A stretch of DNA of 64,000 nt from Methanolobus psychrotolerans (GTDB lineage: Archaea > Halobacteriota > Methanosarcinia > Methanosarcinales > Methanosarcinaceae). The translations under genes were made by a program, and so were the position numbers. Location: assembly GCF_002243045.1 (NCBI RefSeq), contig NZ_MBKP01000027.1, forward strand, positions 1 through 64,000, in the 5' to 3' direction. The number at the start of each line of letters is the position of its first letter. Position 1 is the first letter of the stretch. Under the pieces are notes generated by a model. It did not search any database, was not told where the DNA came from, and saw only the letters and a program-made list of their open reading frames with translations. Shown piece after piece: positions 1-64,000 of this stretch.

Positions 1-1884
1 AGTCCCTGATCATCGGTAACGACAACATTGCTCAGAGGAACATTACCTGTGTTGGTTACAACATAGGTCCATGTTACAACGGCACCTTCAGCAATTCCGG
101 GACCAGGAGCAACATCAGCATCAACACCGTTGGTTGCTTTCTCAATATCAATGTCAGGACATTCACCGAAGTAGTGGCTTGGATCCTCATCGGTCACAAC
201 TACATCGCCATAGTCACCTGTCACATTACCCATATTAGCATACTGACCACACTCGGCAGTACCTGTAACCTCATAGGTCCAGGTCTCAGTAAGGTCAAGG
301 ATACCGTCAGTATTGGTATCACCGCTCTGGTAGACTGGAACGAGTCCCTGGTCATCGGTAACGACAACATTGCTTAGAGGAACATTGCCTGTGTTGGTCA
401 CAACATAGGTCCACGTTACAACGGCACCTTCAGCAATTCCGGGACCAGGAGCAACGTCAGCATCTACACCGTTGGTAGCTTTCTCAATATCAATGTCAGG
501 ACATTCACCGAAGTAGTGGCTCGGGTCACTGTCATCCACTGTTACATCGCCATAGTCACCTGTCACATTACCGATATTAGCATACTGGCCACACTCGGCA
601 GTACCTGAAACCTCATAGGTCCAGGTCTCAGTAAGGTCAAGGATACCGTCAGTATTGGTATCACCGCTCTGGTAGACTGGAACGAGTCCCTGATCATCGG
701 TAACGACAACATTGCTCAGAGGAACATTGCCTGTGTTGGTTACAACATAGGTCCACGTTACAACGGCACCTTCAGCAATTCCGGGACCAGGAGCAACATC
801 AGCATCTACACCGTTGGTAGCTTTCTCAATATCAATGTCAGGACATTCACCGAAGTAGTGGCTTGGATCCTCATCGGTCACAACTACATCGCCATAGTCA
901 CCTGTCACATTACCGAGATTAGCATACTGGCCACACTCGGCAGTACCTGAAACCTCATAGGTCCAGGTCTCAGTAAGGTCAAGGATACCGTCAGTGTTGG
1001 TATCACCGCTCTGGTAGACTGGAACGAGTCCCTGATCATCGGTAACGACAACATTGCTCAGAGGAACATTACCTGTGTTTGTTACAACATAGGTCCATGT
1101 TACAACGGCACCTTCAGCAATTCCGGGACCAGGAGCAACATCAGCATCAACACCGTTGGTTGCTTTCTCAATATCAATGTCAGGACATTCACCGAAGTAG
1201 TGGCTTGGATCCTCATCGGTCACAACTACATCGCCATAGTCACCTGTCACATTACCGAGATTAGCATACTGACCACACTCAGCAGTACCTGTAACCTCAT
1301 AGGTCCAGGTCTCAGTAAGGTCAAGGATACCGTCAGTGTTGGTATCACCGCTCTGGTAGACTGGAACGAGTCCCTGATCATCGGTAACGACAACATTGCT
1401 CAGAGGAACATTGCCTGTGTTGGTTACAACATAGGTCCATGTTACAACGGCACCTTCAGCAATTCCGGGACCAGGAGCAACATCAGCATCAACACCGTTG
1501 GTAGCTTTCTCAATATCAATGTCAGGACATTCACCGAAGTAGTGGCTTGGATCTGTATCGAACACCGGGATCACATCGAAGAAACCAACAACTGTGGCAT
1601 TGTTCTCGTACTGGCCACACTCAGCAGTTCCGGTTGCTTCAAGTACCCAGACCTCACCTACGGCAAGGACATCGTCGCCATCGCCCTTGTCGATTATATT
1701 AGTAATAGGACCAAGTTTGTCGTCAGTAACAGCTATGTTTTCCAGTGGTACATCACCTGTGTTTGTTACAACATATTCCCAGGTAACATTCCCACCCTCC
1801 GGTATTCCCGGACCTGGTGCCAAATCAGCATCAACTCCATTCGTTGATTTTTCTATATCAATGATCGGAGTAGGAATTTCAAAG
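1..1884. repeat. 342-bp tandem repeats encoding 114-residue surface modules
   Basis: The motif TGGCTTGGATCC and its variants recur at 175, 517, 859, 1201 and 1543, an exact 342-bp period. Four full near-identical units lie at 175-1542 and a partial one at 1-174. The unit at 1543-1884 is a clearly diverged copy and encodes the first module of the protein. The unit starting at 517 differs in its first codons (GTGGCTCGGGTCACTGTC), giving VDDSD instead of VTDED. The strong DNA-level identity, including synonymous positions, points to recent unequal crossover or gene conversion. The array may also be miscounted in a short-read assembly. Confidence 0.95.
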
Positions 1885-2630
1885 AATACTGCCGCAATGT
1901 CCTCTCCTACAATGTCAATATACCCTCCTGCACCGGCAGCTACACTGAAACTTTTGCCAAAGCTCATATCGAAGTGCTCAGACAGGTTATTTATAGAGAT
2001 CTCATATACGCAATCGCTACAATTATCATATCCTCCGGCATTACTATTTGCAGCAAATACGTCATTTTCATCGAGTCCTGTAAAACCTATTGCATTGACA
2101 GTCCAGCCATTATTTGTGATGACAATCATCAGGAGTTTATCTTCCTGTGATATGATAATACTCCACTGTTCAGCTGGGCCGATGCCCGTGATTGGATTTG
2201 CGGTAACACTCCCTGATGTGTCACCATTTGAAGTAAGTCCTGCTATATCGCCATCACCATCAAGGTCACCTGGCAAACCGTATACGGTACACAGACCATA
2301 CAGAGTATCATTTATAACGTCGTAATGAGCATATATTCCCTTTATGTCATAACCACTTGGATATGGCCCCTGGGTACTAAGATTCTCATTAAAATTCGTA
2401 CCTGCATCAGAAGCAGGATCATCGTCATACCAGTTTCCATTCTGGAATACAACCATCTTATTTCCAAACGGCCCATTTGGATCATAGTCAGTACCATTCA
2501 TCTGACCAAAATTCCAATTCTCATTCCATTCTCCTGTGCTTCTTTTTCCATCCACAGTAACAGCTACTGCTGTTCCTGATATTGCGATAAACACTAATGC
2601 TATCGCAAAAAGTGTTCTACATTTTGTCAT
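1..2630 (-). CDS. Giant repeat-containing secreted surface protein, 5' part only (runs off the window)
   Basis: An open frame starts at ATG 2630 and has no stop before base 1, so at least 876 residues of the N-terminal part are present and the C-terminus lies outside. A GGTGGGG ribosome binding site sits about 8 nt upstream. Residues 1-23 (MTKCRTLFAIALVFIAISG...) are a signal peptide. Residues about 24-245 form a unique region rich in Asp/Asn/Gly. From about residue 250 there are 114-residue modules of the type VTNTGNVPLSNVVVTDD...ETWTYEVTGTAECGQY, which resemble DUF11/DUF7507 beta-sandwich repeats of archaeal and bacterial surface proteins. The first module is divergent; the following ones are almost identical. 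Two cysteines per module (AECGQY and GECPD) could form a disulfide. Role inferred: adhesin or cell-envelope stalk. A sorting tail would lie outside the window and cannot be assessed. Confidence 0.85.
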   Translation of the reverse strand, partial: MTKCRTLFAIALVFIAISGTAVAVTVDGKRSTGEWNENWNFGQMNGTDYDPNGPFGNKMVVFQNGNWYDDDPASDAGTNFNENLSTQGPYPSGYDIKGIYAHYDVINDTLYGLCTVYGLPGDLDGDGDIAGLTSNGDTSGSVTANPITGIGPAEQWSIIISQEDKLLMIVITNNGWTVNAIGFTGLDENDVFAANSNAGGYDNCSDCVYEISINNLSEHFDMSFGKSFSVAAGAGGYIDIVGEDIAAVFFEIPTPIIDIEKSTNGVDADLAPGPGIPEGGNVTWEYVVTNTGDVPLENIAVTDDKLGPITNIIDKGDGDDVLAVGEVWVLEATGTAECGQYENNATVVGFFDVIPVFDTDPSHYFGECPDIDIEKATNGVDADVAPGPGIAEGAVVTWTYVVTNTGNVPLSNVVVTDDQGLVPVYQSGDTNTDGILDLTETWTYEVTGTAECGQYANLGNVTGDYGDVVVTDEDPSHYFGECPDIDIEKATNGVDADVAPGPGIAEGAVVTWTYVVTNTGNVPLSNVVVTDDQGLVPVYQSGDTNTDGILDLTETWTYEVSGTAECGQYANLGNVTGDYGDVVVTDEDPSHYFGECPDIDIEKATNGVDADVAPGPGIAEGAVVTWTYVVTNTGNVPLSNVVVTDDQGLVPVYQSGDTNTDGILDLTETWTYEVSGTAECGQYANIGNVTGDYGDVTVDDSDPSHYFGECPDIDIEKATNGVDADVAPGPGIAEGAVVTWTYVVTNTGNVPLSNVVVTDDQGLVPVYQSGDTNTDGILDLTETWTYEVTGTAECGQYANMGNVTGDYGDVVVTDEDPSHYFGECPDIDIEKATNGVDADVAPGPGIAEGAVVTWTYVVTNTGNVPLSNVVVTDDQG

Positions 2631-2800
2631 GCTTGCCCCACCCTTATATAAGTAAAAAGGTATTTATTACCAGCAAATAATTTGGATATGTCACTATTTA
2701 TTATGGCAGCAAACATAATTCAGTAGAAATATTCTGTAATATAGTGAAGGATTATCATTTAGAAGCTTGTAATGAAAACAGAAGTCAGTGAGAATGTTGC

Positions 2801-3490
2801 TTATTCAATCTTCGGGTCAACTTCTCCGGACAATATATATTCAATTATTTTGAGCGATTCACTACCGATCTTGGTTCTTTTCCCCCTGTCAATCTTTTCC
2901 ATGCTGTTATAGTCAAAAATGCTTCTACAAACACCATGGTCCTTGTCCAGAGGATTATAATCCTGCAGGAAAATTATACAGCCCTCCAACCCAATCTTTT
3001 TTTGGACATATTTCAATGCATAACTTACACCATAATGGCAGCCAACACCAGGAAGAAAATAGTTATACCCTTCACTTTTTTTCTGTTCAAGCCAAGGAAA
3101 AAGGTTAGAATCACTATCAATTATAAATATCCGGTCTTTTGTAAATCCTTTTTTCTTCAAAAGATCTACCATATCACCAAGGGAACAGGGGACATTACAA
3201 TTTTTACCATCCAATTTCAAACATTTCCTGTTTTTCCTTGAATTCCGTTTATCAGACATAGGACAAATAGAATTACCGGAGGGTTTGGCACAGTAAGGAA
3301 GAAAAGAAATACAACTATCCAACTCATCAGCTACTATTTTTTGCAGGTCGACAGAAGGCGAGGAGATAGCTACGCTCCAACTGAGCAACTGATCATTGAC
3401 CGGGATGGGACTCAATCTATTTTCTATCAATCGTCTGTTCAAAGAGTAAGGAATTAAAGAATATAATCTCTCCAACATCGATATTTTCAT
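2801..3490 (-). CDS. Cysteine-rich DUF116-like protein, copy 1
   Basis: 229 residues, starting at ATG 3490 with AGAGGT 8-10 nt upstream. The core has conserved cysteines in the order FLPYCAKP, CPMSDK, KCLK, CNVPCS, then GVGCHYGVSY and GVCRS. The spacing and the sequence around CNVPCSLGDMVDLLKKKGF resemble the DUF116 family, whose members carry cysteine clusters suggestive of a metal or Fe-S site; that assignment is by memory of motifs only. It is a paralogue of the next gene upstream (3720-4448), sharing the order of all cysteines and the DSNLFPWL motif. The N-terminus (LERLYSLIPYSL) may be an amphipathic or membrane-associating helix. The biochemical function is not known. Confidence 0.7.
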   Translation of the reverse strand: MKISMLERLYSLIPYSLNRRLIENRLSPIPVNDQLLSWSVAISSPSVDLQKIVADELDSCISFLPYCAKPSGNSICPMSDKRNSRKNRKCLKLDGKNCNVPCSLGDMVDLLKKKGFTKDRIFIIDSDSNLFPWLEQKKSEGYNYFLPGVGCHYGVSYALKYVQKKIGLEGCIIFLQDYNPLDKDHGVCRSIFDYNSMEKIDRGKRTKIGSESLKIIEYILSGEVDPKIE

Positions 3491-3719
3491 GAAGGAAACC
3501 TCTTAACTACACAATTCATCTGGGTGTATGTGCACGTCCCATAATCAACTATAGCTGGATCATGGTTCTAAAACCTTGGCGTTGCAATAAAATAGCATTC
3601 AAAATCTCTATTTTTGAGATTATGAAAAAATATACAAATGAAAAATGTAAAAAAGTAGGATAACTGATCTTTTTTATAATTTGCCGCATATCTCTGAAAG
3701 CAACGGAAGATTCCCCGAT

Positions 3720-4448
3720 CTATGTACTGGAAGGAACTTCATATGAATGGGGTGATTTGTTAGGAACACCCTCCAAATTCTGATAATCCCCCGAGAGAAT
3801 GCGGTCCATCAGGATAATTGTCTCTTTGTGTATTTTGGTCATTTTTCCTTTGTCCACACCTTCCATCGCAAGATAATCGTTCATGCATTTACAGACACCA
3901 GTATCCTTGTCACCAGGGCAATAATCATCAACAAAGGCTATGCATCCTTTGTAACCGAGCTTCTTTCCAATATAATCTATGGCATAAGATACACCGTATT
4001 TACAACCTATTCCAGGCATGAAATACTCATAACCTTCCTTCCTTTTTTGTATGAGCCAGGGGAAAAGGTTGGAATCACGGTCTATTACAAATATCTGATC
4101 TTTTTTAAAACCATGCTTTAAAAGAACATCCACCATCTCACCAAGGGAACATGGTATATCGCACCTTCCTCCGGAAACTTTGATGCACTTCTGATTCTTC
4201 CTATGGTGGACCTTGTCCGATGTCGGACATTTGTGTTCACCCATAGGCTTTGCACAATATGGTAAAAAAGCAACGCATTTATCCAGATCCTCTCTCACCA
4301 CTTTATTAATATCAAGAGAATGAGGATATAGTGCCAGGTGATTTTCTATCAGAAGATTGTCCTGTTTTTTGAATTTACATTTCAATTTCACAATCTTTTG
4401 ATGAACAGAGTAGGGCATTAATCCGTATATTAATTCTCGGGTCAGCAT
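3720..4448 (-). CDS. Cysteine-rich DUF116-like protein, copy 2
   Basis: 242 residues from ATG 4448. This start is chosen over the longer frame from 4514 because GGAGG lies 7 nt upstream of it and because the protein then begins MLTRELIYGLMPYSV, matching the N-terminus of the paralogue at 2801-3490. Conserved features are VAFLPYCAKPMG, CPTSDK, CIKVSGGRCDIPCSLGEMVDVLLKHGF, DRDSNLFPWL, PGIGCKYGVSYA and GVCKCMNDY, with a short hydrophilic tail. A 230-bp gap separates the two copies. They probably arose by tandem duplication and then diverged to roughly half identity. A metal-binding or redox role is inferred from the cysteines only. Confidence 0.7.
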   Translation of the reverse strand: MLTRELIYGLMPYSVHQKIVKLKCKFKKQDNLLIENHLALYPHSLDINKVVREDLDKCVAFLPYCAKPMGEHKCPTSDKVHHRKNQKCIKVSGGRCDIPCSLGEMVDVLLKHGFKKDQIFVIDRDSNLFPWLIQKRKEGYEYFMPGIGCKYGVSYAIDYIGKKLGYKGCIAFVDDYCPGDKDTGVCKCMNDYLAMEGVDKGKMTKIHKETIILMDRILSGDYQNLEGVPNKSPHSYEVPSST

Positions 4449-4756
4449 TTTTTTCCTCCATTTGCGTTTTGGGCTAAATTCTTGGAGTAGTCCAGAGAAC
4501 ATTATTACACCCAATTGCTAAGCTTTATAACAAATACTTACTGTGGACATAGGTATAAACATCATGACCCTTTATACATTTATCTGTGAACATAGACTGT
4601 ATTATACTTTAAATAGAGTGAACATATTAATAAATAATTAAGACAGATACTGTACAAAGTATCTACATTTTATGTACAAGTTAAGTAAAAAAGTAAAAGT
4701 TTTTAAACTTTGAGAAAATCACTGAAATTCAGTAACATGCAAATTGATAATAAAAA

Positions 4757-5035
4757 CTAGATACCTAATTCCTTTGCAATCTCCTGAAACTCTTTACCCT
4801 TTGAAGTTGTTACATACAGATTCCCTTTACGTTCGATAAGTCCTTTTTCTTCCAGGATTTCAAGATACCTGTTTACCATTTCAAAATTCAAATTTGCACT
4901 GTAAACGATGTGTGTTTTTTTAGCCCCCTCTAATGCAGCTTTTAATATTTCCACGCTAATTGTCGTTCTGCTTCTTCTAATATAATCACATCCACTGGTT
5001 ACAGTCTGTTCTTTCATTTGCAGGTACCCACCCAT
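4757..5035 (-). CDS. Small winged-helix transcriptional regulator
   Basis: 92 residues from ATG 5035; an ATG at 5017 (MKEQTV..., 86 residues) is also plausible because GGGTGGG lies about 8 nt before it. The sequence has a helix-turn-helix followed by a wing: ILKAALEGAKKTHIVYSANLNFEMVNRYLEILEEKGLIERKGN then LYVTTSKGKEF. This is the pattern of the archaeal ArnR1/HTH_45-type winged helix family (DUF4364-like). It lies 37 bp downstream of the end of the cohesin-dockerin locus, in the same direction, so it may be the last gene of that operon or have its own promoter. Target unknown. Confidence 0.75.
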   Translation of the reverse strand: MGGYLQMKEQTVTSGCDYIRRSRTTISVEILKAALEGAKKTHIVYSANLNFEMVNRYLEILEEKGLIERKGNLYVTTSKGKEFQEIAKELGI

Positions 5036-5071
5036 GAGAAATAAAAGTTGGAAGAACGCTTCATTCCAACA

Positions 5072-5731
5072 TCATTTTCCAGCTTTATTCTTAGACCTGT
5101 ATCCATGAACAACAATAATTCCAACAAGGATAAGGCCCAGTATAGCAAGCATACCGTTAACACCAGTTACAGGTGAGTAGCCACCATCGTCTGCTTCATC
5201 ATTTACGACCTCATCAGCTACTTCGTCTATTGTGCTTGAAAGTGTTGATTCATCTGCAACATCAGGCACAGATTCAAATGTATCTTCTTCAGTGGGTTGT
5301 TCAGTAGTAGCAACGCTAATATAACCTCCGCCCCCCCCTGATGTACTTGAAGATACTGGTTTTTCTTCAGCTAGAACAGTTGCACTAATGTCCAGCGACA
5401 CTGCCTCTCCGCTTTGGTAATTTTTGAGATCTAAGGTCTGTGCTTCCACCCCGTCCACATAAACCTTGACCAGATCATAACCTGTGGGTATACCCAGCCT
5501 ATTGCCGCGTTTATCACCAATAACCCCTTCTGTGGTCACAGTTGTTTCACCTATGACATTTCCATCAACAACTATAGCAACCTCTGTTCCCACAACTGCG
5601 GGTTTTCCATCAACCAACAAATTACCTTCTAACACTATAGGAGGTTGGTTAGCTGCAGCAGGTACCACCAGGAATGCAAATAGAACTATTAATACCTGTA
5701 ATAAAACTCTTTTTCTTTTACCACATATCAT
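5072..5731 (-). CDS. Small secreted, membrane-anchored protein of the cohesin-dockerin locus
   Basis: 219 residues from ATG 5731, preceded by GGTGGGACGT; the longer frame to 5791 lacks such a site and would bury the signal peptide. Residues about 5-30 (RKRVLLQVLIVLFAFLVVPAAA) are a signal peptide. Residues about 30-115 form a beta-rich domain (NLLVDGKPAVVGTEVAIVVDG, then GYDLVKVYVDGV) resembling an Ig- or transthyretin-like module. A glycine run (GGGGGY) and an acidic low-complexity stretch follow. The C-terminus has one membrane segment (GMLAILGLILVGIIVVHGY) with a basic end (RSKNKAGK), a type I membrane anchor. It sits directly downstream of the three-cohesin protein, which suggests it belongs to the same surface complex; this is inference. 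Confidence 0.75.
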   Translation of the reverse strand: MICGKRKRVLLQVLIVLFAFLVVPAAANQPPIVLEGNLLVDGKPAVVGTEVAIVVDGNVIGETTVTTEGVIGDKRGNRLGIPTGYDLVKVYVDGVEAQTLDLKNYQSGEAVSLDISATVLAEEKPVSSSTSGGGGGYISVATTEQPTEEDTFESVPDVADESTLSSTIDEVADEVVNDEADDGGYSPVTGVNGMLAILGLILVGIIVVHGYRSKNKAGK

Positions 5732-5805
5732 ACGTCCCACCTTCGATAAATTAAAAATACAGTGAGAAAGTATCTCACTGCGATCCTTCATGTTTCATTG
5801 AGCCT

Positions 5806-8058
5806 TCAGGCCAATACGCACTCCTCGTCCACGAATACATAATATCCTTCGTACACGCTCATGCTAAATACATCGGTACCTACCTGGTTACCATTGATGA
5901 CACCTTCCACACCGTTGTAGCCCACATAGGCATACTCGTTTGCAGAGGTAACCCATGGTCCGGTTACCTTGATGTAGCTGTTGTCAATAGTTGAGAGACT
6001 AATCTCTGCAGATAGCTCGACCTTTGTATTGTGGCCAACAGCATTCCATCCCGGATAGAGTCTCAGCGATGGTGGTGTAGATGGCACCTTTGGTGTGAGG
6101 TAATCTTTGATTATAACTACCTCTTCGTCCAGATTGTTGTGCACCCAATATGCCTTCAATGGTTCGAAACTGGTTGGTACAACCATCATTCCGGTAGATG
6201 CATCGTCATAGAATACACTATCGATCTCTGTATCATCAAAGTCCTGAAGCACAGAGTCAATTGTTGCATCCTCAAGCGTCTCTGGGAATGAGATCAGATT
6301 CCAACCCGGCAGGAGTATTATTCCTTCGGGGTTGTACACTTCAACACACACTGTGTTGAATGCTGAATCTTTTCCATCGTCCAATGTAGCTTTTATCAGG
6401 TACTGTCCGTCAGGTACACCAGTTGTATCAAGCACGCCTGTCCAGCCATCTGAACCGTCATTATCTGTTGCAAACACAGTCCAGACATTGCCGACATCAT
6501 CGTCAATGCAGTTACTATTGGTATCTGCAAAGACAGCAAACGTTGCAGTATTGATATCATCCTGACCGGAATTATCTACAACTTCGACTATCTGTGTCTT
6601 TGAGACAACATCACCATCTGCATGGGAGACTATCTCCGGCTCTGGTACAACATTTGGTACTGTGGAAACTTCAACAGTTCCATCCGTGACCACAACTCCC
6701 GGAATTGCTGCATTAGCCTGGTCCTGGAGAACCACGTTCATCAGGTCAAGGTCGTAGACACCGTCTGCTGCACCTGCCTTCACTTCAAACTCAATGGTTA
6801 ACATTGCTCCGGCCTTTGGTGTGTAGACCCCACCTGTGGCTGCAATACCATACGATATGGTACCTGCACCATTGTCACCACTTCCAGGTGCCACTAGTGC
6901 TCCAGCTCCAAGCAAGTTCTCATCATTTATGTCGGTCACCATAAGTACTGCAGGATCATAGCCAAGCAGTAGACTCACAGCACGCAGGTTCTTGTCGGCT
7001 GAATCGACCATCACTTCAACCTGGAATGTCTCACCGATATCGACTGGTCCGCTTGCATTTGGAGATACCATTACCTCCGGCATTACAACAGGACCGTCAG
7101 CTACCTGTACAGTAGCATCAGTGACAACAACTCCGGCGATTGCCGTGTTGGTCTCGTCCATAAGTCCCACATTGTCCAGAACAAGGTTGTAGATGCCATT
7201 TGCAGCACCTGCCTTCACTTCGAATTCGATGGTCAGCATAGTACCGGCTTGCGGCGTGTAAGCTCCTGCGGTGGAGGCAATACCATATATAATGGTACCT
7301 GCACCGTCGTCACCACTGCCTGGCGCTTCCAGTGCTCCTGCTCCAAGCAGGTTCTCGTTGGTCACACTGTTCACCATGAGAACTGCAGCATCGTATTTCA
7401 GCTGCAGGTTCACAGCACGAAGGGCCTCATCAGCGGAATCCACATCAACCATTACCTGGAATGTGGCTCCCGGAGCAACCGGACCGCTCATTGCAGGAGT
7501 GATCTTCACTGTCGGATCAGCGGGCACTGGTGGTAATACATCATCACCAATTTTCACCGTTGCATCCATGATAGCTACTCCGGCAATAGCCGTGCTGGTC
7601 TCGTCTAAGAGTATCACATTCATCAGGTCAAGGTCATAGATACCATCAGCAGCTCCCGCTTTCACTTCAAAATTAATAGTGATCATGCTACCGGCTACTG
7701 GTGCATATGGACCGGATGTGGCTGCAATACCATAGGTAATGGTTCCTGCTCCATCATCCCCACTTCCCGGTGCTTCCAGTGCTCCTGCTCCAAGCAGGTT
7801 GTTGTTGGTTATACTATTGACCTGGAGAACTGCCGGATCATAGTCCAGCTGCAGGTTCATGGCACGTAGGTCAGACGCATCGGAATCCGCCAATATACTG
7901 ACCTGGAACGTATCACCTGCATCGTACTCATTGGTTTGTGGATCTACTGACACCGATGGTGCAGCCGCTGCAAGTCCTACGCCTACCATGAAACATGCAC
8001 AAAATATTAAAAGGATGGCAGCAGATCCCGCCATTCCTTTCCATGTTATTTTTGTCAT
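5806..8058 (-). CDS. Three-cohesin secreted scaffold-like protein
   Basis: 750 residues from ATG 8058, fixed by GAGGTGAAATC directly upstream; the longer frame to 8103 would overlap the previous gene. There is a signal peptide (AAILLIFCACFMVGVGLAAAAP). Three cohesin-type modules follow (about residues 33-175, 180-325 and 330-470), each with an opening VSPxxxxVxxGxTFQVxVxxDSAD, LRAxxLxLxYDPAVL and the signature GAGALEAPGSGDDGAG. A region with PEIVSHADGDVVSKTQ and a C-terminal pair of GWNLISF / GWNAVGH modules follows. No C-terminal membrane helix or sorting tail is visible. Cohesins bind dockerins, and the next gene upstream (22 bp away) ends in a dockerin, so the two proteins probably form a surface complex. 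Archaeal cohesin/dockerin proteins are known outside cellulosomes. Confidence 0.88.
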   Translation of the reverse strand: MTKITWKGMAGSAAILLIFCACFMVGVGLAAAAPSVSVDPQTNEYDAGDTFQVSILADSDASDLRAMNLQLDYDPAVLQVNSITNNNLLGAGALEAPGSGDDGAGTITYGIAATSGPYAPVAGSMITINFEVKAGAADGIYDLDLMNVILLDETSTAIAGVAIMDATVKIGDDVLPPVPADPTVKITPAMSGPVAPGATFQVMVDVDSADEALRAVNLQLKYDAAVLMVNSVTNENLLGAGALEAPGSGDDGAGTIIYGIASTAGAYTPQAGTMLTIEFEVKAGAANGIYNLVLDNVGLMDETNTAIAGVVVTDATVQVADGPVVMPEVMVSPNASGPVDIGETFQVEVMVDSADKNLRAVSLLLGYDPAVLMVTDINDENLLGAGALVAPGSGDNGAGTISYGIAATGGVYTPKAGAMLTIEFEVKAGAADGVYDLDLMNVVLQDQANAAIPGVVVTDGTVEVSTVPNVVPEPEIVSHADGDVVSKTQIVEVVDNSGQDDINTATFAVFADTNSNCIDDDVGNVWTVFATDNDGSDGWTGVLDTTGVPDGQYLIKATLDDGKDSAFNTVCVEVYNPEGIILLPGWNLISFPETLEDATIDSVLQDFDDTEIDSVFYDDASTGMMVVPTSFEPLKAYWVHNNLDEEVVIIKDYLTPKVPSTPPSLRLYPGWNAVGHNTKVELSAEISLSTIDNSYIKVTGPWVTSANEYAYVGYNGVEGVINGNQVGTDVFSMSVYEGYYVFVDEECVLA

Positions 8059-8080
8059 GATTTCACCTCTTACATCAGGC

Positions 8081-11000
8081 TTAAGACTGATATACTCCTG
8101 CAAACTCTACAAAGTCAAAGAAGTCTATTGCGCCATCATCATTGAAGTCGAAGATTGCATTGTAGTTGCTGTCACCCATTACTGAGTTGTAGCAAGCTGC
8201 AAATTCAACGAAGTCAAAGAAGTTGACAACTTCATCACCGTTGTAGTCACCCTTTGTCTCATCAACAACTGGTGGTTCATTGTTGCCAGCAGGTACTCCG
8301 CCATTCATGTACAGTCCTGTACCGTCCATTGGGTTGTGCGTGAACATGAGCCTCTGGTATCCGCATTCGGTTTCCAGATCAATGCCATCACACAGTACAG
8401 AGTTCGGTGCAAGGAACGAACTGGTCAGCAGATAGTCACCTGCTCCGCCTGCATTTGGTACATCCGGATAGACAAACTCCTTGTAGAAGTCTGGCATTGT
8501 CCTTATGTGCAGCCATACCCAGCTCTGAACTGGTGCTACAGAGTTGGATGATGCAGTGTTGTATGTACCTTCGCAAAGGATCTCCAGCAAGTTGGTGTGG
8601 AACCTTTCTTCAATGTCCTTACCAGTGAAGTATACCTCAAGGGCCGGGACAGTGAACATACGCTCTGCAATTGTATCCCATGAGCTGCTTATGTACCTGT
8701 CCTGATACCACAGCAGATCATTGAATCCTGGTGTTCCTACTCCGTCAGCAAGTATCTGACCGTAGTAGCAGGTCGTAGTCTCATCTGGCACGGAGTGTGG
8801 CACATCGATGTCATCGATCATGATGTACTCGCGGTTGAATGGTGGCAGTACAGGAACGATCTCATAGTTATCGACCATCTTCTTAACGACTGAGAGGTCG
8901 TTCAGTGCAACATCCTGGTGTTCTGGTATCGGGTTCCTGATGGTAATGTACTTGACATTGTCATCCTCGCTACCAAAGATAGCTGCAACGTCATACTCGG
9001 CACCGTCAACGAAGAATGTCTCACCTGTGTGGAGCAGACGTCCGACGCGTACAAGGGCCTTTCCATTGTTCGGGTTGACACCTTCGGTCCTCATGTACCA
9101 TGGTTCATAGAACTGTGGAGCAGCATCTTCGGTGACTGTGTGACGTCCGGAACTCAGGATCTCATTGCCTACACCAAGAACGTGCAGACCACCGATCTGT
9201 CCAGGGTTGGTGTTACCATTGTAGTAAACCTTTACTGCAACTGAATCCGGCTGACCGTTCTTGTAGTATATGTCCTCGATCTCTACAATGTGATCAAGGA
9301 ACTGCAGCCTGTCTCCTATGTTAATTGAGAAGAGCTCAGATGCAATGGATATGTCTTTCAGTCCGTCTCCACCTGGATACATCTCATCAGCGAAGTCTCC
9401 TACATCCATAAGATAGACAATATTGTCATTGCCATCACCGTTGATATCGAAACTGTCAAGACCTGTCTGGCCAAGGCGGTCTGCGACTGGGAAGTAGAAG
9501 TAGGTCCAGTATGCTCCGGTTGGGCTGATTGCCGTACCTTCTGTTGGCTGGTAGTGCTTGTCTATGAACATGTAGGTAAATTCATTGACAACATCTTCCC
9601 AGACGTACTTATTAGGCTCGTCGATCCATACACGGCCTGTCGGCTCAACGTACTCAGGTACGAACCACTGCCTGAAGAAGACCTTCTGCCAGGAGTCCCT
9701 GTTGTCCACAACTATACCTGCCTTTATCTTTGCAGGGTTGATGGTGACAAAGTCCTTAATTGGTGCTTCAGGGCTCATCGGGTCAAATGGTCCTTCCGGA
9801 TCAGTATATGGGAATGCTGCGCTGTAACCGTTCTCACCGTATATCCTCAGTCCGTTGGTGGTCTCGTCGATCTCATTGATATAGAGGTCAGTGAAACCTT
9901 CGACCTGGTCATATACAAACATCACTCTCTGTGGAAGAACTACGTCCCTTGGTGTCTCACAGACATCAGAGTTTGGTGCTCTCCATGAGCTGGTGAAGAG
10001 GAAGTCTCCGTACCTGTCATCTGCATCAGGCAGTTCAGGATATACGAATTCCTTGTAGAAATCAGGCATTGTCCTGATGTGCAGCCACTTCCATGCTTCG
10101 ATCTCGTCCTCGTCAAGGATCTCCAGCAGGTTGGTGTGGAGCCTTGGCTCTTCTGTCTTGTCAATGAAGTAGATAAGCAGTGGGTCTACATCATAGATCT
10201 TCCGCTCCTCAATGGTATCATAATAAGAATCAATATACATAGATTCATACCATTCGCCATCCGGCGCGTTCTTGTTAAGCAGGTCGCCATAGTAGCAGGT
10301 TGTGCCTTCCGCTCCCAGTGTGTGCATAATGTTGATATCATCGATCATGGTGTGTACCATGTTGAGTGGTGGCAACATAGGGATGTATTCGCCGTTATCA
10401 ACCATCTTCTTAACGACTGAAAGATCGTTCAGTGAAACGTCCTGGTGTTCTGGTACAGGGTTTCTGATGGTTATGTACTTGACATTGTACTTTTCAGAAC
10501 CGTATATCCTTGCAACATCATATTCAGCACCGTCTACGAAGAATGTCTCTCTTTCATAGATCTGACGTCCGACGCGTACAAGGACCTTGTCCATGCCTGC
10601 GGCAGCTCCCTCTACCTTAAGATACCATGGTTCGTAGAACTGTGGATAATCGTCTGTTACTGTGTGACGTCCGGAACTGAGAATACCGTCATCAACCTCG
10701 ATGACATGTATACCGCCTATCTGTTCAGGGTTAGTGTTACCGTTGTAGAAGATCTTCACAGCTACGGAATCAAGCTTGCCGCCGACGTAATAGATTCCCT
10801 CGACCTCTACTATGTGGTCAAGGAACTGTAGCCTGTCACCGATATTGACGGCGAACAGCTCGGAACTGATGCTTATATCCTTGTGACCGTCCCTGTTAAA
10901 ATCACCAACCCTCCTGAGGGTTACCATATCATCCTTGCCGTCATCATTGATGTCAAAACTGTCAAGACCTATCTGGGCATCATCACGGTCTGCGACAGGG

Positions 11001-11596
11001 AACCAGAAGTTAGTCCAGTAAGCCCCAGTTGGGCTCTTTGCTGTAGCTTCGCGTGGCTGGTAGTGTTTGTCAACAAACATGTAGGTATATTCTGTGACCA
11101 CATCTTCCCAGGTATATTCATTATGGTTGGGTATCCACTTGACATTTTTAACTGGTTTCTGGTAAATGTCAAGGGACATCTCTCTCAATTCGGATTCATC
11201 CACTTTCTCTTCCATTTCGATTGTTTCATTATCGGAAACGACTTCATAAGAGCGCCTGAATTCATCCAGCCATACCATACCTGTGGGTTCTGTGTACTCA
11301 GGTACGAACCACTGCCTTGCAAAGACCTTCTGTTTGGAGTCAATATTATTGACAACTATCCAGTCTTCCATTAAGGCCGGGTTGAATGTCACAAAATCTT
11401 TCTGCGGTGCTTCGGGGTTCATTGGGTCAAATGGAGCTACAGGATCCGTATAAGGGAATGCTGCGCTATAACCATTCTCACCATAGAGCCGCAATGTATT
11501 TACATCATCTTGAGCACTTGCTGCAGCTGCCATTGAGATAATTGCAATAAGAGCAATAGCAACCACTAAAAGCTCATGCTTCAACTTCACTTTCAT
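8081..11596 (-). CDS. Large duplicated secreted surface protein with C-terminal dockerin
   Basis: 1171 residues with an N-terminal signal peptide (LLVVAIALIAIISMAAAASA). The body is an internal duplication: a unit starting at about residue 35 (LRLYGENGYSAAFPYTDP) recurs at about 582 (LRIYGENGYSAAFPYTDP), each about 540 residues, with shared blocks such as KHYQP, SPTGAYWT, DSFDIN, GDRLQFLDHIVE, SSGRHTV, FFVDGAEYDVA and LHIRTMPDFYKEFVYP. Asp/Asn-rich loops (DINDDGKDD, DFNRDGHKD) look calcium-binding. Residues about 1115-1170 are a type I dockerin with two EF-like repeats (DYNGDEVVNFFDFVEF and DFNDDGAIDFFDFVEF). No membrane anchor follows it. Predicted partner: the cohesin protein immediately downstream. 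The size, duplication and repeat layout suit an S-layer-like or abundant envelope protein, but I do not recognise a named family for the body. Confidence 0.88.
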   Translation of the reverse strand: MKVKLKHELLVVAIALIAIISMAAAASAQDDVNTLRLYGENGYSAAFPYTDPVAPFDPMNPEAPQKDFVTFNPALMEDWIVVNNIDSKQKVFARQWFVPEYTEPTGMVWLDEFRRSYEVVSDNETIEMEEKVDESELREMSLDIYQKPVKNVKWIPNHNEYTWEDVVTEYTYMFVDKHYQPREATAKSPTGAYWTNFWFPVADRDDAQIGLDSFDINDDGKDDMVTLRRVGDFNRDGHKDISISSELFAVNIGDRLQFLDHIVEVEGIYYVGGKLDSVAVKIFYNGNTNPEQIGGIHVIEVDDGILSSGRHTVTDDYPQFYEPWYLKVEGAAAGMDKVLVRVGRQIYERETFFVDGAEYDVARIYGSEKYNVKYITIRNPVPEHQDVSLNDLSVVKKMVDNGEYIPMLPPLNMVHTMIDDINIMHTLGAEGTTCYYGDLLNKNAPDGEWYESMYIDSYYDTIEERKIYDVDPLLIYFIDKTEEPRLHTNLLEILDEDEIEAWKWLHIRTMPDFYKEFVYPELPDADDRYGDFLFTSSWRAPNSDVCETPRDVVLPQRVMFVYDQVEGFTDLYINEIDETTNGLRIYGENGYSAAFPYTDPEGPFDPMSPEAPIKDFVTINPAKIKAGIVVDNRDSWQKVFFRQWFVPEYVEPTGRVWIDEPNKYVWEDVVNEFTYMFIDKHYQPTEGTAISPTGAYWTYFYFPVADRLGQTGLDSFDINGDGNDNIVYLMDVGDFADEMYPGGDGLKDISIASELFSINIGDRLQFLDHIVEIEDIYYKNGQPDSVAVKVYYNGNTNPGQIGGLHVLGVGNEILSSGRHTVTEDAAPQFYEPWYMRTEGVNPNNGKALVRVGRLLHTGETFFVDGAEYDVAAIFGSEDDNVKYITIRNPIPEHQDVALNDLSVVKKMVDNYEIVPVLPPFNREYIMIDDIDVPHSVPDETTTCYYGQILADGVGTPGFNDLLWYQDRYISSSWDTIAERMFTVPALEVYFTGKDIEERFHTNLLEILCEGTYNTASSNSVAPVQSWVWLHIRTMPDFYKEFVYPDVPNAGGAGDYLLTSSFLAPNSVLCDGIDLETECGYQRLMFTHNPMDGTGLYMNGGVPAGNNEPPVVDETKGDYNGDEVVNFFDFVEFAACYNSVMGDSNYNAIFDFNDDGAIDFFDFVEFAGVYQS

Positions 11597-11739
11597 ATTA
11601 TATCCTCCTTTCTTAAGCCATACCGACTCTTCGATACCATCAAACGTGACTTATGACTCCGTCTCCAATCGTTTAATGATACCCGAGTGAAGTTGCCTTG
11701 GATAACCCCCTGACAACCCCAAATAATGATACGAAGTCA

Positions 11740-11751
11740 GATATTATAAAC
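11740..11751 (-). promoter_or_regulatory. TATA box of the dockerin/cohesin operon
   Basis: On the minus strand this reads GGTTTATAATAT, a good archaeal TATA box. Transcription would start near 11720, giving a leader of about 120 nt before the dockerin gene. The rest of 11597-11893 holds no gene; the leader has C- and G-rich stretches around 11700-11720. Confidence 0.5.
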
Positions 11752-11893
11752 CGATAAGAAATACAGGTTCAGAAAACAGTTCGCAAGATAATATTCGTAA
11801 TATAGTTCCGTAACAAAGATACTATAGATGACATAACTTACATGGGAAATTTACATGATCACATGCACCAAAAATAACAAAAAAGCAAAAAGA

Positions 11894-12307
11894 TCATATT
11901 TTATCAGATGTTTTTTGTAAGGGGACAATGAAGCTATCGTAGGTAAAAGTAATCCATAAGAGGAAGGGAAAAGCTATTCTTCCAATGGCATAGATGTAAA
12001 GCAACTGATCCTGATAAGCGAAAAAAAAGAGTTGCAAATACACTATTAATAAATTAAAAGTTATTGTAAGCAAAAAGCCTATGAGTAAAATCTTTATGGT
12101 CCTCTTCCTTTGGAGAGCTGTGGCAAGCACGAGTGCTACAAAAGGCAGGAAGTTCAAGGGCAGATAGAACAAAAAGAAATTCTGAAGATCTACAATTACA
12201 ACAGAAGCGGCAAAATATCTTCCACCGATGGGGAGCCACAAAATAAATAAAATGGTAAGATAAAGAAAAAATCTTTTCAGAAATGGTATCATTCTTATCA
12301 TACTCAT
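11894..12307 (-). CDS. Small polytopic membrane protein next to the PGF-CTERM cohesin gene
   Basis: 137 residues with about four hydrophobic segments (FFLYLTILFILWLPI, FFLFYLPLNFLPFVALVLA, ILLIGFLLTITFNLLIVYL and IGRIAFPFLLWITF) and a positively charged loop (LQRKRTIK). It starts 28 bp after the end of the cohesin gene with GGAAGAG upstream, so it is probably co-transcribed with it. The topology and the LLFxLWLP start remind me of small exosortase/archaeosortase-associated membrane proteins, but this is a weak impression and no catalytic motif is present. Function unknown. Confidence 0.65.
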   Translation of the reverse strand: MSMIRMIPFLKRFFLYLTILFILWLPIGGRYFAASVVIVDLQNFFLFYLPLNFLPFVALVLATALQRKRTIKILLIGFLLTITFNLLIVYLQLFFFAYQDQLLYIYAIGRIAFPFLLWITFTYDSFIVPLQKTSDKI

Positions 12308-12335
12308 AAACTCTTCCTTCTTAGTATATCTGCCT

Positions 12336-13847
12336 TTAAGGTTTACGTTTCACAAACACATTTGTCATACACACTGAGAGGAAACTGATAAGAAAACCAA
12401 AGCCTGGTACCTCTTTTGCTTCTGCCTCCGTTTCCGGCATCGTGGCTTCTTCGACAGGTATTTCCTGGGTAGATGCCAATACATTCTCCGTTTCATCAGG
12501 GTTGCTTAGTTTGAATACGACAGGAACATCACTTACTCCTATATTCATGGCTGCAATGTTCATTATTTCATAGATATCAACTATCAATGACTTTCTGCTT
12601 ACATCTGCTTCTTCATTGATCCTTACTTCAAAGTAACCATTTGGCGATAATCCCGTACTCCGGAGTACACCGCTTTTTAAATAGCTGTCGATCTCATCAC
12701 TTACATTAAGAGAGATGGCATATGAATCCTGGAAATACCATTGCCAGCATTCTTGTTCGGTCCTTATCTGAGGTACCGTTCCGGCTGTAGCTAAAATCAT
12801 CGGATCATAGAGAGAACTTTTATTATCCATTAAGTCTTCAAGTTTGGCTTCGTTTATCGTCTGTATTCTTTGAAGTAACTGTTGGAGAACATCACTTACC
12901 TGAGAAAGTGTGCCTTCACCAAATTCCACAGGTACATTCTCTATACCCATTTCTTGTGCTTCATTGTCAATTATTGTATATACTTCATCCATCTGGGATC
13001 TATCGGGCATGAGAGGTTCGTAAAATACGACTACCAGATAGCCACCAGAGTTGGAGCCTATAGATATTATCCTGCCATATGAGTAAAGATATTGACCTTC
13101 CAGCTCTTCCACAAGCCGGCTCTCCAGTATAAGACTGTTCCGGGACCAGTTAGCATCTTTCTGTGCTGCGCCATACCTGCTCATCACTTCATAGTCAGGC
13201 GGATGGGAACCAAAGACATATGTGTATTCCAGCTGTTGCCCAGAGTTCAATGACGAAAATGAGCTGCTGGTTGAGCTGGTTGATGTGCTTTTGACCACAC
13301 TTCCAAAATCAATACTTTCCGGTTGTGTTGAAAGATCATCTGCTCCTGCCCCAACTACAACTGTGCTTCCAGTTGCTTTACCGTTAAGGTATTGACTGTT
13401 TTTATCAAGAAGCCATACTTCCTCGAAACTGAGACTATATGTACCTTCTTCGGCAATGTCTTTGATATGGAAATTGATCGTTAGCATTGTATTGGCTTTT
13501 GGTGTATAGCTTTTGTCCGTGGATGCAATACTATAAGTTATGCTACCTGCACCATTATCACCACTATCTGGCCCTATCAGGAAATTACTACCAAAAAGAT
13601 TTCCATCCTTTATACTAGCAACTTCAAATGAATTAGAATCATAAACTAACTTTATTTGTACTGCTCTTAACGGATCAATTCCAGAATTAACATCAATATT
13701 TACATTAAAAGCATCACCTGGAGACATACCAGTCTGCGATTCCGGAGATATGACAACATATGAAATTGCAGACACATTCCCGATACCTGCCATTAGAATT
13801 AATAATGCCAGGACTGAATATTTAACATATTTATCAATACACCACAT
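12336..13847 (-). CDS. Single-cohesin surface protein with PGF-CTERM-like sorting tail
   Basis: 503 residues with a signal peptide (YSVLALLILMAGIGNVSA). Residues about 30-165 are one cohesin module (VVISPESQTGMSPGDAFNVNIDV, LRAVQIKLVYDSNSFEV, GPDSGDNGAGSITYSIAS). A Ser/Thr-rich linker (STSTSSTSSSFSSLNSG) leads to a 270-residue region of unknown fold containing two related segments (SYGRIISIGSNSGGYLVVVF and STGLSPNGYFEVRI). The end carries an acidic stretch and VPGFGFLISFLSVCMTNVF plus KRKP: a PGF motif, a hydrophobic segment and a basic end, the layout of PGF-CTERM proteins processed by archaeosortase ArtA. It may therefore be the lipid-anchored receptor for dockerin proteins such as 8081-11596; that is inference. 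A GGGGGTTAC motif precedes the ATG. Confidence 0.85.
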   Translation of the reverse strand: MWCIDKYVKYSVLALLILMAGIGNVSAISYVVISPESQTGMSPGDAFNVNIDVNSGIDPLRAVQIKLVYDSNSFEVASIKDGNLFGSNFLIGPDSGDNGAGSITYSIASTDKSYTPKANTMLTINFHIKDIAEEGTYSLSFEEVWLLDKNSQYLNGKATGSTVVVGAGADDLSTQPESIDFGSVVKSTSTSSTSSSFSSLNSGQQLEYTYVFGSHPPDYEVMSRYGAAQKDANWSRNSLILESRLVEELEGQYLYSYGRIISIGSNSGGYLVVVFYEPLMPDRSQMDEVYTIIDNEAQEMGIENVPVEFGEGTLSQVSDVLQQLLQRIQTINEAKLEDLMDNKSSLYDPMILATAGTVPQIRTEQECWQWYFQDSYAISLNVSDEIDSYLKSGVLRSTGLSPNGYFEVRINEEADVSRKSLIVDIYEIMNIAAMNIGVSDVPVVFKLSNPDETENVLASTQEIPVEEATMPETEAEAKEVPGFGFLISFLSVCMTNVFVKRKP

Positions 13848-14630
13848 TATGTAACCCCCGTTACAATTTTGATTAGGCCTTGTAGCCTAATTGTTCAGTA
13901 ATTAACATTCGGTTTTACATACGATATATAGATTCCGATTTGCTTCCTGAAGGAGGGAATATGTAAAATCAATAAATGAATGATTAAAGAAAATGGTTGC
14001 AAGAAATAAATGGCCCTGAAGACCATCTATTTCTCGGCTTTTGTGGTGGTACGTGGGGGTATTTCTTAACAAAAGGCTTCTCTTTTCCACAATTATTTGG
14101 AGACAAAGCCGACAACTAATACTAGATTTCACTTAACAGGAAATAAATATTAAGGAAACTTTATTTTGGATTATAATTAAGTATTTAAACACCTTAACAA
14201 TGCTTTTTAGTGAACCGCACATAAAAGCGGATAAACACAGATGTAAATGTATTAGCTTACTAATAAGTGAGATTAAGGTTTTTTACAGAGCCAAATCTTG
14301 TTCAGCATTTATTTAGAACTAAAATACGTATATGAAGAAGACATAGTGTCGAAAACAGGGAGTATTAAAAAGAAGAGACAGGTACTCCGATTAGAAATAA
14401 ACGCCAACCTGTCCCTTAGTTTCTTCTTGCTTGTTGGTGGTACCTGATAGTAAGGTGGTACTAAAGAAATCCCCCTACATATTAAGGAGATATAATTAAG
14501 ACCACCAAATCCTTCTTGTTCTCTGATGAGATAAAACATAGAGAAACTGTTTTGCTAAATATTGCTTAGTATCTTTTGTAAGTAATATATCAATTCAATA
14601 ACATTACAATCAAGTATTATATCCTGTAAA
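13848..14630. other. 780-bp gene-poor AT-rich interval
   Basis: Two short minus-strand frames (13902-14132 and 14309-14539) have no ribosome binding site or recognisable domain, and their composition does not look coding. The only structure I see is an imperfect inverted similarity between GTGGGGGTATTTCTT near 14056 and the complement of AAGAAATCCCCCTAC near 14465, with GGTGGTAC near both. This could be a remnant of a mobile element or a regulatory region. No RNA gene was recognised. Confidence 0.4.
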
Positions 14631-14864
14631 TTATACTTGTTGTTTCAATTGTTTTTTGGCCATAAGGCTAGAAAATGTTGTGTATCCAAATATTATGATA
14701 CCCAGCCAAAGTATTGGCTCTCCTATACTTTCATGCCCAAGATATGAAAGTGCAAGACCTGCACTGAGGATCAATATATTGATCTTGAGCAACTGACGGT
14801 TACGGCGAATTATACCGATATACTTTTCCCTTTGATGAAAAACACGTTTCTTTTCCTGATTCAT
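14631..14864 (-). CDS. Small two-helix membrane protein
   Basis: 77 residues from ATG 14864; a GTG at 14873 that overlaps the sua5 stop (TAGTG) gives 80 residues and is also possible. The N-terminus is basic (KKRVFHQREKY, IIRRNRQ). Two hydrophobic stretches (INILILSAGLALSYL and PILWLGIIIFGYTTF) and a basic end (KKQLKQQV) follow, so both ends are predicted cytoplasmic. Tight spacing implies co-transcription with sua5. No known family recognised. Confidence 0.6.
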   Translation of the reverse strand: MNQEKKRVFHQREKYIGIIRRNRQLLKINILILSAGLALSYLGHESIGEPILWLGIIIFGYTTFSSLMAKKQLKQQV

Positions 14865-14872
14865 AAAAATCA

Positions 14873-15925
14873 CTATACCTTGATTATCATATCTGCAGCT
14901 TTTCGAACTCTGTTAAAAACAGCCGCCCCTATTCCATCTGGTCTGAAAGAACCATCCACTATTATTATATCAACATTTCTTTCATCAAGATACCTAAGCC
15001 CGATGAACAAATTCTTTGCAGCTTGTTCCGGTTTATCTTTTTCACCCAATGAATAGGATATATCTGCATGAACAATGTTTTCTGTTTCTTCTGTAACCAG
15101 CAATCCTATTTTTGTATCCCTCAGACTAAAATCAACAATAAGTTCTTTTATTCTGGAGACTACACGATCATGCTCCCCTTCAACAAGGATAACCCTTGAC
15201 TCCGGGGAATAATGTGTATATTTCATTCCTGGAGAGCGGACTGTTTCATTTACGTGGTGCACATTATCGTCATAAGCAATTATTACTTCCCCAATGTACA
15301 TTTCAAGCTCTTCTTTGCTTATTTTTCCTGGCCTTAATATCGCAGGGACAGCGGAGGTCATATCAATAACAGTAGATTCAAGCCCAATGACAACTTCTCC
15401 ACCATCTACTATTGCATCGATTTTCCCGGAAAGGTCATGCAAAACATGTTCTGCAGTTGTCGGACTTGGTTTTCCGGAAATGTTAGCACTAGGAGCAGCT
15501 ATCGGTGTGCCAGAATGCCGGATCAGTTCCAGAGCAATTCTATTTCCAGGTATCCTGACTGCTACAGTATCTAATCCGCCTGTTGTTACATCAGGGACTA
15601 CTTCGTTCCTTTCCAATACAAGAGTCAAAGGACCTGGCCAGAATCTATCCATCAGGATCAATGCTTTATCTGGTATACTCCTGACAAGTTTCATGCAACT
15701 TTCCTTAGAATCAACGTGAACTATGAGCGGATTATCAGCAGGCCTGCCTTTTGCCTCAAATATCTGCATTACAGCTACTTCATTAAGTGCATCAGCCCCA
15801 AGTCCATAGACAGTTTCAGTTGGGAAAGCAACCGTGCCACCTTCACGTAGTATCCTGCCAGCCTCTTTAAGATGATCACCATTATCTGATCCTGATATAT
15901 GGAATATTCTTGTGTTCTTTTTCAT
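14873..15925 (-). CDS. sua5: L-threonylcarbamoyladenylate synthase (Sua5/YrdC family)
   Basis: 350 residues, the length of the long Sua5 form. Sua5 makes threonylcarbamoyl-AMP from threonine, bicarbonate and ATP, the first step of t6A37 modification of ANN-decoding tRNAs. The YrdC domain (about residues 15-200) shows the typical GGTVAFPTETVYGLGADA, KGRPADNPLIVH and FWPGPLTLVL, then IPGNRIALELI, GTPIAAPSANISGKPSPT and ESTVIDMT. The C-terminal Sua5 domain follows the SPGMKYTHYSP linker. It is followed without a gap by a small membrane protein gene. The 500 bp upstream contain a possible ncRNA and an AAT tract. Confidence 0.95.
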   Translation of the reverse strand: MKKNTRIFHISGSDNGDHLKEAGRILREGGTVAFPTETVYGLGADALNEVAVMQIFEAKGRPADNPLIVHVDSKESCMKLVRSIPDKALILMDRFWPGPLTLVLERNEVVPDVTTGGLDTVAVRIPGNRIALELIRHSGTPIAAPSANISGKPSPTTAEHVLHDLSGKIDAIVDGGEVVIGLESTVIDMTSAVPAILRPGKISKEELEMYIGEVIIAYDDNVHHVNETVRSPGMKYTHYSPESRVILVEGEHDRVVSRIKELIVDFSLRDTKIGLLVTEETENIVHADISYSLGEKDKPEQAAKNLFIGLRYLDERNVDIIIVDGSFRPDGIGAAVFNRVRKAADMIIKV

Positions 15926-16101
15926 AGTTCAGCATTTGTTGAGAAATATACTTCAATTAGAAGTTTCTTTTTATCATAAACCATTCAGTGGACTGCAGGC
16001 CTTATTGGATGATAAGGCTCATAAGTTTTTTGTTCACCAATGATAAGAATGCTTTAACTTTAAAATGACAATTATGATGTTGGATGTGTTATTTTCTCCT
16101 G

Positions 16102-16128
16102 GAAAGACATTTATTCAGGCTGTCTTTC
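16102..16128. promoter_or_regulatory. 8-bp inverted repeat upstream of a TATA box
   Basis: GAAAGACA at 16102-16109 and TGTCTTTC at 16121-16128 form a perfect inverted repeat with an 11-nt spacer, about 15 bp upstream of the TATA box at 16143. It could be a regulator site for the RNA candidate or a hairpin in an upstream transcript. Confidence 0.4.
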
Positions 16129-16142
16129 TGTAAAAAGGCAAT

Positions 16143-16152
16143 ACTTATATAG
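16143..16152 (+). promoter_or_regulatory. TATA box driving the candidate ncRNA
   Basis: ACTTATATAG on the plus strand. A start about 25-29 nt downstream falls at 16170-16174, exactly where a GC-rich hairpin begins. There is no protein-coding frame behind it. Confidence 0.45.
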
Positions 16153-16171
16153 GATAATTCCGTCTAGTCCT

Positions 16172-16280
16172 GAAGTGAGCGGGTCTATTTTTAACCCCAC
16201 TCCCACACTAACCCCCACTCCCCAGCCCGCTCACGCTTATGGGAGGGAGACTCCGGATCTGCAGGAAAGGGATTGTGAGT
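16172..16280 (+). ncRNA. Candidate small RNA with a GC stem and C-rich loop
   Basis: In otherwise AT-rich intergenic DNA, GTGAGCGGG (16175-16183) pairs perfectly with CCCGCTCAC (16226-16234). The 42-nt loop between them is strikingly C-rich (AACCCCACTCCCACACTAAC, then CCCCCACTCCCC). A second G-rich segment, GGGAGGGAGACTCC at 16241-16254, could form a small hairpin or pair with the loop. A TATA box at 16143-16152 places the start at the base of the stem. The loop is complementary to G-rich ribosome binding sites (GGAG/GGGGT types). The 3' end is guessed. It does not look like RNase P, SRP RNA or a tRNA. Confidence 0.45.
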
Positions 16281-16284
16281 TGTC

Positions 16285-16333
<49 letters not shown>

Positions 16334-16387
16334 TTGTAATATAACAATATCGTAATATAATACTGCCTTCAAAATCCAGGATAAAAT

Positions 16388-16417
16388 TAAAAAAAATGCT
16401 CCGGCACTATGCCAGAA
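16388..16417 (-). terminator. Hairpin and T-run terminator of the mrp operon
   Basis: Minus strand: TCTGGCA (16416-16410), loop TAG, TGCCGGA (16406-16400), a 7-bp stem with one G-T wobble, followed by CAT and eight T (16396-16389). It lies 16 bp after the mrpG stop, an intrinsic-type terminator at the end of the operon. Confidence 0.7.
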
Positions 16418-16432
16418 CATGTCTATTTGGAA

Positions 16433-16789
16433 TCATTCGTCCTCTTTTTCGGGGCATGCGGCTGAACATGCCCTTCCGTATTCATCAATAACAGACTCCT
16501 TGCAGAGACCCACGCCATGTCTGTGTGCTGCCCGACCTATCATATGAGCAGCAACTGGCGCGGTCACAAGGATGAAAATAGCTACTGTAAGTGCTTTCAC
16601 CCCTATTGGAGAAAAGCCTACCTTCAGCAGTATGCTAAACATGACTCCGAATGCACCAAGGGTTCCTATCTTGGTAGTTGTATGCAGTCTGTTATACACA
16701 TCCGGAAGCCTTGCAAGCCCGAGCATTGCCAGGAATACGAAGAAAAGTCCAATCACCAGGACTACATTGCTAAGTATCTCCAGGACCAT
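16433..16789 (-). CDS. mrpG: Mrp Na+/H+ antiporter subunit G
   Basis: 118 residues with three membrane helices (VVLVIGLFFVFLAMLGLARLP, GTLGAFGVMFSILL and ALTVAIFILVTAPVAAHMIG). The LARLPDVYNRLHTTTKIGTLG segment is diagnostic for MnhG/PhaG. It is the last gene of the seven-gene antiporter operon. The C-terminus carries a short hydrophilic tail with two cysteines (GRACSAACPEKEDE), a little unusual. A terminator hairpin follows. Confidence 0.93.
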   Translation of the reverse strand: MVLEILSNVVLVIGLFFVFLAMLGLARLPDVYNRLHTTTKIGTLGAFGVMFSILLKVGFSPIGVKALTVAIFILVTAPVAAHMIGRAAHRHGVGLCKESVIDEYGRACSAACPEKEDE

Positions 16790-16800
16790 CGATAAAATAC

Positions 16801-17067
16801 TCAGAGTATCACCCCTTCATCAAGGTATTTTGAAATGGTAACAGCCCCTACAAAAGATATAATAGCAAGTACAAGTGCCACGTCCATGAAAAAAACGGAC
16901 CCTTTGACAAATGAGTAGATACCAAGCATCACAACGATTACCGTTGTCATTGCATCAAGAGCAACCACCCTGTCAGGGATGGTTGGTCCTTTAATGATCC
17001 TGTATAAGCAAGGTATGATGGCAATCACCATGAAGATGAGCGAATATTCAAGTAACATAGAATTCAT
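16801..17067 (-). CDS. mrpF: Mrp Na+/H+ antiporter subunit F
   Basis: 88 residues with three helices. The motif GPTIPDRVVALDAMTTVIV after the first helix is characteristic of MrpF. Its start overlaps the end of mrpE by 4 nt (ATGA type), and mrpG starts 11 bp after its stop. Part of the membrane-bound cation/proton antiporter; in methanogens Mrp helps maintain the sodium gradient used by methyl transfer and ATP synthesis. Confidence 0.93.
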   Translation of the reverse strand: MNSMLLEYSLIFMVIAIIPCLYRIIKGPTIPDRVVALDAMTTVIVVMLGIYSFVKGSVFFMDVALVLAIISFVGAVTISKYLDEGVIL

Positions 17068-17558
17068 TCGAATGCCTCCAATACGTATTTCTCTAGATCA
17101 TCCCTTATTGACCGAGCCAACCCTTCAGGATCTGTTGCATCTATTGCATGGACATACAGAACAGACCTGTCTTCAGATATATCAATCGTAAGTGTTCCCG
17201 GTGTAAGGGTAATAGTATTTGCGATCGCAGTTATTCCAAGATCTGTTTTTGTGCGAATAGGTATTGCAACTATACCCGGTTTTATGTTTATTTTTGGCTG
17301 AAGCACTATTTTTGCAACCACTATGTTCGCCTTTATGATCTCCTTGAAAAGCACATACATGTACTTTACTTGTGCCGGAATCTTCTTTATGGCATTACCA
17401 AAAGAGAACTCAGTATCAAAACGGAAAAGAGATTTAAAGGGCCTTATTATAAATGGAGCTATGATGACCCCCAGCACAAAATTGTTAATGCTTACAGTAC
17501 CATGGACAAAGCACCATACAACACCAAGTATAGCTGAATAGGCAATGTATCTCTTCAT
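17064..17558 (-). CDS. mrpE: Mrp Na+/H+ antiporter subunit E
   Basis: 164 residues. There is an N-terminal pair of short helices (YIAYSAILGVVWCFVHG and FVLGVIIAPFIIRPF), then the MrpE core KYMYVLFKEIIKANIVVAKIVLQPK and the conserved LGITAIANTITLTPGTLTIDI. The soluble C-terminal part (VLYVHAIDATDPEG) is typical of the family. It overlaps mrpD and mrpF by 4 nt each, indicating translational coupling. Confidence 0.94.
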   Translation of the reverse strand: MKRYIAYSAILGVVWCFVHGTVSINNFVLGVIIAPFIIRPFKSLFRFDTEFSFGNAIKKIPAQVKYMYVLFKEIIKANIVVAKIVLQPKINIKPGIVAIPIRTKTDLGITAIANTITLTPGTLTIDISEDRSVLYVHAIDATDPEGLARSIRDDLEKYVLEAFE

Positions 17559-19096
17559 CTGACCACCCTCGTCATTACAGCATCAATGTAGGGCTGCGGA
17601 TCAAGTATCTGGTTCGCTGTCGCATTTGCAAAGGTTATCAGCGGTTCTGCATAAAGCCCAAATATGACAACTCCAAGCGCAAGCACGATTATTGGTAGAG
17701 CAATCAATGAGGAAGTACCATGTGTAGAATATTCACCATATTCATTAACATCCCTCTTCTCACCCCAGAACATCAAAAGCATTGCCCTGAACATGTAGAA
17801 TATGGTGAATATTGCGAACAGGAGTGCGATCGCAACCTCAAAGTAATATTCCCCACTGATCCCTGCATCGAACAATTGGAACTTGGCTATGAATCCCCCC
17901 ATTGGTGGCAGTCCTGCAATGGACATAGCACCTGTAAGGAACATCAGTGACATGAAAGGAGCACTATCAACCATACCTCCCATTTTTCTCATATCCCTTG
18001 TACCTGCATGGTGTATTATGCCACCTGAAGTCAGGAACAGCATTGACTTTGCAAGAGCATGGTTCACGAGATACACAAGTGCTGCTGCAATTCCATAAAC
18101 ACCGCCAAACCCAATTCCAAGGAACACATAACCTATCTGGCTGACACTTGAATATGCAAGCAGACGCTTCACATCTGTCTGGGCAACGGCTGAAATGGCT
18201 CCCACTACAATTGTAGCAAGTGCAAGGTAGATGATCACCGGCTTGAATAGGTAGAGGGTATCAGGGAATATGAGGAAGAACACCCTTAGCATTCCATAAG
18301 CTCCAACCTTAATCAGTACACCGCTGAGCATTGCGCTTATGGGTGAAGGTGCTGTGGGGTGCACATCCGGGAGCCAGTAGTGAAGTGGAAATATTGCCGC
18401 CTTATTACCAAAGACCACAATGAACATTAATGCAATGCCAAACACGTGCCACGGAAGTGTGCCTGCTGCACTCATTGCACTGAGCTTCACGGATATATCC
18501 GCCATGTTAAGCGTTCCTGTAGTTGCGTACAGAGAAGCCACTGCGATGAGCATTACAATGGAACTGAGCATGTTAAGTACAAGGTACTTGAAGGTCGCTT
18601 CCATCTTATCTGAACTTTTTGTAACTCCACCCTTTTCGTTGGCTATTACAAGCCCACATGAAGAGAGAAGAAGTATCTCAAAGAACACGAAGAGATTGAA
18701 TATATCTCCTGTGAGGAAAGATCCGTTAAGTCCTGCCACCAGCAGACTGAATAGTGGATAGTATGATGCGCTAAGTGACTTTTCTTCAATATAGTCAAGT
18801 GAGTAGACTAGTGCCAGGAATGACACGATGGATGTCAGTACCACCATACCTGAACTTAGCAGGTCGGCAACTAATATGATCCCATATTTTCCCCATTCTC
18901 CTACCTCATATGCCTGTATGCCACTGGACCATACCTGCAGGAGCATAAGCACGCTAACTATGGCAAGTATAAAGAAAACTGAAATGCTCAGTAATTTCTG
19001 AATTGCCGGCTGCTTCCTCAGAAACAACATGAGAGCTGCCGTCAATATAGGTGTTGCTACCAGTAGTATGGGCAGATGTACTGCCAGTGCAATCAT
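17555..19096 (-). CDS. mrpD: Mrp Na+/H+ antiporter subunit D (NuoN/M-like proton channel)
   Basis: 513 residues with about fourteen membrane segments, in the proton-conducting membrane transporter family shared with complex I subunits. Hallmarks are FVFFEILLLSSCGLV with the conserved glutamate, FPLHYWLPDVHPTAPSPISAMLSGVLIKVGAYG and AYSSVSQIGYVFLG, plus lysines in the channel helices. Start and stop overlap with mrpC and mrpE by 4 nt. Confidence 0.95.
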   Translation of the reverse strand: MIALAVHLPILLVATPILTAALMLFLRKQPAIQKLLSISVFFILAIVSVLMLLQVWSSGIQAYEVGEWGKYGIILVADLLSSGMVVLTSIVSFLALVYSLDYIEEKSLSASYYPLFSLLVAGLNGSFLTGDIFNLFVFFEILLLSSCGLVIANEKGGVTKSSDKMEATFKYLVLNMLSSIVMLIAVASLYATTGTLNMADISVKLSAMSAAGTLPWHVFGIALMFIVVFGNKAAIFPLHYWLPDVHPTAPSPISAMLSGVLIKVGAYGMLRVFFLIFPDTLYLFKPVIIYLALATIVVGAISAVAQTDVKRLLAYSSVSQIGYVFLGIGFGGVYGIAAALVYLVNHALAKSMLFLTSGGIIHHAGTRDMRKMGGMVDSAPFMSLMFLTGAMSIAGLPPMGGFIAKFQLFDAGISGEYYFEVAIALLFAIFTIFYMFRAMLLMFWGEKRDVNEYGEYSTHGTSSLIALPIIVLALGVVIFGLYAEPLITFANATANQILDPQPYIDAVMTRVVR

Positions 19097-19521
19097 CCCC
19101 AGAGCCTCCTGAGTTCCTTGAGATCAGTTGTCCCGTACTCTTCATAGATACGGTAGGCAAGTATCAAGATGAATGCAGTGGTTGCCAAGCTGATTACAAT
19201 AGCAGTAAGTACTAATGCCTGCACCAGAGGGTCCACGTAATCGGTATGATGACCAGCAGCAAGCACAGGTGCAAGTATATTCAGGGACAGTGTGTCGGTA
19301 AATATAGATCCCGTGGCTTCGACAGCTCCATGGCCACCATCATCGACAATGATAGGTACTTTTGTTCCTGCAAATACTCCGGTTGATACTATCAGGAGAT
19401 TAACTGCATGTGAGAGTATACCAAGGCCGATTATAACCCTAACAATGTCACGGCGAAGGATAAGGAATGTGCCGATACCAAAGAGTATGGCTATTGTGAG
19501 AGAAAGAAGCGTATTGTTCAT
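19093..19521 (-). CDS. mrpC: Mrp Na+/H+ antiporter subunit C (NuoK-like)
   Basis: 142 residues, three helices, with the NuoK-like LFGIGTFLILRRDIVRVIIGLGILSHAVNLLIV and DPLVQALVLTAIVISLATTAF. There is a longer loop between helices 2 and 3 (about residues 50-95), as in archaeal MrpC. It overlaps both neighbours by 4 nt. Confidence 0.95.
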   Translation of the reverse strand: MNNTLLSLTIAILFGIGTFLILRRDIVRVIIGLGILSHAVNLLIVSTGVFAGTKVPIIVDDGGHGAVEATGSIFTDTLSLNILAPVLAAGHHTDYVDPLVQALVLTAIVISLATTAFILILAYRIYEEYGTTDLKELRRLWG

Positions 19522-19934
19522 CTGTCATCACCTACGTTTTTGAAAATGAAAAGTAGTCCGCCAATTACTACAAAATAGACTCCTATGTCGAATAAACCTG
19601 CAGATACAAGCTCCACCTCTCCGAAAAATGGTAGATGGATGAACTCCACTGCACTGCGGAAGAAATTATGGGAAAATGCAATTGCTGCAAAGGCCGTGAC
19701 TGAAGCTAGCAGTAAGCCAAATCCGAACCAATTGCCCCAGTCCGGATCGAAGAACGATTTGATATAATCTAAGCCATACACCACATATGTCAGTGCTATC
19801 ACTGAAGCAAACATGACACCACCTATAAATCCTCCGCCTGGGTTGTTGTGTCCTGCAAGTAAGAGAGATATTGAAAAGAGTATGACCAGTGGTAAACATA
19901 TCTTTGTTATTGTTTTTGTTATCAGGGTTGTCAT
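19518..19934 (-). CDS. mrpB: Mrp Na+/H+ antiporter subunit B
   Basis: 138 residues, four helices, MnhB family. The diagnostic motif LLAGHNNPGGGFIGGVMFA is at about residues 25-43, and ELVSAGLFDIGVYFVVIGG near the C-terminus. Coupled to mrpA and mrpC by 4-nt overlaps. Confidence 0.95.
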   Translation of the reverse strand: MTTLITKTITKICLPLVILFSISLLLAGHNNPGGGFIGGVMFASVIALTYVVYGLDYIKSFFDPDWGNWFGFGLLLASVTAFAAIAFSHNFFRSAVEFIHLPFFGEVELVSAGLFDIGVYFVVIGGLLFIFKNVGDDR

Positions 19935-22300
19935 TCATCATCACTCCTGCTCTGTATAAGGTTATAGACGCCAAGTGCTGCAAGGCAGAGAACGGCAATC
20001 TCACCAAGGGTATCATACCCTCTGAAATCAACTATGATCACATTCACTATATTGTGTCCGCCTGCCAGAGGAAGACTATTCTCAATGAAATAATGGGAAA
20101 GCGATTCAAAGGGAGGAACTATTCCCTGGGTGGCATTTATCAGCAGAATGAATACAATCGATGCTACTGTGGCGGATATAAGCAAATCCTTGGTAAGTGT
20201 TGCCTTTGTGATATGTTCTTTGAACTTCTGCGGGATCTTCACGATGGCCAACAGGAAGATTATGGTTGATAATGTCTCCACCAGTACCTGCGTGAGGGCA
20301 AGGTCGGGCGCCTGCAGATATATGAACAGCAGGGCAACCAAATATCCCAATCCTGAAATGGATATTATCGCAGGAACGTACCTTGGCAACATTGCTGCCC
20401 CAAGTGCAGCAATTATCATGAACAGGTAGATGATAATTTCATAAAGTGGAATATCAAAGTTAAGATCTGACGGTAAAAGACTTGATGCCAGCAATATGGC
20501 AGGTATTGCAAACATTGTAATAGTCAATAATAACAAGGCAAGCATGTATGTCTTTATAGGACCAGGCTGCATCCTGTTGGAAAACTTGGATGTTACATTC
20601 TTTGCATTATCAACTGCTGCATCATAGTAATAATTGACACTTATCCATGGGAAACGTGCATTGAACTTGTTCTGCCATTCTGCAATCCTTGAGTATTGCG
20701 TATATGTAAGGATACCAAGTATAAAGGTGACAATGGTCATAAAGAGCGGTGCGGTGAATCCATGCCAGAGTTTTATATGCAGATGAGCTTCCTGAAGCAA
20801 AATACCCGAAACCGTAGGCTCTATGAAATTGTGTACAGGTATGGAAGGCACAAGTCCGAACAGTACTATAAGTCCTACGAGAAAGATTGCCGGGGCAAGC
20901 ATTACCATTGAAGGGTCGTGTATATGCTCAGGCAGTCCCTTAGAAGGTCGCTTCCCAAGGAATATGCCATCTATGAGCTTTATAGAATATGCAAATGTGA
21001 ACACACCACCAAGCACAGCAAGTGCAGGAATGAGTATGTTATATGGTGAACCAAGTAATGACCCCATCTCAACAGATGCCTCATAGAACATCTCTTTACT
21101 AAGGAAACCATTCAATGGCGGTATTCCTGCCATGGAAAGTGCTCCTATAGTTGCCACTATAAAAGTGATGGGCATTTCCTTGCGTAACCCACCCATCTTC
21201 GTAATGTCTCTGGTGGCAGTTTCGTGCGCCACTATACCTGCTACAAGGAAAAGACATGCCTTGAAGGTCGCATGATTGAGAAGATGGAAAGTTGCAGCAG
21301 CAACACCAATTCCAGGTTCGTGGTGTGTGGTGTAACCATACATTGTCATAATGTAGGCAAGCTGGCTTATGGTTGAATATGCAAGTATTCCTTTGATATC
21401 AGTCTGACGGAAAGCAAGGAAACCTGCCAGAAGCATTGTAAATATCCCGACACCACTTACAAGGAAGAACCAGGCGTCAGTTCCTGAGAATATCGGATGG
21501 ATCCGCGCTATTAGATAGATACCGGCTTTAACCATTGTTGCCGAATGCAGGAATGCACTGACAGGAGTTGGTGCTTCCATTGCATTAGGGAGCCATATGT
21601 AAAAGGGCCCCTGTGCAGATTTTGAAGCAGCTCCGATGAATATGAGAACAAGCGTTAAGATGAAGAGTTCATGGCTGTGTAATATGTCCCTAATGGATTC
21701 GTTCTGAAGAATTGTGGGGATGTCAAAAGTGCCGGTAATAGCATGCAATACAAGGAAGCCTGCAAGCATGAATAAACCACCTGCTGCGGTTATGAGTAAT
21801 GATTTTGTTGCGCCGTATACTGACATGGGCCTATTCCGCCAGTATCCGATAAGCATGAATGATGTGATACTTGTAAGTTCCCAGAAGATGAATAGCTGAA
21901 TTGTGTTGGCTGAGAATACCATACCAAGCATCGACCCCATGAAGAATAGGAGTTGCTGGTAGTATCTGGGAAGATCTTCTTTCTTTGACATGTACCCATT
22001 GGAGTATGACATGATTATCACACCAATACCGGATACAATGAAACCGAACATGATACTCAGGCCATCTGCATAGAATGAAAGGTTTATACCCATTGAAGGA
22101 AGCCATTCGATCGATTTCTGAATAGTCCCTCCGTGTATGATCTCCGGTGCCGCCTGAGCAACTAATAATAAACTCATAAATGCAACTGCGGACGCATACC
22201 ATCCTATTTTTTCTTTCAGAAGTTTTTCAATGGCAGGCAATATACCGGCCAAAATAAATGGCAAAAAAACCGCCAGAGTAATTGCTGTAAACGAATCCAT
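19931..22300 (-). CDS. mrpA: Mrp Na+/H+ antiporter subunit A (NuoL-like, with C-terminal DUF4040/MbhE region)
   Basis: 789 residues, the expected length for full-size MrpA. The N-terminal about 520 residues are the NuoL-like antiporter domain: FVFWELTSITSFMLIGYW-type motif, KSAQGPFYIWLPNAMEAPTP, TMVKAGIYLIARIHP and STISQLAYIMTMYG. The C-terminal part (about 590-789) carries DUF4040 (YEIIIYLFMIIAALGAAML, APDLALTQVLVETLS) and an MbhE-like end. AAGGTGAC precedes the ATG. It is the first gene of mrpABCDEFG, a secondary Na+/H+ antiporter of the cytoplasmic membrane that in acetate- or methyl-using methanogens balances Na+ and H+. Confidence 0.96.
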   Translation of the reverse strand: MDSFTAITLAVFLPFILAGILPAIEKLLKEKIGWYASAVAFMSLLLVAQAAPEIIHGGTIQKSIEWLPSMGINLSFYADGLSIMFGFIVSGIGVIIMSYSNGYMSKKEDLPRYYQQLLFFMGSMLGMVFSANTIQLFIFWELTSITSFMLIGYWRNRPMSVYGATKSLLITAAGGLFMLAGFLVLHAITGTFDIPTILQNESIRDILHSHELFILTLVLIFIGAASKSAQGPFYIWLPNAMEAPTPVSAFLHSATMVKAGIYLIARIHPIFSGTDAWFFLVSGVGIFTMLLAGFLAFRQTDIKGILAYSTISQLAYIMTMYGYTTHHEPGIGVAAATFHLLNHATFKACLFLVAGIVAHETATRDITKMGGLRKEMPITFIVATIGALSMAGIPPLNGFLSKEMFYEASVEMGSLLGSPYNILIPALAVLGGVFTFAYSIKLIDGIFLGKRPSKGLPEHIHDPSMVMLAPAIFLVGLIVLFGLVPSIPVHNFIEPTVSGILLQEAHLHIKLWHGFTAPLFMTIVTFILGILTYTQYSRIAEWQNKFNARFPWISVNYYYDAAVDNAKNVTSKFSNRMQPGPIKTYMLALLLLTITMFAIPAILLASSLLPSDLNFDIPLYEIIIYLFMIIAALGAAMLPRYVPAIISISGLGYLVALLFIYLQAPDLALTQVLVETLSTIIFLLAIVKIPQKFKEHITKATLTKDLLISATVASIVFILLINATQGIVPPFESLSHYFIENSLPLAGGHNIVNVIIVDFRGYDTLGEIAVLCLAALGVYNLIQSRSDDE

Positions 22301-22372
22301 GTCACCTTAAATTCAATTCCCTATATTTAACGTTTATTAATGTGAATTATTATTTATGATGAATATATTGCA

Positions 22373-22384
22373 TTTTTATATACA
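22373..22384 (-). promoter_or_regulatory. TATA box of the mrp operon
   Basis: The minus strand reads GTATATAAAAAT. A start near 22353 would give a leader of about 50 nt with the AAGGTGAC ribosome binding site. Confidence 0.45.
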
Positions 22385-22426
22385 TTGTTATTTTATAATA
22401 ATGGATTGTTTCTGAAAATGCGAAAC

Positions 22427-22440
22427 TTTTATATATAAAT
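22427..22440 (+). promoter_or_regulatory. TATA box of the divergent gene at 22543
   Basis: TTTTATATATAAAT on the plus strand; a start near 22460 would give a leader of about 80 nt. It is divergent from the mrp promoter, with about 45 bp between the two TATA boxes. Confidence 0.45.
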
Positions 22441-22542
22441 TAGAATTCTGCTTTTGCCATCCGGATAAAAAAGATTAAAAGAAGGATAATAGAAATATAT
22501 TATGCATATTATTAGTTCGTATACAGTTATTTTTGTGATAGA

Positions 22543-23526
22543 ATGAAAAAACAACCATCTCCATCTAATAGTTCTGCATTTAAGAAGATCAGGAACCACT
22601 ACATACCAATATTTATTGTTCTATCTGTTTTCTGCCTTTTTTTGCAGGCTCCAGCTTTAGCAAATGATGAAAATGAAGGAAATGAATCTGCAATTTCAAT
22701 TGTTTCCAAGCAAACGAGAATCTCAGAATTCAGTCATTTGATAGAATTATATTTTGAAGATGACAACTATGTAATTATAAGTGAGTCCATAGTTTATTCA
22801 GCCGGCTCACCAAATAATAGTGAAGAACTTGTGTTGTGGATTCCTGAAAATGCAGAAATTATGCAGTTCCAGGTAACTGATATGGCAGGTAGTACCCCCA
22901 TAAGCTCTGTAAATTACTCGAGAAAAGACAATTTACTGTATTTCCATTCATACGGAACTACCGCCTCTGATGGAATGCCGCTCCTCTATATGATCAGGTA
23001 TGCTGTACATAATCACGAAGAAAACCCTGCATTCAGAAAAGTCATCCGGGAAGAAGAAATATTTGAGTATCCCATATCCAGACTAATAATTGTTGTCAAC
23101 TATGAAGAAGGTAATGTCCCTGCTATTTATTCCGCAGATGGTTTTTCACTTGTAGCTGACCAAGTGACCAATGGAGAGACTTATACATCATATGTATGGT
23201 CTTCACCACAGTTCAATGAACTTAGCATTGCCCTCCAAAACAATATTGACACAAATACCGGAAATGGGCATAATTCAGGCCTGATTGCAGGAATTATATT
23301 ACTGGTAATTGTACTCGCCGGAGTAGTATATTATAAAATGAACAGACCCGGTTATTCAGAGGAGCTTGAAGACCTTTACGAAGCAGAACTTGCAGTCCTT
23401 GCACAAATAAAGGAAGACAGGATAAAAAATAAGCTCAGTAGAGAAGAGTTTGAAAAACTTCACAAAAAACACACCGGAAATGCATTAAAGATCAAAAACA
23501 AAAAGGATAAACTGAAAAAGACCTAG
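22543..23526 (+). CDS. Secreted, membrane-anchored protein with cytoplasmic coiled coil, unknown function
   Basis: 327 residues. N-terminal signal or anchor (YIPIFIVLSVFCLFLQAPALA), then an extracellular beta-rich domain (about 45-240; ELVLWIPENAEIMQFQV, YMIRYAV), a membrane helix at about 248-268 (SGLIAGIILLVIVLAGVVYY) and a charged cytoplasmic tail with coiled-coil character (LEDLYEAELAVLAQIKEDRI, SREEFEKLHKKH, ending KNKKDKLKKT). The layout recalls archaeal DUF7345-type membrane-associated proteins, a tentative likeness. GTGAT lies just upstream of the ATG. The 3' end overlaps the convergent zinc-ribbon gene by 4 nt. Confidence 0.7.
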   Translation: MKKQPSPSNSSAFKKIRNHYIPIFIVLSVFCLFLQAPALANDENEGNESAISIVSKQTRISEFSHLIELYFEDDNYVIISESIVYSAGSPNNSEELVLWIPENAEIMQFQVTDMAGSTPISSVNYSRKDNLLYFHSYGTTASDGMPLLYMIRYAVHNHEENPAFRKVIREEEIFEYPISRLIIVVNYEEGNVPAIYSADGFSLVADQVTNGETYTSYVWSSPQFNELSIALQNNIDTNTGNGHNSGLIAGIILLVIVLAGVVYYKMNRPGYSEELEDLYEAELAVLAQIKEDRIKNKLSREEFEKLHKKHTGNALKIKNKKDKLKKT

Positions 23527-23738
23527 TGATCCAGTTCCCCATATGTACCTTCTTTTTTCGGCTTCATCTCTGTGATATCAGCAGTAAGCCATCCAATATC
23601 ATAACTCTGGCCACAATTTGGGCATATTAACCCCAATCTTGCTTTTTCCACGGATATTTCCTTAAAGTGTACATGAAATCCACGCTGATATCCACAATTA
23701 AGACAGACACGAAATGAGTTCTCAGTATTTGAGTCCAT
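23523..23738 (-). CDS. Small zinc-ribbon protein
   Basis: 71 residues with two CxxC knuckles, CLNCGYQRGFHVHF and LICPNCGQSYDIGWL, which together make a zinc ribbon. No other domain. The short C-terminus is acidic and basic (ADITEMKPKKEGTYGELDH). It may be an RNA-binding or regulatory ribbon protein. The stop codon overlaps the stop of the convergent gene at 22543-23526 (CTAG shared). Confidence 0.65.
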   Translation of the reverse strand: MDSNTENSFRVCLNCGYQRGFHVHFKEISVEKARLGLICPNCGQSYDIGWLTADITEMKPKKEGTYGELDH

Positions 23739-23840
23739 ATTTAAAAATCAATATGTTGGAATAAATCATTGTCGATATAGTTTAGCATAGGTTCATTCCA
23801 CCCACAATACTTATCAGAAAATACCTGCAAGGGAAAACTC

Positions 23841-24482
23841 ATGTACAAAGGAATAATCTTTGACTCTGATGGAGTTCTCGTAGACTCAATGCCCTATCAT
23901 GCAAAAGCATGGGTTGATGTTTTTGCGGAATTTGGCATCTGTGTCACTGAAAATGAGATTTATGAGATAGAAGGATCAAATCACGTTGGTGTTATCAATA
24001 TCTTTTTTCAAAAAGCGGGCAGGGTTCCTGGACCAGACATCTATGACACGATCCTTGAAAAAAAGAGGGAACATTTTCTGGAGAATAATCATGCAAAAGC
24101 ATTTAAAGGCATGTATGAATGCCTGAACTCCCTTAAAGATAAATTTAAACTTGCTGTTGCATCCGGTGCTGACAGAACGATTGTCACCTCGCTGATGGAG
24201 AAATTCTATCCGGGAATATTCGATGCTATAGTATCAGGTGAGGATGTCAAAAATGGAAAACCTGACCCCGAACCTTATAACAGGGCAGTTGAAATGCTGG
24301 GACTGGATAAGGATAATTGTTTTGTTGTAGAGAATGCACCCCTGGGAGTTAAAGCAGCCAAAAATGCTGGCCTTTTCTGCATTGGGGTCCCGACATATCT
24401 CGATATGGCAAAACTTCAGGAAGCTGATTTGATACTTAAATCTCATGCAGAATTAATTGAGTACCTTAAAAGTATTGGTTAA
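23841..24482 (+). CDS. HAD-superfamily phosphatase/phosphomutase, beta-phosphoglucomutase-like
   Basis: 213 residues, close to the family's usual 215-225. Motif I is IIFDSDGVLVDS with the nucleophile Asp8 and the acid/base Asp10; a helical cap follows (residues about 15-85). Motif II is VASGADRT, motif III the lysine in SGEDVKNGKPDPEPYNRA, and motif IV VVENAPLGVKAAKNAG, with E in place of the commoner D in the VxED box. It dephosphorylates or isomerises a small sugar phosphate; the substrate cannot be told from sequence. It ends 42 bp before the convergent fttA. Confidence 0.88.
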   Translation: MYKGIIFDSDGVLVDSMPYHAKAWVDVFAEFGICVTENEIYEIEGSNHVGVINIFFQKAGRVPGPDIYDTILEKKREHFLENNHAKAFKGMYECLNSLKDKFKLAVASGADRTIVTSLMEKFYPGIFDAIVSGEDVKNGKPDPEPYNRAVEMLGLDKDNCFVVENAPLGVKAAKNAGLFCIGVPTYLDMAKLQEADLILKSHAELIEYLKSIG

Positions 24483-24508
24483 AAAATAAGTAATAAAATC
24501 AAAGAAAA

Positions 24509-24540
24509 CAAAAAAGAAGTACGGTCAGACTAACCGTACT
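24509..24540 (-). terminator. Hairpin-T-run terminator overlapping the fttA stop codon
   Basis: AGTACGGT (24518-24525) and ACCGTACT (24533-24540) form a perfect 8-bp stem with loop CAGACTA. The fttA stop codon (24527-24525) is inside the hairpin. On the minus strand the hairpin is followed by CTTCTTTTTTG. The last codons of fttA are thus part of its own terminator. Confidence 0.6.
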
Positions 24541-26435
24541 GTCTCAAGGTTTACGAGTGCCTTTGTCTCCATCTTATTTTTCTTGTGGATAGAGCTTGCA
24601 AGGTCCACGCATGAACGCTCATCACCATGCTCTGTGAAGACTCTTTCAGGGCGTGGCTTCATCTTCTTGATGTAATCCATTAACTGCCTCCTATCAGAGT
24701 GACCGGAGAAACCGTCAACTACCTCGACATTCATGTTCATTTTGACAACATGAGTACCATTGCTGCTTGAGAGTGGTATCTCTTTCCATCCCTTCTGGAT
24801 CCTTCTACCCAGGGTTCCATCTGCCTGGTAACCTACAAAGACAAGTGTGTTATTCTCATTCTCTGCAAACGCTTTAAAATATTCGATTACAGGACCTGCA
24901 TTCATCATACCTGATGTTGCCAGTACCACACATGGGTGTGGCTCCTGAATTATCTTCTGGCGCAGTTCATTTGAGTCAACAGGTTTGAAGCATTCGGCGA
25001 GGAAGGGATTCTGACCCTTCTGGAAAATGAGCTTACGCAGATCGTTGTTCAGGTATTCAGGATATGTTGCATGGATGGCCGTTGCCTCCCATATCATTCC
25101 GTCAAGATAGACCGGAACGTTAGGTATTAGACCGGAACGTATGGCATCTTCAAGCACGATCATTACTTCCTGGCTTCTTCCAACTGCAAAGGCGGGTATC
25201 AGTACGACCCCATTCTTCTGCAGTGTCTCAGTAACTATATTCCTTAGTTTCGTCTCTGCTTCCTGAAGGCTTGGCTGAATAGCATTTATGTTCCCATATG
25301 TGGACTCCATAATAACACTTTCAACACGCGGAAACTTGTTAACTGCAGCATCAAAAAGCCTTGTTTTCTCATATTTGAAGTCACCTGTGATAACCACATT
25401 GTGAAGTCCGTCCCCAATATGGAAATGGGAAACTGCAGAACCGAGTATATGCCCTGCATTATGGAATGTAAGTTTTATGTCAGGAGCTATATCCGTTACT
25501 TCCTCGTAATCCAGGACAATTGTGTGCTTCAGACCTTCCCTGACATCAGCGGAACTATATGGAGGCCTCTTGCCTTCCTTTGCAGCCACATCAATGAAGT
25601 CAAGCTGCAACAATGCCATCAGATCCCTTGTTGGAGGTGTGCAGTAGATAGGACCTTCAAAGCCGTATTTGTAGAGAAGTGGCACAAGTCCCTGGTGATC
25701 AAGATGAGCATGTGTCAGTACAACAGCATCTATCTGGTTAATAGGGTATGCTTCTGGCACATACAGATAAGGTGTCATATGTTCATCGGAACCAACATTG
25801 ACCCCGCAATCGATCATAATTCGTGATTCCGGGGTTGAGAGTATAAAACAACTTCTTCCTACCTCTTTTGCGCCACCCAGCGATGTAACTCTTACCCATT
25901 CATCCTTTGAAGTGCATCCTCTGTGGATTTTTCTCCCAACTGATTTAAGGATGTCTTTTCGATCCTTGTGGTTGGTGCGCATGAATTCACGTATGTTCTG
26001 CACAGTACGGGATTTAATAGGAGGTGTACGTACGACCTTTGGTGTCCACCCTATCTTCTTTGTTATTTCCCTGAGTGTTTCCCCATGCTTTCCTATAACG
26101 AGTCCCGGTTTCTCAGCTTCGATGATGACCTCACCGACATCAAGATCAAAGTGATAATTGGATACCCCTGATTCTTCCGGAACAGTTTCCAGGATCTTTG
26201 TAATTGATTCCTCTGGAGGCATCAGCACTTTTGGATCAGGACGTACTACAATACGTGTCCGCAGTGCTTTTGCCAGATTTCTGACTATATTACCGTTATC
26301 TGCAAATTTTTTAGGCTCTTCTGTGTAAACAACAAGCTGTGGGCCTTCAAACTCAACACTAGAAATAGTAGTACCAACAGGTAGTTTTTCTTCTATTTTC
26401 TTCTTCAAATCAGATAGTACTTCTTCTACCGCCAT
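24525..26435 (-). CDS. fttA: FttA/aCPSF1 transcription termination factor, KH and beta-CASP ribonuclease
   Basis: 636 residues, the standard length of archaeal CPSF73 homologues. FttA cleaves nascent RNA and releases RNA polymerase at U-rich sites. Residues about 1-145 hold the two KH domains ([20 protein letters not shown]). The metallo-beta-lactamase core has [19 protein letters not shown], the metal ligands H of [13 protein letters not shown] and D of VVITGDFKY. The beta-CASP insert includes [22 protein letters not shown] and [10 protein letters not shown], and the end has [15 protein letters not shown] and TEHGDE. It is a separate unit on the minus strand, convergent with the HAD gene. 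AAGG lies about 10 nt upstream of the ATG. Confidence 0.96.
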
Positions 26436-26539
26436 TAAAACAGCCTTCCTTATAAAAAAGTGAAAAATATGATATAGTTAAAAAACTATGTTCAAAACGT
26501 TATGTAATGTTAAATGAAAGAATTTAATAGATTATATAA

Positions 26540-27172
26540 TCAGTTTAATTCATCCCTCATTTTTTTGACATTTTCCATATCAAGTCTGGTATATGTGTCC
26601 TTTTTAATGACCACAACATCTATGTTCTCACCGGATGCAGAGTCCCTCTTAATTGCATTGTGAAGTGCCCTGACAGCCAGCTCAACACCTTCATCGGTGG
26701 TCATATCTTTCTTGTAGCGATCTTCAAGTACCCCGTATGCCATCGGAGAACCTGAACCGGTAGCTACAGCTTTAGTCTCTTCTATACTGCCACCAAGAGC
26801 ATCAAGTGAGTAAATTGAAGGTCCATTCTTATCATAGCCTCCAACAAGAAGCTGCACCATCAGTGGATAGTACCTCTGGCCACTGAGCATATTTGACAAC
26901 AGAGTTGTAAGACCTTTGATAGTCATCGGTTCCTTGCGTCTCATTTTGTATAATTTAGATTCGACACTCATTACCCTTACGATCTGCTGTGCATCTCCCA
27001 CAGATCCAGCAATGGTCATTGCAACCAGATCATCTATCTGGTAGACCTTCTTTGCAGTTTTACTTGCAATGAAATTCCCCATTGTTGCACGCTGCTCGGT
27101 TGCAAGAACTACACCGTCATTGCAAACTATCCCTACAGTGGTTGTACCTGTTAAATGTTTATCATTAACCAT
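26540..27172 (-). CDS. psmB: 20S proteasome beta subunit
   Basis: 210 residues. Self-cleavage after Gly9 (MVNDKHLTG) exposes the catalytic Thr10 of [21 protein letters not shown]. Glu26 and Lys42 correspond to the conserved residues 17 and 33 of the mature enzyme. Ordinary core ([42 protein letters not shown]). GAGGT is 8 nt before the ATG, and an AT-rich TATA-like element (TATATATATAAAAATT on the minus strand, about 27258-27272) lies upstream. It assembles into the inner rings of the cytosolic 20S proteasome with the alpha subunit, which is not in this window. Confidence 0.97.
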
Positions 27173-27280
27173 TAATTATACCTCATAGCAAAAATGAGAA
27201 ATCAATATGAAAAATGTGTAATGCATAGCAATGCATCTAGTTACCCATTAGCAATTTTTATATATATATTTATCCCTTGC

Positions 27281-27787
27281 TCAGTAAATACCTATTTCTT
27301 CAGCAAGTACTTTAACACGTTCGATGCTTTCGATATTTACATGTTTTTCCTGCATCTTACGGAGACATCTGTCAAGAGAGATCCTTTCAGTACCCATTAC
27401 AAGATTGTCCGCATGGGCTACAATTTTTTGCTCCAGCGTCACAGGCATATAATCTTCATCCGGAAGTCCTATTTTTTTTGCTTCTTCTCTTGTGATCCCG
27501 GCCCCAATATGGCGCTTAATTATTTCCATGATCCGGGGTTCTAGATTATTTTCTTTTGCGATGTCCACACCAGCTAGGGCATGGTCTATACCATGGCTTT
27601 TTGCCCTTCCAATATCATGCAGGAGTCCGCCAATCTCAACAAGCTCAATATCAACATCTTTTCCGTTAACTTTCAGCTTTGAGGCTATTTCAAGAGCAAC
27701 ATCAGCAACAGTAATACAATGAGATATAACCTTTTCACTGCACCCTGAAACTTTCAGGAGATGAAGAGCATCTTCACGTGAAAGCAT
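27281..27787 (-). CDS. HD-domain (HDIG) metal-dependent phosphohydrolase, TIGR00295-like
   Basis: 168 residues from ATG 27787, one base after the tfe stop; an upstream TTG at 27805 overlapping tfe would add six residues. HD motifs: HCITVADVALEIA, GGLLHDIGRAKSHGIDHA, a third His in IIKRHIGAGI, and HADNLVMG. The family hydrolyses nucleotide or cyclic nucleotide phosphates; the substrate of this archaeal branch is unknown to me. The close linkage to tfe suggests one transcript. Confidence 0.85.
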   Translation of the reverse strand: MLSREDALHLLKVSGCSEKVISHCITVADVALEIASKLKVNGKDVDIELVEIGGLLHDIGRAKSHGIDHALAGVDIAKENNLEPRIMEIIKRHIGAGITREEAKKIGLPDEDYMPVTLEQKIVAHADNLVMGTERISLDRCLRKMQEKHVNIESIERVKVLAEEIGIY

Positions 27788-27788
27788 C

Positions 27789-28286
27789 TTATTTATTTCT
27801 GTCAAGGAAAGCCAGCCGGTCTTCTATTTTCTGAATGAATTTGGAATTATCCTCATACATCATGTCCTCACCACAGTCCGGACAAAGGAACTCACATTCT
27901 GTAGCTGCCTTAAAATCCATACGTACACAGCCTGCAGGACAGTTATAGAAAACATTATCCTCTTCAAATTTAACTCTAACCTTGAGGTTTTTTACAAGTC
28001 TTTTCCTCTCCTTCAATAACTGTGGCCCTATGTCGGTCATGTCAAGCGTCCACAGATATGTAAGCCACCCACTGCTCGAATCACGTTCACGCCTGCATAA
28101 TGCAAGCTTGTTCTCATTAAGAATAAAAAGAGTTCTTCTGACTATATTTAATAAAATGCCCGTTGCTTGTGCTATTTGTTCGTCAGTAACCTCTCCTTCG
28201 GGCATGCTCTCTATCATCTGGAGTCCTTCTTCACCCACCAGCCGAACGAGATATCCTCTGACAACCAGATCATTCAAATCTATCAA
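27789..28286 (-). CDS. tfe: Transcription initiation factor E, alpha subunit
   Basis: 165 residues. TFE stabilises the archaeal open promoter complex. An N-terminal winged helix (residues about 1-90; VRGYLVRLVGEEGLQMIESMPEGEVTDEQIAQATG) is followed by the zinc ribbon (YNCPAGCVRMDF and FLCPDCGEDM) and a helical end. The start is a TTG at 28286, supported by GAGGTGA six nt upstream; no ATG is available nearby. Upstream 28287-28395 is a short AT-rich promoter region. Confidence 0.95.
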   Translation of the reverse strand: MIDLNDLVVRGYLVRLVGEEGLQMIESMPEGEVTDEQIAQATGILLNIVRRTLFILNENKLALCRRERDSSSGWLTYLWTLDMTDIGPQLLKERKRLVKNLKVRVKFEEDNVFYNCPAGCVRMDFKAATECEFLCPDCGEDMMYEDNSKFIQKIEDRLAFLDRNK

Positions 28287-28395
28287 AAAATTTCACCTCA
28301 TGATGTGCATGCTTAATGCAATGTATTCAAATATTAACCTTTGCTTGCAAATCCTGCCTGACTTAAGCATTATTAGCTAATTCCCGTATCTTGTT

Positions 28396-29574
28396 TCAGG
28401 AGTAAAGTAAATTCAATGATTCACGTATAAACATGACGCTTTCCTCAATTCCGGACAAAACATCCTTGCGACTTTTCCCAGAACATAAGATGGAGATCAT
28501 AGGCTCATCCGGACTTATGACCTGCCCAGTATTGGGAATATCACACACATCCTTTTCAAGCAACATCTTTTGAGCTATTTCAGTTATCCTTATCTCTTGT
28601 CCGGCATATAATATGGCACGACCCACATACTGCTTTTCCCGGCCCTCATCCAGATTTTCTACATGATGGACATTTCCTTCAAAGGCTTCAAGATGAGCAT
28701 CTAATAAATTGACCCCTGTTGCCATTTCAACAGTATCAAGACTGCCCTGGAAACGTGCGTTCACCTCAATAATCACCGGACCACTCTCACTTATTATGAA
28801 GTCCACTCCATTTGAACCCACAAGCCCTAGTTCAAGTATCAATTCCTCAGATATCCTTTTCATTTCAACAGCAAAAGGCGTGTCATAAGGTGTTATATTC
28901 CCGCAGTATGCAAAGGGCAGTCCTGTAAGCCATGGTACTCCAATAAGCTGCTCATTAACGGCTATTGCAATGGCTTTTTCTTTTGTGGATATTACTGAAA
29001 CACTTGCAGGCGTACCGTATATAAACTCCTGGGCTATCATCTTACTCTTACCATCTGGAATTTTGAGGTTTCTCAATTTGTCATGAAGAACTTTGATATC
29101 TACCTCATTTTCAATTTTCATGTTAAAAATGCCGCCACCGGAACATGAAGGCTTGACAATTGCAGGTAAACTTAATTTATCAATCTCAGAAAGAAGGACC
29201 GTTTCAGGATGAGAGATTTTTAATCTCTTCAGGATCATGGAGAGACAGTATTTATCCGACACTTCCCTCATTGCCCCGGGTTCGTTACCAAGAACCCTGT
29301 ATGGGAGCCTTTCAAGACCTATTGCCTCAAACCCCGAGCCCGGTATGATTGCATCAAAATCCACATTGAAACTTTCAATAAGGTCTGCCAGTTCCTCAAG
29401 ACTTATGTGGTTAGCGTCAAATGTTCCACCGATATCCAGCTTCTTTGCACCTGCAGAACAATGTAAGAGGTCATAATCACAGAATGCATCTATAGAATAC
29501 ATATTGTATCCGGCCCTCTTGCCGGAACAAACAATGTTACGGGTGCTAAACCCTATAACCAGTATGTTTTTCAT
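28396..29574 (-). CDS. ATP-grasp superfamily ligase, substrate unknown
   Basis: 392 residues from ATG 29574 (MKNILVIGFSTRNIVCSG), 13 bp after nmd3; the longer frame to 29613 would run into nmd3. ATP-grasp features: LPAIVKPSCSGGGIFNM (nucleotide lysine and glycine loop), MIAQEFIYGTPASVSVIS, VDFIISESGPVIIEVNARFQGSLDTVEMATGVNLLDAHLEAF with the Mg-binding Glu and Asn. The N-terminal preATP domain resembles carbamoyl-phosphate synthase-like ATP-grasps of methanogens (possibly coenzyme-biosynthesis ligases such as the methanofuran family), but I cannot name the substrate. Probably co-transcribed with nmd3. Confidence 0.8.
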   Translation of the reverse strand: MKNILVIGFSTRNIVCSGKRAGYNMYSIDAFCDYDLLHCSAGAKKLDIGGTFDANHISLEELADLIESFNVDFDAIIPGSGFEAIGLERLPYRVLGNEPGAMREVSDKYCLSMILKRLKISHPETVLLSEIDKLSLPAIVKPSCSGGGIFNMKIENEVDIKVLHDKLRNLKIPDGKSKMIAQEFIYGTPASVSVISTKEKAIAIAVNEQLIGVPWLTGLPFAYCGNITPYDTPFAVEMKRISEELILELGLVGSNGVDFIISESGPVIIEVNARFQGSLDTVEMATGVNLLDAHLEAFEGNVHHVENLDEGREKQYVGRAILYAGQEIRITEIAQKMLLEKDVCDIPNTGQVISPDEPMISILCSGKSRKDVLSGIEESVMFIRESLNLLYS

Positions 29575-29587
29575 ACTACGGACCTTT

Positions 29588-30655
29588 TTATTTGGACACA
29601 TCGGCAACAGCAAGAAGTCCCTTTTCGGTTTTGATGACTGGTATATCTGTCCCTGCTTCTGCAGTAAACATTATCGGTTTTTTGATTGTCACGGTTTCAT
29701 AAGTGTCAGGATCAAGTACTAGAAGATCATTGTTTTCAATAGCTACAAGAATTGTTTTTTGTAGATCCTTTCGATTTATAAGGAGCCTTGCACCATCCAG
29801 CTCATCAGGTGCAACTGTAAAACGTGCCCCTGTCTCAACATCAATACCACTGACATTCTTTCCAAACTTCCTGATCTCTATTATTCTTCCTTTATGCTCT
29901 ATAAAGTCATGGGGCATAAATTCAGGAAGTCTCAGTGAAAAAGTGACACGGTAAACGTCCTTCCCGTCTTTTCTTCCCTGCAATGTTGCAGATTCGGTAA
30001 AGCTGCCCCCAAGCCTGGAAACAATCTCTTTGCAGATATGTCTGCCTGCATTTGAAGAACCAAGATAAAGGTCAGTACCCTCCTTTATCTCAGCAGTATT
30101 GGATATAAAAGCAAGCCTGTCACCTTTATTGCGCATTCTTTCCAGTACATCGTTAACGATATTGATGCATTTAATTTTCTCCTCATCACCCGGAATGCGG
30201 TTAGTAGCTCTTATCTGCATGATAGATTCAAAATATCCGCCTGATATACGACTGCACATATCACATGACTCACGTATTACACGAATCTCGGTTTCAAGAT
30301 CCTGATGGAACATCTCATCCAGCAAAATTGCATCTGCCTCAATATGCACCTTAAAAAGATAAGGTGTGGCTTCCCGGGGTTGGACATATACCTCAATGTT
30401 CTCAGCTAGTTCATGTACAAAAAGCGCATCTTCTGCAGCCTGGACTACAACATCTTTAAGGCTGCCAACATTTACCCATTTGCTCTTGACATTGCGCGCT
30501 CCACAACTAGAACATATTTTTGTGTGCAACACCGGAGCTATTTCTGCAAGAGTGAAGGTTTCTAAAAAGCAGTTTTTACAGCGTCCCTGGAATAGTTTCG
30601 GTGTTTCATTTCCGCACTTTGGACATATGGTACTGTTCATCGGCTCTGATATCAT
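29588..30655 (-). CDS. nmd3: NMD3-family ribosome-associated zinc protein
   Basis: 355 residues, archaeal NMD3. The N-terminal zinc-binding region has paired knuckles: ICPKCGNETPKLFQGRCKNC and ICSSCGARNV, plus CDMCSRISGGYF. The later part is the eIF5A-like and L21e-like region (MPHDFIEHKGRIIEI). The eukaryotic homologue exports 60S subunits; in archaea a role in large-subunit maturation is assumed. An in-frame ATG at residue 6 (MNSTICP) is an alternative start. Confidence 0.92.
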   Translation of the reverse strand: MISEPMNSTICPKCGNETPKLFQGRCKNCFLETFTLAEIAPVLHTKICSSCGARNVKSKWVNVGSLKDVVVQAAEDALFVHELAENIEVYVQPREATPYLFKVHIEADAILLDEMFHQDLETEIRVIRESCDMCSRISGGYFESIMQIRATNRIPGDEEKIKCINIVNDVLERMRNKGDRLAFISNTAEIKEGTDLYLGSSNAGRHICKEIVSRLGGSFTESATLQGRKDGKDVYRVTFSLRLPEFMPHDFIEHKGRIIEIRKFGKNVSGIDVETGARFTVAPDELDGARLLINRKDLQKTILVAIENNDLLVLDPDTYETVTIKKPIMFTAEAGTDIPVIKTEKGLLAVADVSK

Positions 30656-30699
30656 AGTTAATTAGATATTGTTTTCGCTCAGCAATAAAGTCGTCTGTT

Positions 30700-31761
30700 T
30701 TACCGGCGTATTAACTTGTAATTCGTACTACCAGCACCAATCTTTCTCGCATACTCAAGGTGGATCATAGGGTCTATACCCCATACATTATTAATACGGC
30801 CCCTATTTTCATGTTTCATTTTCTCATTTACAAGATCAAGGCTTGCCTTATCAATGGCAACAGGATCTTTTGAAGCCGTGATACCTACATCCCCCACAAA
30901 AGCTGGTGCTGAGAAGTTGAAACAGTCACATCCGGGAGTCAGGTCAAATATCCAGTTGATGTACCCTATTTTTCCAGACAGGAGTTTTACAGGCCCCATA
31001 GCAGCTTCCCCAAGTCTTTCCTGCATTCTCAAAGGCGCATCAAAGGGAGGAACGATAGCCTGGTAATTGCAGCTCCCAAGACATGAGAGTTCACCTCTGC
31101 ACAAATCCTTATTTACACTTGCTTTCCCATTCTCAATTGACAATGCATTCCACGGACAGGTCTTGATACATTTTTTACATCCTACACATCTGTCATGGTC
31201 AATGTCAGGTTTTCCAACTTCATGAACAGCAGTCTTTCCTGCTTTATCCAGACATCCCATGCCCAGGTTCTTGACCGCTCCTCCAAATCCGGATCCGGGA
31301 TGACCTTTGAAATGTGATATCATTATCATCGAATCAGCTTTTGCGATGGCTGATGCCACAGAGATCTCACTTAGTACATCCCCTCCGATATCCACTGATA
31401 CAAAATCATCTCCCTGGAGCCCATCTGCACAAATTATGGGGGCACCCATGCTCCCATGCGTAAAACCATTCGTGGCAGCAGTATATAGCAGATCTGCAGC
31501 ATTGAAACGCTTTCCACTGTAAAGAACGGTCGTATCCGTAATAAAAGGAATTCCACCTGCCTCCCTTACAAGATCGACTACGGTCTTTACAATAACAGGA
31601 CGTACATATGTAGTGTTTCCAAGCTCTCCCGGATGTATCTTTATTGCAACAATATCACCTTTCATAACAGGAGATATTTTTGGGAAAAGGTCAACTATCT
31701 GATCGATCTGGGTGTTCTCAGGCCCGATCTCTTCTGCGGATCTAAAAAAGACTTCACTCAT
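30700..31761 (-). CDS. DUF362 protein with two ferredoxin-type Fe-S motifs
   Basis: 353 residues from ATG 31761, chosen because AGAGGTAGTGGT lies immediately upstream; the longer frame to 31830 has no such signal. DUF362 regions flank an inserted ferredoxin segment: CVGCKKCIKTCPWNALSIENG and a second cysteine set (CRGELSCLGSCNY). Conserved family stretches are VAIKIHPGELGNTTYVRP, MISHFKGHPGSGFGGAVKNLGMGC and SKDPVAIDKASLDLVN. Cytosolic [4Fe-4S] electron carrier or enzyme of unknown reaction, common in methanogens. Confidence 0.88.
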   Translation of the reverse strand: MSEVFFRSAEEIGPENTQIDQIVDLFPKISPVMKGDIVAIKIHPGELGNTTYVRPVIVKTVVDLVREAGGIPFITDTTVLYSGKRFNAADLLYTAATNGFTHGSMGAPIICADGLQGDDFVSVDIGGDVLSEISVASAIAKADSMIMISHFKGHPGSGFGGAVKNLGMGCLDKAGKTAVHEVGKPDIDHDRCVGCKKCIKTCPWNALSIENGKASVNKDLCRGELSCLGSCNYQAIVPPFDAPLRMQERLGEAAMGPVKLLSGKIGYINWIFDLTPGCDCFNFSAPAFVGDVGITASKDPVAIDKASLDLVNEKMKHENRGRINNVWGIDPMIHLEYARKIGAGSTNYKLIRR

Positions 31762-32047
31762 ACCACTACCTCTGCATCTACAATTTGATATATCAGTATT
31801 TATACATACGTCCTGATCTGATGTAACCATATTGGCCAGAACAAAAACACGCCTTTGCCTCTTTTATTATAATATGTAGCAAATAGAGGAAAAAGCAAAA
31901 ACACCTTTAATTTGGCACTCACCTACATATAGTATATATATTTCATAGATTAATGTATTTTACTAAGATATATAGATAATATATGCACATGATATATATT
32001 TGCGCATGATGTATTAGCGTTTGACTAAGGAAAAAGAGGAAAAAATT

Positions 32048-32200
32048 ATGCGTTACATTAAAAAATGTATGGATACATATGCAAATACTGAGATAGAAAG
32101 TAGTCTGAAATCAATCGTCAACGGACAGTACGAAAAAACGATGAGCAAAGACGATCTGGAACTTATGCGTTTCATGATCGGCGGGATGGATGCAAAATAA
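32048..32200 (+). CDS. Small protein 1 of a three-gene micro-operon (50 aa)
   Basis: ATG 32048 to TAA 32200. Translation starts MRYIKKCMDTYANTEIESSL and ends MRFMIGGMDAK. GAGG lies about 10 nt upstream (AAAAAGAGGAAAAAATT). It is helical and charged, with one cysteine and no known domain. A run of TATA-like sequences (31930-31990) is upstream. Codon usage looks like the neighbours and a good ribosome binding site is present, so it is probably real although short. Confidence 0.6.
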   Translation: MRYIKKCMDTYANTEIESSLKSIVNGQYEKTMSKDDLELMRFMIGGMDAK

Positions 32201-32238
32201 GCAGCATATGGATTTTCTTATAAGTGGGAGATGAACGA

Positions 32239-32406
32239 ATGATAATCAAAGAACCTTTATACTGTAGCCATTGTTGTACAGAAGTTAAGAGACAACTGAT
32301 AGGATCTAATGTATTCTATTATTGCAAGAACTGTGAAAGAATAACTTCTGCAAAAGAGATGATAACGACCATTATCAATGATAACGGAGTTAAAACATGT
32401 GCATAA
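32239..32406 (+). CDS. Small protein 2 of the micro-operon, zinc-knuckle type (55 aa)
   Basis: ATG 32239 with GGGAGATGA 5-10 nt before it; a GTG at 32224 would add five residues. Two CxxC pairs, LYCSHCCTEVKRQL and YYCKNCERITSAKE, form a likely zinc ribbon. The end overlaps the next gene by 10 nt. Function unknown; similar small ribbon proteins often bind nucleic acid or act as adaptors. Confidence 0.7.
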   Translation: MIIKEPLYCSHCCTEVKRQLIGSNVFYYCKNCERITSAKEMITTIINDNGVKTCA

Positions 32407-32576
32407 TAGAGGAACTAGGTTATTCTGAAAAAAATAAAGAACATTACTGCCTAAATTGTATTATTTTCCTGAAAACAGGTAAATGCGAGTACCTGAATTA
32501 CCTTGAAGCAAAATTTACTGTTAATCTTTACAGTGACTATTTTCAGGAAATAATGATAGATGAATGCGGGTATTGA
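32397..32576 (+). CDS. Small protein 3 of the micro-operon, cysteine-containing (59 aa)
   Basis: ATG 32397 (MCIIEELGYSEKNKEHYCLN...), GGAG 8 nt upstream inside the previous gene, stop TGA 32574-32576. Cysteines are at residues 2, 18, 21, 30 and 57 (HYCLNCIIFLKTGKCEYL), which could bind a metal or Fe-S cluster. The 10-nt overlap with protein 2 signals translational coupling. The stop directly abuts the end of the convergent gene at 32577. Not recognised. Confidence 0.65.
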   Translation: MCIIEELGYSEKNKEHYCLNCIIFLKTGKCEYLNYLEAKFTVNLYSDYFQEIMIDECGY

Positions 32577-32996
32577 TTATGCAAACCAGTCTATGTAGGC
32601 AAGCAATTCTCTCTGCTCCCAGTTATTCAGTTTCACCGGACTGTCGCTTCGTGCTCCACCGAAAAGAGCTGATTTTTGATCCATATCAAGAACATGTACT
32701 TTGTATCTGCCCTCTTCACTATCGCGTATGAAATAGCCGGGACTCATAGAGTCGGATTTTTTCCACATGGTTATCTTATCATAGTCCCATAGGCATGCTG
32801 CCCACTCAGCCATTTTTTCAATATGCTCATCCATGACATCCTTCACATCGCCAATAATGACACAGTGCATTCCATTTCTTGTCAGTTCGATGCAATTGTT
32901 ATGACGTATGATCATATCCATCTTATCCCAACTAGAACCACATGTAAATAGTATAAGAATTTTGTGTTCAAAATCGATTTTCGTTCCTGTTTTCAT
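32577..32996 (-). CDS. Conserved-looking hypothetical cytosolic protein (139 aa)
   Basis: Begins MKTGTKIDFEHKILILFTCG and has no membrane segment or signal peptide. It contains an alpha/beta pattern (KILILFTCGSSWDKMDMIIRH, CVIIGDVKDVMDEHIEKMAEW) that could be a Rossmann-like or thiol domain, with three cysteines. It sits just downstream of the CODH terminator and convergent to the small-protein operon. I do not recognise the family. Confidence 0.6.
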   Translation of the reverse strand: MKTGTKIDFEHKILILFTCGSSWDKMDMIIRHNNCIELTRNGMHCVIIGDVKDVMDEHIEKMAEWAACLWDYDKITMWKKSDSMSPGYFIRDSEEGRYKVHVLDMDQKSALFGGARSDSPVKLNNWEQRELLAYIDWFA

Positions 32997-33040
32997 TCCT
33001 GATTATTAGAATACAATGTAAAACAAGACAGAATATCAAA

Positions 33041-33075
33041 TAAAAAAGGTGCTATGTGAACATCATAACACCTTT
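33041..33075 (-). terminator. Intrinsic-type terminator of the CODH/ACS operon
   Basis: On the minus strand AAAGGTGTTATG pairs with CATAGCACCTTT (12-bp stem with one G-T wobble, 7-nt loop), followed by a T run (33047-33041 side reads TTTTTTA). It lies 10 bp after the cdhE stop. This is one of the clearest hairpin terminators of the window and is unusual in strength for an archaeon. Confidence 0.8.
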
Positions 33076-33085
33076 AAGGATAGTC

Positions 33086-34495
33086 TTATTTCTTCTGCGG
33101 TGGCCAGTTCTTTTCCATCCAGCCTGGGATCCTTCCTGAATCTGCAGGACCTATCATGACATTAGCACCTGTCTCATCTTCCACGTCACCCTGCAGACGT
33201 GCTGCAAGTCCCGGAAGAATGATAGTGTTGTGTGATGTGTCCTTCTTAAGATCAAAGCCTGATCCATCTATTCCTTTCTTGATCTTTGCGGCGGTGAGCT
33301 GTCCACCTGCCACAGCCGCTTCAACACCAATACCATCAGTATCAATTGCCCAGAGGTAACAGTCTATCTTGTTGGATGAAATGTCACTCTCCACAGTATA
33401 GTATGTCAGAGCAAAGTTGGTTGTAACAAGCACAGGGGAATCTGCTGTTGGCTCTCCTACCTTGTACATACCCGGATCCACACTTACAGGTTTCCTCGGA
33501 TCAGTATAGATAGTATCACGGATGTGCAGTTCAGGCAGCATTGCGTATGGTTCTGTGCTGTGGAGGATCATTATGTCACCGTATTTGATGGTGAATACTG
33601 ATGCAACAACAGTTTCCCAGTAAGATGCACTTACCGGATCGTCATGAGCCATCCATGCTGTAAAAGGTACTGCCATTATCGGATAAGCAATCTCGCGGTC
33701 ACCATCGATACCAGCCCTGCGTACCTTGGTGAAGTTGTTGAAGGTCTGCTTGAGCTGCTTACCGGTTGGGAATGTACCAGGATCAAGCACAAGTTTCTCA
33801 GTACCCATTTCTGCGAAAGTCTTTGCCATTGACTTGAGAAGATCAAGGTCATTTGGTGCAAAGAGTGTTACAGGTACATCGTACTCCAGTGCAAGTTCTG
33901 CGACCTCTTTCCAGTTGTCCTTGTTTGCAGCGTAGAGGAGTGGATTCTTGCCCTTTGAGACCTCAAGGCCTGCTTTGAGAACCTCAGCATTGAATGAACA
34001 TAGAATGATTGGCAGGTCTGTTGTTTCGACTACTTTCTTAACGGCTGCTGCAAACTTCTTAGGATCGTTAGATGTGCTGCGTATAGCCACCATATCCACG
34101 GTGAGGAAGTCACCTACATAGAACTTCTTGAAGTCCTGGATGTATTTTACTCTTTCAACCAGGTCCTTTTCATTCATTGTGTCCCATACATCGTAGGCGA
34201 ACTTCGTCTGGTTGAAGAATGTGAGCTTGTGACGGTAAAGCACATCATCTCCACCGATCTTTACGACCTTCTCGCCAGCGCCGATCTCAATTTCCCTTAT
34301 CTCGGGAGCCAGGAGCTGATCAAGATCTGTGAACTTCTTTTTGAACTTCGCATCAAGGATTGGAGTACAATCTGTGAGTTTCTTTGACCTGTCAATGAGA
34401 TGTGCTGCAAAGGCCATGCATGTCTTCTCACCACATTCCATACAATTGGTGCCTGGCAGGAACTTATAAGCTTCCAGTGGACTGTTAATTTTCAT
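33086..34495 (-). CDS. cdhE: ACS/CODH corrinoid/iron-sulfur protein large (gamma) subunit
   Basis: 469 residues. With CdhD it carries the corrinoid that moves a methyl group between tetrahydrosarcinapterin and the acetyl-CoA synthase A cluster. The N-terminal [4Fe-4S] motif has Cys18, Cys21, Cys26 and Cys43 (NCMECGEKTC ... LTDC). The rest is a TIM-barrel methyl-binding domain and a corrinoid domain. GGAGGTG lies 6 nt before the ATG. Last gene of the operon, 3 bp after cdhD. Confidence 0.97.
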   Translation of the reverse strand: MKINSPLEAYKFLPGTNCMECGEKTCMAFAAHLIDRSKKLTDCTPILDAKFKKKFTDLDQLLAPEIREIEIGAGEKVVKIGGDDVLYRHKLTFFNQTKFAYDVWDTMNEKDLVERVKYIQDFKKFYVGDFLTVDMVAIRSTSNDPKKFAAAVKKVVETTDLPIILCSFNAEVLKAGLEVSKGKNPLLYAANKDNWKEVAELALEYDVPVTLFAPNDLDLLKSMAKTFAEMGTEKLVLDPGTFPTGKQLKQTFNNFTKVRRAGIDGDREIAYPIMAVPFTAWMAHDDPVSASYWETVVASVFTIKYGDIMILHSTEPYAMLPELHIRDTIYTDPRKPVSVDPGMYKVGEPTADSPVLVTTNFALTYYTVESDISSNKIDCYLWAIDTDGIGVEAAVAGGQLTAAKIKKGIDGSGFDLKKDTSHNTIILPGLAARLQGDVEDETGANVMIGPADSGRIPGWMEKNWPPQKK

Positions 34496-34498
34496 TTA

Positions 34499-35824
34499 TC
34501 ACACCTCCGCTCCGATCCAGTTGGTGATATCTATCTCTTCGGCCTCTATGGAGCCATAGAGTGTCTGCGTAATTTCCTTGAGCACCTGAACTGATGTCGG
34601 GTGCATCATCATGAACATGTCATTACCTGCAAGTGAGAGCGCAAGACCTGTAACGATCTCCCATATCGGACCACGATATTCTCTTGGTCCCCAGTCAGAG
34701 TCTTGCTTTAGTGGGGATGAAACCATCCATGCCTCACGGGCACCCCAAGCATTGGTAGTACCGGATGACATTGGGAATGTGAGTTCGTCATCACCCATAA
34801 GACCAGCAAGCCTTATGCGTTCCATGTTGGTGTAAGCGTAGTCAAGACCGTATCCAAGTGCAGCTGTTGTCGGGTCCATGATAATGCTGTCCCTTGGAAC
34901 GTTGCACTGCTTCATGAGCTTCCTGTTGAGTTCCTTCTGAGCGTTTATCTCAAGCTGTGTCCAGGAAAGAACAACGTGTCCGTGGTTGATAGCTGCCTTT
35001 GCTATCCTCTCATAATCAAGGTTCAGGCTGGCAGATGCCAGGAGTACTCTCTCCCCCTCTGCAACCTCAGCTGCCTTTTCAAGCACTTCGGGATCTTTTT
35101 CAGGATTTCCTGAGCCACCTATCACAATAGGTACGTCAACTGCCTGAAGTACATCTTCAACAACCTTTGCTGCTTCCTTTGCAGAAGTATCGTTAATGAG
35201 AGGGTCAGTTGAAATTAAGTGAATAGTAACCATATCAGCGTTGAACTCACGCACGACTTTCTTTGCCCACTCTGCAGGGTCGTTGATAACATCTTCATAA
35301 TTACCCTTTACTGACTTTGCCATATTTATAGGCATGTCAAAGACATCCATGGTGATATAGTTCCTGTGAGGCATTTCTGCATCGAAGTAGTATGGAAGTG
35401 CGTTCTCGCCACCGAGGGTCACTGTACTCTTCCTTGAGCCACCATCGGCTGATGTTGCACCAAGTGTAACTTCCTGGATTGGATTCTTCCAGTTGTCAAT
35501 CTTTGCAACCTCGAATTTGGAAGCAAGTAGTTCCTGTATCTTCGGGGAAGCTGGAAGTGCCTGAGGCTGGGGCATCTCTCCCAGTCCGAAAGCAGATGCG
35601 AACAATTGTTCAGCAGGGAATCCAAGGATCCTCCCTATGTTAGCCATGTGCAGGGAGATCTGTGAGATCTCACTTCCAATTGCATAAGCGAGTGCAGGAT
35701 TGAGTCCGCCGCCGCCTGTAATGTTGAGCTCAATGTCACCTTCTATGGTCACCCCTTCAAGTGATTCCACATTGAGATCCTGCAACATATCACTAAGTTG
35801 CGATAATTTCATTTTCTTTGTCAT
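34499..35824 (-). CDS. cdhD: ACS/CODH corrinoid/iron-sulfur protein small (delta) subunit
   Basis: 441 residues from ATG 35824; GGTGG sits 8 nt before this ATG but only 1 nt before the alternative ATG at 35830. TIM-barrel methyltransferase-like subunit ([69 protein letters not shown]). It pairs with CdhE in the corrinoid complex of acetyl-CoA cleavage and synthesis. Confidence 0.97.
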
Positions 35825-35851
35825 GTGCATTCCACCATATGATAATATTTG

Positions 35852-36604
35852 TTACAAACCAAGTTTCTGAGCGATCTTCTCAATTTCCTGTACTGCTGCA
35901 GAATCATCCGGAAGATCGAATAAAGGTTCCCCTGCAAGATCTCTTTCCACTATCATCTCATCCACGGGGATCATTCCTATCAGTTCAAGACCAAGCTCTT
36001 TTGCAGTGCCGGCGATCTTCTCATGGTTTGCATCTGTGACTTTGTTTGCAATAACATAAATGTTTGATATATCGGTCTCCAGTTCACCCACAAGCTCCCG
36101 GATACGCTCGGCAGTCCGCAGTCCCCTGCGTGAACCATCTGTGACAACTACAAGGTCATCGACATTCCTGAATATCTTCCTGCTGAAATGTTCCAGACCG
36201 GCTTCAGCATCGATTATGAGCACATCATAATTGTTCACAAGCTTGTTCATGATACCCCGAAGCAGGTTGTTGACATAACAATAACATCCTGAACCTTCCG
36301 GCCTTCCCATGACAAGCAGATCATACCCTGGCATCTCTTCAAGGATCTCGTAGAGCTTTGACTCTAATACGGATTCCTTATTGATGTCAGGAGGAAGGTT
36401 GTCACGCTCATCATGCATGTATTCCTTGATGTCACCAATCGTCTTGCTGGTTTCACACCCAAGTGTTTCGGGAAGGTTGGTGTCAGGGTCCGCATCAACG
36501 GCAAGGACAACCTTGTCACCTTTTGTAAGGTAGCGGATGAGAAGACTTGTTATTGCTGTCTTCCCTGTTCCACCTTTACCTGTCACTGCAATTATCTTAG
36601 CCAC
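35852..36604 (-). CDS. cooC: CooC-type nickel-insertion ATPase of the CODH operon
   Basis: 250 residues, GTG start at 36604 with AGAGGT 6 nt upstream. SIMIBI/MinD-type ATPase: deviant Walker A MAKIIAVTGKGGTGKTAITS, Switch I VDADPDTNLPETLG, RPEGSGCYCYVNNLLR with the CxC of CooC, and DAEAGLEHFSR. CooC matures the nickel site of CODH. The gene lies between cdhC and cdhD, the position of the accessory ORF in the classic Methanosarcina cdh operon. Confidence 0.94.
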   Translation of the reverse strand: MAKIIAVTGKGGTGKTAITSLLIRYLTKGDKVVLAVDADPDTNLPETLGCETSKTIGDIKEYMHDERDNLPPDINKESVLESKLYEILEEMPGYDLLVMGRPEGSGCYCYVNNLLRGIMNKLVNNYDVLIIDAEAGLEHFSRKIFRNVDDLVVVTDGSRRGLRTAERIRELVGELETDISNIYVIANKVTDANHEKIAGTAKELGLELIGMIPVDEMIVERDLAGEPLFDLPDDSAAVQEIEKIAQKLGL

Positions 36605-36616
36605 AGAAAACCTCTC

Positions 36617-38029
36617 TTAGTCCTGTTTCTTAATGATTACCTTTTCGATGCTTACCTTTGCATTCTTCAATATGATCCTCACACCGCCGGAACCGCCACC
36701 ACTCATCATTGGCATGGATGGCATGAAGTTTGAAGGCATCATCTGCGGAGCAGAGAATCCTGCCTGTGGGACTGCTTTTGCGGGTGCTTCTTCCTCTTCA
36801 GGGGCTTCCTCTTCTTCCTCTACCCACCTTGCAAGTATTGGGTGGTTCTTTTCCTTGAGGAAGTTCCTGAGGCTCTCAACATCTGCTGCATCCTCGTCGG
36901 TTGCTACCATATCGCGAATACCTTCTGGCATATCGTTTACTATCTTATCCTTGAGCATCTTTGGCATCCATACAACCCTGTCCCAGCCACCATCGGCCTG
37001 GATGAACTTTGGTGAGCGGAAGTAATTGACACCTACTCCAAGGAAACCGACAACCTGCTTGCCTCCACCAGTCTGTCCTGCCATGGTTGAGAACTGAAGT
37101 CCGTTTGGTGCTGTGCCTGCGAAGTCCCTGTCTACCCATCCGATACCATCGACTTCAGGGATATAGAACCCTACAACTTCGAAACATCCACAGGATGTGT
37201 GCGGGTACTCGAAGAATGAGTGCAGTTTTATACGGTCGTATTCGCCGCTTGACAGTCTCTTTGCAGCTTCATTGACACCGGTGTATTCCCCGGATTCTGC
37301 ATCGATGACTTCTCCTTTTGGAATTGCGAACTGTGGACCGTCCGGATCTACCTTTGCTGCTGCCCTGCCGTCGAACCAATTGATAGCACCACAAAGTGAT
37401 ATCCTGTCAGGTGTTACCACACAAACGTTGGTCGGAGCGAATGATGCACATAGAGTACATCCGTAGAATGTGTCAACATCCTCATCGTGAAGATCGCGGG
37501 TTCTCTCATCCCTTGCCTTGTAGACTGCCTTTGCGTTCTCGATCTCTTTTTCGATCTCTGCCATGTCAGTTATATAGACTGCTTCGACCTTCTCTATGAA
37601 CGGAAGTTCGTTCTTGAAGAGCATCATTATTGCCTTTGCAACCGGCTCAAAAGAGGTCATACCTTTTTTGACCGCATCCTTTCCGACCCTCAGCCACACG
37701 TCATCTCTCTGGTTCAGGTGCATGAAGCCCTGTATGTAGTTCTGGAATTCGTGGTTCCTTCTTTCAACGATGGACTCAAGATCAGCTTCTACAAGTTCTC
37801 CGGCAATCTTGTAGATCATTGCAATAGGATATCTGGAACCTTCTTCCATGTCTGCAAGATCAGGACCTATCAATGTGAACTTATCATCCACAACATCATC
37901 CATATCTGCTGCCCTTACAAGCTCAAAGCCTTTTGACTTTGGGCCTGCAAGTTCTACATACATGTTGTCTTTTCTAATCCTTTCTCCTTCAAACATAGGA
38001 GATATTTCAAAAGGAAATTCATCTGCCAT
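36617..38029 (-). CDS. cdhC: Acetyl-CoA synthase beta subunit (A cluster)
   Basis: 470 residues, the short archaeal ACS lacking the N-terminal CODH-interaction domain of bacterial AcsB. A-cluster cysteines visible at C191, C194, C203, C213, C280 and C282 (FYGCTLCASFAPTNVCVV, SCGCFEVV). They bind the Ni-Ni-[4Fe-4S] centre that joins CO, methyl and CoA. The C-terminal about 60 residues are a Glu/Pro/Ala- and Met/Gly-rich linker followed by a small beta tail (GGVRIILKNAKVSIEKVI). GGAG 8 nt before ATG. Confidence 0.97.
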   Translation of the reverse strand: MADEFPFEISPMFEGERIRKDNMYVELAGPKSKGFELVRAADMDDVVDDKFTLIGPDLADMEEGSRYPIAMIYKIAGELVEADLESIVERRNHEFQNYIQGFMHLNQRDDVWLRVGKDAVKKGMTSFEPVAKAIMMLFKNELPFIEKVEAVYITDMAEIEKEIENAKAVYKARDERTRDLHDEDVDTFYGCTLCASFAPTNVCVVTPDRISLCGAINWFDGRAAAKVDPDGPQFAIPKGEVIDAESGEYTGVNEAAKRLSSGEYDRIKLHSFFEYPHTSCGCFEVVGFYIPEVDGIGWVDRDFAGTAPNGLQFSTMAGQTGGGKQVVGFLGVGVNYFRSPKFIQADGGWDRVVWMPKMLKDKIVNDMPEGIRDMVATDEDAADVESLRNFLKEKNHPILARWVEEEEEAPEEEEAPAKAVPQAGFSAPQMMPSNFMPSMPMMSGGGSGGVRIILKNAKVSIEKVIIKKQD

Positions 38030-38059
38030 GATTAGTTCTCCGTGTTGTCAGCATTAATA

Positions 38060-38575
38060 CTATAAATTCTCAATAAATTCGTCAAGCGCTTCAATATGTA
38101 CTTCGGGTTTCAAGTTTCCGAAGGACAATGTAGCATTCTGCATGAAATGTCTCTCGATAGCAATAGTCTTCAGGTCTGTGAAGTTCTTTAGTCCTGAAAG
38201 GACCTGATCAAGATAATACTTCTTGTGTCCAAGGAAAACGATGGTATCATAAGGCCCCTGACCATCCAGGCCGCCCCATTTTTCATCTCCCAGGAAATGA
38301 CCAAGTGAATGGATATTGATGTATTTTGCACCTATATCTCTATTTACCAGTGCTGTTATGGAATGTCCGGTAGCTGCTACTGGAATTCCTTTCTTTGCAA
38401 TTGCAATTGTCTTCTCTACGAGGAGATGATCGCCATTTAGTATCTCAGCTCCAACTACTAAAAGAGGTCTCTTTGCCTTTGATATCAGCTTTCCTGCCAC
38501 ATTTGGATTTACAGGTTTTGCTATTTTTCGCCCCGAGGTAGTGTAGATCAGTGTGTTCTTGGTTGTATCGACCAT
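38060..38575 (-). CDS. cdhB: CODH epsilon subunit
   Basis: 171 residues, the small partner of CdhA in the alpha2-epsilon2 CODH component. A Rossmann-like fold of the DHS-like family ([44 protein letters not shown]). The ATG follows the cdhA TAA without any gap (TAAATG), and AAGGGGG lies upstream within cdhA. Confidence 0.96.
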
Positions 38576-40987
38576 TTAGCATTCCCCCTTGCAGAGTCTC
38601 TTCACATTTGTAGGCTGGGCGGAAACATCAGATTTCATCGTTGGTCCGGAAAGGATCTTCTTACGCTTCCAGTCAATTTCCCATCCATGGTCCTTCTCAA
38701 GAATCTTGAGAAGCTCCTCACGTTTTGCAAGCGGAAGGTCAGTCTCCATTCTTACGAACTTGTACCAGTCTTCCGGCATATGCCCAAGGTATTTCTGGCT
38801 CAGTTCCATGTAATGGGTTAGTTTGATCATCCTGCCCATGTTGTTGTCAGATGGACGGATACAGTTCTTTGCAAGCATAGGAAGCAGTTCTTCAATGGAT
38901 TCCGCAGTTGTGAGCAGGAATTCAGGTGATGCGGGAATAGGCATTTCTGAACCGTCCCTTGCGTCATAGACCTTCCAGTCCTCTTCCTGATATGGCTTAC
39001 CAATAAGTGCCCTTCTATACTTTGAACCGTGTGGTCCTACAACTACAGGGATACCGAGCCTGTTGCAGCCGGAAGCGATAGAAGCTGCCTTCTGGGAATA
39101 GGCCCCCCATGCAACACCAACGGCACCAATACGATTTGTGATGTAGTCAGCAATTTCTTCATAGTTACCGGAAACTTTCCTCTGTGCAAAAATTGCGGCT
39201 ACCTTGATGGCCGTTCCTGTAATGTGGGAGTTGGAAACGCATGATCCGACGTTAATAAGGTTTCCTGCAAGGAATTTTGACGGATATTTCTCATAAAGAG
39301 TCTGGCCGTCTTCATTTTTATACATTCCAAGATCCATTGCAGAACATCCTGACATTACCACAATATAGTTCCTCTTAAGCATCTCATCTGCAACTAAGTA
39401 CAAGTCCTTTGTACCGTTTGGATAGTTTGAACATCCAACCATTGCAATGATACCAGGCGTTGTTCCCATAACAAGGTTAACACCTTCTTCACGGATCTCA
39501 GGATCACTTATCTGCCCTCTGCCTGCGCGCATGAGTCCCTTCTCCTCACGGATGAGCTTCTGGGATGATTTCTCTATCATGTTGAGGATAGGGATGTCCT
39601 TTGGACATGCCTGGTCACATCTCCCACATGCGATACACTTGTCGTGCAGGTACTCAAATTTGCTGAAATCTTTGTCAACTCCTGCTTTCATTGCTGCCAT
39701 GATAGGGAGATTGTCAGGACAATCCATTTCACATGCGCCACACTGGACACATTTTGCGGAAAGTTCCTGAAGCTCCTCCTCGCTTGGAAGTGCTTTGATA
39801 CCCATCTCTTCACGGATCTTTGACATTTTTATCGCAAGTTCCGGAGCTACTTCCCCGAGAACATCAAAATCAAGAATAAGGGCACCTGGCTCCTTGAAAG
39901 TGGAAAGATCTTCAATGATATCTGCTGCACTGTCCTTTGACCTGTTGCGCAGACCATACATTATCTTTTCATTGGTTGTGATTACAGGAATTGAGAGCTT
40001 CTTTGCTTCATCAAGTACATCTGCTCTGACACACTGTTCATCAACAACGATCACATCGGGAACTCCGGATCTTATCATCTTGAGTTCTTTTGCAAGTGTA
40101 CCAATGATCTTGGCCTGTGGCTTCTGGCCCTGATCGGTCTGATAACGGGTCATGTCAATAGCAGTACAACACAGACCTGCAAGTTCCATCTTGTCTCCCA
40201 GATCATGCTCATGTATGTAATCCATGATGTTAGTTACACCTGCGACATTGTGCCCGATGACAACAAGTACTGGTTTGCTTGAGTCAATGCACCCCATTCC
40301 AATTTCCACAAGAGGGGCCTCAGGGTCTGATTTAGGCATCCCAAGACATGAGATCTGGGCAAGGTCGGATACTTCCATACCAACGTGGTCAAGCATACCG
40401 CCGTGAAGAATCTTTGACTCAAAGTCAATTGCTGCCCCTTCCTGTCCGGCATGGATGGTAGCAAGCAGCTGGGTGAGCTGCTCCTCAACATAATCCATGA
40501 CTTCTTCAAGGTCACCAAGGGTCTCAGGATTGATACCTGTTACAGCCTGGGTGTTTGGTGCCAGCAGATTTGAAGGCCCCACGTCTATTAGTTTGTCCCG
40601 TCCGTACAGGTGTATAAGATGATGAAGAATGTGGCGACCGTGTCCTGCATGCGCTGCAGCACCGGTAATTACCCTTAGAAGAGTTTCACGGGCCTGGTGA
40701 GCTTCCATGTTGATACCACAGGCACCTTCCTTATTTCCACCCAGGTCACATTTACCAAAAGTACAGTAACAACACTGGTCACAGACCGGAGTGTAAACCG
40801 GGTGGTAACGGGCTAGAAGTTTGTAATCCCATTCCCTCAGAGCTGAGATTCCAGGCTTTGGAGTAGGACCTACTTCGACTCCTTCTTCTTTTGCTTTTTT
40901 CTCAACGGCACCTACGATTTTGCCGATAGTGATCTGAACGTTTTCCAGTTCTTCAATGGAAATGTGCCCAGTTGGTATGTCGCTCAT
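38576..40987 (-). CDS. cdhA: CODH alpha subunit (Ni-Fe-S carbon monoxide dehydrogenase)
   Basis: 803 residues. Oxidises CO to CO2 or works in reverse within the ACDS complex. N-terminal cysteine cluster at C69, C72, C73, C75, C80 and C90 (B/D clusters). Two ferredoxin-type sets, [16 protein letters not shown] and [16 protein letters not shown], distinguish the archaeal alpha subunit from bacterial CooS. C-cluster ligands lie in the flanking Cys/His motifs ([24 protein letters not shown]). GGAGG precedes the ATG by 11-12 nt. First gene of the operon; a leader of about 105 nt is predicted. Confidence 0.98.
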
Positions 40988-41126
40988 GTTTGTTTTGTCC
41001 TCCTTAATAGATAGCAGTGCTACAAAAAAACACTGTCGTATGATTAAGTGTTATTTACACATTTGTTAGTAATATTTTTGAAACTGTTGTGCAGGATGTT
41101 CTAATAACACCACCCTATATAAAAAA
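40988..41126 (-). promoter_or_regulatory. Promoter and leader of the cdh operon
   Basis: The TATA box TTTTTTATATAG is on the minus strand at 41126-41115, so a start is expected near 41095 and the leader is about 108 nt. Related methanogen cdh operons are known to have long leaders that matter for regulation by substrate; nothing like a defined riboswitch is visible here. The remaining bases 41127-41355 hold no gene on this strand. Confidence 0.5.
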
Positions 41127-41355
41127 GTTTCCAGAATCTATCATGATTATTTGTGACCATTGGTTCAATGTTTCACATAACTTTCCAGTAAAAAAATATA
41201 TCCAATGATGAGAAGATAAGCAACAATAATAGACAATTTTCACATATAAGTTTTCCGACATCTGTCACGATTATTCTTGATAGATGGTCCCTTTTTCGAT
41301 ATTTCGCAGAAATAGTTTTATTTGATGCCCGTCTACCATAGAGAAGCATTAGATC

Positions 41356-42225
41356 ATGGTGAATTATTTGGACAAAAAATGCTGGATCTGCGGCAAGGAA
41401 GAAACCATGCCATTTAAATGCCGCTTTTGTGGAAAAACTTTTTGTTCCGGGCACAGGCTTCCTGAACAACATGCATGCGAGGGTCTTGAACAACTCAAGC
41501 AGGATGGTTTTTACAATAAAAGCAGCAGACAGGGAAACAACGTAACTGACGATATTTTCAAGGACGCTATCAAAAACACTGCAAAGTATGCAGCAAAAAG
41601 CGCAGCAAAGGGCATCGGCAGGAATATCAGCTACTCCATGAAGAATAGTCCGTCAATGGCTATAATTTATCTTTGTATATTCTCGTTCATTTTGCAAATC
41701 GTCATCCCTGGATATGAGCAGTTTTTTCGGATGGTACCTGCAAATATAGTGACACAACCGTGGACATTGGTAACCCATATGTTCATCCACGCAGATTTCA
41801 TGCATATATTTTTCAATATGCTTGTACTTTTTTTCTTTGGACCTGAACTCGAAAGAAGAGCTGGAAAAAAGATATTCCTTTATGTATACTTCACTGCTGG
41901 CCTTGTTGCAGCTATAGCATATTCCCTGACAAGCAGCGCCCCGCACATACCGGTAGTCGGTGCCAGCGGTGCTATAATGGGCATCTTTGCGGCCCTTGCA
42001 ATAATCGCCCCCGAGATAAAAGTATATCTTTATTTTATTCCAATGAGAATTACTCATGCCCTGATCCTCTTTGCACTGTTCGATTTCGCCCTGCTGGGCT
42101 CAAATGACATGATAGCCCACACGGCGCATCTGAGCGGTATCTTCGTAGGCTTGCTTATGGGATCCCGGATCAAACGAGCACAGGCCAGATACAGATCATA
42201 TGAAGATATTTATAATAGAAGGTGA
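41356..42225 (+). CDS. Rhomboid intramembrane serine protease with N-terminal AN1 zinc finger
   Basis: 289 residues. Zinc finger: C9, C12, C22, C25, C30, H33, H39 and C41 (CWICGKEETMPFKCRFCGKT then FCSGHR and HAC). Six rhomboid helices follow from about residue 100. The dyad is Ser204 in GASGAIMG and His258 in AHTAHLSGIFVG. The family cleaves transmembrane substrates inside the bilayer; AN1-rhomboid fusions are known from haloarchaea. The stop overlaps the start of the next gene (GTGA, 4 nt), so the two are coupled. Confidence 0.92.
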   Translation: MVNYLDKKCWICGKEETMPFKCRFCGKTFCSGHRLPEQHACEGLEQLKQDGFYNKSSRQGNNVTDDIFKDAIKNTAKYAAKSAAKGIGRNISYSMKNSPSMAIIYLCIFSFILQIVIPGYEQFFRMVPANIVTQPWTLVTHMFIHADFMHIFFNMLVLFFFGPELERRAGKKIFLYVYFTAGLVAAIAYSLTSSAPHIPVVGASGAIMGIFAALAIIAPEIKVYLYFIPMRITHALILFALFDFALLGSNDMIAHTAHLSGIFVGLLMGSRIKRAQARYRSYEDIYNRR

Positions 42226-42647
42226 GCTTTCTGGCAGGAGATGCAAATCATCTTGCAAGGCTTTTTCCAAAGCCTGAAGAAGGTGAAGTTGTCCTTATTC
42301 ATTTCATTGATATGCAGGACAAACTGGCAGGCTGGTCCCCGGAGCTCAAACGCTCGGTCTATGTTGATGATTTTAAAGACACAGAGAAACTCAAAAGAGT
42401 ACGTGAAGTTACTCTTCTAACAGTCTACAACTGGATACTTGACGGGGAAAGTCTGATAGAACTTTCAGACATGGAAAAGATTCAGTTTGAAGAAGTGATG
42501 AATATGTTTATAAAACATGGCGGCGAAATTCTGTTTACAAGAAAGAGAATTGACGGGAGGTTTGTAAATTATTTCATTCTGGATGATAACATAAAATCAA
42601 GACAGAACATAACCACAAAATCGTTAGCGGAAATGTTGGGACACTGA
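42222..42647 (+). CDS. Uncharacterised protein translationally coupled to the rhomboid protease
   Basis: 141 residues with a GTG start overlapping the rhomboid TGA; no ATG in frame nearby. Soluble and mixed alpha/beta (VVLIHFIDMQDKLAGWSPELKRSV, FIKHGGEILFTRKRIDG). No motif that I recognise. Coupling suggests a function connected with the protease, for example as regulator or cofactor. Confidence 0.7.
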   Translation: MSFLAGDANHLARLFPKPEEGEVVLIHFIDMQDKLAGWSPELKRSVYVDDFKDTEKLKRVREVTLLTVYNWILDGESLIELSDMEKIQFEEVMNMFIKHGGEILFTRKRIDGRFVNYFILDDNIKSRQNITTKSLAEMLGH

Positions 42648-42793
42648 ACGCCCCGGAATTTTAATATGGACTAAATTGTCGCTATTCTGCCATTATAAAG
42701 TATATAAAGGTAGCATTGGCTTAGTAATACTTATGTACCCCATTAGATTTAATTGTGTCTAATAATAGTTATAACGTATACAATACTTATGAA

Positions 42794-42823
42794 AATTATA
42801 TAATCCGATCGTTTAGATCGATC
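42794..42823 (+). promoter_or_regulatory. TATA box with overlapping palindrome upstream of the NYN gene
   Basis: ATTATATAATCC (42794-42805) is a TATA-like box, followed at once by GATCG-TTTAGAT-CGATC (42807-42823), a 5-bp inverted repeat between the TATA box and the expected start near 42825. This position suits a repressor site, but the repeat is short. Confidence 0.35.
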
Positions 42824-42847
42824 TTATTATCATTATAGTGAGGCATC

Positions 42848-43438
42848 ATGGCTAATGTGAAAACCGGACTGAATTCTATTGTTAAATACCTTAGTACTAA
42901 AAAAGAGACAGGAAGACGAAGTATTGGCCTTCTTGTAGATGGTCCTAATGTATTGCGCAAGGAGTTTAATGTAAACCTCGAAGAGATCAGGGATGTCCTG
43001 AAAGAATACGGCAATGTAAAAATAGGAAGGGTATTCCTTAATCAATATGCATCCGATAAGCTTGTAGAAGCCATTGAAAACAATGGATTTGAACCGATTA
43101 TATGTTCCAGTGATGTCGATGTACGACTTGCTGTAGAGGGAATGGAACTTGTCTATAATCCAACAATCGATACTATGGCACTTGTTACAAGAGATGCGGA
43201 TTTCAAACCACTCCTGAATAAAGCCAATGAACATGGTAAAGAAACGATCCTGTTTGGTGTTGAGCCCGGCTTTTCCACAGCCCTGAGAAACTCAGCAGAT
43301 TATGTCATCATACTTGAAAACGACGAAATGAATTACAATGATGACGTCCACTCTGAAGAGGATAATGCAAGTGCTGCACATGGAAAAGAGATCATACGAA
43401 ATTCACGCCGCAAAAAAGATGCATTGTTCGATTATTAA
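42848..43438 (+). CDS. NYN/PIN-like nuclease domain protein (TIGR00288-type)
   Basis: 196 residues. NYN (LabA-like) ribonuclease fold: IGLLVDGPNVLRKEF with the first catalytic Asp, GNVKIGRVFLNQYAS, DVDVRLAVEGMELVYNPTIDTMALVTRDADFKPLLNKANEHG with the further acidic residues, and LFGVEPGFSTALRNSADYVI. The family is expected to degrade or process RNA; the substrate is not known. C-terminal acidic linker and basic end (RNSRRKKD). The stop overlaps the convergent homocitrate synthase gene by 4 nt. Confidence 0.88.
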   Translation: MANVKTGLNSIVKYLSTKKETGRRSIGLLVDGPNVLRKEFNVNLEEIRDVLKEYGNVKIGRVFLNQYASDKLVEAIENNGFEPIICSSDVDVRLAVEGMELVYNPTIDTMALVTRDADFKPLLNKANEHGKETILFGVEPGFSTALRNSADYVIILENDEMNYNDDVHSEEDNASAAHGKEIIRNSRRKKDALFDY

Positions 43439-44607
43439 TGCATCTTTGTTTCATTTATCATTGATTCAAGCCTTGATGGAGATATACCATGTTTTGTATC
43501 AGTGCAGTTCTTTATCCTGTCAAGAAGTGCAGCAAGCTCTTCATTTGAAAGGTCATGACCCATGCTCCCGATGATTCCTTTCAGGGCTTTCATACCCGTA
43601 TGTTTGCCCACTATAAGACTACGCTTACCACCCACCATTTCCGGACTGAAAAGTTCATATGTACGGGGTTCTTCAAGAATTGCACATACATGAATACCGG
43701 ATTCATGAGAAAAAGCATGTTGTCCTACAATTGCCTTGGTAACAGCAGGCCTGATTCCGGAAAATTCGTTTACCATTCCTGAAAGTTCTGTCAGTTTTGT
43801 TGTATCGTACCTGTCAATACCATACTGTATCCTAAGTGAGACAAGTACTTCTTCAAGTGAGGCATTGCCGGCACGTTCACCTATACCGTTAACAGTAGTA
43901 TGAAGCTGCTTGGCACCTGCCTCTGCTGCAGCAAGGGTGTTTGCTGTTGCCATTCCAAGGTCATTATGGCAATGGATACAGACGGGAGTTTTAACTACTT
44001 TTTTGATCTCGCTTACGAGGTAATGAGTAGTACTGGGAGTAAGAATGCCGATCGTATCTGCAATACTTACATAATCTACCTTATATTCTTCAGCAGTCCT
44101 GAAAGCAGTTTTCAATACTTCTATATCGGTCCTGCTCCCATCTTCTGCTGCAAACCTTACACCAATTCCATGGTCCTTTGCATACTGTACAGCCTCCATG
44201 GCGCAGGAAAACATTTCTTCATAGCTCTTATGATACTTATATTTCAGATGCAGATCTGACATCGCAATGAATATACTGATAAAATCAACATCACAATCAA
44301 CGGCAATTTCAACATCACTCATTTTAGATCTGGAAAGACAGCATGTGCGTGCATTAAGCCCCATATTAGCGATTTCTTTAACAACTTCCTTTTCGGAAAC
44401 AGAGACCACCGGAAAACCTGTTTCAATTATATCCACGCCAACAGAGTCAAGTTTTGTCGCAAGGGCAATCTTTTCTTCCCTTGTAAAAACAACTCCCGGC
44501 GTCTGTTCACCATCCCGCAATGTCACATCACAAATCTCAATATCAAGAGGTGGCAGATTCAAATAATCGATAAGCTTGTTTCTTGAGTAATCTTTAGTTT
44601 CTGACAT
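43435..44607 (-). CDS. aksA: Homocitrate synthase / AksA-type, LeuA family
   Basis: 390 residues from ATG 44607, placed by GGAG 7 nt upstream; the ORF could extend to 44634. DRE-TIM metallolyase: ICDVTLRDGEQTPGVVF (metal Asp, catalytic Arg), VCIHCHNDLGMATANTL (metal His pair), AAEAGAKQLHTTVNGIGERAGNASLEEV. The lack of the C-terminal regulatory domain and the CHNDLGMATANTLA motif fit AksA, which makes homo- to trihomocitrate for coenzyme B; a citramalate or isopropylmalate role is less likely but cannot be excluded by eye. Confidence 0.85.
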   Translation of the reverse strand: MSETKDYSRNKLIDYLNLPPLDIEICDVTLRDGEQTPGVVFTREEKIALATKLDSVGVDIIETGFPVVSVSEKEVVKEIANMGLNARTCCLSRSKMSDVEIAVDCDVDFISIFIAMSDLHLKYKYHKSYEEMFSCAMEAVQYAKDHGIGVRFAAEDGSRTDIEVLKTAFRTAEEYKVDYVSIADTIGILTPSTTHYLVSEIKKVVKTPVCIHCHNDLGMATANTLAAAEAGAKQLHTTVNGIGERAGNASLEEVLVSLRIQYGIDRYDTTKLTELSGMVNEFSGIRPAVTKAIVGQHAFSHESGIHVCAILEEPRTYELFSPEMVGGKRSLIVGKHTGMKALKGIIGSMGHDLSNEELAALLDRIKNCTDTKHGISPSRLESMINETKMH

Positions 44608-44813
44608 ACTTTGACTCCTGTGATTGCTGGTCAATTTCCAATACCAATATATAACTTTTAGTTTTTTTAAGACATATTGATGCTTTTATGAAAATGTTCA
44701 AGAGCAACTTTTATTTAGTGAATGGAAGGCACTTTTATGTAGCCTTTGTCTATTCCATCCTGCAAAGAGGATATTTGAACTAGTTGCCGCAATATCAGCA
44801 CATTTTCCAATTG

Positions 44814-45647
44814 TCATGCAAGTTTACTCTGCACTTTCTCGTAAAAACCATTGACAGAACTGCTCACAAACCTTGCAGGATTTTCAGCCTTTGTAATTAT
44901 GACAATATCATTTTCTTTCATACTGTAGGAATGCTGTCCATCAATGACAACTGCAGCTTCTTTCTCAGGGATTATCATTTCTACTTTCAGAGTACTGTTC
45001 CCTGGAACTATCCACGGTCTTGCAGAAAGCTTAAAAGGTGCCAGCGGCACTATAATCGATGCATCCACCCTCGGATCAACTATCGGTCCGCCTGCACTCA
45101 TAGCATAAGCTGTTGAGCCCGTAGGAGTTGCAAAGACAATGCCATCAGCCCTCACATCTTCTATTTGCGAGTCATCGATCGATATCCTGAAGGTCAGTAT
45201 CTTTGCAGGCCTTGCTGTTATAAGCACCATCTCATTGGTTGCGTCCTGCAACCGCTTTCCATTCAGGCACACACTGAGCCGGGAACGTTCAGTGTAGGTA
45301 AAGCCCCTCAAAACATCTTCGATGTCTTTTATGGCATCTTCCGGCGGCACATCTACAAGAAAACCCAGAGTCCCCATGTTAATTCCAAGTACAGGCAAAG
45401 GATCGTCCATTTTTGAGATATTCCTGAGCACTGTACCATCACCACCAACAGAGATTATCAATTCAACACCTGCATCACGCATTTTCTCAACCGGAAGCAA
45501 ATTCTTTGTGAGGCCAAGGTGCTCCCCAGTCTTGGGAGAAACTACTATTTCTACTTTTGAACTGAATTTATCATAGATCTTTCTGACCATATCAAGAGCA
45601 TCTTGCTGATCAAAACGTGATACAATCCCTATTTTACTAACGTTCAT
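44814..45647 (-). CDS. nadK: NAD kinase
   Basis: 277 residues. Phosphorylates NAD to NADP with ATP or polyphosphate. GGDGT motif (ELIISVGGDGTVLRN), NEMVL (here QDATNEMVLIT) and the DGIVFATPTGSTAYAMSAGGP loop. It overlaps the upstream suhB gene by 11 nt and belongs to the gap-suhB-nadK cluster. The 180-bp gap downstream of it (44635-44813) contains no gene. Confidence 0.95.
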   Translation of the reverse strand: MNVSKIGIVSRFDQQDALDMVRKIYDKFSSKVEIVVSPKTGEHLGLTKNLLPVEKMRDAGVELIISVGGDGTVLRNISKMDDPLPVLGINMGTLGFLVDVPPEDAIKDIEDVLRGFTYTERSRLSVCLNGKRLQDATNEMVLITARPAKILTFRISIDDSQIEDVRADGIVFATPTGSTAYAMSAGGPIVDPRVDASIIVPLAPFKLSARPWIVPGNSTLKVEMIIPEKEAAVVIDGQHSYSMKENDIVIITKAENPARFVSSSVNGFYEKVQSKLA

Positions 45648-46467
45648 GTACTATCCCTGTTGAAAGCTTTAAGATCCTGTCATGTGCATGCCCATTGGAT
45701 GCAATTACAATAACCCTGCTCACTACTTTGTCTTCCATCTTTAAAGAATCACCGTATCCATTGGTAACAATACCCCCGGCTTCTTCTACAATAAGCTTTC
45801 CTGCAGCTATATCAGTCATGCGCATTGTTCCCCTGACATCTGCAAATGCATCGGTTTTCCCGGATGCTACATAGCATAATTCAAGTGCAACACTTCCAAG
45901 TACCCTTATCCTTCTGACACTTTTTGAGATAATCGCAGCTTCCTCCGTATTGTTCCTGTAGCCATAAATACTCATACAGAATCTGCTGATATCTGAATTC
46001 CCGGATGTTTCAAGTTTTTTGCCATTAACATAAGCACCTTTGCCAGCCCCTGCATAGAAAGTATCCCCTGTTGCCAGATTTTTCACATAGCCAAAAAAAA
46101 GATCATTCGGATCATTGCCTGCAATGGCAATTGACAGGCTGTAAAATGGTATTCCGGAACATGCATTATAGGTCCCGTCAATCGGATCGATAATGAGGGT
46201 ATGATCAGGAGGAGACATATCCGAAGATTTTCCCACAATCCTATCTCCCGCTTCTTCACTGATAACCCGGAAAAAATGGTGTTCCCTTTCAAGTAATGCG
46301 AAAATAACTTTTTCGGAAACATCATCTATTAGTTTTGTCGGTGTTCCGTCTGCACCAATATACAGGACCTTGCCGGCATCCGGTGTACCGACAAGTCCTT
46401 TTATTGCCTCATGAACTGCATCAGCTATCCTATCACAAAGCGCCAGGAAATCACTTGTGCACTGCAT
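45637..46467 (-). CDS. suhB: Inositol monophosphatase family / bifunctional fructose-1,6-bisphosphatase
   Basis: 276 residues. Class IV-type FBPase/IMPase with the Mg sites ISEEAGD, TLIIDPIDGTYNACSGIPFYSLSIA and the late DIAAGKLIVEEAGG motif. The archaeal members act on both inositol phosphates and fructose-1,6-bisphosphate, so gluconeogenesis is the likely job next to gap. Overlaps nadK by 11 nt; 15 bp after gap. Confidence 0.92.
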   Translation of the reverse strand: MQCTSDFLALCDRIADAVHEAIKGLVGTPDAGKVLYIGADGTPTKLIDDVSEKVIFALLEREHHFFRVISEEAGDRIVGKSSDMSPPDHTLIIDPIDGTYNACSGIPFYSLSIAIAGNDPNDLFFGYVKNLATGDTFYAGAGKGAYVNGKKLETSGNSDISRFCMSIYGYRNNTEEAAIISKSVRRIRVLGSVALELCYVASGKTDAFADVRGTMRMTDIAAGKLIVEEAGGIVTNGYGDSLKMEDKVVSRVIVIASNGHAHDRILKLSTGIVHER

Positions 46468-46482
46468 AAGGCCTGGATTTGT

Positions 46483-47490
46483 TTAAAATCCCATTGCTTT
46501 GTTTGTCTTTGCTATGGATTTTGCACCATCTGTCTCAAGTTCCATCATGGCACGGATAGCATCGACATTCTCAGGGATGACATCAGATTCCTGGTGGATT
46601 GCCTGGAAGAAGTAAAGTTCACCTTCATACATTGTGATAGAATCTTCCCAGATACAGTTCTCCCACATGTCACCTCTTGGACGTCCGATATCTTTTCCAA
46701 GCTCCATTATCTCGGCTGTAGAGCCGATTCCCTGACCTATAAGTCTTATACGTGGCTGCTTTGCAAACAGGGCTTTCACATCAGCAGCAGTGCATTCCTT
46801 TTCCAATTCAATGTTAAGGGTGTGCAGGTGCATCAGGGTTGTAGGTAACTTCACAGCAGTTGAAGTTATGTTAATGTGCGGTATAACTGTCTTAACATCG
46901 GGTCCGTGATGAGAAGGAAGCTTTATCGGATTTGGCACAATAGCATTGATAGGTCCGTTCTTGACATCATTTGGGTCAGCAGCTCTTCTCATGAGTGTGA
47001 CCCTCACTTTTTTCACACCATATTCCTGATCAAGCGGATATATAACTCTGCACAGGCCGGTTGTGTTACATGATACGACCCTTACAAAGTCCCTACCTAG
47101 TGCTTCGGCATAATTAGATTCCGCGTTGAATGAACAGCCTGCAAGTTCATGCTCCTCTCCGCCCTGCCAGATGGCCTTGACACCAGCTTTTTCATAGAGG
47201 ACTTTGTTTTTTTCACCTACTCCACCAGGCGTACAGTCAACAACAACATCAGCTTTTGCGATCATGTCTTCAATTGTACCTGCTGCAGGAATTCCTGCTT
47301 TGTTCATAGCATCGATCTTGTCAGCAGGGGTGTAGACATCATACCCTTTCTTTTGTGCAACGAAGGCTTCGTAATTAGGCTTTGTTTTAGCAATGCCTAT
47401 TATCTCCATATCATCCTGCACAGTAACAGCATCTGCCACTCGTTTACCAATTGTACCGTATCCGTTTATTGCAACCTTTATTTTAGACAT
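46483..47490 (-). CDS. gap: Archaeal type II glyceraldehyde-3-phosphate dehydrogenase
   Basis: 335 residues. NAD(P)-binding start MSKIKVAINGYGTIGKRVADA and catalytic Cys140 in VVSCNTTGLCRVIYPL. Archaeal type II GAPDH reads IAIVPNPIKLPSHHGPDV-like here (INAIVPNPIKLPSHHGP). It interconverts 1,3-bisphosphoglycerate and GAP in the gluconeogenic direction. Heads the gap-suhB-nadK unit; AGGAAG precedes the ATG by about 9 nt. Confidence 0.97.
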   Translation of the reverse strand: MSKIKVAINGYGTIGKRVADAVTVQDDMEIIGIAKTKPNYEAFVAQKKGYDVYTPADKIDAMNKAGIPAAGTIEDMIAKADVVVDCTPGGVGEKNKVLYEKAGVKAIWQGGEEHELAGCSFNAESNYAEALGRDFVRVVSCNTTGLCRVIYPLDQEYGVKKVRVTLMRRAADPNDVKNGPINAIVPNPIKLPSHHGPDVKTVIPHINITSTAVKLPTTLMHLHTLNIELEKECTAADVKALFAKQPRIRLIGQGIGSTAEIMELGKDIGRPRGDMWENCIWEDSITMYEGELYFFQAIHQESDVIPENVDAIRAMMELETDGAKSIAKTNKAMGF

Positions 47491-47566
47491 AATTAATTAC
47501 TTCCTATTTATTTATTCATTTATTTATATGACATTAAATTATGAATAGATAGAATATACTTTAAAA

Positions 47567-47755
47567 TCACTTATGAAAAATAATAGCTTCTCCAGTTCCA
47601 AAATTGATCTCTTTCACCAACCCTTTTACAACCTCTTTTTCCCCGAGTATCCCATACAGATCAATATTCTCTCCGTCAACAATAATCTTTGTGACAGATT
47701 CCATAACTGTACTACGAGTTTCACCATTGACAAGAATAACCTTCAGCTCACACAT
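47567..47755 (-). CDS. cooT: CooT-family small nickel-binding protein
   Basis: 62 residues. Typical CooT length and start, MCELKVILVNGETRSTVMES with the conserved Cys2 that binds Ni(II) in the bacterial family, and the beta pattern KIIVDGENIDLYGILGEK. GGAGG lies 7 nt before the ATG, inside the end of the DUF89 gene. CooT matures CODH in bacteria, so here it probably supports the nickel enzyme encoded at 33086-40987. It is located 6.6 kb from cdhA rather than in the operon. Confidence 0.85.
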   Translation of the reverse strand: MCELKVILVNGETRSTVMESVTKIIVDGENIDLYGILGEKEVVKGLVKEINFGTGEAIIFHK

Positions 47756-47766
47756 AGATGTTCCTC

Positions 47767-48642
47767 CTATTCAATTAACCGGGCTACTGAACAGCCCTTA
47801 GGTGCCCCAATATCCTCTCCCACAGGATCGCACTTTACCTTAAGTAAATAGGCTATCGGACTATAACTCTCTTCTGACAGTGTCTCGTAATTTGCCATTC
47901 CTTTACTTATGATAAGTGATGCATTTTCCAGTGCTTCTTTAAGCTCCTGCGGAGCTTCCTCAAGGCAAACACCTATTGCATTGGAGCCTGTTGTGAGTAC
48001 GCGGTCTACTTTTTCACCAATATTGAACTCCTTGACCTCATCCATTGTCACATCATTCAGTATTGGTGCTCCTCTTACAACAAGAGTTATGTTTCCACCC
48101 ATTTTTTTAATTATCTCAAATACAAGAGTATCTATGAGGATTTCCCCGCAGTTGTCTGCCAGATATACAACATTACTGAGCTTATCCAGCATCCTGTCAG
48201 TATCGTCTATATCCAGTCCGCGCCTGAAATGCTCCCTGAAGGTATCCTCAAACACATCAATGGGCACATCAAGTCCCATAACACCATAATCAAAATAATT
48301 GCCTATTACAGCCGCAAGAACTGCACGTTTGAATGTGGCAACATCATCCCCGTCCCCGTTGAAAACATGTGAACGTATGACTGGAAGGAACCTGGCTGCA
48401 GTATTGCTGCTCAGCTCTTTCATTTTACGATACGGATCATTGTCGTTGAGGATTGCATAGGCTTTCCTGTGTATGGCTGTAGACAATTCTGCCGCGGGCA
48501 TTCCCGGCCGATAGATAGAGTTCATTACTTCTATACCACCGATAATTGCTTTGTGCATTAGCTCCTCGTCATCAGTTGACTGTTCTGCTTCCAGGTGAAC
48601 CCGGGATAGCAGGCAATATGAACATCTTGGGTGAACTTTCAT
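47767..48642 (-). CDS. DUF89/ARMT1-type metal-dependent phosphatase
   Basis: 291 residues. Damage-control phosphatase family (DUF89): N-terminal CSYC-LL sequence (PRCSYCLLSR), then MGLDVPIDVFED and the metal site VVYLADNCGEILIDTLV with the Asp-Asn pair, VVRGAPILNDVT and KGMANYETLSE. The archaeal class is expected to hydrolyse damaged or stray phosphometabolites with Ni/Co/Mn. It is co-transcribed with cooT (11 bp apart), suggesting a metal connection. Confidence 0.9.
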   Translation of the reverse strand: MKVHPRCSYCLLSRVHLEAEQSTDDEELMHKAIIGGIEVMNSIYRPGMPAAELSTAIHRKAYAILNDNDPYRKMKELSSNTAARFLPVIRSHVFNGDGDDVATFKRAVLAAVIGNYFDYGVMGLDVPIDVFEDTFREHFRRGLDIDDTDRMLDKLSNVVYLADNCGEILIDTLVFEIIKKMGGNITLVVRGAPILNDVTMDEVKEFNIGEKVDRVLTTGSNAIGVCLEEAPQELKEALENASLIISKGMANYETLSEESYSPIAYLLKVKCDPVGEDIGAPKGCSVARLIE

Positions 48643-48820
48643 AGGATCATTCCTGTGGATTTCGGGTCTGTATTTTTATCATGTGCAATAAGTTTAACCT
48701 TGCTTATAAAGAAAGCGAAAAAAACTTTGTGTGAATCTATTACATAGCGCCATTATTTAAAAATAAGGAGGAAAGTTAAGTTTTAAAAAATGAGATATAT
48801 AATAAATAAATTTAGTAACA

Positions 48821-48870
48821 TTTATAAGTAATTAACTTTTTTAGGTAAAATATCCGGAGTGAACCGGATA
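48821..48870 (+). promoter_or_regulatory. TATA box and 5'-terminal hairpin of the PEF-CTERM gene
   Basis: TATA-like TTTATAAGT at 48821-48829 predicts a start at about 48850. The predicted 5' end begins with TATCCGG (48851-48857), loop AGTGAA, CCGGATA (48864-48870): a perfect 7-bp stem at the very start of the leader, which then runs about 33 nt to the ATG with GGTGG before it. It may protect the 5' end. Confidence 0.45.
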
Positions 48871-48903
48871 AATTGGTACACTAAAAAAGGTGGTTAAATT
48901 CAT

Positions 48904-49581
48904 ATGAGATCGAAAAAAACATTATTATGCTTAGTTGTTACTATAGCAGTATCCCTTGTACTGGTCAGTCCCGCCACGGGTGCTCTCTATCGCGGAGTAG
49001 ACTTCCCTTCCGGAGCTGTGTCCTTTGCCGATGAGGTCGTAGACTACCAGCTCAATGGTGGGGCATCCTCAGGAGATATTAACAAAATACTTGGAGTAGC
49101 AGACAATAAATATGTTAGTCTTGGTGCAAAAGGTTATGCTATTGTAAAATTCACAGACAATTCCCTGACAACATCAGGCGACAACCGATATGATCTTGCT
49201 GTATTTGAAGCAGGGACTTCTTCAAATGAACTTGTCGAAGTTTTCATTAGTACAGATAATCATAATTGGATTAAGATAGGTAATGCCAACAGGAAAACAT
49301 TGTTTGATATTGATGCAATAGATGGAGTTATCCAGGACGAAAGATACAGTTACGTCAAACTAATAGACTTAAACGGACTCAGTAGTGGTGCTTCATATGA
49401 AGGTGCTGACATGGATGCAGTTGGTGCCATAACATCGGCCTGTCCGGCTTCTGAAGGGCCTGAGGATGATGGTGGCGAACAAACACCTGTTAACAACAAC
49501 ATTCCGGAATTCCCTACTGTGGCTCTTCCAATGATAGCAATTTTGGGACTTGCACTTGTTTTCATTAGAAGTAAGGAGTAA
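48904..49581 (+). CDS. PEF-CTERM secreted surface protein
   Basis: 225 residues. Signal peptide (LLCLVVTIAVSLVLVSPATG), a beta-sandwich domain (SLGAKGYAIVKFTDN, RYDLAVFEAGTSSNELVEVFIS, SYVKLIDLNGLS, GADMDAVGAI) like the cell-surface domain often found with PEP-CTERM in bacteria. The end is the PEF-CTERM tail: IPEFPTVALPMIAILGLALV then FIRSKE, cleaved and lipid-anchored by archaeosortase C in the model. GGTGG upstream of the ATG. Extracellular; function unknown. Confidence 0.85.
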   Translation: MRSKKTLLCLVVTIAVSLVLVSPATGALYRGVDFPSGAVSFADEVVDYQLNGGASSGDINKILGVADNKYVSLGAKGYAIVKFTDNSLTTSGDNRYDLAVFEAGTSSNELVEVFISTDNHNWIKIGNANRKTLFDIDAIDGVIQDERYSYVKLIDLNGLSSGASYEGADMDAVGAITSACPASEGPEDDGGEQTPVNNNIPEFPTVALPMIAILGLALVFIRSKE

Positions 49582-49700
49582 CTTTTCCAGACTGGAACCT
49601 TTTAAGGTTCCTTTCATGTTTCCTTTTTTACATTATTTTTGAGAGCAATGCTTTTGTTATCACTTACTTTTAAATCCCATGGGGATGTATAAACAGCTTC

Positions 49701-50645
49701 ATGTTTGTAACGGTTGCATTATTGCTTGTAAGCCTGGTGATGATCACCAAGGGTGCCGACTGGTTTGTAGAATCTGCGGTCTCCATTTCCGAGAAAAGCG
49801 GCATTCCAAAAATAATAATCGGAGCCACCATTGTCAGTTTTGCAACTACGGCACCGGAATTTACTGTTTCTGCAATGGCAGCATATCTTGATCACGTGGA
49901 AATGACAATCGGTAACGCTGTAGGTTCTGCCATATGCAATATAGGCTTGATACTGGGTTCTATAGTTGCAATCAAAGCAATACCCATAGAACTTCATGGT
50001 TTCACACGCAAGGGTGCTTTCATGCTGGGCTCAGCACTCCTTTTGATAGTCGTAGCATATGACGGCGTGGTTTCCTCATTCGATGGTTTTCTGCTTTTGG
50101 CAGTGTTCGTTGGATTCCTCTATTATAATTACCGCCTTCAACGTGCTATTTTTGATGGAAATGAAAATGTAAGAGAAAAACTTCCGTTAAGCCACATGAA
50201 GAAAGATATTATACTTTTCCTCACCGGTGCCATTCTTGTAGTTATAGGTAGTCGCATTCTGGTTGATTCCGGAATAACTATTGCAGAATGGCTTGGAGTT
50301 CCTGAGATGATCATAGCTCTGACACTTGTTGCCCTGGGTACATCACTCCCTGAGCTGATAACTGCGGTTTCTGCTACATTAAAAGGGCATCAGGATATTT
50401 CCATAGGTAACATACTTGGTGCAAATACAATGGATATTGCACTGATCCTTGGCGTATCTTCCCAGATACGACCTCTTACCATTCTCCCCCAGTCCCTTGA
50501 ATATGATTTCCCATTCATGATCCTTATAATGATACTTCTCCTGGTTTTTGGTATTACCGGGAAGAAACTGTCAAGATGGGAGGGCGGCCTGATACTTGGA
50601 GTCTATCTAGGATATATTGCTGGCCTGTTCACACTTTATAATTAA
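49701..50645 (+). CDS. CaCA-family calcium/sodium antiporter (YrbG-type)
   Basis: 314 residues with ten predicted helices. Duplicated alpha repeats: GATIVSFATTAPEFTVSAMAAY and ALTLVALGTSLPELITAVSATL, each with the conserved acidic residue, plus GNAVGSAICNIGLILG / GNILGANTMDIALILG. Moves Ca2+ out against Na+ in the cytoplasmic membrane. No clear ribosome binding site. A TTTTAAATC element at about 49665-49673 predicts a start very near the ATG, so the mRNA may be leaderless. A terminator hairpin follows at 50705. Confidence 0.93.
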   Translation: MFVTVALLLVSLVMITKGADWFVESAVSISEKSGIPKIIIGATIVSFATTAPEFTVSAMAAYLDHVEMTIGNAVGSAICNIGLILGSIVAIKAIPIELHGFTRKGAFMLGSALLLIVVAYDGVVSSFDGFLLLAVFVGFLYYNYRLQRAIFDGNENVREKLPLSHMKKDIILFLTGAILVVIGSRILVDSGITIAEWLGVPEMIIALTLVALGTSLPELITAVSATLKGHQDISIGNILGANTMDIALILGVSSQIRPLTILPQSLEYDFPFMILIMILLLVFGITGKKLSRWEGGLILGVYLGYIAGLFTLYN

Positions 50646-50704
50646 AGAACAACTTGCAGCTACGAATGACAAGTTAAAATCACATATGATCAGTGTACTG
50701 TTAA

Positions 50705-50737
50705 TGAGGGCTGGCCCTCCTGAACTGATTCTTTTTT
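50705..50737 (+). terminator. Terminator after the Ca/Na antiporter
   Basis: GAGGG-CTGG-CCCTC (50705-50718), a perfect hairpin, followed after a short spacer by a T-rich run (50730-50737). Confidence 0.5.
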
Positions 50738-50823
50738 ATTATCCTGCATTGTCTTGCTTTCTGAATGAACCTTTATTTTTCTCTAACTGGATTTAAATAT
50801 GATAATTACCATCAGTAATACCT

Positions 50824-51381
50824 ATGCAACTTCCAAGTCCGGATGAATTAAAGCAGAAAAGGATTGATCTTGGCCTTACACAAAGTGATCTTGCAAAACG
50901 GGCAGGTGTCAGCCAGCCCCTTATAGCCAGAATAGAAGCAGGTGATGTAGACCCCAGGTTATCGACTCTAAGGAAGATTATTGATGTTTTCAATGATATC
51001 GAAAAAGAGGACATATACCTCAGGGACATCATGAACCGTGAGCTCATATCCGTATCTCCTGATGAGAGTGTGGATACTGCGGTCCAGATCATGGAGAAGT
51101 ACAACATATCCCAGATACCAGTTATACATGAAGGCATTTCTGTTGGCAGCATATCCGAAGATATGATCGTCCGGTCAATGACTGATAAAAAGAGTTCCGT
51201 AGTGTCTCATATGAAAATAGGTGACATCATGGGTGATTCTTTCCCGACGCTCCCTCCAAATACTGATGTTAAAACGGCATCCTATATGCTGGAGAAACAT
51301 CCGGCCGTACTAGTACTGGAAAAAGGTCATGTTACAGGAGTTGTAACGAAGTACGATATACTGAAATTACTAAGCGATTAG
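50824..51381 (+). CDS. XRE-type HTH transcriptional regulator with two CBS domains
   Basis: 185 residues. HTH at residues about 7-55 (LKQKRIDLGLTQSDLAKRAG, SQPLIARIEAGDVDPRLST). Two CBS motifs follow (about 62-120: DIMNRELISVSPDESVDTAV; 125-183: KIGDIMGDSFPTLPPNT, VVTKYDILKLL). CBS pairs bind adenine nucleotides or similar ligands, suggesting a ligand-sensing regulator. ATTTAAATAT at 50791-50800 is the TATA box and predicts a start at about the ATG, and no ribosome binding site is present, so it is probably leaderless. Confidence 0.9.
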   Translation: MQLPSPDELKQKRIDLGLTQSDLAKRAGVSQPLIARIEAGDVDPRLSTLRKIIDVFNDIEKEDIYLRDIMNRELISVSPDESVDTAVQIMEKYNISQIPVIHEGISVGSISEDMIVRSMTDKKSSVVSHMKIGDIMGDSFPTLPPNTDVKTASYMLEKHPAVLVLEKGHVTGVVTKYDILKLLSD

Positions 51382-51407
51382 GATTTCATGTGTGCGTCTG
51401 GCTAAGG

Positions 51408-51456
51408 TTATATAATAAGGTTGCATATCAGGCAAAAGTTGCCCATCAGCGGGCAA
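51408..51456 (+). promoter_or_regulatory. TATA box and 5' hairpin upstream of the aminotransferase gene
   Basis: GTTATATAATA (51408-51417) predicts a start near 51440. TTGCCC (51439-51444), loop ATCAGC, GGGCAA (51451-51456) forms a perfect 6-bp hairpin at that point. The leader runs about 110 nt to the ATG. No known riboswitch recognised. Confidence 0.4.
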
Positions 51457-51551
51457 TTCAGCTATGCATCATGCGAGTCACCTCCCATGGTTGCAAAGTA
51501 AATTAGAATCATTAATTATAATTACAGGGCAAAGATAATCAGGAGATTAAT

Positions 51552-53185
<1,634 letters not shown>

Positions 53186-53253
53186 TATCGGATCTAAGCA
53201 ACAATATAATTATAATCTGTAATATATAATATAAGCAACCTTAAGTGATCATT

Positions 53254-53658
53254 ATGACCATAAAATTAGGATTTGTAATAGCTGAATTTAACAGGGACCT
53301 CACATTCCAGATGGAACTGCTTGGCGAAGAGCATGCAAAATTCCTTGGAGCACAGGTAGTGGATAAGATTCTTGTACCAGGAGTATACGATATGCCTCTG
53401 GCTATCAAAAAACTCTGCCAGCGCAGTGATATTGATGCAGTAGTTACAATGGGAATTGTTATTGAAGGTGCAACAAAACACGATGAAATAGTTGTGCAGC
53501 ATGCTGCAAGAAAAATCATCGATCTGTCCCTTGAATATAACAAGCCTGTAACCTTGGGAATTGCAGGACCTGGAATGACAAGGATGGAAGCCCATGAGCG
53601 TGTGGACTATGCAAAGCGTGCTGTGGAAGCAGCAGTCAAACTCGTACAACGTCTCTGA
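53254..53658 (+). CDS. ribH: 6,7-dimethyl-8-ribityllumazine synthase
   Basis: 134 residues from ATG 53254; the GTG at 53245 is part of the ribosome binding site GTGATC. Motifs [34 protein letters not shown] and [19 protein letters not shown] with the catalytic His. It condenses the ribityl pyrimidine with dihydroxybutanone phosphate. The AT-rich segment before it (53200-53240) looks like a promoter. Confidence 0.95.
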
Positions 53659-53698
53659 TCAGGTGTAGACTGAACTGAAAAATGGTTGTGTTAATTCC

Positions 53699-54841
53699 AT
53701 GGCATCCTCAAGACTAGAGCGTGTGGAAGAATCGGCAACGATCAAAGCTGCAAATATTGCTAACAAATTGAAACAGGAAGGTTTCGACATCATCAGTTTT
53801 ACTCTGGGTGAACCTGACTTCGATACTCCTAAACATATATGTGATGCTGCAGCAGATGCAATGTACAAGGGAGAGACACATTATACACCTTCAGCCGGAA
53901 TTCCGGAACTGAGGAATGCTATTGCTGAAAAACTCCGTACAGAGAACAAACTGGATGCAAAAGCTTCGGATATACTCGTCACACCCGGCGCAAAGCAGGC
54001 CATTTTTGAAATAATGATGTCAGTACTCGACGATGGAGACGAGGCGCTTCTCTGCGATCCTGCATGGGTTTCCTATGATCCTGCAATCAAATTTGCAGGT
54101 GCAAACCCTGTATGGGTACCTACTGATCATGAAAATGGTTTTAAGCCTAGTAATATGGAAGAATATGTCACTGACAAAACAAAACTCATCATTGTTAACA
54201 GCCCGGGAAATCCTACAGGAGCTGTCTATGATAAGCAGACCCTGAAAGCTATTGCGGACATTGCAATTGATAAAAATATTCTTGTGCTTTCTGATGAAAT
54301 ATATGAAAAGATCATCTATGACAGGGAACATTTGAGTATTGGTTCATTTGAAGGCATGCAGGACAGAACCATAACTGTAAATGGATTCTCCAAAGCCTAC
54401 GCAATGACTGGCTGGAGGCTTGGTTATGTCTGTGCAAAACCTGAGATATTCAATGGCCTGTTAAAAATACAATCCCATTCAGTCAGCAGTGCAACAACCT
54501 TTGTCCAGTACGGTGGTGTTGCAGCCCTTGAAGGACCACAGGAACCAGTAACTAAAATGGTTGACAGATTCAAATTAAGACGTGATCTCCTTGTAGACGG
54601 CCTTAATGCCATTGGTATAAAATGCCAGAAACCAGGCGGTGCTTTCTATGCCTTTGCAGATGTAAGCGAGTATGGAAATGGTGATGCTGTCACCGAAAAG
54701 CTCCTTATGGATGCACATGTTGCAGTTACCCCAGGGTCTGCTTTCGGGGAAAGTGGCAAGGACTTCATAAGGATATCCTATGCCACATCACTGGAAAGAA
54801 TACAGGAAGGATTGGAAAGGATCGAGTCAGCACTTGTCTGA
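53699..54841 (+). CDS. Class I/II aminotransferase, aspartate aminotransferase type
   Basis: 380 residues, aspartate-aminotransferase subgroup. Motifs: ISFTLGEPDFDTPKHI, NSPGNPTGAVYDKQ, LSDEIYEKIIYDRE and the Schiff-base region TVNGFSKAYAMTGWRLGYV. Likely transfers amino groups between aspartate or aromatic acids and 2-oxoglutarate; exact substrate unknown. No clear ribosome binding site before the ATG. Starts 40 bp after ribH. Confidence 0.92.
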   Translation: MASSRLERVEESATIKAANIANKLKQEGFDIISFTLGEPDFDTPKHICDAAADAMYKGETHYTPSAGIPELRNAIAEKLRTENKLDAKASDILVTPGAKQAIFEIMMSVLDDGDEALLCDPAWVSYDPAIKFAGANPVWVPTDHENGFKPSNMEEYVTDKTKLIIVNSPGNPTGAVYDKQTLKAIADIAIDKNILVLSDEIYEKIIYDREHLSIGSFEGMQDRTITVNGFSKAYAMTGWRLGYVCAKPEIFNGLLKIQSHSVSSATTFVQYGGVAALEGPQEPVTKMVDRFKLRRDLLVDGLNAIGIKCQKPGGAFYAFADVSEYGNGDAVTEKLLMDAHVAVTPGSAFGESGKDFIRISYATSLERIQEGLERIESALV

Positions 54842-54897
54842 TCTATCCTTTTTATGTACACAATTGTACACTGTACTTTTTTACTATATAATTACGC

Positions 54898-55317
54898 TTA
54901 CTTGTAGCGTTCAAGCACTTTTTTAATGATCTTTCCACTACTGCAAAGTGGACATGACAATGACTTTTCCAGTCTGGTGACCTTACAATTAAAACCTCGT
55001 TCATGCAGATCTTTTTGAAGTCTGGCAATATCAAAACCCTGATCATATCCCAGTACAACAATATCAGGTTTTATTTCCTTGATAGGCTCGAAAATATCTG
55101 AATCACTTCCAAGAATAGCTTTATCAACTATTTTCAGGGAATTGACCATTTCAACCCTTTGATCATCGGGGATTATAGGTTTTGGTTTATGTCTTATCAT
55201 GGATTCCCTGGCAACTATCACATAAAGTTCATCGCCCATTTTCTTAGATTCACGAAGATAGAGTATGTGTCCCGGATGAAGCAGATCAAATGTTCCTGTT
55301 GCAAGTACTCTTACCAA
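54898..55317 (-). CDS. ribL: FAD synthase, archaeal RibL
   Basis: 139 residues from TTG 55317 (VRVLATGTFDLLHPGH...). The TTG is supported by GGTGAT four bases upstream and by the family's usual start; the longer frame to 55392 adds a hydrophobic, non-family stretch. Nucleotidyltransferase HIGH-like motif HPGH, VARESMIRHKPKPIIPDDQR and a C-terminal CPLC. Archaeal RibL adenylates FMN to FAD. It is convergent with the aminotransferase gene. Confidence 0.88.
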   Translation of the reverse strand: MVRVLATGTFDLLHPGHILYLRESKKMGDELYVIVARESMIRHKPKPIIPDDQRVEMVNSLKIVDKAILGSDSDIFEPIKEIKPDIVVLGYDQGFDIARLQKDLHERGFNCKVTRLEKSLSCPLCSSGKIIKKVLERYK

Positions 55318-55550
55318 AACATCACCTGTGCTGCTCCCTATAAACAAGCATATATTATAAAGATAGCTCCAAAATAATAACTTCCAAACCACGATATTTA
55401 CAAATGGCCACTACAAATACGCACACTATTTATATGTAGAATTATATACTAAACACAGAAATATAACCCGCGTAAGTTACACATCAAAACACATTCACTG
55501 AGGCATCAGGAACTGTGGTGTAATTACTCTTTTCGAACTACGGTGACTGC

Positions 55551-58478
55551 ATGAAGATATATAGCAAAACGATCATAACTCTGGGAATAGTTTTTATCTT
55601 TCTCTTTTCACTCACGGCAGCTGTTACCAGTTATGTATTCATGACCCATACAGAACAAGTTGAAAATGATGTGTTAAAAGATAATGCCCTCCGGGTCCAG
55701 CGGGCATTCTCCAATGAGATATCTCACATGGATAATAACTTATATGACTGGTCTGCATGGGATGCAACATATCAATATATCCAGGACAACAATTCAGAGT
55801 ATCTTAACTCCAACATTCAGCAAATTGACATTTTTTTGACATTAAATATCAATTTCATGCTGTTCTATGACAACAACGGAAATCTCGTTTATGGAAAAGC
55901 CGTTGATCTTACTGAAGAAAAAGAAATTCCAATCCCCCCTGATCTTGATGAGCATTTTAATGTGGACAGCATTTTACTGGACCACCCTTCAATTGATTCA
56001 GCGTCTTCAGGCATCATTATGTTGGAAGATTCGTTTGTCATCGTTGTTTCAAGACCAATTATAAAAAGTGATTATACAGGCCCTATAGCCGGTACTATGG
56101 TTACTGGAAGATTCCTTGATGACTCCTTCATAGCTCAGATTGAAGAACAAACACTGCTTCCAATTACCATTCAAGCTCTTGATAGCTCAAATTTGCCTTT
56201 GAGTTTTGGATTGATTAAAGAGCAAGTACTGAAAGAAAATTATGCAACAAATATCAATAATGAAAATAACATTGTTTCAGCTTATTTCTTAATAGAAGAC
56301 ATTTACGGAAAACCTGCAATTATAATGAAGACAGAGATGCCAAGACTAATTTACAAAGAAGGCCTGGCAGCTATATCCCTCACATTTTACATGACGCTTC
56401 TGATATCAGTAACATTTGCTCTGTTGTTGTCTTTCCTGCTGAAGAAAAATCTGTTATCCAGAATCACTTCCTTGCGTAATGGGATCCAGGCAATTGATTT
56501 AAAAGCTGATATTAATTCCCGTATTTATATGGATGGGAACGATGAATTATCAGAACTTGCGAATAATATCAATTCCATGCTGGATTCTTTGCAGGAAAAA
56601 AATGCAATCTTCCAATCTACTATTGAATCCGTTGCTTATGGACTCATTGCAGTTGATAATGAAGACAAGGTTCTCTTTATGAATCCAGAATACCGGCATA
56701 TGTTTAAATTGCCGCCTGAAATGGAATCCGAAAAAGATGGAACAAAAATACTAAAAATTGCCCTCCAAAAAGCTCAAAAACCTGATGAACTTTCAAACAG
56801 AATTAATGAAAATAAGCTTTCGTTTGATGCGAACAAAACTTTTGTAAAATTAATAGATGGAAGAACAATCCAGACATATTCATTACCTCTGGTAATTGAC
56901 GATCGGATATCCGGCCGGCTTTATGCCCATAGCGACATCACCGAGATACTGGCACATGAGAAGGAACTCAGAAAAGAGATCGACAGAAGAGAGGAAGCAG
57001 AAGAGAAACTACTGCTTAGTGAAGATAAATTCTCAAAAATTGCAACCTCTGCTAACGATGCAATAATAATGATCAATGATGAAGGCAAGACAACTTTCTG
57101 GAATGATGCCGCAGCAAGGATGTTTGGATATCCTGAAAATGAGGCTCTTGGAAAGAATGTACACAGTTTAATCGCACCTGAAAAGTATACAGATGCATAT
57201 TCAAGAGGGTTTAGAAAATTCACAGAAACGGGTTTTGGTGCTGTAATAGGCAGTACGATCGAACTTGAAGGAAAACATAAGGATGAAACAAAATTCCCTA
57301 TTGAGCTTTCATTATCATCAATACAACTCTCTGACGGGACATGGAATGCAGTGGCCATAATTCGTGACGTTACAGAACGCAAACGACTGGATACCATGGA
57401 GCATGAACTCCTGGAAAGACTGACCACTATAATAAATAACATCAATAGCGGTATAATGCTAATTGATAGTGAGAACAAAAAGATAGTTGATGTAAACCCT
57501 GTGGCAGCAGATATGATCGGACTTCCCCGCAAATCGATAATAGGAAATGTGTGCCACAAATTTGTCTGTCCTGCACATGAAAAACAATGTCCTATAATAG
57601 ACCTGCACCAGAAAGTAGAGCAGTCTGAGCGGTTCCTTTTAAGCAAGGATGGAAAGGAAATACCCATCATAAAGTCAGTTGTTTCTGTAAAACTAAAGGG
57701 GAAAGAGTATCTTGTAGAGAGCTTCTATGACATATCCGGCAGAAAAAAGGTTGAGGATGCACTCATAAAAGCTAAATTCGCTGCAGAAGCCTCTGACAGA
57801 GCAAAAAGCGAGTTCCTCACAAACATGAGTCATGAACTTCGCACACCCCTTAACTCTATAATCGGATTTTCAGATATGCTGATCTATAATGAACACGATT
57901 CTTTCAACAAAAAGCAAATAAGGTACCTTACAAATATCTCAAACAGTGGCAAGCACCTTCTGGAAGTCATAAACGATATTCTTGACCTTTCAAAAATAGA
58001 AGCTGGAAAAATGGACCTTGTAGTTGAAGAGTTTCATGTTTTTGATGTGCTGGATGAAGTAAAGAAAACTGTTTTAACCCTTGCAACTCAGAAAGGTCTT
58101 TCGCTTGAATTTGAAATTGAAGAAGATGTTGCAGTAATAACAGCAGACAGACTCAAGTTAAAACAAATACTCTATAACCTGATAGGCAATGCAATAAAAT
58201 TCACCATGGAAGGTGGTCATATCCATGTATCTGCAAAAAAAGCCCTTGATCATATAGAGATCGGAATAAAAGATTCCGGCATAGGCATCCACCCCGACGA
58301 CCAGAAAAACCTTTTTGAACCTTTCAGGCAGATAGACTCTGCCCTTAACAGAACATATGAAGGTTCCGGACTTGGGCTTGCAATTGTCAGGAAATATGTT
58401 GAAATGCACGGAGGAAGCATTCGTGTTGAAAGTGAACCTGACAAAGGTTCATCATTCATATTCAAATTACCTCTTTAA
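55551..58478 (+). CDS. Membrane sensor histidine kinase with CHASE4 and PAS domains
   Basis: 975 residues. N-terminal membrane segment (about 9-30), extracytoplasmic CHASE4 sensor (NNLYDWSAWDATYQYIQDNN), second membrane segment (about 275-300), HAMP-like linker, then PAS domains at about 350-460, 490-615 and 625-735 (the last with the cysteine-containing insert CHKFVCPAHEKQCPI). HisKA has FLTNMSHELRTPLNS with phosphoryl-accepting His761, and HATPase_c ends the protein (QILYNLIGNAIKFT, GIKDSGIGI, YEGSGLGLAIVRKYVEM). No receiver domain is fused and no response regulator is adjacent. GGTGACTGC precedes the ATG. Confidence 0.94.
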   Translation: MKIYSKTIITLGIVFIFLFSLTAAVTSYVFMTHTEQVENDVLKDNALRVQRAFSNEISHMDNNLYDWSAWDATYQYIQDNNSEYLNSNIQQIDIFLTLNINFMLFYDNNGNLVYGKAVDLTEEKEIPIPPDLDEHFNVDSILLDHPSIDSASSGIIMLEDSFVIVVSRPIIKSDYTGPIAGTMVTGRFLDDSFIAQIEEQTLLPITIQALDSSNLPLSFGLIKEQVLKENYATNINNENNIVSAYFLIEDIYGKPAIIMKTEMPRLIYKEGLAAISLTFYMTLLISVTFALLLSFLLKKNLLSRITSLRNGIQAIDLKADINSRIYMDGNDELSELANNINSMLDSLQEKNAIFQSTIESVAYGLIAVDNEDKVLFMNPEYRHMFKLPPEMESEKDGTKILKIALQKAQKPDELSNRINENKLSFDANKTFVKLIDGRTIQTYSLPLVIDDRISGRLYAHSDITEILAHEKELRKEIDRREEAEEKLLLSEDKFSKIATSANDAIIMINDEGKTTFWNDAAARMFGYPENEALGKNVHSLIAPEKYTDAYSRGFRKFTETGFGAVIGSTIELEGKHKDETKFPIELSLSSIQLSDGTWNAVAIIRDVTERKRLDTMEHELLERLTTIINNINSGIMLIDSENKKIVDVNPVAADMIGLPRKSIIGNVCHKFVCPAHEKQCPIIDLHQKVEQSERFLLSKDGKEIPIIKSVVSVKLKGKEYLVESFYDISGRKKVEDALIKAKFAAEASDRAKSEFLTNMSHELRTPLNSIIGFSDMLIYNEHDSFNKKQIRYLTNISNSGKHLLEVINDILDLSKIEAGKMDLVVEEFHVFDVLDEVKKTVLTLATQKGLSLEFEIEEDVAVITADRLKLKQILYNLIGNAIKFTMEGGHIHVSAKKALDHIEIGIKDSGIGIHPDDQKNLFEPFRQIDSALNRTYEGSGLGLAIVRKYVEMHGGSIRVESEPDKGSSFIFKLPL

Positions 58479-58519
58479 AACCCGCCATCATCCCGGGTGT
58501 GCTAAAAGGCATCAAAACT

Positions 58520-58756
58520 TTATTTTTTAATTGTACCTACTACAGGATAATTTTCAAGTGCATCGATCTCATGAGGAGCTTCCATATCCAGAGCCTCTGT
58601 AAGATCTGTGCCTGCAACATGCAATCCCATATGCTCTCCGCCATTCCAGAATTCGCTGCCACTTACGTCATAGACCTGACCAGCATAGACAACATATACT
58701 TTTTCCCCGTCTTTACCATTAAATTTTGCAACTTCTTCAAGTGTAAATTCCTGCAT
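58520..58756 (-). CDS. Cytochrome b5-like heme/steroid-binding domain protein
   Basis: 78 residues from ATG 58756, preceded by GGTGA; the ATG at 58771 adds five residues. MQEFTLEEVAKFNGKDGEKVYVVYAGQ-type start, VYDVSGSEFWNGGEHMGLHVAG, AGTDLTEALDMEAPHEIDAL. The GGEHMG and LHVAG region corresponds to the heme-His environment of the family, though the usual HPGG is altered to NGGEH. Small cytosolic heme- or quinone-interacting protein, common in methanogens. Confidence 0.85.
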   Translation of the reverse strand: MQEFTLEEVAKFNGKDGEKVYVVYAGQVYDVSGSEFWNGGEHMGLHVAGTDLTEALDMEAPHEIDALENYPVVGTIKK

Positions 58757-58898
58757 ATTCTCACCACTCATACATTTAATTTCAGGCTTATAGGCTTTTG
58801 GGTCTTGCCCCTATTTATGTTTTCTTTTTAGGGATGAACTGGAATAACTGCAGATGGGTGTTCACGAACATGAATCTCGAGAAATCATAACACCTCGG

Positions 58899-59411
58899 CT
58901 AATATTTTATGATGCATCCCCCTTCTGTGCCCATTTTTTCAAAATACTGCTGGTGGTATTCCTCTGCACGGTAAAAAGGTCCGACAGGTTGTATCTGGGT
59001 TACAATCTCCCGAGAATATCTTCCGGATTTTTCCAGATTGATCCTGGAAGCTATAGCAGCATTGCGCTGCTCAGCATTATGATAGAATATGGCAGAACGA
59101 TATTGTGTTCCTATATCCGGTCCCTGTCTGTTCAGGGTTGTAGGATCGTGCAGTTCCCAGAAAAGCTCCAGTAATTTATCGTAAGATACAGCTGCAGGAT
59201 TGAAAACAACTTCCACAGCTTCCGCATGCCCGGTAGTACCCGTGCATACTTCCTTATATGTCGGATTTTCCTTTGCTCCTCCGGTATAGCCTACCTGGGT
59301 AAAGTCCACACCTTTTACCTTTCTAAAAACGGATTCCACTCCCCAGAAGCAACCTGCTGCAAAAGTTGCTATTTCATAGCCTTTCTTAAGTAACTCTTCT
59401 CTTGACCCCAT
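58899..59411 (-). CDS. msrA: Peptide-methionine (S)-S-oxide reductase
   Basis: 170 residues. Repairs oxidised methionine. Motif [14 protein letters not shown] with nucleophile Cys21, then [19 protein letters not shown] and [22 protein letters not shown] before the ATG at 59411 is a strong ribosome binding site, and it is the first unit of a 13-bp minisatellite at 59417-59626. An oxidative-stress gene in an obligate anaerobe. No msrB in the window. Confidence 0.95.
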
Positions 59412-59416
59412 CTGAT

Positions 59417-59626
59417 CACCTACAATAATTATCTACAATGATTATCTATAATCATCATCTATAATAATCACCTACAATAATCATCTATAATAATCACCTA
59501 CAATAATCATCTATAATAATCACCTACAATAATCACCTACAATAATCACCTACAATAATCACCTACAATAATCACCTACAATAATCATCTATAATAATCA
59601 TCTATAATAAATAATCACCTATAAAC
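59417..59626. repeat. 13-bp minisatellite upstream of msrA
   Basis: Fifteen 13-bp units in tandem. Two variants alternate: CACCTACAATAAT and CATCTATAATAAT. Pure runs of the first occur at 59521-59585; the last unit has a 4-base insertion. Read on the minus (msrA) strand each unit gives ATTATTGTAGGTG or ATTATTATAGATG, i.e. a Shine-Dalgarno-like GTAGGTG or a TATA-like ATTATTATAG. The unit nearest msrA contains the real ribosome binding site. Confidence 0.95.
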
Positions 59627-59661
59627 AAAAATAGTAAAGAAATTAAGGCGAATCTATCGCC

Positions 59662-60318
59662 TTACTTTCTCTTGAAGATGAACGCCAGTCCGATTATTGC
59701 AGCCATTGGCAAAGCAATTGTCGGGAACTCCGGGATTTCCTCGGATGCTGGAGGGACATCTGCTGTGACCTTTATGTCAAGGAAGCTTGCAGTACCACGA
59801 TCTCTTCCACGCACCGCAATAAGGTTTGTGCCGGAGTTAAGGACACTGTCATCGACCGAAAACTCAAAGCTATTCCAGCTTGGGCATCCCTCGTGTGTTT
59901 TCATTCCACTGGAAACATCCTGTCCGTTAATGAATACCTGAACATCGTTATCGATAGCAATGTAAACCTTCAGGTTGCTTGTGCCTTCCGGAAGATAGAA
60001 CTCTTTTCTTACAAGTATGTCTGAGTTCAATGCCCAGCTTGTCTTAACGTACTCGGAACTTGTGAGAAGACAACCGGAGTAAATTGAACCAAAACCGGCA
60101 TCACCTGTCAAAAAGTTGGAGTCATCAAAGCCTGTACTTTCAAAACCGGCATTCAAGCCTGTGCTTACAACCTGATATTTGTACCCTGAATCACCATAAG
60201 GGATTACTGTTGTGCTGCCTGAATCAGCAAGTGCTGTCATTGACATTGTTGCTGTCAGCAAAAAAATGCTTGCCAGAGATAGGGCAAGAAGTCTACTCAT
60301 ATTAAATTTCGTTTTCAT
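59662..60318 (-). CDS. PEF-CTERM secreted protein with galactose-binding-like domain
   Basis: 218 residues. Signal peptide (LLALSLASIFLLTATMSMTALA). The body (about 35-185) is beta-rich, with VRKEFYLPEGTSNLKVYIA, VQVFINGQDVSS and VLNSGTNLIAVRGRDRGTAS, resembling galactose-binding-like domains of surface proteins. C-terminal PEF-CTERM: EEIPEFPTIALPMAAIIGLA then FIFKRK. It is the second PEF-CTERM protein of the window. The promoter, CATATTTATAG on the minus strand at about 60437-60447, implies a leader of roughly 95 nt. Confidence 0.85.
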   Translation of the reverse strand: MKTKFNMSRLLALSLASIFLLTATMSMTALADSGSTTVIPYGDSGYKYQVVSTGLNAGFESTGFDDSNFLTGDAGFGSIYSGCLLTSSEYVKTSWALNSDILVRKEFYLPEGTSNLKVYIAIDNDVQVFINGQDVSSGMKTHEGCPSWNSFEFSVDDSVLNSGTNLIAVRGRDRGTASFLDIKVTADVPPASEEIPEFPTIALPMAAIIGLAFIFKRK

Positions 60319-60577
60319 TTCATACCACCAACCGAATCAGATATTTGAAAGAAATTGAGATTTTGATATAAAATCCCGGATATTCCTTTTAGTTATCTTT
60401 CAATTATCACAGTTATTTAGTGGTACACGAACTATAAATATGTTGTTATTTTGTGCACTGTCTGAATTTAAGTTATATGACATAATTGTACATGTTTCTT
60501 TGGCCATTTCGAGAAAAAGATAGATACTACAATCGATTTCGATCACAAATTAAAGGTTACAACCGAAATGTGAACTA
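60319..60577. other. Intergenic region with the PEF-CTERM promoter and the IS flank
   Basis: Contains the TATA element near 60437-60447 for the gene at 59662-60318. The rest is AT-rich. No other gene was seen. Confidence 0.4.
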
Positions 60578-60600
60578 CCCCGAAGCTAAAGACTTCGTGG
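60578..60600 (-). other. IS end hairpin and likely guide-RNA 3' region near tnpB
   Basis: On the minus strand this reads CCACGAAGTCTTTAGCTTCG then GGG, downstream of tnpB. In this family the tnpB 3' region and the right end make the omega RNA used by TnpB, so a guide would correspond to DNA just below about 60572. Confidence 0.5.
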
Positions 60601-60667
60601 CTTCCTGTTTCATCCCTTGAACCATTGTTCACAAGTCCACAGGCTCTTCCCCTTGTTCCGAGGGTGC

Positions 60668-61789
60668 TTATATTCCTATTAAGTTCTGCCCTTGAAGGGC
60701 GAATTTCTTAATGTTGATAGAGGCATTTATGTCCCTATCATGATTGGCATTACATTCCGGGCATTTCCATTTTCTGTCTGCTAATGTCATGGAACTGTTG
60801 TAGTAACCACAGACGTTGCAGATTTTTGTACTTGGCTCGAATCTTCCGATGCGGAGAATTGTTTTTCCGTACCATTCTGCCTTATATTCGAGTTTTGTTA
60901 TGAAGGAACTCCACGATGCATCAGCTATGTGTTGAGCCAGACAATGATTTTTAAACATACCGGAGACATTGAGGGTTTCTACTGCTATGGCTTGGTTCTC
61001 GCTAACGAGCTTTGTTGAAACCTTATGTTGGAAATCGTGTCTCTGATTGCTTATTTTTTCATGGAGCTTGGCTACTTGTTGACGAGCTTTATTTCTGTTC
61101 TTTGAGCCTTTCTGTTTTCGAGATAGGCGTTTTGAAAGAACTTTAAGTCTCTTCATGGAGTTTTTAAGGTGTCTCGGATTGTCGATTTTATCACCATTAG
61201 AAGTGATAGCAAAATCCTTGATACCTACATCTACTCCTACGGTATCGTTTACGGAGAAATCCGATTTTTCTGGAAATTCCCGATTGTCGTCTACAAGGAT
61301 ACTAATGTAATATTTTCCTGAAGATGTACGGGATACTGTAGCTGTTTTTAAGTCACCGTCACCTAATGGACGATGGAGAATAGTTTTAACGTTGCCTATT
61401 TTCGGAAGGTATATGCGGTTATTTTCAATATCAACCTTGTAATTCTGAGGAACATTGTACGCCTGTACTGGATTCTTCCGTGACTTGAATTTTGGGAATC
61501 CCATCTTTTCCCGAAAAAATTTTGTAAAGGCATTGTCGAGATTGAGGGTAGCACCTTGTAATGACTGAGAGTTAACCTCTTTGAGCCAATCGTGCTTTCC
61601 GTCTCTTTTCAACATTGTTATTCCTTTATTCAGGTCGAATCTTGATACAGATTTACCGTCTTGTTCGTAGATCTTAATTTTTTGTTCTAAAGCCCAATTA
61701 TAGATGAATCTACAAGCTCCGAAATGCTGAAAAAACATTTCTTCCTGCTCTTTTGTAGGATACATTCTATATTTGTAAGCCTTCAACAT
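60668..61789 (-). CDS. tnpB: TnpB RNA-guided nuclease of the IS605 element
   Basis: 373 residues, apparently full-length. N-terminal OrfB helix-turn-helix (MLKAYKYRMYPTKEQEEMFFQHFG), RuvC-like catalytic acids in TVGVDVGIKDFAIT, AIAVETLNVSG and CNANHDRDINASINIKK, and the zinc finger CNVCGYYNSS ... KCPECNANHD. TnpB is the ancestor of Cas12 and cleaves DNA with the element's omega RNA. There is no frameshift. ATG 61789; tnpA starts 55 bp away on the other strand. Confidence 0.95.
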   Translation of the reverse strand: MLKAYKYRMYPTKEQEEMFFQHFGACRFIYNWALEQKIKIYEQDGKSVSRFDLNKGITMLKRDGKHDWLKEVNSQSLQGATLNLDNAFTKFFREKMGFPKFKSRKNPVQAYNVPQNYKVDIENNRIYLPKIGNVKTILHRPLGDGDLKTATVSRTSSGKYYISILVDDNREFPEKSDFSVNDTVGVDVGIKDFAITSNGDKIDNPRHLKNSMKRLKVLSKRLSRKQKGSKNRNKARQQVAKLHEKISNQRHDFQHKVSTKLVSENQAIAVETLNVSGMFKNHCLAQHIADASWSSFITKLEYKAEWYGKTILRIGRFEPSTKICNVCGYYNSSMTLADRKWKCPECNANHDRDINASINIKKFALQGQNLIGI

Positions 61790-61844
61790 ACAAATATATA
61801 TTAGAGTTAATGTTATTTATGGTTTACGTTAAATAGGTAATATT

Positions 61845-62441
61845 GTGGAGTATGAAAGGAAAAACCATAGTAAGTTTTTATTATTATACCATGTCATTTT
61901 TGTCTGCAAATATAGACGGAATGTGTTGAATGGTATTGAAAATGAGTTGTAACTATTCAGCCTACAGCAATCAGCCGATTGATACTGATTCAATAAGAAT
62001 AAAGATGTTTAGTCCTAAATAAATTTGAAACAAAAAACGCAATCATAGACACAATTAGAATAAATTATTCTCAAGAAAATCACGTATCAATTTTTTATCA
62101 AATAGGTTATTGATAACGATTTTATCAGGCTGAATAGTTACAATGAGTTAAAGGATTCATTGTTAAAAATCGCTACAAAATCTAATTTTGAAATTGTGGA
62201 AATGGAGACAGACAAAGACCATGTCCATTTACTCATTAAGAGTGAGCCGAAATATAGTATTCTTTCGATTATCAGACGATTGAAACAAGAATCGACATAT
62301 CGTTTATGGGAACAAAATGAATTACATTTGAGACAATATTATTGGGGAGAACGTACTTTATGGAGCGATAGATATTTTTGTAGCACTATTGGAAACGTTA
62401 GCAAAGAAACGGTAATAGAATACATAAGGAATCAGGGGTAA
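61845..62441 (+). pseudogene. tnpA: IS200-family transposase tnpA, split by a 193-bp MITE
   Basis: The 5' fragment starts at GTG 61845 (VEYERKNHSKFLLLYHVIFV then CKYRRNVLNGIENEL). It is interrupted at 61949. The 3' fragment resumes at 62142 (NELKDSLLKIATKSNF ... DKDHVHLLIKSEPKYSI ... RRLKQESTYRLW). Joining 61948 to 62150, i.e. removing the MITE and one 8-bp duplicate, gives an uninterrupted frame of about 131 codons ending at TAA 62441. The HUH motif (DHVHLLI), the catalytic Tyr region (YFCSTIGNV) and the KYRR start are all present, so the gene was intact before insertion. Confidence 0.9.
61949..62141. mobile_element. 193-bp MITE inserted in tnpA
   Basis: Perfect 15-bp terminal inverted repeats: GTAACTATTCAGCCT at 61949-61963 and AGGCTGAATAGTTAC at 62127-62141. 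Flanked by 8-bp direct repeats AATGAGTT at 61941-61948 and 62142-62149. No coding capacity. Ends starting with GTAA and an 8-bp target duplication are the hallmark of IS66-family elements, so this is probably a non-autonomous IS66-type derivative; the autonomous partner is not in the window. Confidence 0.9.
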
Positions 62442-62456
62442 TGGACGCTTACATCC

Positions 62457-62475
62457 CCTATGCTAAAGACATAGG
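62457..62475. other. IS end hairpin next to tnpA
   Basis: CCTATG-CTAAAGA-CATAGG, a 6-bp stem with 7-nt loop, 15 bp after the tnpA stop. The loop is identical to the loop of the other element end (60586-60592). Confidence 0.6.
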
Positions 62476-62503
62476 AGTTTTACGCTCCACTTATAAAGCA
62501 TCT

Positions 62504-62797
62504 TCAATCAAATATTTCAGTCAGATCATCAAGTCCCAGTTTGACATCGAATTCTTTCAGCCTGAAGAATTTCTTCGCCCTGTTATCATTATCTTCAAGT
62601 CTCAGGTCACTTTCTACAAACCCCGCGTTTTCCAGACGTTTCAGATGCAACTGGACAACCTGGCGTGAGAGGTCAAGATCCTTGGCAAGGTCGTATATGT
62701 ATCGCTCCCTTTCCGATAGCAGATACAGCAATTTTAACCTTACGGGGTGGGAAATAGCCTCGCCGATGGTTGTGATCTGTAAAAGTGTCTTTGTCAT
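62504..62797 (-). CDS. ArsR-type winged-helix transcriptional regulator
   Basis: 97 residues. The helix-turn-helix is at about residues 14-75: EAISHPVRLKLLYLLSERER, DLAKDLDLSRQVVQLHLKRL, ENAGFVESDLRLEDN. No obvious metal-binding cysteines are present, so it may sense something other than a metal. It is downstream of the small membrane protein gene and probably in the same unit. The IS element begins only about 20-30 bp after its stop. Possible operators are the ACATATGTAG sites near 63730. Confidence 0.82.
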   Translation of the reverse strand: MTKTLLQITTIGEAISHPVRLKLLYLLSERERYIYDLAKDLDLSRQVVQLHLKRLENAGFVESDLRLEDNDNRAKKFFRLKEFDVKLGLDDLTEIFD

Positions 62798-62847
62798 CCG
62801 TGATCCTGCTGTTTTTAGTTCCTTTTAACCGATCGTGGTTGCCTTGA

Positions 62848-63063
62848 TCATATCTCGTCAAGTTTTTCTTTTATATCCTGAACCATCTTTTTAATGTCTT
62901 CAACGTCTTTCTCAACCCTTGCAAGACGCTCGTTGTTTCCGGAACCTACAAGATTAGACCGGTTAAAAAGTGTGACTGCTACCCATACTATTACAAGAAT
63001 TAGTAGTATGTTCAAAAGAAGAACCCATACAGAGCCAGTACCATACATGCCGTCGCCCATCAT
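62848..63063 (-). CDS. Small membrane protein with C-terminal coiled coil
   Basis: 71 residues. Membrane helix at about 11-35 (VWVLLLNILLILVIVWVAVTLF), then a cytoplasmic coiled coil (NNERLARVEKDVEDIKKMVQ, DIKEKLDEI). GGTGA precedes the ATG by 8 nt and a TATA-like CTATATACT lies near 63100. Precedes the ArsR-type gene by 50 bp. Resembles small membrane regulators that pair with winged-helix proteins; function inferred only. Confidence 0.72.
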   Translation of the reverse strand: MMGDGMYGTGSVWVLLLNILLILVIVWVAVTLFNRSNLVGSGNNERLARVEKDVEDIKKMVQDIKEKLDEI

Positions 63064-63160
63064 TATATATTCACCCTTTAAAGTTATAAAATTAATAAAG
63101 AGTATATAGGAAGGGATATATTATTACTTTTCGACCTTCCCTGTTCAATGCAATCTCATG

Positions 63161-63199
63161 CATGCATATTGATCATGCATATTGATCATGCATATTGAT
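63161..63199. repeat. Three perfect 13-bp direct repeats at a stop codon
   Basis: CATGCATATTGAT at 63161-63173, 63174-63186 and 63187-63199, perfect tandem copies whose last base is the final base of the TGA stop of the gene at 63199-63696. Same period (13 bp) as the msrA minisatellite but a different sequence; contains TGCATA-type palindromes (ATGCAT). Confidence 0.95.
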
Positions 63200-63696
63200 C
63201 AGTACCTGTAGCAACCTGCTGTGCCATAGCCACTGCCACGCATCATACCACGTACATTCTGTGAATACTGTAGTCCTTTATATGAAGAACTTGCATAGAA
63301 GTCTTCTATGACATCGCCTGTGTATGCATCGATACGTCCCTGCTTGATAACATCTTCATCATCTGTGTAGTTAAAGACCCACCACTTACCCATGAGGTAT
63401 ATATTTGATTCCCCGATGTCCTTACCAGTTGCATCTTCTGCGAGCTTGATTGCCTCATCAATGGTCCCTACCTCAAGTCCAGCAACTGTTGTCCCATCCG
63501 ATGCATATGCTCCATAGACAGGGCAGTTTTCATACCCGTATCCACCGGAGTAACCCATTCTGTTAGCTGCCCATCTGTGCATCTGCCCGAAGAATGTTGC
63601 ATCATCTGCCCGGTCGACAGCTGCATTTACGATACCTATCCCTGCAATGGCTGTAATAAGCATACCAACAAGGAGTATTGACGTTGTTCTTTTCAT
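63199..63696 (-). CDS. Secreted PepSY-like protein
   Basis: 165 residues. Signal peptide (ILLVGMLITAIAGIGIVNAA). Gly/Tyr/Ser-rich segments (GYSGGYGYENCPVYGAYAS and GSGYGTAGCYRY) flank a central PepSY-like fold (TIDEAIKLAEDATGKDIGES, IYLMGKWWVFNYTDDEDVIK, GRIDAYTGDVIEDF). Two cysteines may bridge. GGAAGGTGA before the ATG. A related gene set (ArsR-type regulator, membrane coiled coil) lies just downstream. Confidence 0.75.
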   Translation of the reverse strand: MKRTTSILLVGMLITAIAGIGIVNAAVDRADDATFFGQMHRWAANRMGYSGGYGYENCPVYGAYASDGTTVAGLEVGTIDEAIKLAEDATGKDIGESNIYLMGKWWVFNYTDDEDVIKQGRIDAYTGDVIEDFYASSSYKGLQYSQNVRGMMRGSGYGTAGCYRY

Positions 63697-63723
63697 TATT
63701 TCACCTTCCGGATTTTTAACCCA

Positions 63724-63770
63724 ACATATGTAGCCTTAACACTACATATGTAGGATGTATATGTATTTAA
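63724..63770 (-). promoter_or_regulatory. Promoter with duplicated palindromic operator
   Basis: ACATATGTAG occurs at 63724-63733 and 63744-63753, 20 bp apart; the second is part of a perfect 12-bp palindrome CTACATATGTAG (63742-63753). The minus-strand TATA-like GTTTAAATACATATAC is at 63758-63773. Two regulator dimers on one DNA face between the TATA box and the gene at 63696 would fit repression. Confidence 0.55.
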
Positions 63771-63773
63771 ACG

Positions 63774-64000
63774 TTTTGTTGAACTTCAGATAATGGCAAT
63801 GACTGGTTTCTAGCAGCCACGAAAGTAAAGAATTCGGTTAGCAATGAAGGACTTCAAGTAGAGATGCTGTGAGGAAGGTAAATGGAGAATGAATTAGCTT
63901 GCTTATTAAACTAGAAAGAGGTATTATAAGCTAGAATATATTAGTATCATTATGAGATATTAAACCTGAATAAATTTATATAGACTGGAAAGCTTAACTG
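63774..64000. other. Intergenic end of window, nothing recognised
   Basis: AT-rich sequence without an open frame over 60 codons, promoter or structure that I can support. The window ends here. Confidence 0.4.

What the first reader, a model, noticed from the sequence alone, without database searches (positions are those of the whole stretch)
5072..13847. Enzyme-free cohesin-dockerin surface system in a methanogen
Within 9 kb there are four cohesin modules in two proteins, a type I dockerin at the end of a 1171-residue duplicated envelope protein, a small single-pass partner, and a PGF-CTERM-like anchor on the one-cohesin protein. No glycoside hydrolase or other catalytic domain is visible. 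This looks like a modular surface assembly: the PGF-CTERM cohesin as cell-bound receptor, the three-cohesin protein as scaffold, the duplicated protein as cargo or S-layer-like component. Cohesin and dockerin outside cellulosomes are known in archaea, but the function of such a locus is not settled.
Basis: partly seen in the sequence, partly recalled or inferred. Interest (0 to 1): 0.8.

Follow-up and report, generated by a model that had tools for sequence, protein, structure and literature searches.

The report
Clip-together surface display operon in methanogens
A methane-producing archaeon (Methanolobus) and many relatives carry a small gene set that appears to hang a large non-enzymatic coat-like protein on the cell surface with the dockerin-cohesin 'clip' that bacteria use to build cellulose-digesting machines, plus a second, apparently undescribed clip that fastens it to the membrane.

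Summary
In detail: three cohesins in 5806-8103, one in 12336-13847, and a C-terminal type I dockerin on the duplicated 1171-aa protein, with no catalytic domain. The organism is a Methanolobus. The set is a widely conserved operon whose core is P2 (dockerin protein), P1 (1-3 cohesins plus a C-terminal 'GWN' domain) and P0 (single-pass protein). All 25 dockerin-ended P2 genes found are followed by a cohesin gene. In ten genomes of another family, P2 lacks the dockerin and carries a GWN domain in the same chain, with no cohesin next door. Dockerin distances track P1 cohesin distances (partial r 0.82), not GWN or P0; GWN tracks P0 (partial r 0.74). In this genome GWN genes occur at four loci and P0 genes at the same four, always adjacent. 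Best model: P2 docks on P1, and P0 holds P1 at the membrane through GWN; the PGF-type cohesin (P4) is a lineage-specific second receptor. P2's fold weakly resembles the Methanosarcina S-layer domain; its function is inferred. No binding was tested.

The parts
12336..13847 (-). P4: 503 aa, signal segment, one cohesin (Pfam match 13398-13748), uncharacterised middle region, C-terminal PGF + hydrophobic + basic end (12339-12416). Second, membrane-anchored cohesin receptor.
   Evidence: Pfam; orthologues in L009-L012, L014, L052-L055; invariant PGF end in 10 orthologues; absent upstream of P2 in L056-L059
11894..12307 (-). P3: 137 aa, four predicted TM helices; distant relative lies beside archaeosortase B in genome G006
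   Evidence: hydropathy; conserved in operon; L064:15092-15574 (P3 profile E about 1e-11) overlaps an archaeosortase B gene
8081..11596 (-). P2: 1171 aa secreted protein, two all-beta units (9869-11500 and 8288-9859, 66% identical) and C-terminal dockerin
   Evidence: AlphaFold2 unit model pLDDT 83.9, pTM 0.86
8090..8257 (-). Type I dockerin of P2, two canonical Ca loops and near-identical recognition helices (DFVEFA / DFVEFA)
5806..8103 (-). P1: scaffold with three cohesins (7549-7959, 7102-7515, 6667-7080), an Ig-like linker and a C-terminal GWN domain; no TM or anchor signal of its own; probable start 8058
5809..6324 (-). GWN domain (two GWN-type repeats) at the C terminus of P1; no Pfam, NCBIfam or PDB sequence match
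5072..5791 (-). P0: 239 aa; signal segment, small beta-type domain, Gly/Ser/Thr/acidic stalk, C-terminal TM (PGF-CTERM-like in relatives); proposed membrane receptor for GWN
4757..5035 (-). wHTH (HTH_45) gene following P0 in Methanolobus; possible regulator, not part of the core

Best explanation
The locus encodes a non-enzymatic, probably calcium-dependent surface-display assembly. P2, a secreted coat-like protein, ends in a type I dockerin that binds the cohesins of P1 (three here, one to three elsewhere), so one P1 can carry up to three P2. P1 has no membrane anchor; its C-terminal GWN domain is held by P0, a stalked single-pass protein encoded next to it. In some Methanolobus an extra cohesin (P4, PGF-type anchor) gives a second docking site. 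Shown by sequence: the modules, their order and their conservation. Inferred: the two binding steps, the stoichiometry and the envelope-coat role of P2.
For: (1) All 25 dockerin-ended P2 genes found are followed, same strand, by a cohesin gene; P0 follows in 21 of 22 where the DNA continues. (2) In ten genomes of family f10, P2 has no dockerin and ends in a GWN domain in the same chain (profile-profile probability 97.9%, E 6e-13; controls at most 0.3%), and the next gene has no cohesin. (3) Over 19-22 loci, dockerin-cohesin distances correlate 0.89-0.90 (partial 0.82 given the P2 core, p 2e-4); GWN-P0 0.92 (partial 0.74); controls dockerin-GWN 0.08, dockerin-P0 0.12, cohesin-GWN 0.15. P2 sequence next to the dockerin does not share the signal (0.11). 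(4) In this genome GWN occurs at four loci and P0 at the same four, adjacent; in ten other genomes 12 of 20 GWN genes have P0 next. (5) Dockerin and cohesin modules of Archaeoglobus fulgidus ORF2375 and ORF2376 bind strongly (PMC9705933).
Against: No binding data and no complex prediction. Dockerin/cohesin and GWN/P0 coding regions are physically adjacent, so local recombination could add to the correlation (partly controlled). The Mantel-type test is not tree-aware, and cohesin-P0 shows a weaker residual correlation (0.31). GWN is a general surface module (four per genome here), so its fusion to P2 is less specific than a unique domain would be. Eight of 20 GWN genes elsewhere lack a neighbouring P0. 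The S-layer resemblance of P2 is structural only (Foldseek E 2.4e-3, TM 0.27), and profile comparison with DUF1608 gives 0.1%.
Confidence: 0.62

Rival explanations
1. One reading: P4 (PGF-CTERM cohesin) is the primary cell-bound receptor, P1 a secreted bridging scaffold, and P0 an unrelated small membrane protein.
For: P4 has a cohesin and an invariant PGF end; the genome has three archaeosortase-family genes; the dockerin also co-varies with the P4 cohesin (partial 0.69, 10 loci).
Against: P4 is absent from the operon in L056-L059 and in the other lineages, where P1 and P0 persist. Co-variation with P1 cohesins is stronger on the same loci (0.89). P1 carries no dockerin with which to attach to P4.
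Confidence: 0.17
2. The assembly is an adhesin or matrix for cell-cell or cell-surface contact, with P1 and P2 largely outside the cell, as proposed in general terms for ANME dockerin/cohesin proteins.
For: P2 of L013 contains a VWA domain; FG-GAP-like matches in five P2 members; Ig-like linkers; literature suggestion in PMC5244752 and PMC9012536.
Against: No recognised adhesin or carbohydrate-binding domain in the window's P2. Conserved coupling to P0 argues for tethering to the producing cell, though a tethered adhesin is compatible with the best explanation.
Confidence: 0.15
3. The cohesins and dockerin of this operon do not bind each other; they are retained modules with other partners, such as dockerins and cohesins elsewhere in the genome.
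For: At least two other dockerin proteins exist (C15 324-aa CAP protein with a 61% identical dockerin; C49 1523-aa protein).
Against: Strict adjacency, specific co-variation, concerted changes in both dockerin repeats, and replacement of the pair by a fused form.
Confidence: 0.06

Closest known systems
Archaeoglobus fulgidus ORF2375 (dockerin) / ORF2376 (cohesin)
   Same: Archaeal, non-cellulosomal, consecutively numbered ORFs carry dockerin and cohesin, strong specific binding reported (PMC9705933, citing Voronov-Goldman 2011 and Haimovitz 2008)
   Different: I did not establish whether those proteins contain P2 units, GWN or P0 partners
Dockerin/cohesin proteins of ANME archaea (Chadwick et al. 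2022, PMC9012536)
   Same: Related archaea, multi-cohesin scaffoldin-like proteins, some dockerins on S-layer-domain proteins, function open
   Different: No operon, GWN domain or P0 partner appears in the passages I read; there the multi-cohesin proteins also bear a dockerin, which P1 lacks
Clostridial cellulosome
   Same: Multi-cohesin scaffoldin, C-terminal type I dockerin on the displayed protein, separate anchoring cohesin (P4)
   Different: No glycoside hydrolase, carbohydrate-binding module, SLH domain or sortase motif; displayed protein is apparently non-enzymatic
Methanosarcina acetivorans S-layer protein MA0829, DUF1608 (PDB 3u2g)
   Same: Tandem all-beta envelope units; best structural match of the P2 unit (prob 0.97, E 2.4e-3)
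   Different: No sequence similarity (hhalign 0.1%; no PF07752 hit); TM-score only 0.27; this genome encodes true DUF1608 proteins elsewhere (C35, C81)

Membership tests
Cohesin (PF00963) | Profile score above the curated cut-off for each module | tested here: met
   Four modules at 48.5-59.3 bits versus 24.1
Dockerin type I (PF00404) | Profile score above the curated cut-off | tested here: inconclusive
   20.9 bits versus 22.9 in hmmscan; 27.4 bits in the genome search
Dockerin type I (PF00404) | Two F-hand Ca loops with duplicated recognition helices | tested here: met
   DYNGDEVVNFFD and DFNDDGAIDFFD, helices DFVEFA/DFVEFA
Dockerin-cohesin pair | Ca2+-dependent binding | not testable with these tools
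   Only indirect evidence: adjacency, co-variation, fused form
Cellulosome | Dockerin-bearing glycoside hydrolases | tested here: not met
   None in the operon; the other dockerin proteins found carry CAP/YkwD or DNRLRE/Ig domains. The dockerin search may miss divergent ones
Cellulosome | Multi-cohesin scaffoldin | tested here: met
   P1 with three cohesins
Cellulosome | Carbohydrate-binding module or SLH anchor on the scaffoldin | tested here: not met
   No such Pfam hit in P1 or P4
DUF1608 S-layer protein (PF07752) | Profile or sequence similarity | tested here: not met
   PF07752 not among the families listed for 20 members; hhalign 0.1-0.3%
DUF1608 S-layer protein (PF07752) | DUF1608 fold | tested here: inconclusive
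   3u2g ranked first, prob 0.97, E 2.4e-3, TM 0.27
PGF-CTERM / archaeosortase substrate (P4) | PGF motif, hydrophobic helix, basic end; archaeosortase in genome | tested here: inconclusive
   Motif invariant in 10 orthologues and three archaeosortase-family genes, but TIGR04126 not hit for P4

The most novel reading that the evidence does not exclude
GWN-P0 is an undescribed archaeal receptor-ligand pair that tethers many secreted proteins to the membrane, and the dockerin-cohesin joint is one of several interchangeable ways (direct fusion, dockerin-cohesin, perhaps an EF-hand tail with an 'RDLP' domain) of hanging the same P2 coat protein on it.
Probability: 0.45. Interest if true: 0.75.

Novelty: new variant of a known kind. 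Interest (0 to 1): 0.6.

Why it matters
Dockerins and cohesins outside cellulosomes have been known in archaea since 1999 without an assigned function. A conserved operon with a defined displayed protein, scaffold and anchor, plus lineages where the same two parts are one chain, makes the question directly testable in cultured methanogens. It also points to a candidate second clip (GWN-P0) for archaeal surface display, of interest for envelope biology and for orthogonal protein tethering.

Tried and rejected
Full-length AlphaFold2 of P2 (mean pLDDT 62) gave no meaningful PDB match; the single unit was modelled instead. Kinship of P2 with DUF1608 by sequence: rejected. GWN against PDB sequences: no match. 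Cellulosome: rejected for lack of enzymes, CBM and SLH. L098/L097 tails as ordinary dockerins: not supported (hhalign 0.9% and 48%), so those two loci were not counted as dockerin pairs. L064 (G006) was left out of the co-variation test because its cohesins are divergent (95.5%, E 1.6e-8) and its dockerin match is weak (30.6%, E 5e-4). Chance adjacency of GWN and P0: rejected for this genome (four of four). Simple linkage as the cause of dockerin-cohesin co-variation: tested with adjacent P2 sequence and not sufficient. Peer et al. 2009 was not in the library.

Full report
What is there. The window is contig C49 of a 3.16-Mb genome. Relatives of the 1171-aa protein lie in Methanolobus and other Methanosarcinaceae, so the host is a methylotrophic methanogen of that group. 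On the minus strand, in transcription order, are P4 (12336-13847), P3 (11894-12307), P2 (8081-11596), P1 (5806-8103) and P0 (5072-5791). Pfam confirms one cohesin in P4, three in P1 and a borderline dockerin at the end of P2. The dockerin passes the cut-off in the genome search and has both calcium loops. P2 consists of two halves 66% identical. P1 has a signal segment but no other TM helix, as in nearly all orthologues; P0 has a signal segment and a C-terminal TM helix; P3 has four TM helices. No catalytic domain was found in the five genes.

Other parts in the genome. Six Pfam cohesin hits are found, plus a seventh cohesin in a 1523-aa protein of the same contig, which also ends in a dockerin. 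The remaining cohesin proteins are a 257-aa TM protein (C73) and a 428-aa PGF-pre-PGF protein (C62). A third dockerin is on a 324-aa CAP/YkwD-domain protein (C15). The P2 and CAP dockerins are 61% identical and form one class; the 1523-aa dockerin is 25-34% identical and forms another. P1 cohesins are 62-69% identical to each other, P4 is 41-43%, the rest 25-32%. I infer that P2 and the CAP protein compete for P1/P4 cohesins, while the 1523-aa dockerin has other partners.

Conservation. The order P4-P3-P2-P1-P0 recurs between the same flanking genes in Methanolobus and a Methanosarcinaceae MAG. P2 homologues occur in other families of the order and of the phylum, and a P2-P1-P0 version lies on a contig assigned to a Thermoplasmata MAG (L013), with a VWA domain inserted in P2. 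L013 P2 is 54% identical to the window's, more than some order-mates (26-31%), so transfer or mis-binning is likely there. P4 and P3 are missing upstream of P2 in L056-L059. P2 units can be single: L061 has one unit, one cohesin and two P0 genes. Within the genus, the 14 genomes with P2 have 6-17 Pfam cohesins (median 9.5), the 13 without have 0-6 (median 2).

Dockerin and cohesin of the operon as a pair. All 25 dockerin-ended P2 genes are followed on the same strand by a cohesin gene, 24 with a visible GWN domain (in the other the contig ends), and 21 of 22 with continuing DNA by P0. A few loci are the same genome seen twice; 22 distinct sequences entered the later test. In genome G006 (L064) both sides have diverged: its P1 repeats match cohesins at 95.5% probability, while the P2 tail is a weak dockerin match. 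In G111 (L114) the P2 slot holds an unrelated 733-aa dockerin protein, still followed by two cohesins + GWN and two P0.

Fused form. Ten genomes of family f10 encode P2 homologues without a dockerin whose C terminus is a GWN domain, and no cohesin follows (L099, L101-L107, L109, L110). The tail of eight of them matches the P1 GWN profile with 97.9% probability (E 6e-13) and the other two with 97.0% (9e-11); cohesin, P0 and dockerin profiles give 0.1-0.3%. So the two chains that in Methanolobus could be joined by dockerin-cohesin are one chain there. Caution: GWN is also found on other surface proteins.

Co-variation. For 19-22 loci, pairwise distances of the dockerin (in P2) and cohesins (in P1) correlate at 0.89-0.90, partial 0.82 after removing the P2 core; it holds without the most divergent loci (0.84) and within the Methanolobus-like set (0.84). 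Dockerin-GWN, dockerin-P0 and cohesin-GWN are 0.08-0.15; cohesin-P0 is 0.31. GWN-P0 is 0.92, partial 0.74. Because the modules that pair are also neighbours in the DNA, I tested the P2 segment adjacent to the dockerin: it does not follow the cohesins (0.11; last 60 residues 0.24), and dockerin-cohesin stays at 0.83 with that segment removed. The recognition helices of the two dockerin repeats change together between lineages (DFVEFA/DFVEFA, DLSAFAL/DLSAFAL, DASKLIL/DASKLIL), as expected of the symmetric type I dockerin (established knowledge).

P0 and GWN. A profile of GWN finds four proteins in this genome: P1, a 1301-aa NHL/CbiX/FmdE-like protein, a 649-aa CbiX protein and a 2016-aa protein. 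A profile of P0 finds genes at exactly those four loci, each right after the GWN gene. In ten other genomes 12 of 20 GWN genes have P0 next. Two without P0 (L140, L141) carry a DUF1608 S-layer domain with their cohesins and GWN, so they may be held by the S-layer instead (inference). P0 proteins end in a TM helix, in several relatives of PGF type.

P2 fold. One P2 unit is predicted as an all-beta protein with good confidence. Its best PDB match is the C-terminal DUF1608 domain of the Methanosarcina acetivorans S-layer protein (prob 0.97, E 2.4e-3, but TM 0.27), an outcome noted as expected before the search. Sequence profiles do not support kinship. I treat 'S-layer-like coat component' as a hint.

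Compared with what is known. Binding of an archaeal pair encoded by ORFs 2375 and 2376 of Archaeoglobus fulgidus is established (PMC9705933). Chadwick et al. (PMC9012536) describe many ANME dockerin/cohesin proteins, including multi-cohesin ones, note that earlier archaeal examples lacked scaffoldins, and leave function open. I found no description of the P2-P1-P0 operon or of GWN-P0 in the papers I could search; subscription literature was not covered. Verdict: new variant of a known kind.

Noticed in passing
L123:2102-6007 and 1287-2015 (G000 C80); L124:3210-5960 (G000 C90): Secreted GWN proteins with CbiX chelatase-like (and FmdE-like, NHL) domains, each followed by a P0 gene: apparently surface-displayed cobaltochelatase-like proteins.
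   Followed up: partly
L125:4163-12775 (G000 C47): A 2016-aa GWN protein followed by three P0-family genes in a row.
   Followed up: partly
L140, L141 (G116:C1:788947-792123; G132:C1:159335-163420): Proteins with a DUF1608 S-layer domain, three cohesins and a GWN domain, without a P0 neighbour: a direct link of cohesins to the S-layer.
   Followed up: partly
L114:7558-9759: An unrelated 733-aa repeat protein with a dockerin takes the place of P2 in front of a two-cohesin GWN protein and two P0 genes.
   Followed up: no
L098:8461-13026; L097:3-5800: P2 homologues ending in EF-hand-like tails that are not clear dockerins, followed by proteins with an 'RDLP' beta domain instead of cohesins; possibly another docking pair.
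   Followed up: partly
L013:3875-10093: P2-P1-P0 on a contig labelled Thermoplasmata; P2 has a VWA domain inserted and is unusually close to the Methanolobus version (transfer or mis-binning).
   Followed up: no
L064:14581-15574: Archaeosortase B gene overlapping a distant relative of the 4-TM protein P3, suggesting P3 may be a sorting-enzyme accessory.
   Followed up: partly
L015:11346-15917 (C49:75346-79917): 1523-aa DNRLRE/Ig protein with both a cohesin and a dockerin of another specificity class, on the same contig.
   Followed up: partly
window 4757-5035: wHTH gene directly after P0 in Methanolobus; a paralogue sits beside other surface-protein genes (L128:5358-5666).
   Followed up: no
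L061:1-826: A P0-family protein ends in an EF-hand-like tail (DANGDGKVDMDELFDAVDAYI) rather than a TM helix.
   Followed up: no

Follow-up and report, generated by a model that had tools for sequence, protein, structure and literature searches.

A 13-bp minisatellite ending in the Shine-Dalgarno sequence of an archaeal msrA gene, probably a by-product of genome rearrangement

Tandem repeats in the leader of a gene have been described for uspA2 of Moraxella catarrhalis, where AGAT repeats are present in the 5' UTR in 6-23 copies and expression depends on the copy number, according to PMC4679880. In the archaeon Methanolobus psychrotolerans we found an array of 13-bp units directly in front of msrA that resembles the uspA2 repeats in being placed between promoter and start codon and outside the reading frame, and both are candidates for expression that depends on copy number. 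For uspA2, both a varying copy number and an effect on expression are described, whereas the msrA array is known from the sequence of a single genome. It further differs from the AGAT repeats in its 13-bp unit, which contains the Shine-Dalgarno (SD) sequence itself, and in belonging to the gene of an archaeal repair enzyme. The TAACTGA repeats of marine Beggiatoaceae (PMC4679880) are likewise short direct repeats located few nucleotides before a start codon; they are found at numerous loci and for the most part are not SD-like, whereas the msrA array is found at one locus and its units are good SD sequences. Intergenic minisatellites of Methanosarcinia resemble the msrA array in their non-coding head-to-tail units of 11-18 bp, some of them with GGTGAT, but the simple head-to-tail arrays examined were not placed as ribosome sites, and only the msrA array abuts a start codon.

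A survey of this class showed GGTGAT-bearing arrays in 34 of 237 genomes, while a control with the reversed motif was non-zero in 31 genomes (hand count), and the idea that SD-like arrays are enriched in this class was therefore rejected. At 35 loci examined, the simple head-to-tail arrays were either intergenic without an adjacent start or located inside genes, and four or five imperfect arrays ended at a start codon. Survey and loci together indicated no general selection of SD-like minisatellites for use as ribosome sites. One intergenic array from another genus of the same family (G171:C25:253685-253840, locus L195) carried 11 GGTGAT copies at a spacing of 15 bp (GGTGATCCTTTAAAT).

The window, i.e. 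the whole stretch of DNA that was analysed, comprises positions 1 to 64,000 of contig NZ_MBKP01000027.1 (64,000 nt). The features relevant to the msrA locus are listed here in window coordinates.

58899 to 59411, minus strand: msrA, encoding peptide methionine sulfoxide reductase A, 170 aa (PF01625, E 1.7e-66)
59414 to 59421, minus strand: SD sequence of msrA, AGGTGATC, formed with the proximal array unit and one further base (16S complementarity)
59415 to 59609, minus strand: 13-bp tandem array of 15 units (Tandem Repeats Finder, TRF, and unit decomposition)
59614 to 59623, minus strand: distal degenerate copy TATAGGTGAT, identical to the msrA SD segment in close congeners, TATAGGTGATGAG-ATG
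59647 to 59661, minus strand: terminator-like hairpin GGCGA-TAGAT-TCGCC directly 3' of the PEF-CTERM gene, with a T-rich tract behind it
59662 to 60318, minus strand: gene of a PEF-CTERM-type secreted protein (C-terminus EIPEFPTIALPMAAIIGLAFIFKRK), the new upstream neighbour of msrA
60668 to 61789, minus strand: IS605 OrfB/TnpB-like transposase gene in the joined block (PF01385, E 3.7e-31)
62160 to 62441, plus strand: IS200-type TnpA ORF, starting part-way into the profile (positions 34-121; PF01797, E 3.1e-27)

TRF detected one tandem array at 59415-59610 with a period of 13 and 15.1 copies (score 273), and alternatively described the same span by a period of 26 and 7.5 copies (score 301). 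With 15 units of 13 bp placed head-to-tail, 89% matches and no indels, the array is a minisatellite, and it accounts for 195 of the 250 bases that separate the stop of the PEF-CTERM gene from the start of msrA on the minus strand. A first-pass annotation had already described 15 units of 13 bp before msrA, which TRF and unit decomposition confirmed; its coordinates of 59417-59626 were corrected to 59415-59609 plus the degenerate TATAGGTGAT copy. Read on the msrA strand, eight units are TATTGTAGGTGAT (unit A), five are TATTATAGATGAT (unit B) and two are degenerate. Their order from distal to proximal is B B A A A A A B A B A B, GATTATAGATAAT, CATTGTAGATAAT, A, and the final A unit is followed by CAG-ATG of msrA. 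The earlier description of every unit as containing either GTAGGTG or ATTATTATAG holds for 13 of the 15 units and fails for units 13 and 14, which have neither motif. No second site with the unit pattern was found in this genome, and none was found in 26 other genomes of the genus or in viral contigs. Within 559 kb of this genome surveyed by TRF, the array was by far the largest short-period array, and only an (AAT)16 microsatellite approached its copy number. The array is therefore not a chance occurrence. Judging from the unit order, the AAAAA run of identical units and the (AB)3 block indicate recent copy changes.

The msrA orthologs of congeners are 66-86% identical. The proposed role of the proximal unit as ribosome binding site of msrA was borne out, since this unit and one further base give AGGTGATC, with 8 bases complementary to GATCACCT of a congener's 16S rRNA (3' end GGATCACCTCCT). 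The congener served as reference for SD pairing, and no 16S gene was found in the draft genome itself. AGGTGATC ends 2 nt before the ATG, with a gap of 7 nt between GG and ATG, which is a proper distance for an SD, and its duplex with the 16S was computed at about -12.8 kcal/mol. The other A units contain AGGTGAT (computed at -10.2 kcal/mol with the 16S), and the B units are weak (-3.5). Decoy ribosome sites, which had also been postulated, exist on paper in the form of seven further A units and the distal copy, all predicted to be strong SD look-alikes. TTG-TAG start-stop pairs are found at the A-A junctions at good spacing from decoy SDs, and GTG or ATG uORFs of about 9 codons are found throughout the array.

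The gene order in congeners is aminotransferase, FAD-synthase-like, histidine kinase, msrA, DUF1638-like, acetyltransferase (kept in G004 and G024); the gene preceding msrA in the congeners examined is one that we take, from its sequence, to be DUF1638-like. In the present genome, which is a draft of 106 contigs, this ancestral block is split, with the left half in the window and the right half, including the DUF1638-like gene, on contig C74. The abandoned msrA promoter CGAAAGATTTATAGGG is still found behind the DUF1638-like gene on C74, with a score of 11.3 in the BRE/TATA model described below. C74 also keeps a decayed and disrupted stretch resembling the coding start of the hydrophobic N-terminal MsrA extension of congeners; after this stretch the contig ends with the reading frame of an IS200-type transposase. 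The PEF-CTERM gene, for which no Pfam match was obtained, has orthologs in congeners that are followed by genes other than msrA, and its usual downstream neighbour, encoding a 142-aa protein, is here located on contig C71. The gene retains its terminator hairpin up to the edge of the array, and five congeners have this hairpin, or a variant of it, downstream of the ortholog. Split synteny and retained hairpin therefore place the array exactly on the seam of two formerly separate segments. This position on a junction, as well as the displacement of msrA from its ancestral promoter, had been missed in the first-pass annotation.

In several congeners (loci L003, L005, L007, L017, L018, L020 and L024) the msrA frame is apparently extended upstream by a hydrophobic N-terminal segment, for example MQDVRTRHIFILFLLTFAYAGISCESPKIVSTSSIGDEM in L003, which is lost in the genome of the window. 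The extended frame suggests, from its predicted product, a membrane-anchored or exported MsrA in those congeners, and an internal SD could also yield a cytoplasmic MsrA.

Promoters were scored with a BRE/TATA model for which 234 upstream regions from this genome served as training set (consensus GAAAACATTTATATAT); it is crude, being seeded and hard-assigned, and its best match is not at the expected box in every congener. With this model the msrA promoter of several M. vulcani-like congeners scored 10.8-11.3, with AGAAACATTTATGGCT or AGAAACATTTATGACT. The msrA upstream region in the window scored 1.5 at most, below the median of 3.5 for shuffled sequence, and no match was found inside or beside the array. 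ATTATTATAG had been regarded as a TATA-like motif, a claim that failed with scores of 1.3-1.5 at best against the same median. A TATA-only TTTATAGG is present at 59618-59625 without a purine-rich BRE. For Methanolobus psychrophilus, 81.6% of the primary transcripts have a predicted BRE and TATA, and a length above 150 nt is found for 24% of the leaders (PMC5378194). By these figures a long msrA leader is not unusual, and it is the missing promoter that deserves attention.

We consider it probable that the array is a minisatellite that arose by tandem duplication of msrA's own SD segment at the rearrangement junction. The synteny in this draft assembly shows that a rearrangement separated msrA from the DUF1638-like gene just upstream of the msrA SD and placed it next to the 3' end of the PEF-CTERM gene. 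The SD segment (ATAGGTGAT and a few bases) may then have been multiplied to 15 units via slippage or unequal recombination; we infer this step from the sequence match and the homogeneity of the units, together with its direction and timing. The unit resembles the msrA SD segment conserved in congeners (TATAGGTGATGNG-ATG), which makes duplication of this segment the simplest source. As a counterpoint, the unit could derive from sequence already present on the PEF-CTERM side, as the match on the msrA side comprises 7-10 bases. If the SD segment was duplicated as we propose, the proximal unit alone would act as ribosome binding site and the other units would be part of the leader of a transcript reaching msrA, possibly from PEF-CTERM read-through or from a weak cryptic promoter, and the copy number of the array would probably drift. 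Assuming neutrality, the array would most likely have no effect on the amount of MsrA, or a small and graded one. The array is thus seen as probably a by-product of the rearrangement rather than an on/off switch. On this reading it is a clear snapshot of a control region being rebuilt after rearrangement, with the old promoter as a decaying fossil, a foreign terminator fused and the gap filled with SD copies.

The start of msrA was also found multiplied in two other congeners, G005 and G022 (loci L009 and L013), where three in-frame tandem copies of the start region are present (33 nt x 3). The distance from promoter to motif is 145 in these genomes versus 79, the excess of 66 corresponding to 2 x 33 nt, and the promoter is unchanged. 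The duplicated unit differs from the 13-bp unit, but the site is the same, and the site therefore appears prone to duplication. The triplication yields either an N-terminal extension made of repeats (..GDRMLSKGELPGDGTLSQENLLRDGVLLKEEL..) or a choice of several starts.

Alternatively, the array might be a contingency locus, in which the number of units tunes or switches MsrA via leader length, folding or decoy SDs. The homogeneous units would suit slippage, and the copy-dependent AGAT leader repeats of uspA2 (PMC4679880) are a precedent. Strong decoy SDs are present, some of them followed by TTG-TAG pairs or 9-codon uORFs, and the SD is predicted to be poorly accessible (0.06-0.34 at 37 C), to a degree that changes with unit number, although with no simple dependence on it. 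We nevertheless consider a contingency locus unlikely. The array is located 5' of the SD and does not extend into the ORF, the spacing between SD and AUG is fixed by the proximal unit, and steps of 13 bp alter only leader length and decoy number. Because such steps spare this spacing as well as the frame, no on/off switch is predicted. The array also lacks a promoter-like score, the folding of the leader is ordinary, with 26% of permuted units folding equally well, msrA encodes a housekeeping repair enzyme and not a surface antigen, and the array occurs in one species only. By analogy, a graded tuning as with the Moraxella uspA2 leader repeats is possible. Quite doubtful in our estimation is a rescue of msrA, after loss of its promoter, by amplified SD units forming an adjustable leader in which unit number sets the MsrA level. 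If true, this would be an archaeal rheostat made of SD units and set by their copy number. A limited literature search returned no matching case of tandem-repeat phase variation in archaea or methanogens and no methanogen case of a leader-repeat rheostat, which the array would be if copy number sets expression.

A DNA- or RNA-binding regulator might recognise the repeated motif as an operator array or as leader sites. The many identical sites in a single orientation directly at the start codon would fit such a regulator, and a post-transcriptional regulator was proposed for the TAACTGA repeats upstream of starts in Beggiatoaceae (PMC4679880). Regulator sites normally recur across a regulon, whereas this motif is found at a single locus, with no second array in the genome and none at msrA in congeners, and we regard this explanation as very unlikely. 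Even less credible is a functional RNA structure or a thermosensor whose pairing of UUAUU with GGUGA between units would mask the SD. Folding predicted a long GU/AU stem across the array, GGUGAUUAUU is self-complementary if G-U pairs are allowed, and the minimum free energy of -63.5 kcal/mol corresponds to a z-score of -7.5 against dinucleotide shuffles. This z-score reflects repetition, however, and was rejected as evidence of RNA structure after a control in which 26% of permuted-unit arrays folded equally well or better; the predicted structure is thus no evidence of function. SD accessibility showed no steady rise with temperature in all array lengths, and no Rfam match was found within the window. 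We also give very little credence to an assembly artefact, in which a contig misjoined through the repeat would falsely place msrA beside the PEF-CTERM gene. The fragmented draft and the IS200-type element at the end of C74 are compatible with a misjoin, but msrA did leave its old place, as the decayed promoter and leader remaining next to the DUF1638-like gene show, and the unit pattern at one genomic place only leaves no second array to misjoin through.

Several other repeats were observed. The perfect (AAT)16 microsatellite is intergenic at window positions 16285-16333 and, as a candidate for slippage, is preferable to the msrA array. Another 13-bp repeat, perfect as well (CATGCATATTGAT x 3.2 at 63161-63201), overlaps the stop of a 165-aa gene (63199-63696) and contains GATC and ATGCAT palindromes. 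At locus L159 (G000:C49:64001-80471), long arrays of direct repeats (unit length about 183 and 197 bp) are located at 7503-9148 and 9810-10984; they are built from AATCTGTGT-type sub-repeats and resemble 86-bp ATCTGCGTT arrays in L142 and L143. A 342-bp tandem repeat at the start of the window (positions 1-1553; 4.5 copies, 95% matches) probably codes for a repetitive surface protein.
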